Under the pieces are notes generated by a model that was given only the letters and a program-made list of their open reading frames with translations, searched no databases and was not told the DNA's origin. Source: Actinomycetota bacterium (GTDB lineage: Bacteria > Actinomycetota > Actinomycetes > Propionibacteriales > Propionibacteriaceae). From it: a DNA stretch of 33,617 nucleotides. Each line of letters opens with the position of its first letter. Positions within the stretch are counted from its first letter, which is position 1. Of the stretch, positions 1 through 33,617 are shown piece by piece. The position numbers and the translations under genes are program-made. The DNA lies in contig JACRAA010000317.1 in assembly GCA_016213595.1 (NCBI GenBank), positions 1-33,617 of the forward strand, written 5' to 3'.

Positions 1-141
1 GAAGCGCGAGATCGCCAACGACGTCGAGGCCGACCAGGTCCGCGCCGCGAAGGCCCTGATCGACTCGATCGACCAGGACATCACGGAGCGCCGGGCCCGT
101 CTCGACGAGCTCAAGGCCGAGAAGGCCTCCAACGAGGCCGC
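1..141. repeat. Terminal redundancy of the contig, identical to 33477-33617
   Basis: Direct base-by-base comparison of window start and end. Confidence 0.97.
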
Positions 142-1327
142 GCAGGCGCTCGCCCGCGAGTTCGGCGCCGGCACCCAGGACCGGTCGCTGCCGGGCCTGT
201 CGGTCACCGAGCCCCGGACCTACACCCCGGAGACCTCCCGCGAGGGCGTGTCGTTCTTCCGGGACGCCTACCTCTCGAAGGAGACCGACAACTGGAGCTC
301 GCGTGAGCGTCTCCAGCGTCACGCCCGCGAGGTCGAGGTCCACAAGGAGCTCACGACCCGTGCGCAGACCACGGGCGGCGGCGCCGGCCTCGTCATCCCG
401 CAGTACCTGGTGGAGCTCACCGCCCTCGTGGCCCGCGCAGGCAGGCCGTTCGCGAACGCGGTCGGCACGAAGCTCGAGCTGCCCGACACCGGGATGAGCA
501 TCATCATCCCGCGCGGCACCACCGGCGCAGCCGTCGCGTCCCAGGCGACGGAGAACTCGGCCGTCCAGAACACCGACGAGGTGTGGGCGAACCTGACGGT
601 CCCGATCGTCACCATCGCCGGCCAGCAGGACGTCTCCCGGCAGTTCCTCGAGCGTGGAGCGGCGGGCATCGACCTGCTGGTCTACGGCGACCTCGCCGGC
701 GCGTACGCCGCTGAGCTCGACCGCCAGGCCGTGAACGGCTCCGGCGCGTCGAACCAGATGCTCGGCGCCCTGCAGACGGCCGGCGTCAACCAGGCGACCG
801 CGTTCGGCGCGGCCGCGACGGCAGCCACCTTCATGACGAAGTGGGCGGGCGCGAAGGCTGGGATCGCGGCCAACCGGTTCGCCGGCGCCAACCTCGCGGC
901 CTGCCACCCCAACCGGTGGGGCTGGGTCGAGCAGCTCGTCGACTCGCAGGGTCGCGTCCTGGCCGTCCCCAACCAGAACGGCCCGGTCAACACGTTCGGC
1001 GTCTACGAGGACTCGACCTACGGCACGGTCGTCGGCACGCTGACCACAGTCCCGGTCATCACCGACGCCAACATCCCGACCGCCGTCGGCACCGGCCCTG
1101 AGGACCAGGTCCTGGTGGTCCGCAAGGAGGACCTGATCCTCTGGGAGGACGGCGACGGGATGCCTCGCCAGCTCCGGTTCGAGCAGACGCTCGGCAACCA
1201 GCTGACGACGAAGCTCGTCGTCTACGGCTACGCGGCCTTCACCGCCGGCCGCTACCCCAAGGCCGTCTCGATCATCGGCGGCAACGCCGGGACCGCCGGC
1301 TTCGGTCTGGTCGCTCCGACCTTCTGA
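1..1327 (+). CDS. HK97-type major capsid protein, C-terminal part (true start at 33364; the GTG at 248 is internal)
   Basis: Frame 2 is open from position 2; phage capsid family features (GGGAGLVIPQYLVELTALVARAG..., ...TKLVVYGYAAFTAGRYPKAVSIIGG); follows a prohead protease. Confidence 0.92.
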   Translation, partial: KREIANDVEADQVRAAKALIDSIDQDITERRARLDELKAEKASNEAAQALAREFGAGTQDRSLPGLSVTEPRTYTPETSREGVSFFRDAYLSKETDNWSSRERLQRHAREVEVHKELTTRAQTTGGGAGLVIPQYLVELTALVARAGRPFANAVGTKLELPDTGMSIIIPRGTTGAAVASQATENSAVQNTDEVWANLTVPIVTIAGQQDVSRQFLERGAAGIDLLVYGDLAGAYAAELDRQAVNGSGASNQMLGALQTAGVNQATAFGAAATAATFMTKWAGAKAGIAANRFAGANLAACHPNRWGWVEQLVDSQGRVLAVPNQNGPVNTFGVYEDSTYGTVVGTLTTVPVITDANIPTAVGTGPEDQVLVVRKEDLILWEDGDGMPRQLRFEQTLGNQLTTKLVVYGYAAFTAGRYPKAVSIIGGNAGTAGFGLVAPTF

Positions 1328-1338
1328 TCCACCCCCTT

Positions 1339-1381
1339 GACGCACGTCGGCGGGCTCATCCCCGGTTCGCCGGCGTGCGTC
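1339..1381 (+). promoter_or_regulatory. Long stem-loop immediately 3' of the capsid gene
   Basis: GACGCACGTCGGCG (1339-1352) pairs with CGCCGGCGTGCGTC (1368-1381): 14 bp including one G-U, 15-nt loop, no T-run. Confidence 0.65.
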
Positions 1382-1415
1382 ACCCCCGTCACCGCTCTCA
1401 CGAGAGGAAGAACCC

Positions 1416-1676
1416 ATGTCACCGAAGGACGACAGCACCATCCCCGAGCCCGACGTCACGCCGGCAGCGGCCGATGCGCCCGCCCCCGAGATCGACGAGT
1501 GGCTCGCCGAGAACTACCGCGAGAAGGCCGCGGAGCGTGGCACGACGCTGCCCGACATGGCCCCCGAGTACGACGAGCACTCGCCACGCCTCGCCTCGTG
1601 GATGCGCTCCCAGCGGTCCACCGACGCCTCGCAGGCGCCGCAGGACCGGCAGGCCCCGGAGAAGTCTGAGGCCTGA
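1416..1676 (+). CDS. Small acidic hypothetical protein
   Basis: 86-aa ORF with GAGAGGAAG RBS, between capsid and connector genes. Confidence 0.7.
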   Translation: MSPKDDSTIPEPDVTPAAADAPAPEIDEWLAENYREKAAERGTTLPDMAPEYDEHSPRLASWMRSQRSTDASQAPQDRQAPEKSEA

Positions 1677-1678
1677 TC

Positions 1679-2197
1679 ATGAGCGTCCTCACGCCCAACG
1701 ACGCGAAGCCGTACCTGAACCTGCCGGACAACACGCGGGTGACGGACACGGAGATCCAGACGTTCATCGATGCGGCAGAAGACAAGATCAGCGAGCTCAT
1801 CGGGCCGCTCACGCCGAGCACCGTCACGTCCCTGGTGCCGAACACGAACGGGACGCTGGTCCTGCCGTACGTGAGCTGCCCGGTGATCTCGATCACCTCG
1901 GCGACGAACCTGTACTACAAGTCGACGATCCCGCCGACGACGTTCATCATCGAGCCCGGGAACGTGCTGACGCTCCCGTTCGCCTACCTCGCGCCCGGGA
2001 TCTGGAGCGTCGTGTACCAGGCGGGGTGGACGACCCTGCCCGCACGCGCCCGGATGGCCGTCCTCGAGCAGATCCGGCACCTGTGGAAGACGCAGCGTGC
2101 AGGCTCCACAGGGCCTGACGTGCCCGGCTCGACGCACGCGGTCCCGTGGCGCGTCCTGGAGCTCCTCGGCGACCTCGCAGGGCTGGGCTACGCATGA
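1679..2197 (+). CDS. Head-tail connector (gp6-like adaptor)
   Basis: MSVLTPNDAKPYLNLPDNTRVTDTEIQTFIDAAEDKISELIG...; gene order. Confidence 0.75.
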   Translation: MSVLTPNDAKPYLNLPDNTRVTDTEIQTFIDAAEDKISELIGPLTPSTVTSLVPNTNGTLVLPYVSCPVISITSATNLYYKSTIPPTTFIIEPGNVLTLPFAYLAPGIWSVVYQAGWTTLPARARMAVLEQIRHLWKTQRAGSTGPDVPGSTHAVPWRVLELLGDLAGLGYA

Positions 2198-2670
2198 GCC
2201 GCACGTCTGCAGTCCCCGACCTGATCGACGCGCTTGTCGCCCACGCGGCCGCGCGGCCGAACCTGTCGAGCGTGATCGTGTCCGACGGCGAGCTGATCTC
2301 CCTGGATCCGGGCTACCGGTTCATGGTGGGCGTCGCCCGTCCCGACTCCCTGTCGCCGATCAGCGTGGCGCAGTCGGACCAGAGCTGGGTCCTGGCGACG
2401 GCGACGGGCCGCGACGAGAACGGCTCCGTCACCTGTTCCGTCTACGGCATGTCCGGCGGCAACGAGCTGAAGATCGTCCGCGACGAGGTCTTCCGGATCG
2501 CCGGCGAGATCCAGTCGATGCTCCGAGAGAACGGCGCCCCTTCCGTGAGGCAGTCGGTCCCCGGGCTGCGGTCCACGTCGTACACCGGCCAGGTCCTCGA
2601 GCAGGTGCTCGACGAGGACGGCTCGTACGTCCTGCTCACGTTCCGTATCGAGTTCACCGCCCGCATCTAG
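2194..2670 (+). CDS. Putative head-tail joining / tail terminator protein
   Basis: ATGA overlap with the previous gene; 158 aa; synteny. Confidence 0.55.
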   Translation: MSRTSAVPDLIDALVAHAAARPNLSSVIVSDGELISLDPGYRFMVGVARPDSLSPISVAQSDQSWVLATATGRDENGSVTCSVYGMSGGNELKIVRDEVFRIAGEIQSMLRENGAPSVRQSVPGLRSTSYTGQVLEQVLDEDGSYVLLTFRIEFTARI

Positions 2671-2679
2671 GAGAGTCCC

Positions 2680-2901
2680 GTGAAGATCAAGAGCACGATC
2701 CCCTTCGCCGTCGACGACGTCCTGCTGAACAGGCTCGTCGAGCCCGGCGAGATCGTCGAGGTGACGCCCGAGCAGGGGGCGCACCGACTCGCCCAGGTCG
2801 GCAACTGGGTCGAGGTCGACGACGACCCGGCCGCCCCGCCCGCTGCCCCGCCCGCCGAGCCCTCGGCTGACGCCGACCTCATCACCGCTCAGGAGGCCTG
2901 A
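2680..2901 (+). CDS. Small hypothetical protein
   Basis: GTG start with GGAG RBS, 73 aa. Confidence 0.6.
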   Translation: MKIKSTIPFAVDDVLLNRLVEPGEIVEVTPEQGAHRLAQVGNWVEVDDDPAAPPAAPPAEPSADADLITAQEA

Positions 2902-2903
2902 CC

Positions 2904-3905
2904 ATGACCACGTTCCAGGACGCATCGCTCGGCTTCGCCCCGGAGACCGTGTTCGGCACGTTCGTCCCCCCGATCCGCCACCTCGAGTTCGTCGACGAGG
3001 GGCTGGACCTCAAGAAGGGGATCAAGCAGGGCCAGGGCCTGCGTGTGGGCGGCCGCGTGGACCGCTCCGGGCGCCGTGTCGTCGTCACCCGTGACGCGGG
3101 TGGCCCGGTGAAGGTCGAGGCCGCGTCGAAGGGCCTCGGCCTCTGGTACCAGTTCCTGATGGGCGCGGGTACGTCGACTCTCGTGTCCGGGACCACCTAC
3201 CAGCAGCTGTTCACGCTGGCCGACATCATGCCGATGATCTCGCTGCAGCGTGGCCTGCCTCGGGTCGACGGTACGGTCGCATGCCACTCGTTCAAGGGCT
3301 GCACCGCGAACAGTGTCGAGTTCAGCTTCCCGGTCGCGGACCTGCTGACGCTCAACGCCGACGTCGACTCGCGGGACGTGGATCTCACCCAGTCGTACAC
3401 ATCGCCGACGTACGCCGCGAACCCGAGCCTGTTCTCGTTCGCCGGCGCGTCGTTCTCGACGGGCGCGATCACGGCCCCGACCGCGACGGCGCTCGCCTCC
3501 GCCCCGACGAGCCTCGGCATGATCCGCGGCGGCTCGCTGAAGATCGACCACAAACTGAAGCAGGACCGGTTCAACGCCGGCGGCGGCGGCCTGAAGTCGC
3601 GCCAGCCGGTCGGCAAGCGGGACATCACCGGCAAGATCACCGTCGAGCTCGACACCACCATCGACTTCGTCGCGGCGATCATCGCGGACACGCCCTTGTC
3701 GCTCCTGCTCAACTGGACCGCCGGCGCACTGTCGACGGGCCTGGAGACGATCCAGCTCGTGCTCCCCGAGATCAAGCTCGACGGCCTGCCGAAGGTCAAC
3801 GGGACGGACCTGATCACGCACGACGTCAGCTTCACCGTCCTCGACAACCTCACCGCCGCTCAGCCGGTCTGGCTCGTCGTCCGTACGGCGGACAGCGCGC
3901 TCTGA
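2904..3905 (+). CDS. Major tail (tail tube) protein
   Basis: 333 aa; MTTFQDASLGFAPETVFGTFVPPIRHLEFVDEGLDL... typical actinophage tail tube protein; position before the chaperones. Confidence 0.75.
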   Translation: MTTFQDASLGFAPETVFGTFVPPIRHLEFVDEGLDLKKGIKQGQGLRVGGRVDRSGRRVVVTRDAGGPVKVEAASKGLGLWYQFLMGAGTSTLVSGTTYQQLFTLADIMPMISLQRGLPRVDGTVACHSFKGCTANSVEFSFPVADLLTLNADVDSRDVDLTQSYTSPTYAANPSLFSFAGASFSTGAITAPTATALASAPTSLGMIRGGSLKIDHKLKQDRFNAGGGGLKSRQPVGKRDITGKITVELDTTIDFVAAIIADTPLSLLLNWTAGALSTGLETIQLVLPEIKLDGLPKVNGTDLITHDVSFTVLDNLTAAQPVWLVVRTADSAL

Positions 3906-4375
3906 TGTCGACGGGCCCAGTCGACGCCGACCTCACCGAGTGGAAGCGGATGTCGGCACTGCTGAAGACGGCCGACAAGAAGCTCGCCCGGGAGACCCGG
4001 AAGGCGCTCAAGACGGTGGCGCAGCCGATCGCGGACAAGGTCGCCGCAGAGGGCGCCGGGGCCATGCCCCACCGGGGCGGGCTGTCGGCGTATCTGGCGG
4101 CGAACGTGAAGCCGCGAGTGAACCTTCCCGCGGCCTTCGGCGGCGTCTCCACGATGACGATCGCGCTGCAGGACAAGAAGGGCGGCGTGGCGGTCAAAGC
4201 GATGGACCGGGGAATGCTCCGGCACCCGCTGTTCGGTCGCCGCCGCCACTGGTACCTGCAGCAGGTCCCCGCGAACGCGTGGACGGACTCGTTCATGCGG
4301 CAGAAGGACACGGCTGTCGTCGAGGTCGAGAAGGCCGTGCAGGAAACGATCAACTCGCTAGGGGGAGCCAAGTGA
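3905..4375 (+). CDS. Minor tail-completion-like protein (HK97 gp10-like, tentative)
   Basis: ATG overlaps the preceding TGA; 156 aa. Confidence 0.5.
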   Translation: MSTGPVDADLTEWKRMSALLKTADKKLARETRKALKTVAQPIADKVAAEGAGAMPHRGGLSAYLAANVKPRVNLPAAFGGVSTMTIALQDKKGGVAVKAMDRGMLRHPLFGRRRHWYLQQVPANAWTDSFMRQKDTAVVEVEKAVQETINSLGGAK

Positions 4376-4788
4376 GCACCACGCTCATCAAGATCGACGG
4401 CAAGACGTACAAGCAGTCGGACCTGTCGATGGTCTCGGCGCTGGTGATCCTCCGCGCATCGGAGGAGCTGCCCTCGCTCGGGCTGCGGATCACCTGGGGC
4501 GAGCTCGTCAGCATCCTGAAGCGGACGATCGTCAAGGATGCGGAGTTCACCGAGACCGAGCAGGTCTGGCTCACGGTGTTGACCGTCTGGATGACGCTCA
4601 ACGCGGCCGGGGTCGAGTGCTCCCTGCTGGATGCGATGGGCAAGACCGACGTCATCGAGCTGATGACAGTGCCGGACGACCACAAGGGAAAAGCACGAGC
4701 CCCGCAGACCCGCCAGGGTTCCGGTCGGGGCGGCGTCCGGCCCGCAGTCAAGTCCAAGCCGAGGACAGGCTCACCGACGAAGTCCTGA
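4372..4788 (+). CDS. Tail assembly chaperone, zero-frame product (G-like)
   Basis: GTG start with GGGGGAG RBS; 138 aa; immediately before the frameshift ORF and tape measure. Confidence 0.8.
   Translation: MSTTLIKIDGKTYKQSDLSMVSALVILRASEELPSLGLRITWGELVSILKRTIVKDAEFTETEQVWLTVLTVWMTLNAAGVECSLLDAMGKTDVIELMTVPDDHKGKARAPQTRQGSGRGGVRPAVKSKPRTGSPTKS
4686..4692 (+). promoter_or_regulatory. -1 programmed frameshift slippery heptamer GGGAAAA
   Basis: Zero-frame codons aaG GGA AAA; after a -1 slip the frame matches the ORF ending at 4943. Confidence 0.85.
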
Positions 4789-4943
4789 CCGACATCTACG
4801 CCTCGATCCGCTCCCGGCACCTGGTCGTCATGCACCTGTTCCCGGGCCTCGCGTGGGAGTCAATCTGGCGCCTGCCGGTCGGCGCCTGGCTGGACGTGTG
4901 TGAGGACGTTGACGACTACATCCGCCGAGTCTCGGAAGGCTGA
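4692..4943 (+). CDS. Tail assembly chaperone, -1 frame extension (GT-like), made by ribosomal frameshift
   Basis: Overlapping frame open through ...DIYASIRSRHLVVMHLFPGLAWESIWRLPVGAWLDVCEDVDDYIRRVSEG; canonical slippery G_GGA_AAA at 4686-4692. Confidence 0.8.
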   Translation, partial: STSPADPPGFRSGRRPARSQVQAEDRLTDEVLTDIYASIRSRHLVVMHLFPGLAWESIWRLPVGAWLDVCEDVDDYIRRVSEG

Positions 4944-4945
4944 CC

Positions 4946-6592
4946 ATGAGTGCTGCCGGTGAGGCGATCCTGAAGCTGCTGCTGATCGGCGAAGACAAGT
5001 CCGCATCGACGACGCTCGGCAAGGTCGGGACGAAGGCCAAGGAGACCGGCGAGGACGTCAAGAAGCACCTGGGCGGCATCGGTGCGGGCCTGAGCGCCAT
5101 CGGCGGGGTCGCCGCGGCCGCCGGCATAGTGAAGTTCGGCAAGGACTCGATCGACAGCTTCAAGGAGGTCGGCAGCGAGTCAATCAAGCTGTCGCGGCTG
5201 ACTGGTCTGAGCGTCGAGGACGCGTCCCGGCTCCGGTTCGCGCTCAAGGAGACGGGCGTCGACGCCGAGGGCGCGGGCAAGGGCCTGGGCATCTTCTCGA
5301 AGAACCTGGTGGGCGGCTCCGCTGACAAGGCCCTCGCTGATCTGGGGATCGCTGCGAAGGACTCGAGCGGGCACGTCAAGGGGATGGGCGACCTGCTGCC
5401 CGGGGTCGCGGACAAGTTCAAGGACATGCCCAACGGTCCCGAGAAGACCGCGCTCGCGATGAAGCTGTTCGGCAAGTCGGGCGCCGAGATGATCCCGTTC
5501 CTGACCAAGGGCGCCGAGGGCATCAAGGAGCTGACGGACAAGTCGGACAAGTACGGCCTGACGATCACGGGCCCGATGGCCGACAGCCTCAAGAAGGCGC
5601 GCGAGTCGCAGAAGGACTGGAACGCCGCGACGGAGGGGCTGAGCGTCCAGTTCGGCGCGGTCCTGCTGCCGGTGGTGACGAAGGTCATCGACTACGTGCG
5701 CGACCAGGTGATCCCGTGGATCCAGAAGGCGTCGGGCTTCCTCGGCCGCCACGGCGACGAGATCCAGCATGTGGTCAGCGCCGCGGGGCCTTTCATCGCC
5801 ATGTTCGCCACGATCATCGCGGGGATCAAGACATGGACCGTAGTGCAGGGCATCCTCAACGTGGTTCTGTCGGCGAACCCCATCGCCCTGGTCGTGATCG
5901 GCATCGCCGCCCTGGCGGCCGGCCTGATCTACGCCTACCAGCACAGCGAGAAGTTCCGCGAGATCGTCGACGGCGCCTTCAAGGCGATCGGCGCGGCGGG
6001 CGAGTGGCTGTGGAACAACGCGCTGCAGCCCGTGATCAAGTTCATCGTCGACGGGTTCGTGAACATCAACCGAGGCATCATCACCGTCCTCGACGCCTTG
6101 AGTCACATCCCCGGCTTCGGCTGGGCGAAGGATGCCGCGGACCTGATGCGGCGGGCCACCGACAAGGCCGAGGAGCTGGGCGCCGGGATCAAGAAGATCC
6201 CTGACAAGACGGTCACGGTCACGATGGACGTCACCGCGAACTACAGCGCCGGCGCACAGGCTGCCCTGTCGATCGCTCGCGGGAACACGAAGCTCGCGCT
6301 GCCGGGGTTCGCCTCCGGCGGCCGCCCGCCCGTGGGCCAGCCGTCACTGGTCGGCGAGAACGGCATCGAGCTGTTCGTCCCGGACACCGCGGGGACCGTC
6401 ATCAACGCACGCAACACCGCTGCGCTCATGCGCGGCCCGAACGGACTCAACATGGGAGGCGGCGACGTGCAGAACGTCTACATCACAGTGCAGGGCGACA
6501 GCGACCCGCACGGGGCGGCGAAGACGATCGAGGAGAAGCTTCGGCTGCTCAAGATGACCCGCGGCGGCGCCCAGCTCGCGTTCCAGGTCTGA
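4946..6592 (+). CDS. Tape measure protein
   Basis: 548 aa, Ala/Gly/Lys-rich with hydrophobic segments; directly downstream of the chaperones. Confidence 0.9.
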   Translation: MSAAGEAILKLLLIGEDKSASTTLGKVGTKAKETGEDVKKHLGGIGAGLSAIGGVAAAAGIVKFGKDSIDSFKEVGSESIKLSRLTGLSVEDASRLRFALKETGVDAEGAGKGLGIFSKNLVGGSADKALADLGIAAKDSSGHVKGMGDLLPGVADKFKDMPNGPEKTALAMKLFGKSGAEMIPFLTKGAEGIKELTDKSDKYGLTITGPMADSLKKARESQKDWNAATEGLSVQFGAVLLPVVTKVIDYVRDQVIPWIQKASGFLGRHGDEIQHVVSAAGPFIAMFATIIAGIKTWTVVQGILNVVLSANPIALVVIGIAALAAGLIYAYQHSEKFREIVDGAFKAIGAAGEWLWNNALQPVIKFIVDGFVNINRGIITVLDALSHIPGFGWAKDAADLMRRATDKAEELGAGIKKIPDKTVTVTMDVTANYSAGAQAALSIARGNTKLALPGFASGGRPPVGQPSLVGENGIELFVPDTAGTVINARNTAALMRGPNGLNMGGGDVQNVYITVQGDSDPHGAAKTIEEKLRLLKMTRGGAQLAFQV

Positions 6593-6595
6593 GCC

Positions 6596-8533
6596 GTGGC
6601 TATCCCTTCGGTTCAGGTCTTCCTCGGCGAGGAGACGGCGGGCATCGACGGCGCGGTGACGTGGGTGGACATCACCACGTACCTGCGCTTCGAGTACCCC
6701 GTGACGCGGTCGTATGGCCGGTCCTACGGTGGTGGCGCGCAGCCCGGGACGGCGTCGCTGACGCTGGAGAACACGGACGGCCGCTTCACCGTCGGCAACG
6801 CGTCCTCGCCGTACTACCCGTACGTCCACCTCCAGGCGCTCATCAAGATCCTGCGCGACGGGCGCCCATTCTTCGTCGGTCGGATCCAGGCGATGCCGAT
6901 GTCGTGGCCCGACGGCGGCGACAGCCTCTGCGTCGTGACCGTCTCGCTGGCGGACAAGATGGCTCGGTATGGGCGGATGACTCTCCGCTCGTACGCGATC
7001 GAGGAGATCGCCTCTCTCGGCCCCACGTACTACTACCCCTTGAACGAGCCCACTGGCGCCTCGTTCGCGAACAGCGCGGCCGTCATCGGCGCCCCCCTGA
7101 TGGTCTTCACGCCCGGCGACGGGACGGTCGCGTTCGCCGGGTCGACAGGGCCCGCCGGGGATGGCGGTTCCGCGCCGACGTTCACCCCGAACACGACGGC
7201 CGCCTTCCTCTCGAGCTCGTCGCTGACCTTCCGCAACACCTGGAACGACGGGAGCTTCGGGTACGTCAGCGAGACGATCGCGGCGACGTTTACGACGGCC
7301 GCAGATGGCATTCTCGCGAGGCTCCAGCTGGCCCCGGTCGGCACTGTCGTCACTGCCTTCCCTCCCACGATCCTGGCCGGCGCTGCTGTCGGGTCGCAGT
7401 GGATCGACCTGACGGTCGAGGTGAGCGGCGGCGTGACGGGCTGCATGGTCCGCATGTACCAGCCGTCGGGGGGCATGTCGGGATGGTGGTTCTTCCCGGC
7501 ACCGTCCGCGAAGGACAAGGCGACTCACACCGTGGTCGTCGTGGTCGACCAGTCGGTCAGCCACACGACCCCGGTGCTCTACTTCGACGGGGCGGCGGTC
7601 ACCTCGACGTCATCGCTCGCCCCGACGGAGATCGGCTTCTGGGCGGGCAGCGTCCAGATCACGGTCGGCGCCGCGAGCCCTTCGATCTACACCCCGTCAC
7701 CGTGGAACGGGTCGATCAGCCACGTCGCGGTCTGGGGCCGTCCCTTGTCGGCCGCTGAGGTGCTGCAGGTCACGAACGCGCTCCTCGGCTCGACGATCAC
7801 CACGCAGGCTGCATTCCTGCAGGTCCTCGGATGGCGCGGCCAGGCCGGGACGGCTCTGATCGACCCCGGCGTGACGGACAACATCGTCGCCCAGAAGCTG
7901 GGCGGCGGCACCCTCGCCGGCGTCCTGGGGGCGCTCAACGACTCCGAGATGGGCACGCTGTACGTCGACAGCCAGGACCGGCTGACCTGGAAGAACCGGC
8001 GTACGACCCTGTCGCCGATGGCGACGCTCACGAACAACGACATCAACGCGCCGACGTACAACTGTGAGATCCAGGGCATCCAGACCCGGGTCACCGGCAC
8101 CCAGTTCGGGACGACGGACATCGTCCAAGCGGCCGACATCAACACGATCGGCGAGATGACCGGTTCCGTGACGTCCATCTCGACCGTCCCGGACGACGCC
8201 CTGCAGCACGCCTATTGGCAGGCGAACGCCGGGCCGCGTGGCCCGTTCATCGGCAGCCTGTCGATCGACCTGGCGACCGCTGAGAGCGCTGCGTTCGCGG
8301 CCGCCATCACTATCGACATCCTCGCCGGCATCACGCTGACCGGGATGCCGAGCCAGACCCCGCCCGGGTCGACCGTGCTCGAGGTCATCGGGGTGACGGA
8401 GACGTTCAGCGCGCGGAGCTGGGACCTGACGCTGACGACGCTGCCCGCCGGGCTCGGGTCGACACGTGACCTGTTCATCCTCGACGACCCGACGTACGGC
8501 GTCCTCGACTCCACCCACCGTCTCGCCTACTAA
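6596..8533 (+). CDS. Minor tail protein with a LamG/concanavalin-like segment
   Basis: 645 aa; ...YYYPLNEPTGASFANSA... and ...WNGSISHVAVWGRPLSAAEVLQV... are LamG-like; first large gene after the tape measure. Confidence 0.75.
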   Translation: MAIPSVQVFLGEETAGIDGAVTWVDITTYLRFEYPVTRSYGRSYGGGAQPGTASLTLENTDGRFTVGNASSPYYPYVHLQALIKILRDGRPFFVGRIQAMPMSWPDGGDSLCVVTVSLADKMARYGRMTLRSYAIEEIASLGPTYYYPLNEPTGASFANSAAVIGAPLMVFTPGDGTVAFAGSTGPAGDGGSAPTFTPNTTAAFLSSSSLTFRNTWNDGSFGYVSETIAATFTTAADGILARLQLAPVGTVVTAFPPTILAGAAVGSQWIDLTVEVSGGVTGCMVRMYQPSGGMSGWWFFPAPSAKDKATHTVVVVVDQSVSHTTPVLYFDGAAVTSTSSLAPTEIGFWAGSVQITVGAASPSIYTPSPWNGSISHVAVWGRPLSAAEVLQVTNALLGSTITTQAAFLQVLGWRGQAGTALIDPGVTDNIVAQKLGGGTLAGVLGALNDSEMGTLYVDSQDRLTWKNRRTTLSPMATLTNNDINAPTYNCEIQGIQTRVTGTQFGTTDIVQAADINTIGEMTGSVTSISTVPDDALQHAYWQANAGPRGPFIGSLSIDLATAESAAFAAAITIDILAGITLTGMPSQTPPGSTVLEVIGVTETFSARSWDLTLTTLPAGLGSTRDLFILDDPTYGVLDSTHRLAY

Positions 8534-8542
8534 GGAGCCCCC

Positions 8543-9058
8543 ATGGGTACCGTCCCCACCCCGGCAGATCCTCCCGCCAGCACAGGCCTCACCTCGGCGC
8601 AGACGCACACGTGGCAGCAGACGCTCGCGTTCCTGCTCAAGCCGCCCGCCTGCCGGGTACTGACGAACGCGGCCACCCCGACCTCCGCAGGCGTGCAGCT
8701 CATCGTCCCGTTCGCGGCGGAGACGGTCGACAACGTGCAGTCGGGCGACACGGCAATGCACTCCACTTCGACCAACAACGACAAGGTCTTCATCCGGACG
8801 GCCGGACGGTACGACATCGCGCTGAACGCGTTCGTCGCGGGCGCCGCCGGCGGGCTGAACGCGGTGGTCCTCAAGAACGGCGTGCAGGTCACCGGTGAGG
8901 CCCAGTGGCTTACCGGCAACGACCGGAGCGCGACGCTCACCGACACCATCCTGTGCGCGGTCGGCGACTACCTGCAGGTCGGGATCACGACGCCGAGCGC
9001 GGCGGCCCTGTCGACCTCGTGGCCCGTCATCTTCTACGTCAAGTGGGTCAGCAACTAA
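8543..9058 (+). CDS. C1q/TNF-like-fold minor tail or receptor-binding protein
   Basis: 171 aa with ...KVFIRTAGRYDIALNAFVAG... and ...VGDYLQVGITTPSA..., jelly-roll-like pattern. Confidence 0.55.
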   Translation: MGTVPTPADPPASTGLTSAQTHTWQQTLAFLLKPPACRVLTNAATPTSAGVQLIVPFAAETVDNVQSGDTAMHSTSTNNDKVFIRTAGRYDIALNAFVAGAAGGLNAVVLKNGVQVTGEAQWLTGNDRSATLTDTILCAVGDYLQVGITTPSAAALSTSWPVIFYVKWVSN

Positions 9059-9069
9059 GGAGTCCGTTC

Positions 9070-10014
9070 ATGGCACAGCTCATCGACTACGCGTGGACCA
9101 AGCCGACCCCGGCGCAGATCATCGCTGCTGGCTACGAGGGCGTCCTGCGCTACCTGTCGCTCGACAGCTCGAAGAACCTGACCCCCGGCGAGCGGGATGC
9201 GCTGCTGGATGCAGGCCTGTCTATCGGCCTCGTGTGGGAGACGACCGCGACCCGCGCCGGTCAGGGCTACGTCGCCGGGCAGCATGACGTCCAGGCTGCC
9301 GAGGCACAGGCGGCCGCGCTCGGGTACCCGATGGGCTGCCCGATCTTCTACGCCGTCGACTACGACACGCCCGCCGCCTCAGTCCTCCCGTACTTCCAGG
9401 GGGTCGCCGGGCTCGCGCGCTGGCCGGTCGGCGTGTACGGCTCGGCGAACGTCGTCGAGGCCGTCCCGGTCCCGTGGAAGTGGCAGACGGTCGCCTGGTC
9501 TCACAGCCGCGTCTCGCAGCGAGCACACCTGTACCAGACGACCATTCCGACGCTCGCGGGATGCGACCTGAACAAGGTGCTGAGCCCCGTCCCGCTCTGG
9601 TCCCATGCCGCTGGCTCATCGGGCGGCATCGTCGCTGGCGGCGTCAGCATCCCCGGCGTCCCCGTGTTCCCGACCACCACCAGCACCACGACTGTCCCCA
9701 CCGTCAAGCCCGTCCAGGAGGATCCCATGTTCATCATCAGCTCGCCTGGCCGCGGCCAGTCCCTCATCGGCCCCGGCTACTACCGCTGGCTGCAGACCGC
9801 CGAGGAGGTCGACGCGGCGCGCGACGTCGCGACCGTCCTCGAAGGCAACGACCGGCAGTTTGACCTGTGGCGCTCCATCGCCCTCGACGGGGTAGGCGCT
9901 CACGACCTGTCCTCGAGCGACCCGGCCACGCTGGCGGCCGCCATCGCCGCCCTCATCCCGCCCACGATCGCCGCGCAGACGGTCGCACTCCTGAGCGCCA
10001 AGCTCGCGGCCTGA
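9070..10014 (+). CDS. Endolysin with DUF1906 (glycoside-hydrolase-like, Rv2525c-like) domain and separate C-terminal domain
   Basis: MAQLIDYAWTKPTPAQIIAAGYEGVLRYLSLDSSKNLTPGE...GCPIFYAVDYD...; Thr/Pro linker TTTSTTTVPTVKPVQED; followed by holin-like genes. Confidence 0.8.
   Translation: MAQLIDYAWTKPTPAQIIAAGYEGVLRYLSLDSSKNLTPGERDALLDAGLSIGLVWETTATRAGQGYVAGQHDVQAAEAQAAALGYPMGCPIFYAVDYDTPAASVLPYFQGVAGLARWPVGVYGSANVVEAVPVPWKWQTVAWSHSRVSQRAHLYQTTIPTLAGCDLNKVLSPVPLWSHAAGSSGGIVAGGVSIPGVPVFPTTTSTTTVPTVKPVQEDPMFIISSPGRGQSLIGPGYYRWLQTAEEVDAARDVATVLEGNDRQFDLWRSIALDGVGAHDLSSSDPATLAAAIAALIPPTIAAQTVALLSAKLAA
9716..9729 (+). promoter_or_regulatory. Internal Shine-Dalgarno and in-frame ATG within the endolysin gene
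   Basis: AGGAGG (9716-9721), 5-nt spacer atccc, ATG 9727; same frame as the ATG at 9070 (657 nt, 219 codons). Confidence 0.6.
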
Positions 10015-10029
10015 GAAGAGGAACGAACC

Positions 10030-10371
10030 ATGTGGACTCTCGTGTTCTGGCGCGCCGTCGCTGACCGCGCCCTCAAGACGGCCGCGCAGGCTGCCCTCCT
10101 CGTCGCGGGTTCCGACTCGCTCAGGGCCAACGCGCTCACGTTCGACTGGCTGAAGATGGGCGGGTTCGCGCTCGGCGGCATCGTCCTGTCCGTGCTCATG
10201 AGCATCGCCTCGGCGGCGTCCACGGACGGCTCTCCGTCGCTGACTGGGGCGGAGATCCTGACGCCGCCCGTCGTCCCGCAGCGCGCTCTGCCTGCCGAGC
10301 CTTCCGTCACGGCGAACGCCAACGGAACCGTGACGAGCGTGGCTGCTGACGGCACCACGACCCTGAGCTGA
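10030..10371 (+). CDS. Putative holin
   Basis: 113 aa with two hydrophobic stretches; ...AQAALLVAG...MGGFALGGIVLSVLMSIAS...; r1t-like pattern next to the endolysin. Confidence 0.65.
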   Translation: MWTLVFWRAVADRALKTAAQAALLVAGSDSLRANALTFDWLKMGGFALGGIVLSVLMSIASAASTDGSPSLTGAEILTPPVVPQRALPAEPSVTANANGTVTSVAADGTTTLS

Positions 10372-10385
10372 AAGGCGGTTGGGGG

Positions 10386-10763
10386 ATGACGACGCCCGCA
10401 GCAGAGCCCCGTGAGGCCGAAAGCATGGCAATCACCCTGACCCGCATGGAAGGCAAGCTCGACTCCGTCGTGGAGAAGGTCTCAGACCTGCGGACGGAGG
10501 TCACCCAGCACCGGGCGGACATCACGGCGCTCAAGTCGACGACGCAACAGATCCAGTCCGACATGCAGGGGGCCGAGGCCGCACGCGTCCTCGCGGCAGC
10601 TGCAGTCAAGGCGGCAGAGGAAGCGCGGATGGCGCTCGTCCAGGCCGAGACCGCCGCGTCGGTGCAGCGGTGGACGCCCGTGCAGCGGCTGTACGCCACC
10701 CTCGGCGCGTGCGCGGCTCTCGTCGCGATCGTCTACTACGTCGTCACCTTCACTCACCACTGA
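10386..10763 (+). CDS. Coiled-coil protein with a C-terminal TM helix (XhlA-like lysis accessory)
   Basis: 125 aa; MEGKLDSVVEKVSDLRTEVTQHRADITALKS...LYATLGACAALVAIVYYVVTFTHH. Confidence 0.6.
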   Translation: MTTPAAEPREAESMAITLTRMEGKLDSVVEKVSDLRTEVTQHRADITALKSTTQQIQSDMQGAEAARVLAAAAVKAAEEARMALVQAETAASVQRWTPVQRLYATLGACAALVAIVYYVVTFTHH

Positions 10764-10788
10764 TCCGCACCACCGAAAGGACTCTGCC

Positions 10789-11043
10789 GTGAACCGCATC
10801 TGTGACATCTGCCGGGCGATCGACGACCAGCCCCGCCACATCACCTACCACCCGGCCGGCGCGATCCCTGTCGACCAGGAGGCCGTGAAGGCCGTCCTCG
10901 CCGCCCAGGGCCTCAGCGACGACGAGCGGGCCACCATCCTCACGGACGTGTTCGACACGGCCGACGAGCGCCACCACTTCCAGTGCGGCGCATCCAAGGG
11001 CTGCGCGGACTGCGTCGCCTCGACCACGACGCAGGAGGGCTGA
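10789..11043 (+). CDS. Cys-rich small protein (zinc-binding-like)
   Basis: 84 aa; CDIC...H...C...CADC. Confidence 0.55.
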   Translation: MNRICDICRAIDDQPRHITYHPAGAIPVDQEAVKAVLAAQGLSDDERATILTDVFDTADERHHFQCGASKGCADCVASTTTQEG

Positions 11044-11046
11044 CCG

Positions 11047-11445
11047 ATGGGCGCACTCGACCAGACACACTCGAACAACGTCATCGACGGGAGCCTCGGG
11101 ACAGCCGCGTTCACCGCGACCACGACCCCGATCCATCTCCGGCAGATGACCGCGAACGGCTCCGCGACCGCGAACGGCACCGAGCTCGCGACCTCCGGCG
11201 GCTACACGGCCGGCACGGGCGCCCCGACGATCACGTTCGCCTCGGCGGCCAGCGGGTCCGGCGCGTCGAACGCGTCCGTCTCGATCACGAACATGCCGGC
11301 GGCGACGATCAACGGCGTCGAGATCTGGGACTCGAACGCGACCCCGAAGCGGAAGTGGTGGGGCGCGCTCACGGCAGCGAAGAGCACGAACGCGGGCGAC
11401 ACGCTCACCTACGCGTCCGGGTCGATCACCGCTGCGCTGCCCTGA
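11047..11445 (+). CDS. Putative tail fibre / virion surface protein
   Basis: 132 aa, Ser/Thr/Ala-rich; precedes the fibre genes. Confidence 0.5.
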   Translation: MGALDQTHSNNVIDGSLGTAAFTATTTPIHLRQMTANGSATANGTELATSGGYTAGTGAPTITFASAASGSGASNASVSITNMPAATINGVEIWDSNATPKRKWWGALTAAKSTNAGDTLTYASGSITAALP

Positions 11446-11816
11446 TGCCCGCCCTGCAGACGTGCGACGAGGCCGCGCGCGGCCTGCCGTACAACACCCT
11501 CAGTCTGTACGAGGACTTGGGCGGTGTGGGCGGTGTGCAGATCACGGTCCGCTGGACGTGGGATCACGTGTCCGTCTGGCCCGACTGTGACGGCCCGCTC
11601 GTCAACGGGTCGGGCGCGGCCGGCAAGTGGGCGGTTCAGGCGGTCAACTCGGGCACCGTTCCGGCGTATCTGCACACGACGAAGAAGGACGGGACGCCGA
11701 TCACGTACACGCTCGTCGCCGGTCAGACCGCGAACATCACCGTCGCCCAGGCGGCGACGTCGGGGTTCGCGGTTGTGAGCGACTTCGGGAACCTCACCCT
11801 GACCGCAACCCCGTAG
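11445..11816 (+). CDS. Hypothetical virion-associated protein
   Basis: ATG overlaps the preceding TGA; 123 aa. Confidence 0.5.
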   Translation: MPALQTCDEAARGLPYNTLSLYEDLGGVGGVQITVRWTWDHVSVWPDCDGPLVNGSGAAGKWAVQAVNSGTVPAYLHTTKKDGTPITYTLVAGQTANITVAQAATSGFAVVSDFGNLTLTATP

Positions 11817-11826
11817 GAGGTTCCCC

Positions 11827-13212
11827 GTGGCTGTCTCCTACACCGCCTCCACGTTCAACACGGCTGGGACAGCGGGCGGCGGGGTCCTGTACTACAAGGA
11901 AGTCACGGTCACCGCCGCCGTTGGGGACATGATCGTCGCGTACGGCGTGAATGAGAGCGCCAGCAGCGGGACGAGCACGGTCACCACCTCCGGCGGTACG
12001 GGTGCGACGGGCGCGTGGACGACCATCTTCGAGTCCCACGTCGCGAGCTCGTGCGGGTTCATGTCGGCACGGGCAACCGTCACGACCGCAGGCACGGTCA
12101 CCGTTCGCGTGTCCGTCGCCGGCGGCTCGGCCGGCCGTATGGGCGTCGCGGTGTGGCTCATCCCTGCTGCCGAGTGGACCGGGACACCCGCCACGGCAAC
12201 AATGGGCCCGGCCGACGCCGACGGACAGGTGTCGCTCATCGTCGGCGCCTCGTCGAACGTCATGTACGCCGGCGCCGACTGGAACGCGCTGAACCCCGGC
12301 ACGACCACCACCCCCGCCGGCGGCACCGCCGACACGAGCTACTTCGACACGACGAACTACGCCGCGTTCGGTGCCCACTGGGGCACGCAGGCGGCCGGGA
12401 CACGCAACTACGGCCCCGCGTCGCTGACCAGCCGGTCGTACACGGGCATGGCGATCGCCGTCCCTGTCGCGTCCGGCGCGGCCACCGTGAACGGCGCTGC
12501 AGCACTGTCGCAGTCCTCGACTCTCACGTCCGACACGCTCGTCACCGACGTCGCCGCCGCAAGCCTCACCAGCGGCTCGACGTTGACCGCTGGCGCTGTC
12601 GTGACCCAGGCCGCGGCTGCTGCGCTCACCAGCTCCTCGACGCTGACCGTGGCAGGCATCGTCACCCAGCCGGCCGCGGCCGCACTGGCGCAGTCGTCGA
12701 CCCTGACCGCCGGCGCTGTCGACACGGTCCCCGTGGCCGCGGCGCTCTCGGCGTCCTCGACGTTGACGGTCGCCGCACTCGACACCGTCCCGGCCGCCGC
12801 GGCGCTGTCGCAGACGTCGATCCTGACGGCGAGCACCGGTGGCACTGCTGCCGGATCCGCAAGCCTGTCGCAGTCGTCGACGTTGACCGTCGCCGGCGTC
12901 GTCACACGGCTCGGCGTCGCGACCTTGTCGCAGAGCTCGACGCTCACCGTCGCGGCCGTGGCGACAGCATCCGGCACCACGGCGCTCGTGCAGCTGGCGA
13001 CGCTGACCGTGGCTGCTGTCGTGACGAGGTTTGGGACGGTCGTCCTCGTGCAGGCCTCGACGCTGGTCGCCGGGGCATCCTCGGGCGGCTCCCGGCCGCC
13101 GACGCCGAACCCGGGCCTGATCCTCACGACTCCCGTGCTGTGGACCGTGCTGGCGGCCCCGCAGCCTGGGCTGCTGCTCACCACCCCGACTCTCGGACTG
13201 GAGCTCTCATGA
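11827..13212 (+). CDS. Tail fibre protein with ten 20-aa repeats
   Basis: 461 aa; N-terminal beta-rich domain followed by gapless 20-aa repeats, core ALSQSSTLTVA. Confidence 0.75.
   Translation: MAVSYTASTFNTAGTAGGGVLYYKEVTVTAAVGDMIVAYGVNESASSGTSTVTTSGGTGATGAWTTIFESHVASSCGFMSARATVTTAGTVTVRVSVAGGSAGRMGVAVWLIPAAEWTGTPATATMGPADADGQVSLIVGASSNVMYAGADWNALNPGTTTTPAGGTADTSYFDTTNYAAFGAHWGTQAAGTRNYGPASLTSRSYTGMAIAVPVASGAATVNGAAALSQSSTLTSDTLVTDVAAASLTSGSTLTAGAVVTQAAAAALTSSSTLTVAGIVTQPAAAALAQSSTLTAGAVDTVPVAAALSASSTLTVAALDTVPAAAALSQTSILTASTGGTAAGSASLSQSSTLTVAGVVTRLGVATLSQSSTLTVAAVATASGTTALVQLATLTVAAVVTRFGTVVLVQASTLVAGASSGGSRPPTPNPGLILTTPVLWTVLAAPQPGLLLTTPTLGLELS
12490..13089 (+). repeat. 10 x 60-bp (20-codon) degenerate tandem repeat in the fibre gene
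   Basis: NGAAALSQSSTLTSDTLVTD / VAAASLTSGSTLTAGAVVTQ / AAAAALTSSSTLTVAGIVTQ / ... / FGTVVLVQASTLVAGASSGG, each exactly 20 aa. Confidence 0.9.
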
Positions 13213-13532
13213 CGACGACCTGGACTGTGGGCGACACGGCCCCCGCACTGGCGGGCATCGCCACGACGACGCCGTACAACTCGACGGTGGCGAGCCCGGT
13301 CGACCTGACCACGGCCGCATCGGGGACGGTCCTCGTCGGCCGCTCGGACGGGTCGACGTTCACCAGGGCCGCGACTCTCGGCGGGGCTGCAGGGACGTTC
13401 AGCGCCCCGTTGCAGGCGGGTGACCTGACTGTCGACGGCGACTACAAGATGAGCCTTCGCGTCGTTTGGGCGGACACCTCGATCGAGACGTTCGGCCGGC
13501 TCTGGTTCCACGTCGACCCGAAGATCGCCTGA
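13209..13532 (+). CDS. Hypothetical beta-rich protein (baseplate/fibre-associated)
   Basis: ATGA overlap with the fibre gene; 107 aa; VGDTAPALAGIATTTPYNSTVASPVDLTTA... Confidence 0.6.
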   Translation: MTTTWTVGDTAPALAGIATTTPYNSTVASPVDLTTAASGTVLVGRSDGSTFTRAATLGGAAGTFSAPLQAGDLTVDGDYKMSLRVVWADTSIETFGRLWFHVDPKIA

Positions 13533-13840
13533 TGCCGTTCGCCGGCGTCATCTCCCGCGACCAGGGCTGCCCGTGGGGCACGACGGGACTGTCGACGGCG
13601 ACGTGGGCGGATGTCCCGGTCGTCCCTGTGACGGTCGCGACGTTGACGGCGACGCAGCCGGGCGTCCTGATCGCTGCCCTGATCGAGGCCGGCGTCCCGG
13701 TCGGTGGCGACGAGTACCCGCACGTCGTCATCTGGCAGGGCCGCGCCTACCTCGAGGACGGGCATCACCGGGTCATGCGGGCCCTCATCGCGGGCCAACG
13801 CTCGATCGACGCCCGAGTGTTCGACATGGATCCACCCTGA
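13532..13840 (+). CDS. Small ParB/sulfiredoxin-like protein
   Basis: TGATG overlap; 102 aa containing YLEDGHHRVMRALIAGQ, resembling the ParB-N G-H-R box. Confidence 0.5.
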   Translation: MPFAGVISRDQGCPWGTTGLSTATWADVPVVPVTVATLTATQPGVLIAALIEAGVPVGGDEYPHVVIWQGRAYLEDGHHRVMRALIAGQRSIDARVFDMDPP

Positions 13841-13867
13841 TCGACCCTCGAACCACGACAGAACGAA

Positions 13868-13900
13868 GCCCCCCGTCCTCATCTGAGGCGGGGGGCCTTT
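13868..13900 (+). terminator. Intrinsic terminator ending the late operon
   Basis: GCCCCCCGtCCTCA-tc-TGAGGCGGGGGGC followed by CTTTCG; one bulged base. Confidence 0.8.
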
Positions 13901-13914
13901 CGTGCGTTCAGGGC

Positions 13915-14118
13915 TCAGTCGAGGTGGATCGGCCGATAGGGCGTCGGCCCAATGTCCTCCGGTTCGCAGCCGTGCTCTAGCAGGTGCAGGCCGCCAACCG
14001 TGTCCCGGTCGTACTGCATGACGATCATCCCCGGCATCGGGTGGCTGATCTTGACTGGGATCTCGACCAGCTCGCCGCATACGCAGGGGATACCAGCGAC
14101 AGTGTCGAGGGGCTCCAT
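13915..14118 (-). CDS. Hypothetical protein
   Basis: ATG at 14118 overlaps the stop of the upstream lipoprotein gene; MEPLDTVAGIPCVCGELVEIPVK..., 67 aa. Confidence 0.6.
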   Translation of the reverse strand: MEPLDTVAGIPCVCGELVEIPVKISHPMPGMIVMQYDRDTVGGLHLLEHGCEPEDIGPTPYRPIHLD

Positions 14119-14663
14119 CAGCGGGCCTTCCACGTGGCAAAGATCGGCGCGCCGCCACTCTCGGTCGTCGCGTAGCGGATCGTGTCGATCGTCACCCCGG
14201 ACGGCACCTCGAACAGCAGCCAGCCCTTCACGCACTGGCCGTTGTCGACGGCCTGCTGGACCGGGTAGCTCGGCGTCGGGTCGTTCCCGTACGACAGGCT
14301 CGCCGGGGTGAAGGTTGACCCGTCCGCGGCTGCGGCCGTCCATCGCCTGTTGGAGAACGACACGGGGCCGCCGGTGTTGTTGCAGGCCTGGGCCAGGGCG
14401 CCGAGGAGGGGCTGGTCGTGGTAGCCCTTCGGCTGGGCCTTCACCTCGCTGACGGTGAGCTTCACGGACTGCTGCTCCAACGACTGGCCGAGCGCGAGCA
14501 GGTTGGCCGCAGGGCTCGGAGTCGGAGTCGGGGTCGGAGTTGGGGTTGGGGTAGCGGAGGGCGGCGCGCTGGCGCTCGAGGCGGGCGGGGCGACGATGCT
14601 CGGCGTGGATGAGCACCCGGCGAGGGCGAGCAGGATCAGCGCGAGGAGTGGAGGGCGGGTCAT
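14118..14663 (-). CDS. Lipoprotein, DUF4352-like; candidate superinfection exclusion factor
   Basis: MTRPPLLALILLALAGCSS lipobox, TPTPTPTPTPTPSP linker, ...LEQQSVKLTVSEVKAQPKG... Confidence 0.7.
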   Translation of the reverse strand: MTRPPLLALILLALAGCSSTPSIVAPPASSASAPPSATPTPTPTPTPTPSPAANLLALGQSLEQQSVKLTVSEVKAQPKGYHDQPLLGALAQACNNTGGPVSFSNRRWTAAAADGSTFTPASLSYGNDPTPSYPVQQAVDNGQCVKGWLLFEVPSGVTIDTIRYATTESGGAPIFATWKAR

Positions 14664-14713
14664 GGGCTCAGTATGGAGCCTCCTCGCCAAATCGTTTCCG
14701 ACTCAAGCTGAAA

Positions 14714-14754
14714 CCGACGCCCCCCCGCCTAGCCCCTTGAGGCGGCGGGCGTCC
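14714..14754 (-). terminator. Intrinsic terminator of the abi gene
   Basis: Minus strand: GACGcccgCCGCCT...AGGCGGgggggGCGTC stem followed by GGTTTCAGCTT, just after the stop at 14755. Confidence 0.55.
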
Positions 14755-15765
14755 TCACGTCCGGGGCGGGAAGCTGAAGCCGACGCCCCGGGGAGCATCG
14801 GACCAGACCGGCAAGACGCTCCACCCAGTGGGGAAGCCCATCTCGTCCTCAGCCGAGAGATACGGCACGATCGGGAACTTCTTGACGTGAGTCGCCAGGG
14901 AGCGAGGCCAGTTGGACGAAGGGTCGAGGTTGCGAACCAGGTAGGCCATCACGGCCAGAGCGCTGTACACCTTGGGCTGGACAACCCGCTCTGACAGATG
15001 GCCCAGGTCGGGTCCCACTTCCTGCACGTAGAACCTACGGAGGCTCGTCCCGAGCTGGCGGTTCCAGAGGCGACCATGGTGAGCAGCGATGTTCCTGACG
15101 TGGTGGATCGTCATCAGGAACGCGTGCAGACCCGCGCCGCTCGAGACCCCGAGCGCGCGCGCGATGGCGTTCTGATCCTCCCTCTTCATCAGCGAGAGAA
15201 GCCGCAGGATCGACCCAAACGAGAGGAACTCAACCGCAATCCAGACGGGAATTTCTGACTCTCCGTAGGTGAGCAGATGATGCTTGACGTACTCCTCGCT
15301 GGCGGCCTCCGACTGCTGCTTCCGATAGCTCACCTCCCATGCCTCAAACACCGTTTGAGTGGACGAGCACTTGCGACCGCAAGCCGTCGCGTCGAGGCAG
15401 CCGGGGGACAGATGTCCGAAGGGATTGCGAGCCCCCAGCACATAGGCCAAGCGGGTTCGTACCCCGACCTCGATGGTCTCGGCTGCTTGGAACGCCAACG
15501 ATCGCAACCTCTGATCGAACACCCACATCTTCTCGACGCAGTCCCAGGTCACGCCCTGTCGGAGCTCCTCCCGGCGATAGTGCGCTGTTGTCTGCTGGTC
15601 TTCGGGGAGCATCTCGCGGAACGGGTAGACGTAAGCAGACCACCGGTAGTACCCGACCGACCGGAGGATCCGCAGCGCCTCTCCACGGTCAGAGACAGCG
15701 AGCCCACGACTCTCCAGCTTCGCCAGCTGATCCTCAAAGGTGAGGTAGGGCTTCGCGTACTTCAC
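14755..15765 (-). CDS. Abi_2 (AbiD/AbiF-like) abortive-infection HEPN protein
   Basis: HVRNIAAHHGRLWNR contains the Rx4H HEPN motif typical of Abi_2; KPYLTFEDQLAKLESRGL...ILRSVGYYRWSAYVYPFR is the family N-terminus; GTG at 15765 with GGAG RBS. Confidence 0.85.
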   Translation of the reverse strand: MKYAKPYLTFEDQLAKLESRGLAVSDRGEALRILRSVGYYRWSAYVYPFREMLPEDQQTTAHYRREELRQGVTWDCVEKMWVFDQRLRSLAFQAAETIEVGVRTRLAYVLGARNPFGHLSPGCLDATACGRKCSSTQTVFEAWEVSYRKQQSEAASEEYVKHHLLTYGESEIPVWIAVEFLSFGSILRLLSLMKREDQNAIARALGVSSGAGLHAFLMTIHHVRNIAAHHGRLWNRQLGTSLRRFYVQEVGPDLGHLSERVVQPKVYSALAVMAYLVRNLDPSSNWPRSLATHVKKFPIVPYLSAEDEMGFPTGWSVLPVWSDAPRGVGFSFPPRT

Positions 15766-15790
15766 GGGGTGCGTCTCCGGTCCTGGAGCA

Positions 15791-15830
15791 AGAAAACCGG
15801 CCCTTGCCACCGAAGTGGTAGTGGGGCCGG
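15791..15830 (-). terminator. Intrinsic-terminator-like hairpin in the leader of abi
   Basis: Minus strand: CCGGCCC-cacta-CCAC(TTCG)GTGG-caa-GGGCCGG-TTTTCTT. Confidence 0.7.
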
Positions 15831-15960
15831 CGTTATGAGTACAACCTAGCTCACGATCTTGAGGGCTAGTGAATCGGGCCACCAATCTTGGCTAGATCTC
15901 AGACCTGAGTGCAGGCAGGTCTTGGGTGCCAAGACACACATGTCTTGCTCCCCTTCCTTC
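15791..15960 (-). ncRNA. Candidate structured non-coding RNA upstream of abi
   Basis: Minus-strand chain of hairpins: CAAGACA-TGTG-TGTCTTG (15930-15947), AGACCTG-N8-CAGGTCT (15901-15922), CTAG-CC-CTCA-N6-TGAG-CTAG (15846-15869), then the terminator hairpin. Confidence 0.45.
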
Positions 15961-16368
15961 CGATGATGCATGCTCGGACCGGAGGGAACGGAGGGTACTA
16001 GCCCTACCCTCCGCTCCCGCGGGGGATGCTGGCCCGGTGGCCAGCCGGCAGCCCGTCGACATGTGCGCGAAACTCCACCCCCAGTGAAGGCACCTGGGGA
16101 GCCAGGGGTCTAGCCTCCGACTGGAGAGCTCATCCGAGACCCCAAGCGCGGACTGAGCCCCCGAGCGCCCCTCTCGCCCCCCCTAGCCCGCGAGTGGGCG
16201 TTCGGCTTTGCTCCGGGTCCTCATGACCTGCTGCGGTCGTAGAACCACCCCACTCGCTCTCGCTCCCGGAGCCCTGGCTAGGATTCCGCTCGGCGGGGCC
16301 GCAGGCTGGCCTCACGGGGGTGTTTGCCCATCCGCGGCCCTGCTGCCCCCCTCGGGCTCAGTATCACC
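15840..16368. other. Non-coding integrase-proximal region, putative attP
   Basis: Long gap downstream of int with six GGCTAG/CTAGCC motifs and several inverted repeats (15989-16013, 16028-16045). Confidence 0.4.
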
Positions 16369-17232
16369 TCACGCGACCCAGCGCAGCGCCTCGCGCATCG
16401 ACGCCGAGCTCGTGTCGAGGTAGACCTGCGTCGTCGACAGCGCCGAGTGGCCAAGGAAGAGCTGCACGGCACGCAGGTCGTGCTCTCCCTCGTATGTCCT
16501 CGTCGCGAAGCGCCGGCGGAGGCTGTGCGGGCCCCAGCCGTCCGGCATGGCGGCCCGGATGAGGGCCCACACGCGCGAGGCCGATAGGTGCCCGTTGCGG
16601 CCCGGGAACAGCCATCCGTGGGGAGCAGCTGCGATCCGTGCCGCGATGTCGGCGTGGAGCGGGATAGTGCGCTCGCGCGAGCCCTTCCCGTGGACGACGA
16701 GCATCCAGCCGTCGGGGTCGCGGCGCAGGTCACGCGTGTGGACGGCGGCGATCTCGCATCGGCGCAGGCCCTCACGCGCGGCGAGGTCGACCATCAGCCG
16801 CACGCGCTCATCACCCTGGACGGCGGCGATCGCGGCCTCAGGGGCAGCCGGGAGGTTGTGGCGGTAGTACTTGATCGGAGGCAGGTCTTCGGCGGGGGAG
16901 CGCCGGATGACGTGTGCCTCGACGAGGAAGCGGTAGAAGTCGCGGAACGTGGCCCTCACGCTGTAGCGCGTCGCTGCGCTCCAGTCGTGGCTGTTGAGCC
17001 ACCGCGTCAGGTCTTCGGTCGTCGCTGCCCGGATCTTCCCTGGGTGCTGCTCGCCGAAGCACCGGAGCTGCCAGGTACGGAGGTACACGGTGGACTGGGG
17101 GCGGCCTATACGACGGAGGTGGGTCCCGTAGGCGTCGATGTCGGAGTTCATGACTCCTGACTTCAACGCTCGGGGGGTCAATTCGTCAAGGCTCACTAGC
17201 AAATCGGCCCGGCGTTTGAGCAGAAGGGTCAT
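16369..17232 (-). CDS. int: Tyrosine integrase
   Basis: Catalytic boxes GLRRCEIAAV, HGKGSRERTIPL, HSLRRR, LGHSALSTTQVYLDTS; ATG at 17232 overlaps the repressor stop. Confidence 0.93.
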   Translation of the reverse strand: MTLLLKRRADLLVSLDELTPRALKSGVMNSDIDAYGTHLRRIGRPQSTVYLRTWQLRCFGEQHPGKIRAATTEDLTRWLNSHDWSAATRYSVRATFRDFYRFLVEAHVIRRSPAEDLPPIKYYRHNLPAAPEAAIAAVQGDERVRLMVDLAAREGLRRCEIAAVHTRDLRRDPDGWMLVVHGKGSRERTIPLHADIAARIAAAPHGWLFPGRNGHLSASRVWALIRAAMPDGWGPHSLRRRFATRTYEGEHDLRAVQLFLGHSALSTTQVYLDTSSASMREALRWVA

Positions 17233-17585
17233 GCGACAAGCGCCAGGGGGCGCGGGCCGACTCTTGTGGACCAAACACCTGTTCGAGCGTGTCGGCTTGC
17301 CGGAGGGGTGTTGGTCTCGGCCTCTGGTCCCCCGTCATCAGGGCTGACAGGAGCCCTGCCCGCTTCCAACCATTCAAGCGGGACTCCCGTCCGGATCGAC
17401 CAGAGCCGAAGCGTCTGGCGGGACGGCACGATGCGGCCGTTGATCCAGTTCGACACGGTCGTACGGGCAACGCCGAGGTACTCGGCCATCTCTTGGACCC
17501 CAAGCCCTGAGATACGGAGGGCGCGGCGCATGCGGTCGGCGAGGTCAAACTCCAGCCTCGCGCTCATCTCACGTTCTGCACTCAT
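17229..17585 (-). CDS. XRE-family HTH immunity repressor
   Basis: LGVQEMAEYLGVARTTVSNWINGRIVPSRQTLRLWSIRTGVPLEWLEAG; divergent from the early operon. Confidence 0.85.
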   Translation of the reverse strand: MSAEREMSARLEFDLADRMRRALRISGLGVQEMAEYLGVARTTVSNWINGRIVPSRQTLRLWSIRTGVPLEWLEAGRAPVSPDDGGPEAETNTPPASRHARTGVWSTRVGPRPLALVA

Positions 17586-17700
17586 GCAACAAGCATTGCA
17601 CGTCCCAGCACGAGCAGCAAGGGAACAACCATGCGAAGTGCAAAAGTCCTTGCGCGTCGTCGGTGTGGCGCTCGTTGTCGTTGCGTTGGACTTTGTGCAA
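17585..17700. promoter_or_regulatory. Divergent early promoter/operator region
   Basis: TGCAA-N6-TTGCA (17585-17600), TGCAA-N6-TTGCG (17639-17654), TTGCG...TGCAA (17681-17700). Confidence 0.6.
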
Positions 17701-17710
17701 TGCTACCCGC

Positions 17711-17959
17711 ATGACGCACCCTGAAACCCTCGACTTGGTCGGGACGTCGGACGCCTCCCGGATCCTGGGAGTCCACCCCGCAACCGTTACTCGCATGGTC
17801 GAATCCGACCAGCTCACGCCCGCCGGCCGCCTTGGTGGCGACACGGGCGCCTTCGTCTTCAACCGCTCCGACGTCGTCGCTCTCGCTGAGAAGCGCAAGG
17901 CCGAGACCGAGGAGCCACCCACGTCGCCGACGTCCGGCGCGTCCCGAAGCGTGTTCTGA
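17711..17959 (+). CDS. Excise/Cro-like HTH DNA-binding protein
   Basis: GTSDASRILGVHPATVTRMVESDQLTPAGRLGGDTGAFVFNRSDVVAL. Confidence 0.75.
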   Translation: MTHPETLDLVGTSDASRILGVHPATVTRMVESDQLTPAGRLGGDTGAFVFNRSDVVALAEKRKAETEEPPTSPTSGASRSVF

Positions 17960-18264
17960 TGGCCGCCCGGAGCGAGGTCGCTCGCCGTCGCTGGGTCCTC
18001 CAAGGACTCGTCGAAGCCGAGCACGAGCAGCGCATGGTCCGGTGCCGTACTGGCCTCGACGTGTGCGCCGGCGGGAAGGCTCTCGCGGACTACGTCACCC
18101 AGGAACTCTCTAGCGGGTACCACACGGCCGTCGAGATCGCGACCCGTGCTGGCTTCCGCGACCCGTACGCATGTGCCACCAGGCTCTCCCGGTCTGGACA
18201 TGCCCCGCTGGGCCGGTCCCTCCTGGAGCGCGACTACATCAACAAGCTGCAGGCGAACCGATGA
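17959..18264 (+). CDS. Hypothetical early protein
   Basis: TGATG coupling; 101 aa. Confidence 0.6.
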   Translation: MAARSEVARRRWVLQGLVEAEHEQRMVRCRTGLDVCAGGKALADYVTQELSSGYHTAVEIATRAGFRDPYACATRLSRSGHAPLGRSLLERDYINKLQANR

Positions 18265-18629
18265 ACCGCCCGACCGGACCCGAAGTGGTCGAGGCGATCA
18301 GCGCTGCCGCTGAGATCGACATCACGGAGCTCCTCGCAGCGTTGGAGCCCGTACGGGACGCTCTCGCGACCGCGCGGGAGGACGTGACCGAGGCCCTCAC
18401 GCTCGCCGGCAGCGCTGACTCGTACAACCGTGAGGTGCGCTACGCGGAGCTGCGGAAGGCGCGGGCCCGTCGGGACGCGTTCAAGCGTGTGATCTTTGCC
18501 GTCGAGCACCTCGCCTCCCGTCTCCACGAGGGCGACGGGCCGCCCGCGCCGAAGCCGGACTACATCGCGCAGGCGGTCGCAGCCATCGACGCCGCGACCG
18601 TGCGCCGTGCGAGGGGAGGCCTGAGATGA
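18261..18629 (+). CDS. Hypothetical helical early protein
   Basis: ATGA coupling; 122 aa. Confidence 0.65.
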   Translation: MNRPTGPEVVEAISAAAEIDITELLAALEPVRDALATAREDVTEALTLAGSADSYNREVRYAELRKARARRDAFKRVIFAVEHLASRLHEGDGPPAPKPDYIAQAVAAIDAATVRRARGGLR

Positions 18630-18808
18630 GCACCGCCGCCTCCGGGAGCCGCACGTCCCGCCCCCACACCGCCCAGCGTGACGACACGCCGCACCTGACC
18701 TTCTGGGGCGTCGTCGGCATGTGCCTTCTGATCCTCGTCGTCATGGTCGGGGCCGTCTTCGTCGCCAACGCCGGCGCGGCCGCCCTCGACCAGTTGGGGC
18801 GGCCCTGA
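18626..18808 (+). CDS. Small single-TM protein
   Basis: 60 aa; LTFWGVVGMCLLILVVMVGAVFVANAGA. Confidence 0.6.
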   Translation: MSTAASGSRTSRPHTAQRDDTPHLTFWGVVGMCLLILVVMVGAVFVANAGAAALDQLGRP

Positions 18809-19287
18809 TGAGTCCCACGTACGCCGCGAAGACCGCTGTCAACTGGCGGGCGTCCCGCGACGAGATCGAGCGCACCCTCAGCAGGTACGGCGCGAGTCAG
18901 TTCATGACCGGATGGAGTGACGGCGGCGCGATGGTCGCATTCTCTGCTCGTGGCCGCCAGTTCCGTTTCGTCCTGCCGCTTCCCGACCGTCGTGAGCGCC
19001 AGTTCACGCACACGCCCGAGCGAGACCTCGAACGAACCCCGCTCCAGGCCGAGCAGGCCTACGAGCAAGGCATTCGGCAGAGGTGGCGCGCGCTCGCACT
19101 GATCATCAAGGCGAAGCTCGAAGCGGTCGAGGCGGGAGTCTCGGACTTCGAGTCTGAGTTCCTCGCTCACACCATCTTGCCCAGCGGCCGGACAGTCGCC
19201 GAGGAGACGCTCCCGAGCATCACGCGGATGTACCAGGGCGGCGAGGTCCGCCCCCTGCTCGAAGTCACGACGGGCGGCCAGTCATGA
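18808..19287 (+). CDS. Conserved-looking phage hypothetical protein
   Basis: 159 aa; ...FLAHTILPSGRTVAEETLPSITRMYQGGEVRPLLE... Confidence 0.7.
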   Translation: MSPTYAAKTAVNWRASRDEIERTLSRYGASQFMTGWSDGGAMVAFSARGRQFRFVLPLPDRRERQFTHTPERDLERTPLQAEQAYEQGIRQRWRALALIIKAKLEAVEAGVSDFESEFLAHTILPSGRTVAEETLPSITRMYQGGEVRPLLEVTTGGQS

Positions 19288-19415
19288 TCGCCCCCCTGAA
19301 CGCCTCGCCTGGGCTGCCCCAAGGGCCCAGTGAGCGAGGCCCCGTGGTCCGGGCGGGCGACGACGATGTGAACCCCGCCCGGACTGCCACCACCGCCGAG
19401 GTGGTCGCGCCATGA
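19284..19415 (+). CDS. 43-aa micro-ORF
   Basis: ATGA-coupled; MIAPLNASPGLPQGPSERGPVVRAGDDDVNPARTATTAEVVAP; below the ORF-track cutoff. Confidence 0.45.
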   Translation: MIAPLNASPGLPQGPSERGPVVRAGDDDVNPARTATTAEVVAP

Positions 19416-19507
19416 TCCTCGACTTCCTGCGCCATGTGCCCCCGTACATCGGCCTGCCCGTGCTCGGCGCCCTGACTGGCCTCGCGATCTGGTGGTTTAC
19501 GCGATGA
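19412..19507 (+). CDS. 31-aa TM micropeptide 1
   Basis: ATGA-coupled; MILDFLRHVPPYIGLPVLGALTGLAIWWFTR. Confidence 0.55.
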   Translation: MILDFLRHVPPYIGLPVLGALTGLAIWWFTR

Positions 19508-19599
19508 CTGGCGGCATGTGGTGCTTCCTGATCGCGGCCCTCTCCGGCCTGACCTTGATCGGCTGCCTGCTGCGGTGGCGTCGTCAGGACGAGTCATGA
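19504..19599 (+). CDS. 31-aa TM micropeptide 2
   Basis: ATGA-coupled; MTGGMWCFLIAALSGLTLIGCLLRWRRQDES. Confidence 0.55.
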   Translation: MTGGMWCFLIAALSGLTLIGCLLRWRRQDES

Positions 19600-19691
19600 C
19601 CGTCCGGCGTCTGCTGCTCATCCTCGCCGCGCTCGCGGTCCTCACCCTCGCCATCTGCCGATGGCTCACACACACGATCCAGGAGCTCTAG
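19596..19691 (+). CDS. 31-aa TM micropeptide 3
   Basis: ATGA-coupled; MTVRRLLLILAALAVLTLAICRWLTHTIQEL. Confidence 0.55.
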   Translation: MTVRRLLLILAALAVLTLAICRWLTHTIQEL

Positions 19692-19694
19692 CTG

Positions 19695-19856
19695 ATGAGG
19701 CAGGCCGCCGAGCCCCGCTGCCCGGGCTGTGGCGGCGTCGTGAAGGACCGCGACTGGTGGGACCACACCGAGTGCATGGACGAGGCCCACAAGGTCCGCA
19801 AGTACGACGAGACCGACCAGGACGACTACCCCGAGACGAGAGAGAGAACATCGTGA
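19695..19856 (+). CDS. 53-aa zinc-finger-like protein
   Basis: MRQAAEPRCPGCGGVVKDRDWWDHTECMDEAHKVRKYDE...; CxxC...HxxC. Confidence 0.55.
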   Translation: MRQAAEPRCPGCGGVVKDRDWWDHTECMDEAHKVRKYDETDQDDYPETRERTS

Positions 19857-20812
19857 AGACCGACTCATCCGACCTCGACGTGGTGGACGAGGACGAGATT
19901 GTGGACGCGGAGATCCTCCCGCTGGAGATCACCAAGCCCGGCCTGTACCAGCTCTCCGACGAGGAGTACTTCGCGGATCCGGTGCCCGGTGGCAGCTTCT
20001 CCCAGTCCGGCTCGAAGATCCTCCTCCAGGAGGGCGGACCGGCCAAGTACGCCTACTCGCTGACGGTGGGCGAGGAGCAGAAGGACGCCTACGACTTCGG
20101 CAAAGCCATGCACTACCGGGTGCTCGGACAGGGCACCCCGTACGTCGTCCTCGACTTCGAGAACCGCATGACGAAGGCCTACAAAGAGCAGGCGGCCGAG
20201 GCTCGGGCCCAGGGCGCCGTGCCGATCCTGCGGAAGCAGGCGGCGCAGATCGACGCCATGTACGAGGCACTGATGCGGCACCCGCAGGCGCGCGAGCACT
20301 TCGAGCGCGAGGGGATCGCCGAGCTCGCCGGCTTCGTCCAGGACAAGGAGACCGGGGTCTGGCTGCGCGGGAAGTTCGACTTCCTGACCGCGATCGGCTC
20401 GATCGACTACAAGACCAGCGACGACGCCTCGCCGCGGACGGTGTTCAGCGCCCAGGCGATCCGCCTCGGCTACCACGTCCAGGACGCCATGTACCGCCGG
20501 CTGCAGCGCGAGCTCGTCGACCCCGAGTGCGACCGCGTCATCTTCGCCGTGCAGGACAAGGACGCCCCGTACCTGGCCGCTGTCGTCGAGCTCGACGAGG
20601 CGTACCGCGCACTGGGGGAGCGTCGCCTGCAGAAGGCCATCCGACTGTTCGCCGAGTGCAAGGCCACGGAGTCGTGGCCCGGATACGGCGACGAGCTGAT
20701 CACGCTCCACCCGCCGGAGTGGGCCATGAAGGAGCTCCGCAACGAAGAGTCCGACGAGGAGCACGAAGCCCGTATCGCCGCCGACATGGCCGAGTTCCGG
20801 TCCCTGCTCTGA
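19853..20812 (+). CDS. RecE-like PD-(D/E)XK exonuclease
   Basis: GTG start coupled to previous stop; ...FDFGKAMHYRVLG-like box (YDFGKAMHYRVLG), RGKFDFLTAIGSIDYKTSDDASP; upstream of recT. Confidence 0.8.
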   Translation: MKTDSSDLDVVDEDEIVDAEILPLEITKPGLYQLSDEEYFADPVPGGSFSQSGSKILLQEGGPAKYAYSLTVGEEQKDAYDFGKAMHYRVLGQGTPYVVLDFENRMTKAYKEQAAEARAQGAVPILRKQAAQIDAMYEALMRHPQAREHFEREGIAELAGFVQDKETGVWLRGKFDFLTAIGSIDYKTSDDASPRTVFSAQAIRLGYHVQDAMYRRLQRELVDPECDRVIFAVQDKDAPYLAAVVELDEAYRALGERRLQKAIRLFAECKATESWPGYGDELITLHPPEWAMKELRNEESDEEHEARIAADMAEFRSLL

Positions 20813-20846
20813 CCCGTACGACAACCCGACACAGAAGGAACGACAC

Positions 20847-22088
20847 ATGACCATCGCCAAGCCCGAGAAGCCCACCGCCGGCGGTCTCGTGAAGCAGTAC
20901 GGAACCGACTTCGCCACCGTCCTCCCGACCCACGTCAAGCCCGAGCAGTGGGTACGTCTGGCACAGGGCGCCCTCAAGAAGGGCAAGCGCAACGCCTCCG
21001 GGCAGTTCGAGCTCGAGGAGGCAGCCCTGAACAACCCCGGCGTCTTCCTCGCGGCACTGCTCGACGCCGCCCGGCTCGGCCTGGAGCCCGGCACCGAGCA
21101 GTACTACCTCACGCCCCGGAAGGTGAAGGGGCGTCTGGAGATCCTCGGCATCGTCGGCTACCAGGGACTCGTCGAGCTGATGTACCGGGCCGGCGCCGTC
21201 TCGTCGGTCGTCGCGGAGGTCGTCCGGGTCGGCGACGTCTTCCAATACCAGCCCGGCCGCGACGAGCGTCCCGTGCACGTCATCGACTGGGACGCGGAGG
21301 ACCGGGGGCAGCTCCGCCTCGTGTACGCCTACGCCGTGATGCGCGACGGTGCGACGTCGAAGGTCGTCGTGCTGAACAAGGCCGACATCGCGCGGATCAA
21401 GCTCTCCTCACAGGGCGCGAACAGCGAGTACTCGCCGTGGACGACGAACCCCGCGGCGATGTGGCTCAAGTCGGCCGTGCGCCAGCTCGCGAAGTGGGTG
21501 CCGACGTCGGCCGAGTACCGCCGCGAGCAGCTGCGTGCAGTCGCCGCAGTGCAGGCCGAGGGCACGCTCGCTGCTCAGGTGCAGGACGTTCGCCGCACAC
21601 AGCTGGAGGCGATCGCCGAAGAGCGCGACGTGGAGCCCGGCGAGTATGTCGACGCGATCACGGGCGAGGTCTCGTACGCGGACCCCGACCAGATCGAAGG
21701 CGAGCCCCAGGACGAGCCCGAGCCGCCGGACGTCGAGCAGCAGCAGGCGACGGTCCGCGACCTGAAGGCCGAGCTGCGCCTGCTCAGTGAGGACGCCGCC
21801 CCCGCCCCTCGTGTCGTCGCCCCGAAGCCTCGGACCCCGAAGGCCTCCCGCGAGGACCGTGCTCGGATCATGGCGCTGTTCACCCGTCTCAAGGTGAGTG
21901 AGCGCGACAAGCAGCACACCTACATGGCCGGTCTCGTAGGCCACCCGGTGACCGCCACCGATGACCTCACCCCCGACGAGGCCGCCCTGGTCATCGCCAA
22001 CCTCGAAGGCATGACGGACCCCATCGACGCCGCCGGCGCCATGGACGGCGACTCGATCGACGTCTCCTCAGAGCCCGACGAGGACTGA
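20847..22088 (+). CDS. recT: RecT-family ssDNA annealing protein with C-terminal extension
   Basis: RLGLEPGTEQYYLTPRKVKGRLEILGIVGYQGLVELMYRAG...NPAAMWLKSAVRQLAKWVPTS. Confidence 0.9.
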   Translation: MTIAKPEKPTAGGLVKQYGTDFATVLPTHVKPEQWVRLAQGALKKGKRNASGQFELEEAALNNPGVFLAALLDAARLGLEPGTEQYYLTPRKVKGRLEILGIVGYQGLVELMYRAGAVSSVVAEVVRVGDVFQYQPGRDERPVHVIDWDAEDRGQLRLVYAYAVMRDGATSKVVVLNKADIARIKLSSQGANSEYSPWTTNPAAMWLKSAVRQLAKWVPTSAEYRREQLRAVAAVQAEGTLAAQVQDVRRTQLEAIAEERDVEPGEYVDAITGEVSYADPDQIEGEPQDEPEPPDVEQQQATVRDLKAELRLLSEDAAPAPRVVAPKPRTPKASREDRARIMALFTRLKVSERDKQHTYMAGLVGHPVTATDDLTPDEAALVIANLEGMTDPIDAAGAMDGDSIDVSSEPDED

Positions 22089-22102
22089 CCTCCCCCCAAG
22101 CA

Positions 22103-22162
22103 GCCGGGCCCGTCGACGCGGGGAAAGCACCGAACGCCAGAGCGGTGGCGTCCGGGCCCGGC
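22103..22162 (+). promoter_or_regulatory. 60-nt compact structured element downstream of recT
   Basis: GCCGGGCCCG-tc-GACGC pairs with GCGTC-CGGGCCCGGC, enclosing CACCG-N10-CGGTG. Confidence 0.55.
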
Positions 22163-22179
22163 CCCCTACTTCCTGATTC

Positions 22180-22203
22180 CGCCCCTCATTCGAGGGGGCG
22201 TTT
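22180..22203 (+). terminator. Intrinsic terminator of the rec operon
   Basis: CGCCCCTC-ATTC-GAGGGGGCG followed by TTTC. Confidence 0.7.
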
Positions 22204-22233
22204 CACGCAACCCATCGAGAGAGAAGACAGTCC

Positions 22234-22650
22234 ATGCCCGGAACCATCAGCCTCAGCGGCCAGCTCCCCAACGATGCCCAGCACAACGGCCTGCTCGGAT
22301 GGGAGGAGCAGCTCGCCGACAAGGGCAAGGATGCTCGCCTGTTCTGCCTCGTCGTGCTCGACGTCCCCACGATCAAGATCCACACCGACGACGGCACCGA
22401 GATGCCGATCGTGCGGCTGCGCCACATCGAGCCTGTCGGCTGGCTCGAGGACGCCCCTCAGGACCTGGTCGCCACCATGACCCGGCTCGGCGTCGAGCGG
22501 TCCGGCGGGGAGCCGCTGCCGGGTGTCGACGGCGGCGAGGCCGAGGTGTACGTGACCGGGCCCGAGGACGACCCGAAGCGCTCCGAGAAGCTGAAGCGGG
22601 CACACCTCACGCCGGTGCAGTCGCCGTTCGCTGAGACGGCGGTCGAGTGA
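22234..22650 (+). CDS. Hypothetical early protein
   Basis: 138 aa; MPGTISLSGQLPNDAQHNGLLGWEEQLADKGKDARLFCLVVLDVPTIKIH... Confidence 0.7.
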   Translation: MPGTISLSGQLPNDAQHNGLLGWEEQLADKGKDARLFCLVVLDVPTIKIHTDDGTEMPIVRLRHIEPVGWLEDAPQDLVATMTRLGVERSGGEPLPGVDGGEAEVYVTGPEDDPKRSEKLKRAHLTPVQSPFAETAVE

Positions 22651-23120
22651 TGGCCGACAACGACAGCACCTTCCTCTGCCCGCGCCGAGACGAAGTCCTG
22701 AATCCAGATGGCCCCTTCAAGGTCCCGAACCACGACGAGTGGCACGGCAAGGATCCCCGGCGTACGTGCTCGTGGTGCGGCTCGATGCACCCCGACGACT
22801 TCCTCGCGGCGATTCGCGCGGGGGTGACGGTCGGCCCGACCGACAAGAGCTACAAGGCCTACGTCGAAGAGACGCTCAACGACCCTGACCGCGTCGCGCT
22901 GGGGGAGCGGTACAAGGCCCAGGGGTTCACGCGAGAGCACGCCACCGACCTCGCGAAGCACGCGTCCGGCGCCCATATCGGGAAGTTCTACTACCGGCAT
23001 CTGAGCGAGGAGCAGCAGGGCGAGTTCATCGGGCTGCTCAACGCGAAGGCGGTCCACGTCGGATACCCGGGCCACTTCTACGTGCTGCCGTTCTTCGTCA
23101 AGGTGAAGGCGGCCGAGTGA
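22650..23120 (+). CDS. Hypothetical protein
   Basis: 156 aa; coupled; ...CSWCGSMHPDDF... Confidence 0.65.
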   Translation: MADNDSTFLCPRRDEVLNPDGPFKVPNHDEWHGKDPRRTCSWCGSMHPDDFLAAIRAGVTVGPTDKSYKAYVEETLNDPDRVALGERYKAQGFTREHATDLAKHASGAHIGKFYYRHLSEEQQGEFIGLLNAKAVHVGYPGHFYVLPFFVKVKAAE

Positions 23121-23530
23121 TGAACCTCTCCGAGATCAAGGCGCGCCTGGCCGAGGTGACCCCCGGACACTGGGAGGCGTCTCGTACGGCTGACACTGAG
23201 GAGACCTCTCTCCAGTGGCTCAAGGCGTGCCTGGTCGCGCCCAACCTGCCCGCCAAGAACATGCTCTACGTCATCTGGGCAACCGAGCAGCCCGGCGTCA
23301 TCATCCCGGCCGTGACGGGCGACGGCCCAACGTCTGCTCAGAACGCCGAGTTCATCGCACACGCACCCGAAGACATCACGGCCATGGTCACCGCGATCGA
23401 GCGCGCCATCTTCGAGCTCGACCGCATCCCGGAGTACGCCTACCAGGGCCACACACCGACGTGCCAGGGCGAGCCCGGCTGCGCGCTCTGCCGGGCGCTG
23501 GACGTTCTCCGCAACGGATACGCCGGCTGA
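23120..23530 (+). CDS. Hypothetical protein
   Basis: coupled; MNLSEIKARLAEVTPGHWEASR... Confidence 0.65.
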   Translation: MNLSEIKARLAEVTPGHWEASRTADTEETSLQWLKACLVAPNLPAKNMLYVIWATEQPGVIIPAVTGDGPTSAQNAEFIAHAPEDITAMVTAIERAIFELDRIPEYAYQGHTPTCQGEPGCALCRALDVLRNGYAG

Positions 23531-23532
23531 CC

Positions 23533-24027
23533 GTGCCCGTGATCCTCAAGGTGAGAGGCCTCCCCGTCCCGCAGGGCTCGATGACCTGCGTGGGCGCGGG
23601 GGTCACGATCCGCCCCGGCATGAAGCCGAAGGCGAACCACAACGTGCAGCCCTCCAACAAGGAGGCGCTGTACGCGTGGCGCAACCAGATCGCGGCCGCG
23701 TGCAGGGTCGCCAAGGCCAAGTACCCGAGCATCGGCTGGATCGGCCACGACCCCGTCGCGGTGACCTGCACGTTCACCTTGGAGCGACCCATGACCGTCA
23801 CGCGTGACTGGCCGTCGGTTCCGCCGGACCTCGACAAGCTCGCTCGCGCCATCCTCGACGGGCTCACGGCGGGGGAGATCTGGAACGACGACGGCCAGTG
23901 CGTGGTGCTGAACCTGGTCAAGGCCTACCCCGACACCGCGCCGTTCTGTCCCTTCCCAGAGGACGTGCTCGACGTCCCCGGCGTGACGATCCGCCTCTCG
24001 GACGTCGACGCCAACCGCCTCATCTGA
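23533..24027 (+). CDS. rusA: RusA-like Holliday junction resolvase
   Basis: GLPVPQGSM..., PDLDKLARAILDGL...GEIWNDDGQCVVL: conserved Asp pattern. Confidence 0.85.
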   Translation: MPVILKVRGLPVPQGSMTCVGAGVTIRPGMKPKANHNVQPSNKEALYAWRNQIAAACRVAKAKYPSIGWIGHDPVAVTCTFTLERPMTVTRDWPSVPPDLDKLARAILDGLTAGEIWNDDGQCVVLNLVKAYPDTAPFCPFPEDVLDVPGVTIRLSDVDANRLI

Positions 24028-24050
24028 ACCGCCCGACCACAAGGAGCATC

Positions 24051-24593
24051 ATGACCACCATCCACGAGCTGTCGGTCGACCGGCTCGACCCGCACCCGCA
24101 CAACCCCCGGCGTGACCTCGGCGACCTGGCCGACCTGGTCAAGTCCATCAAGGTCCAGGGCATCCGGCAGAACCTCCTCGTGACCTCGACGGGGGAGTAC
24201 TCCGACAGCGGGCCGGGACTCGTGACCGCCCGCTACCGCGTCGTCATCGGGCACCGTCGCCTGGCGGCCGCGAAGCTCGCGAAGCTGTCGTGTGTCCCGT
24301 GCGTCATCGAGTTCAACATGACCGACGCCGACCAGCTGGAGCTCATGCTCCTGGAGAACATCCAGCGCACCGACCTGACCCTCATCGAGGAGGCCGAGGG
24401 GTACCAGGGGCTGCTCGACCTCGGGCTGAGCGAGGCGACGATCGCGAAGAACGTCGGCCGCTCAGTCAAGGTCGTGCACGGCCGGCTGGCTCTGCTCGCC
24501 CTCCCGGAGACGGCACGCGAGCGGATCCACAACGGGCAGGGCTCGCTCGCGGCCGCCGTGGCGCTCGAGGCCTTCGAGGACGACCCGGAGTAG
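24051..24593 (+). CDS. ParB-like protein (N-terminal nuclease/CTPase domain plus HTH), ends at amber TAG
   Basis: LDPHPHNPRRDLGDLADLVKSIKVQGIRQNLLV...RYRVVIGHRRLAAAKLA...MLLENIQRTDLTLIEEAEGYQ. Confidence 0.85.
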   Translation: MTTIHELSVDRLDPHPHNPRRDLGDLADLVKSIKVQGIRQNLLVTSTGEYSDSGPGLVTARYRVVIGHRRLAAAKLAKLSCVPCVIEFNMTDADQLELMLLENIQRTDLTLIEEAEGYQGLLDLGLSEATIAKNVGRSVKVVHGRLALLALPETARERIHNGQGSLAAAVALEAFEDDPE

Positions 24594-25370
24594 CAGGCGC
24601 AGCTCGCGGCTTTACTCGGGACCCCGAACTATGCGCAGGCGATTCAGACCGCCAAGGACCGCAGGAAGCGACTGGCGGCAGTCCAGCCCATCGTCGACCG
24701 GCTCATCGAGCGTGGGGCCGTCCGGCATGTGCGCGGCGACGGAGCGGACGACGTGGACCGTCGCTACGGCGGCCAGGCGTCGACGGTGGGGGAGGCCGAC
24801 AGGCTCGACATGCCCGAGGGCACGACGTACGAGACGAGCAGCTGGGGCACGAGCGTCAGCATCTTCGTGCCGATCCCGTCGACGCCCGAGGAGAGGGCCG
24901 CCGAAGCCGCCGAGCGTGAGGCCGCCGATGAGAGGTGGGCCGCTGTGCGTGACGCTCGCGACAAGGCGCGCGCCGAGGGCGAGGCCGCGTACGCCGTACG
25001 GGACCAGTGGGTGAAGGAGTTCACGGGGCGGGCCAAGCCGACCGCGAAGGAGACGACTGCCATCGCCGCCGGCGTCGCCTCCCTGGCGCTGGTCAGCCAC
25101 CTGCAGTACACGACCGTGGGCGGCTGGCTCGGCCTCGAGGGCATGGACTGCTGGGACCCGGGGAAGTGCCAGAAGAAGGCGGCCAAGTGGCAGGCCGGCA
25201 AGGCGCCGGCGATTGTCCTGATCCTGTGGCTTCACCTCACGATGGGCAGGGACCTCACCACGGCTCACGCGGCCGCGTACGACGCCTTCCAGGTCTGCGG
25301 CTACGTCCCGTCTGACTTCGAGATGGCGGCGGTGTACGGCGCGCCCGAGGGCGGGGGCGCCGACGAGTAG
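24594..25370 (+). pseudogene. Same-frame C-terminal continuation of the ParB-like gene after TAG 24591-24593
   Basis: Frame continues QAQLAALLGTPNYAQAIQTAKDRRKRLAAVQPIVDRLIERGAVRHV... to TAG at 25370; no start codon at the beginning of the segment. Confidence 0.7.
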
Positions 25371-25412
25371 GGATCGCCCGCACCTCCCCACTCAACCCTC
25401 GAAGGACCCGCC

Positions 25413-25682
25413 ATGCACGACTTCCCGATCACCCCCGGCCAGGCGATCGCCATCGCCGCCATCCTCGACGCCAGCAAGCCCCACCTCCCGCACTGGACGG
25501 GCTGGGCGGAGCGGCTCCGGCGCTGGGGCGAGGCCAACCTCGCGAGTGACATCGGCCCGAATGATATTCACGCGGATGTCACCCCGGCGGGCGGAGGCGG
25601 CAGCCCGATCGTCGTGAATATCGCGCCCGCCGCCCCTCAGGTGATCATCGTCAGGCGCCCACGGATCGATGGCTACCGATGA
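25413..25682 (+). CDS. Hypothetical protein
   Basis: 89 aa; ATG with GAAGGA RBS. Confidence 0.6.
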   Translation: MHDFPITPGQAIAIAAILDASKPHLPHWTGWAERLRRWGEANLASDIGPNDIHADVTPAGGGGSPIVVNIAPAAPQVIIVRRPRIDGYR

Positions 25683-26707
25683 GCACGACCTGCGTGACCT
25701 GCCAGCAGCCCAAGAAGATCCTCGCGCGCGGGATGTGCTCCGCCTGCTATCAGAAGGCGCGCGCGCGGGGACTTCCCGCCCTGCAGCGGACGCGGCCGTA
25801 CGGACCGGAGCGCCCCTGCACGCATCAGACGAGCCACCCTCACGGGGCGCGGGCTCGTTACGTCCTCGACCGCTGCCGGTGCGAGAAGTGCACCGCCTCG
25901 ACCCGGACCTACGAGAACGAGCGGGAGCGTCGCAGGGCGATCGAGAAGTGGCATGCGAACACATCCGCACTCGTCCCCGGCGACACGGTCCGCGCGCATC
26001 TGCGCGAGCTCATGGATGCCGGCATGGGATGGAAGCGGATCGCGGCCGCGGCCGGCGTCGGATGCTCCACCGTCTACCCGATCCTGTACGGCAAGCACCT
26101 GTCCAACCCTGCACACCCTGACCATCGTCCGCCCCGCAAGCAGGTACGTCGCGAGGTCGCGGAGAAGCTCCTCGCCGTCCGCTACATGCCGGCCGGGGGG
26201 ACGCTCATCGAGAGCACCGGAGCCCGGCGCAGGCTCCAGGCGCTCGTCGCTATTGGCTGGAGTCAGACCCGGCTCGCCGCCGTCCTCGGGATGGAGCTCG
26301 CGAACCTCAACACGCTGATCCTCGGCCGCGGGCAGCGCATGGTCACACAGAAGACCGCCGACGCGGTCAGGGCCCTATACGACCGCTGCTGGCTCGCCCC
26401 GCCGATCCCCGCGAACCGGTTCGAGCAGTCCGGCATCACGAGGGCGCGTCACGTCGCCCAGGACCACGACTGGGCGCCCCCGCTGGCCTGGGACGATGAC
26501 GAGATTGACGATCCTGACGCGAGGCCACAAGGACTCCCTGGGGCCACTCCAGCTCTGTCCGTGACCGAGCAGGTCGTCGAGCTCCTGGAGATCGGCTACA
26601 GCGTCACAGAGATCCCGTCGCGGGTCGGGCGCGCGTCGCTCGCTGACGTGCTCGGGTGCATCCGCGATCGCGAGCTCAAGGCTGAACTGACGAGGCGGGC
26701 ATCGTGA
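25679..26707 (+). CDS. Zinc-finger plus HTH DNA-binding protein
   Basis: MSTTCVTCQQPKKILARGMCSACYQKARARG...CRCEKCTA...GMGWKRIAAAAGVGCSTVYPIL...GWSQTRLAAVLGMELANLNTLI. Confidence 0.75.
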   Translation: MSTTCVTCQQPKKILARGMCSACYQKARARGLPALQRTRPYGPERPCTHQTSHPHGARARYVLDRCRCEKCTASTRTYENERERRRAIEKWHANTSALVPGDTVRAHLRELMDAGMGWKRIAAAAGVGCSTVYPILYGKHLSNPAHPDHRPPRKQVRREVAEKLLAVRYMPAGGTLIESTGARRRLQALVAIGWSQTRLAAVLGMELANLNTLILGRGQRMVTQKTADAVRALYDRCWLAPPIPANRFEQSGITRARHVAQDHDWAPPLAWDDDEIDDPDARPQGLPGATPALSVTEQVVELLEIGYSVTEIPSRVGRASLADVLGCIRDRELKAELTRRAS

Positions 26708-26919
26708 CGCTCTCACGCGCCGACACGGCCCGCAGATCCGCGCACGTCGTCACCGAGGGCCGCTACATGCGCAACTCGTGGTCCGGGACGATCCTCGCCA
26801 CGTGCGTGCTCTGGGACGTCCTCCACGGCGAGCCGGGGCGTTGTGACGAGTGCCTGTGGATCGTGCGCGAGTGGGGTCACAACCCGGACTGCCCGAGACG
26901 ATCGAAGAGGCAGGCCTGA
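26704..26919 (+). CDS. Small Cys-containing hypothetical protein
   Basis: GTG overlapping the previous stop; ...RCDECLWIVREWGHNPDCPRR. Confidence 0.55.
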   Translation: MTLSRADTARRSAHVVTEGRYMRNSWSGTILATCVLWDVLHGEPGRCDECLWIVREWGHNPDCPRRSKRQA

Positions 26920-27287
26920 TGGGCGCTCGACTCGCGCAGTACGCCCTCGGGCCGTGGTGGTCACACCTCGACCCGGCGCCGCGGTGCCTGCTCGCCTACA
27001 TGGCGTCCGTCACCTACGACTTGCCCACCAAGGGGCTGCCCGCCGGACGATTCTTCCAGGGGCGCCCGTCGCTTGTTCTGAACTACACCGGGATCGATGA
27101 GAAAGACCCTCGCTATGACGCTGCAGAAAGGCGCGTGAGGCGTTACATATCGACCCTTGTTGAGGCTGGCGCTATTCGCATTGTCAAGCCCGGATATCGC
27201 GGCCAGCACGCAGAGTACGAGCTTCTTGTCGACCCCATGAGGACCGGCCAGGACCTGCTACCGATGGAGACAGGAGACCCGTCATGA
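26919..27287 (+). CDS. Winged-HTH protein, candidate replication initiator
   Basis: 122 aa; ...DAAERRVRRYISTLVEAGAIRIVKPGYRGQHAEYELLV; immediately upstream of the iteron-like array. Confidence 0.6.
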   Translation: MGARLAQYALGPWWSHLDPAPRCLLAYMASVTYDLPTKGLPAGRFFQGRPSLVLNYTGIDEKDPRYDAAERRVRRYISTLVEAGAIRIVKPGYRGQHAEYELLVDPMRTGQDLLPMETGDPS

Positions 27288-27562
27288 CCCTTCCAGAGCC
27301 TGGCGCAGGGGAGCAGATGGCGGACGCGACGACCCGAGAAAGGGGGGCCGAGAGTGACCGGAAAAGGGGGGCCGAGAGTGTCCTCCTTTCGGAGGCGAAA
27401 GGGGGGCCGAGAGTGACCAAAAGGGGGGCCGAGAGTGTCCCCCCTAGGAACAACTTAGGAGGAAGAACACCTTCTAGGAGCAACGATGAGGAACCAGATC
27501 GAGTGAGCGCGGAAGGTGACCTAGGCGCGCGCGAGGTCTCGACGACCGGGGGCGACCTGTGA
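27284..27562 (+). CDS. Low-complexity ORF spanning the repeat array
   Basis: ATGA-coupled, but its composition is dictated by the DNA repeats. Confidence 0.4.
   Translation: MTLPEPGAGEQMADATTRERGAESDRKRGAESVLLSEAKGGPRVTKRGAESVPPRNNLGGRTPSRSNDEEPDRVSAEGDLGAREVSTTGGDL
27339..27440 (+). repeat. Four identical 18-bp direct repeats AAAGGGGGGCCGAGAGTG (iteron-like)
   Basis: Units start at 27339, 27363, 27398, 27420, followed alternately by ACC/TCC/ACC/TCC; CCTCC-TTTC-GGAGG hairpin between units 2 and 3. Confidence 0.9.
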
Positions 27563-28275
27563 CCACCTTCCTCGACAGCCAAGCCGTCACCCGCTTCCAC
27601 AACGACCTCGGCCTCATCCCGCAGCGCTATTCCGAGCTGCCCAACGTCATCACCGGAATTAAAGGCCTCGGCGCCGGCTCACCCAACCCCGCTGAATCGA
27701 AGGCGCCGCTATCCGTCGGCGTCATTCACCTCCTCGACACAGCAATACCGCGTGTCGGAATGAACCTCCGCATGATCGTGGAAGAGATGAACGACGACGG
27801 GCAGCAGGCCCCCAGCATCGACCGGTGGATGTCACTCACCGAGCTCTGCGAGACGATCCGCCAGACCAGCTGGTGGCTCAAGGACCAGCCCTGGGCGACC
27901 GAAGTCACCAAGGACCTGCACGCGCTCCGCGTCGAGATGGAACAGGCCCTCGGCATCACCCAGGAGTACCTACCCCGATGCCGCACCTGCGACGCCAGGG
28001 TCGAGCCACAAGACAACGGCAGCTGGTACCTGTGCGTCGACTGCGGCCGCCAGTACGTCATCGCCGAAGACCTCAAGGCACTCGGCGCGGCCCAGTACCT
28101 GCGAGCCGAAGAAGTCGCCCAGCTCCTCGACATCCCCTGGTCGACGCTGCGCTACTGGAAGCGCGTCGGCTGGGTCCGGCCCATCGAGACCACCGCCGCT
28201 GGCATCGCCCTGTACGACCTCGACCAGGTCCGCGTCGTACGCGACACGCCACCCGTCGACAGAGTTTGCCGATGA
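27559..28275 (+). CDS. Zinc-ribbon plus MerR-like HTH protein
   Basis: CRTCDARVEPQDNGSWYLCVDCGRQY ... LRAEEVAQLLDIPWSTLRYWKRVGWVRP. Confidence 0.7.
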   Translation: MTTFLDSQAVTRFHNDLGLIPQRYSELPNVITGIKGLGAGSPNPAESKAPLSVGVIHLLDTAIPRVGMNLRMIVEEMNDDGQQAPSIDRWMSLTELCETIRQTSWWLKDQPWATEVTKDLHALRVEMEQALGITQEYLPRCRTCDARVEPQDNGSWYLCVDCGRQYVIAEDLKALGAAQYLRAEEVAQLLDIPWSTLRYWKRVGWVRPIETTAAGIALYDLDQVRVVRDTPPVDRVCR

Positions 28276-28358
28276 GCGCTCAGATGTGCCACCATCATGG
28301 CGAGCGCACAGCTGTCTCCCGACACTGGGCGCTCGTCGCACGTCCGGGCAAGGACTGA
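28272..28358 (+). CDS. 28-aa micro-ORF
   Basis: ATGA-coupled; MSAQMCHHHGERTAVSRHWALVARPGKD. Confidence 0.4.
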   Translation: MSAQMCHHHGERTAVSRHWALVARPGKD

Positions 28359-28360
28359 CG

Positions 28361-29059
28361 ATGGCCTCGCCGCAGTACGACTACCAGCACCAGCTCGAAC
28401 GCAAAGCCGCGAACAGCAGGCTCGAGACCCTCGGCCCCATCCCATGCCGGCGCTGCGGACAGCCCGTCCACTGCGACGCACAACGCCATCTCAACCGCGA
28501 CGGCCGCAAGTTCGAGCTCGGCCACGGCGTCGCCCACATCAACAACGGCGACGGCAGCGACAAGCAGCCAGAGCACGCCTACTGCAACGAAGCCGCAGGC
28601 GGCAGGCTCGCACGAGCCAGGCAACGCGCCGCCCGAGCAACACGCGACTGGGGCGACACGCCCAGCACAGGACCACGACGCGTCGTCCTGCTCGTCGGAC
28701 CACCAGGCGCAGGCAAGACCAGAGCCGCACGAACCTCAGGCCTGCACACCTACGACGACGACGACACGACCACACTCGAGCAGCTCGCCAACGATCCCGA
28801 CGCACGCGTCGTCGTCATCCGATCCGCACCCAGCAGCGACGAACGCGCCAGCCTCGTCGACCAGATCCAAGCCACCCACGTCTACCTCGTCGACGCACCC
28901 GACCACGTCATCGCGGCACGGCTCAAGGCGCGAGGCCGAGCACACATGGTCGCAGTCGCGAGATGGCGGGCAGCCTTCGACGACGACGATGACGTCGCCC
29001 CGTTCACAGGGTGGGAGCCGGTACTCCGCGAGACACGAGCGACACGAGAATGGCCGTGA
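28361..29059 (+). CDS. HNH-type domain fused to P-loop kinase/AAA-like domain
   Basis: CRRCGQPV...RKFELGHGVAHINNGDGSDKQPEHAYCNEAAGGRLARARQ followed by VVLLVGPPGAGKTRAAR (Walker A). Confidence 0.75.
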   Translation: MASPQYDYQHQLERKAANSRLETLGPIPCRRCGQPVHCDAQRHLNRDGRKFELGHGVAHINNGDGSDKQPEHAYCNEAAGGRLARARQRAARATRDWGDTPSTGPRRVVLLVGPPGAGKTRAARTSGLHTYDDDDTTTLEQLANDPDARVVVIRSAPSSDERASLVDQIQATHVYLVDAPDHVIAARLKARGRAHMVAVARWRAAFDDDDDVAPFTGWEPVLRETRATREWP

Positions 29060-29180
29060 GGACAGCGTTTTTTGGTGAGGCGCCTCGCTCAGGACCGATC
29101 AGGCTTGATTTCTCTCCCCGAGCAGATTTCACCCCAGCACCCCCCATTTCCCGCAACGTCACACCCACGAGGAGAGCGCG

Positions 29181-29504
29181 ATGAGCCTGCGTGCTGTGAA
29201 GGCCGGGGACACGCCGGCGGCCGAGCCGGACGTCACGAAGCCGGCGGCGTCAAGAAGGCGCGCGAAGTCGGTCCTCGAGGCCGCCAACTCGGGCGACATG
29301 CGGGCCTTGCTGATCGCGATGCGGTCCCGGATCGCCCGTGCGGTGCAGAACCCGAAGACGTCGCCGCGGGACCTGGCTGCGTTGACGCGCCAGCTGCAGG
29401 ACATCGCGAAGCAGATCGAGGAGATCGACCTGCTGGCGAAGGCCCAGGAGGACGAGAGTGACGACGAAGTCCCCGACGAAGACTTCGACCCGTCGGCTCT
29501 CTGA
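29181..29504 (+). CDS. terS: Terminase small subunit
   Basis: 107 aa; helical with acidic tail; immediately before TerL. Confidence 0.7.
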   Translation: MSLRAVKAGDTPAAEPDVTKPAASRRRAKSVLEAANSGDMRALLIAMRSRIARAVQNPKTSPRDLAALTRQLQDIAKQIEEIDLLAKAQEDESDDEVPDEDFDPSAL

Positions 29505-31011
29505 TGTCGCTCGCTACATCCGGATCCCGGACGGGATCGTCACCTCGGGCTGGCCGGCTGTTGCGCGCAAGCTCAGCGAGTGGGGCGTGTTCTTCCGTGG
29601 CTCCGACGCCTGGGAGGACGGCCTCGGCCGACTGATCCTCGGCAAGCGTGCCGACGGGAAGTACGCGGCGACGGTCGGCGGGATCGTGCTGCGGATCCCG
29701 CGGCAGGTCGCCAAGACGTGGTTCGTGGGCCGGCTGCTGTTCGCCCTGTGCGTGCTGTTCCCGGGCCTGCAGGTCGTCTGGACGGCGCACCACACGGCGA
29801 CGCTGACGAAGACGTTCCAGTCGTTGAGCACGTTCGCGAAGCGGCGCAAGGTCGCCCCGTACGTCGGCGACCCGGAGACCGGCAAGTCAGGCATCAAGCG
29901 GGGGTCCGGCAAGGAAGCGATCCTGTTCCTGAACGGGTCGGCGATCTGGTTCGGTGCTCGTGACCAGGGCTTCGGGCGTGGCTTCGAGATGATCGACGTC
30001 CTGGTCTTCGACGAGGCGCAGATCCTGAACCCGAAGGCGCTCGAGGACCTGATCGCGGCGACGAACCAGGCGCAGCACGTCCACGGCGGGCTCGTGTTCT
30101 ACATGGGCACCCCGCCGCGGCCGACGGATCCGGGGGCGACGTTCGACCTGAAGCGGGTCAAGGCGCTGACGGGCCTGAAGCCGGGGACCGTGAAGGGGAT
30201 CCTGGTCGGCGGGAACATGATCTACGTCGAGTGTTCGGCGCATCCGAACATCGGGCGTGACGGCGGCCCGTCGCTCGACGACCGCGGCGAGTGGCGTACG
30301 GCGAACCCGTCCTACCCGGAGCGGACGCCGGAAGAGTCGATGCTGCGGATGCGGGAGAACCTGCCCAGCGACGACGCGTGGCGCCGTGAGGCGATGGGCG
30401 TCAGCGACGACGACGCGATGACCCAGGCGGGCATCGACATGTCGGTCCTGCGGAAGCTGGTCCTCGGCAAGGGCACGAAGCTCGTCCCGCAGATGTTCGC
30501 GCTCGACGTGAGCCCGAAGCGGTCGGCGGCGTGCATTGTCGCGTCGGGCTGGTGCGGCACGAAGGTCGGCGTCGAGATCCCGAGCTCCAAGGGCCTGTTC
30601 GACCACCGGCCGGGCATCGGCTGGCTGCCGGAGCGGATGCGGGCGCTGAGCAAGGCCTTCCCGGACGCGGTCTGGGTCATCGTGACCCGGTCGCAGGCGG
30701 CCGCGTACCTGACGTTCCTGCTCAACGAGCTCGAGGTCGACGTACTGCAGCTCTCAAGCGCCGACTGGCCGGGCGTGTGCGCGTCGATGGTCGGCCTGAT
30801 CGAGGACGGCACCCTCGCCCACACCGGTGACGAGGAGCTGATGGAAGCGTTCGGCGGGGCGGTCCTGGTGAACGTCGGCGAGGAGCAGGTCCGCTGGGGC
30901 CGGCAGAAGTCGTCGACCGACATCACGCCTGTCGTCGCCGCGACGGCAGCGGCCGTCATGGCCTACCGCGATGGCGACCAGGCCTTCGACCTCAACTCCA
31001 TCGTCCAGTGA
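29458..31011 (+). CDS. terL: Terminase large subunit
   Basis: RIPRQVAKT (Walker A-like), VLVFDEAQ (Walker B), C-terminal nuclease-like ALDVSPKRSAACI; GTG with AGGAGG RBS. Confidence 0.92.
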   Translation: MTTKSPTKTSTRRLSDVARYIRIPDGIVTSGWPAVARKLSEWGVFFRGSDAWEDGLGRLILGKRADGKYAATVGGIVLRIPRQVAKTWFVGRLLFALCVLFPGLQVVWTAHHTATLTKTFQSLSTFAKRRKVAPYVGDPETGKSGIKRGSGKEAILFLNGSAIWFGARDQGFGRGFEMIDVLVFDEAQILNPKALEDLIAATNQAQHVHGGLVFYMGTPPRPTDPGATFDLKRVKALTGLKPGTVKGILVGGNMIYVECSAHPNIGRDGGPSLDDRGEWRTANPSYPERTPEESMLRMRENLPSDDAWRREAMGVSDDDAMTQAGIDMSVLRKLVLGKGTKLVPQMFALDVSPKRSAACIVASGWCGTKVGVEIPSSKGLFDHRPGIGWLPERMRALSKAFPDAVWVIVTRSQAAAYLTFLLNELEVDVLQLSSADWPGVCASMVGLIEDGTLAHTGDEELMEAFGGAVLVNVGEEQVRWGRQKSSTDITPVVAATAAAVMAYRDGDQAFDLNSIVQ

Positions 31012-31020
31012 GGAGCCACC

Positions 31021-31188
31021 GTGCGTGACCTTGTGATGACCGTGTTCGAGATCGTCGGGCTGCTCAGCCTGGCGCTCTCGCCGGCGGTCATGCTGTGGCC
31101 CTTCTCGCCGGCGCTGAGCCTGGCGTCGTTCGGGCTGTGCCTGCTCGTCGAGTCGGTCGTGCTGTCGAAGGTCGGGAGGAAGCGATGA
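31021..31188 (+). CDS. 55-aa small membrane protein
   Basis: GTG after GAGGAG RBS; MRDLVMTVFEIVGLLSLALSPAVMLWPFSPALSLASFGLCLLVESVVLSKVGRKR; ATGA-coupled to portal. Confidence 0.6.
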   Translation: MRDLVMTVFEIVGLLSLALSPAVMLWPFSPALSLASFGLCLLVESVVLSKVGRKR

Positions 31189-32357
31189 GCCTGCTGTTCA
31201 GCAAGCGCGGCCTCGGCGACTCCGAGAACCAGCTCGTGCCGCCCCGGAACCTGCCGAACGGCCGCCGGCTGCCGACGTCGGAGGAGTCGATGCGGCACTC
31301 GGCCGTGTGGAGCTGCCTCAACCTGCGCTCGTCGCTGATCTCGACCCTGCCGGCCGTCCAGTACCGGATGAGCGCCGGCCTGAAGGTGCCGATGCCGTCG
31401 GCGCAGCTGCTGACCGCTCCCGGCTCGCTGCACGTCGGCGGGCCCCTGGCTCGATTCGACGAGTGGATCTCGGCGACGCAGACCGACCTCGACCGGTACG
31501 GCAACGCGTTCGGCTACAAGGTCGCGATCGACGGCGGCTGGGGCGTGCCGACCCGCATCGACCTGCTGCCGGCGGAGAACGTCACCGTCCGCGTCCGGGA
31601 CGGCGTCGTGACCTACGCGTACGGCGGCAAGACCTACAACCAGTGGGAGATCTGGCACGAGCGCCAGTTCGTCGTCCCCGGGTCCCCGGTGGGCATGTCG
31701 CCGATGTCGGCGGCCGCGTACAGCGTCAGCCAGTACACGACGGCGCAGGCCTTCGCGGCGCAGTGGTTCTCGTCGGGCGGCATCCCGTCGGCGAAGCTGC
31801 AGACGGGCAAGACGATCACCCCGGCCGAGGCGCTCCAGGTGAAGAACCGGATCAAGGCGATGTTGTCGGCCGGCGACGTGCTCGTCCTCGGCAAGGACCA
31901 GGACTACGAGATGATCACAGTCCCCGCGAACCAGGCCGCGTTCATCGAGGCGATGGACTTCTCCGTCCTCGACGTGGCCCGGATCTACAACACCCCCGGC
32001 GACATGATCGACATCCCGATCAAGGGCAGCCGGATCACGTACGCGAACGTCACGCAGAAGAACCTCGACTACCTCACGATCCGGCTCGCGCCGTCGATCT
32101 TCCGGCGCGAGCGGGCCATCAGCGCCGCCCTGCCGATGCCACACCTCATGGAGTTCCAGTCGGACGCGCTGCTGCGCCTCGACCCGCAGACGTTGACCAT
32201 GATCCGCGGCCAGCAGGTCGACAAGCGTGCGCTGACTCCTGACGAGTGGCGCGAGATGGACAACCGCAAGCCGCTCACGGCTGACCAGATCAGCCAGTTC
32301 TCCGTCCTGTTCTCCGGCCTGACTACCTCACCAGGAGTGTCCGATGTCGCTGCATAG
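31185..32357 (+). CDS. HK97-type portal protein
   Basis: HSAVWSCLNLRSSLISTLPAVQY...DLDRYGNAFGYKV...GMSPMSAAAYSVSQ...ARIYNTPGDMI. Confidence 0.92.
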   Translation: MSLLFSKRGLGDSENQLVPPRNLPNGRRLPTSEESMRHSAVWSCLNLRSSLISTLPAVQYRMSAGLKVPMPSAQLLTAPGSLHVGGPLARFDEWISATQTDLDRYGNAFGYKVAIDGGWGVPTRIDLLPAENVTVRVRDGVVTYAYGGKTYNQWEIWHERQFVVPGSPVGMSPMSAAAYSVSQYTTAQAFAAQWFSSGGIPSAKLQTGKTITPAEALQVKNRIKAMLSAGDVLVLGKDQDYEMITVPANQAAFIEAMDFSVLDVARIYNTPGDMIDIPIKGSRITYANVTQKNLDYLTIRLAPSIFRRERAISAALPMPHLMEFQSDALLRLDPQTLTMIRGQQVDKRALTPDEWREMDNRKPLTADQISQFSVLFSGLTTSPGVSDVAA

Positions 32358-33225
32358 TGAAGCCGCCCAGCTGCGCGCCGCCCATGTGGGGACGCGAGCC
32401 GATCGCCCGTTGCAGCGTCGCTGCGCCCAGTTCCCGGACTCTCCGAGGGTTGCCATCACGCGCGGTGCGAAGCTCCAGCTGCGCGACACCGGCGACGGCA
32501 CGGAGTTCACGGGCTACGCGTCCGTCGTGTCCCGCGGCTACGAGATGTGGGACATGTTCGGCCCGTACACCGAGGAGGTCGTGCCGGGTGCGTTCGCCAA
32601 CACGCTCAACATGGCCGACCTCGACGTGCCGCTCGTCCTGGCTCACGACTCGCTGCGCCGGATCGCGCGGACGTCGAACGGCTCGCTGACCCTGGCCGAG
32701 GACGACCACGGCCTGCTGTGCCGCGCGCCGCAGCTCGACCCGACCGACGTCGACGTGAACTACATCAGCCCGAAGATCCGCAGCGGCCTCATCGACGAGA
32801 TGAGCTTCGCGTTTCGGATCGTCCGCGGCGAGTGGTCGCCCGACTGGACGCAGTACAACATCCTCGAGGTCGACATCAACCGCGGCGACGTGGCGATCGT
32901 CGGCTACGGCGCGAACCCGTACACGTCGGTGGCGCTGCGGTCTGTGACGAACAAGCTCACGCACAAGCGGGCCCTCGACCCGCAGGACGTGTCTGTGCTG
33001 ACGCAGGCGCTCGGCTGGTTCACGGCGATCGACTCGATCGTCGACGAGGCGCAGGAGTCCCTCGCCGCCTACCTCGGCACCCCGAACCCTGACCCGGACG
33101 AGGGCGAGGACGTCGCCGAGCTCGCACAGAAAAGCCTGCTCGCGCTCCGTGCCCGCGAGGCCCGGCTCCGCGCCGACATGACCGCAGCGAACGTACGGCC
33201 CGCGCTGCGTCTGGCCGACATCTAG
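32344..33225 (+). CDS. HK97-type prohead protease (S78-like)
   Basis: FTGYASVVSRGYEMWDMFGPYTEEVVPGAFANTL...VLAHDSLRRIARTSNGSLTLAEDDHGL...MSFAFRIVRGEW. Confidence 0.9.
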   Translation: MSLHSEAAQLRAAHVGTRADRPLQRRCAQFPDSPRVAITRGAKLQLRDTGDGTEFTGYASVVSRGYEMWDMFGPYTEEVVPGAFANTLNMADLDVPLVLAHDSLRRIARTSNGSLTLAEDDHGLLCRAPQLDPTDVDVNYISPKIRSGLIDEMSFAFRIVRGEWSPDWTQYNILEVDINRGDVAIVGYGANPYTSVALRSVTNKLTHKRALDPQDVSVLTQALGWFTAIDSIVDEAQESLAAYLGTPNPDPDEGEDVAELAQKSLLALRAREARLRADMTAANVRPALRLADI

Positions 33226-33242
33226 GCCGACTCACGATCAAA

Positions 33243-33264
33243 CCCCTCGACCGAGGGGCCGTTT
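33243..33264 (+). terminator. Hairpin between protease and capsid genes (terminator or processing site)
   Basis: CCCCTC-GACC-GAGGGG followed by CCGTTTCAC. Confidence 0.6.
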
Positions 33265-33363
33265 CACTGCGCCTCTTACGCCTGCGCCCTCAACCAGCCT
33301 GGGTGGATCAATGCCTGGTGAGAACCGCAAGACGCTCATCCGAACTCAAGAAGGGGATTCACC

Positions 33364-33617
33364 ATGAACATCGACACGCTCATCAAGGGCGTCTCCGACG
33401 GCATCGGCGAGCAGCTCGCCAAGCGCGGCGACCAGGCCAAGATCATCGAGGACGTACGCGCCTCCATGATCGCCACGAAGCGCGAGATCGCCAACGACGT
33501 CGAGGCCGACCAGGTCCGCGCCGCGAAGGCCCTGATCGACTCGATCGACCAGGACATCACGGAGCGCCGGGCCCGTCTCGACGAGCTCAAGGCCGAGAAG
33601 GCCTCCAACGAGGCCGC
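33364..33617 (+). CDS. HK97-type major capsid protein, N-terminal part (coiled-coil, scaffold-like); continues at position 142 after circularisation
   Basis: ATG at 33364 with upstream AAGGGG; MNIDTLIKGVSDGIGEQLAKRGDQAKIIEDVRASM... stays open to the window end and joins in frame with the ORF at the window start through the 141-nt overlap (total 479 aa). Confidence 0.9.
   Translation, partial: MNIDTLIKGVSDGIGEQLAKRGDQAKIIEDVRASMIATKREIANDVEADQVRAAKALIDSIDQDITERRARLDELKAEKASNEA
33477..33617. repeat. Terminal redundancy, identical to 1-141
   Basis: Direct comparison. Confidence 0.97.

Follow-up and report, generated by a model that had tools for sequence, protein, structure and literature searches.

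The locus lies in a 33,617-nucleotide stretch of DNA, hereafter the window, which makes up one entire contig of a fragmented 487-contig genome assembly. Because both ends carry the same exact direct repeat of 141 bp (1 to 141 and 33477 to 33617), the window most likely holds an entire phage genome, circular and 33,476 bp long. This temperate siphophage shares its layout with cultivated phages such as Propionibacterium phage PFR1 and Mycobacterium phage Sonah. Genes were found for the major capsid protein (248 to 1327), the terminase (29458 to 31011), the portal (31095 to 32357) and the prohead protease (32344 to 33225), and the late region contains an r1t-type holin gene (10030 to 10371; PF16945/phrog_443). 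On the minus strand lie an Abi_2-family abortive-infection-like gene (14755 to 15882; PF07751, E 1.4e-40), the tyrosine integrase gene that it adjoins (16369 to 17151), and a gene for a CI-like HTH repressor (17229 to 17585). A rightward early operon, divergent from the repressor gene, starts beyond this block at 17711 with an HTH_17/excisionase-like gene (17711 to 17959) and runs through to the genes for a RecE-like exonuclease (19853 to 20812; DUF3799/phrog_412 exonuclease VIII) and a RecT single-stranded DNA-annealing protein (20847 to 22088). Scanning the region from 17.1 to 20.9 kb revealed no sigma-70 promoter or terminator, such scans being weak for high-GC actinobacteria.

The rightward operon contains a chain of very short ORFs. 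It is preceded by a gene for a 60-aa single-transmembrane (TM) protein (18626 to 18808), ATGA-coupled to an upstream 122-aa gene, and by a 159-aa gene of unassigned function (18808 to 19287; phrog_17260). The chain opens with a 43-aa non-membrane ORF (19284 to 19415), which overlaps the end of the 159-aa gene by the 4 nt ATGA at 19284. Identical overlaps at 19412, 19504 and 19596 link it to three successive ORFs of 31 aa each, called 31a (19412 to 19507), 31b (19504 to 19599) and 31c (19596 to 19691), the last of which ends with a TAG codon (19689 to 19691). The coordinates, lengths and 4-nt overlaps that the initial annotation gave for these four micro-ORFs were all exact. Directly downstream of the chain come a gene for a 53-aa zinc-ribbon-like mini-protein (CPGC...H..C; 19695 to 19856), which is GTGA-coupled to the RecE gene, and then RecE and RecT.

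To assess coding potential, 12 long genes of the window served to train codon and off-frame tables, and the five alternative frames were scored for comparison. The proposed frame outscored each alternative, by no less than 11.1 natural-log units for 31a, 9.1 for 31b and 14.1 for 31c, with GC3 values of 0.87 to 0.90; the lead was weaker, 3.4 units, for the 43-aa ORF, whose coding signal is the weakest of the chain. In third-order Markov simulations of the window (60 windows of 33.6 kb, one strand), 18 ATGA chains with at least three ORFs of 20 to 60 aa arose, and none of them had three hydrophobic members. In the window itself, a search of both strands returned only the present chain with three such members. 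These sequence features support the notion that 31a, 31b and 31c are genuine coding ORFs. We considered that they might instead be chance ORFs, or pieces of a single larger multi-helix gene split by sequencing errors, as homopolymer indels could generate three frame steps of the same size. This is very unlikely, given that an ATG is in place at each junction, that 31a has a strong Shine-Dalgarno (SD) sequence, that each frame shows its own coding bias, and that relatives carry similar separate, coupled mini-ORFs (see below).

SD-like pairing is strong upstream of 31a (GAGGTGG, 7 nt before the start) and of the 60-aa gene, whose site has a duplex energy rank of 0.003 among all ATGs, and it is weak upstream of the 43-aa ORF, 31b and 31c. 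The weak sites at the latter three fit with reinitiation at the ATGA overlaps, which is not proof of it. Overlaps of this -4 type couple translation (PMC10666635, PMC6728339). Translation is probably coupled along the chain.

As proposed in the initial annotation, each of the three 31-aa peptides has a hydrophobic helix, with one hydrophobic stretch apiece in Kyte-Doolittle analyses. It spans approximately residues 13 to 29 in 31a, 7 to 23 in 31b and 5 to 21 in 31c, with best 17-residue means of 1.74, 2.41 and 2.61, respectively. The C terminus of 31b is positively charged, predicting a C-in orientation, and an RR pair precedes the helix of 31c. All three peptides are probably inserted in the membrane. 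The fourth small TM protein that had been reported nearby corresponds to the 60-aa ORF, with a hydropathy peak of 3.01 over 17 residues. We discarded the idea that the peptides are lipoproteins or lipopeptides, as read from their sequences against the rule of a basic n-region followed by a [LVI][ASTVI][GAS]C lipobox: 31b has LIGC and no basic n-region, and 31c has RR, but its LAIC motif carries I at position -1.

The three ORFs are of equal size, with 31 codons each and a spacing of 92 nt, and we looked for signs of common descent. Ungapped DNA identities among them are 35% to 46%. In register, 31b and 31c share 10 of 31 positions, a weak similarity (p ~0.01, range ~0.005 to 0.025, uncorrected) that is not significant after correction, and 31a has no significant similarity to either of them. 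Tandem duplication is therefore unsupported for 31a and only weakly hinted at for 31b and 31c, equal length being no proof.

Searches elsewhere gave no homologue of 31a, 31b or 31c. Pfam and PHROG profile searches with the three peptides returned sub-threshold matches only and no named family. A blastn search of phages found no relative of any of the three genes; a hit with an E value of 0.2 in Streptomyces phage mu1/6 falls within an unrelated gene near the terminase and was dismissed as chance. No relative was found by tblastn with 31c, the sole peptide tried, and the fetched relatives contained no convincing match to 31a, 31b or 31c. Orthologous peptides were absent both from the relatives anchored on RecE (at most 40% identity) and from a relative anchored on RecT (64% to 68% identity). 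A resemblance of 31c to one other stretch (L014), with a p value of 0.0025 among 62 comparisons, was lost after correction.

This lack of homologues speaks for the main rival to a function of the peptides themselves, namely, that the ORFs are young or under low constraint, de novo proto-genes with an incidental tendency toward the membrane, and that their dense ATGA links serve mainly to hand ribosomes of the 159-aa gene on to the zinc-ribbon gene and RecE, the products having little or no function. We regard this as possible, though doubtful. It agrees with the observations that the mini-ORFs have other lengths and sequences in each relative and that de novo ORFs tend toward membrane character (PMC7005711). 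However, at the 68% GC of this genome, out-of-frame DNA seldom encodes hydrophobic peptides, as illustrated by the 0 of 60 simulated windows, and the codon usage of 31a, 31b and 31c resembles that of real genes. The relay would also be discontinuous, since the TAG codon of 31c is followed by a 3-nt gap and by a gene with its own AGGAG-like site.

The genes flanking the chain have distributions of their own. The product of the 159-aa gene has homologues in unrelated gene contexts, including Mycobacterium phages and an unannotated gut phage, and one with 49% identity in Leptospira phage LE1, whose host belongs to another phylum. Among 198 genomes of the family, the gene is present only in its own genome. 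It is a mobile gene, and since its homologues lie in unrelated contexts, it was rejected as an anchor to collect relatives. The 53-aa zinc-ribbon-like protein (CxxC...HxxC) has a homologue at the same place in a genome of the same genus (G031, stretch L019). Mini zinc-ribbons of a similar kind come before the exonuclease gene in L019 and in the phages Lton and Sonah. The mini zinc-ribbon is a recurring partner linked to RecE.

Using RecE as the anchor, we assembled 21 stretches, i.e., the window and 20 further actinobacterial phage or prophage stretches, and counted the hydrophobic, ATGA- or GTGA-coupled ORFs of 20 to 50 aa near RecE that passed a codon-score filter. Twelve such mini-ORFs, of 30 to 50 aa, were found on the operon strand in 9 of the 21 stretches, two of them being the window's own, and none on the antisense strand of the same stretches, a lenient control as the codon scores were trained on sense genes. 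The filter is strict, in that it excludes 31a as well as two successive coupled hydrophobic mini-ORFs of 32 and 48 aa near RecE in L040 (7895 to 8136). Coupled hydrophobic mini-ORFs near RecE are also found in L039 (10569 to 10998; including 42 and 33 aa), in L052, with at least two (3942 to 4150; including one of 31 aa), and in L049 (one of 31 aa). Their sizes and sequences vary from relative to relative. In another stretch (L066, ~10526 to 10930), the gene directly 5′ of a nuclease that by eye is YqaJ-like opens with a single hydrophobic helix; that nuclease, which differs from RecE, adjoins a RecT protein 64% to 68% identical to that of the window.

The chain had been singled out as something special. 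It is indeed the only three-helix chain of the window, but coupled mini membrane ORFs recur in actinobacterial phages. In size, hydrophobicity and gene overlap, the window peptides fit a descriptive class of putative mini membrane proteins of actinophages, with products of ~25 to 50 aa that have one hydrophobic helix and are encoded by early-operon genes with ATGA or GTGA overlaps near RecE or RecT. Unlike a named family, this class does not call for homology. In dense form, the chain exemplifies a common, under-annotated and poorly understood pattern, and it is not a new system; what stands out in the window is the presence of three consecutive members of 31 aa.

Mini membrane proteins of 43 to 50 aa are annotated in cultivated phages of Gordonia, Arthrobacter and Mycobacterium. 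They include gp44 (50 aa, TM) and gp58 (45 aa) of Gordonia phage Lton, gp38 of Arthrobacter phage Sarge (46 aa, annotated as "membrane protein") and gp54 of Mycobacterium phage Farewell (45 aa). Like the window peptides, the proteins of these three phages have one hydrophobic helix and are encoded in early operons by tightly packed or ATGA/GTGA-overlapping genes. The window differs in having three shorter genes of 31 aa in a row, and sequence similarity to these proteins is not demonstrated; Lton gp44 matches phrog_8218, whereas the window peptides match no phrog. Gene order in Lton is that of the window, with the TM gene gp44 followed by mini zinc-ribbon genes and a Cas4-type exonuclease gene. 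Mycobacterium phage Sonah likewise has annotated micro-ORFs of comparable size with the same type of overlap, gp42 to gp45 (59, 43, 28 and 49 aa), in the slot before RecE, but none of the four is hydrophobic and two are zinc-ribbon-like. Together, Lton and Sonah indicate that the order of TM mini-genes, zinc-ribbon mini-gene and RecE in the window follows a pre-existing slot. Small phage genes are reportedly the subject of a 2022 study by Fremin et al., cited in the review by Beggs and Bassler. The window peptides likewise belong to the under-annotated phage genes of less than ~50 to 100 aa treated in that 2024 review, whose subject, according to its abstract, is proteins that act on lifestyle decisions and host gene expression; none of its passages matched by a term search describes membrane peptides of 31 aa encoded in a coupled chain (PMC11323111).

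The initial annotation regarded the ORFs as a membrane-active early set. Coding ORFs, probable translational coupling, probable membrane insertion and location in an early operon all hold for 31a, 31b and 31c, but the specific roles in superinfection exclusion or lysis regulation found no support. Some known exclusion systems use small membrane proteins, which is in line with a function of the peptides in superinfection exclusion or prophage-mediated defense. Sbash gp30/gp31 and lambda RexAB also work at the membrane, and like the window peptides they are encoded by phages and have the host membrane as their proposed site of action; however, they are multi-helix, ion-channel-like proteins made in the lysogen, with four TM helices in RexB and Sbash gp31 (PMC6426596). 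More generally, described prophage defense and exclusion genes are expressed in lysogeny (PMC6426596). In contrast, the operon of the window, which runs from the CI-like repressor into RecE and RecT, is expected to be silent in the lysogen. Its position past the divergent repressor, together with recombination genes, makes lysogenic exclusion less likely, and the chain has no lipoprotein or RexAB-like gene. We thus consider an exclusion or defense role unlikely. The Abi_2-family gene on the minus strand is a better candidate for prophage defense than the micropeptides.

A role as lysis regulators, i.e., a pinholin, an antiholin or holin helices made separately, is highly improbable. Short TM peptides with opposite charge biases, C-in for 31b and RR before the helix for 31c, could conceivably form a multi-helix, holin-like assembly. 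Nevertheless, the phage has a separate r1t-type holin in the late region, far from the chain at 19.3 to 19.7 kb, which makes such a role unlikely, and expression from an early operon would be wrongly timed. Pfam and PHROG searches gave no holin match for the chain peptides, and the chain lies outside the lysis cassette.

Our preferred interpretation, held with moderate confidence, is that 31a, 31b and 31c are early lytic genes, coupled by reinitiation, whose products span the membrane once and act on membrane proteins of the host. Ribosomes would load at one region and proceed through the chain by termination and reinitiation, so that the products would be made together. Each 31-aa product would insert into the inner membrane in a single pass and, at the onset of the lytic cycle, bind and modulate host membrane proteins, singly or as a small hetero-oligomer. 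The peptides would thereby serve an accessory host-takeover function that is rapidly replaced among phages. Translation, coupling, membrane insertion, hetero-oligomerization and the target are all steps that we infer, the host target entirely so, and a 31-aa peptide might fail to accumulate. Of the predicted membrane proteins of phage Adephagia, some inhibit growth of the host when expressed and others do not (PMC11373665), and toxicity of 31a, 31b and 31c can therefore not be presumed. In Escherichia coli and Haloferax, gene pairs with -4 overlaps encode subunits of heteromeric complexes more often than expected (PMC10666635). A more specific proposal, that the three peptides form a hetero-oligomeric complex, in effect a split, co-translated three-helix protein that is inserted early to inhibit a membrane enzyme or defense effector of the host, appears improbable.

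On its own, the locus settles no open question, and it is of modest interest unless the three peptides form one functional complex. Should that be the case, the chains of actinophage early operons would represent split membrane effectors of a general class that has been overlooked. If they are translated, 31a, 31b and 31c would be among the smallest phage genes of their operon type. The recurrence of coupled hydrophobic mini-ORFs in the set of 21 RecE-linked stretches points to a systematic blind spot, as such genes are readily missed by length cutoffs.
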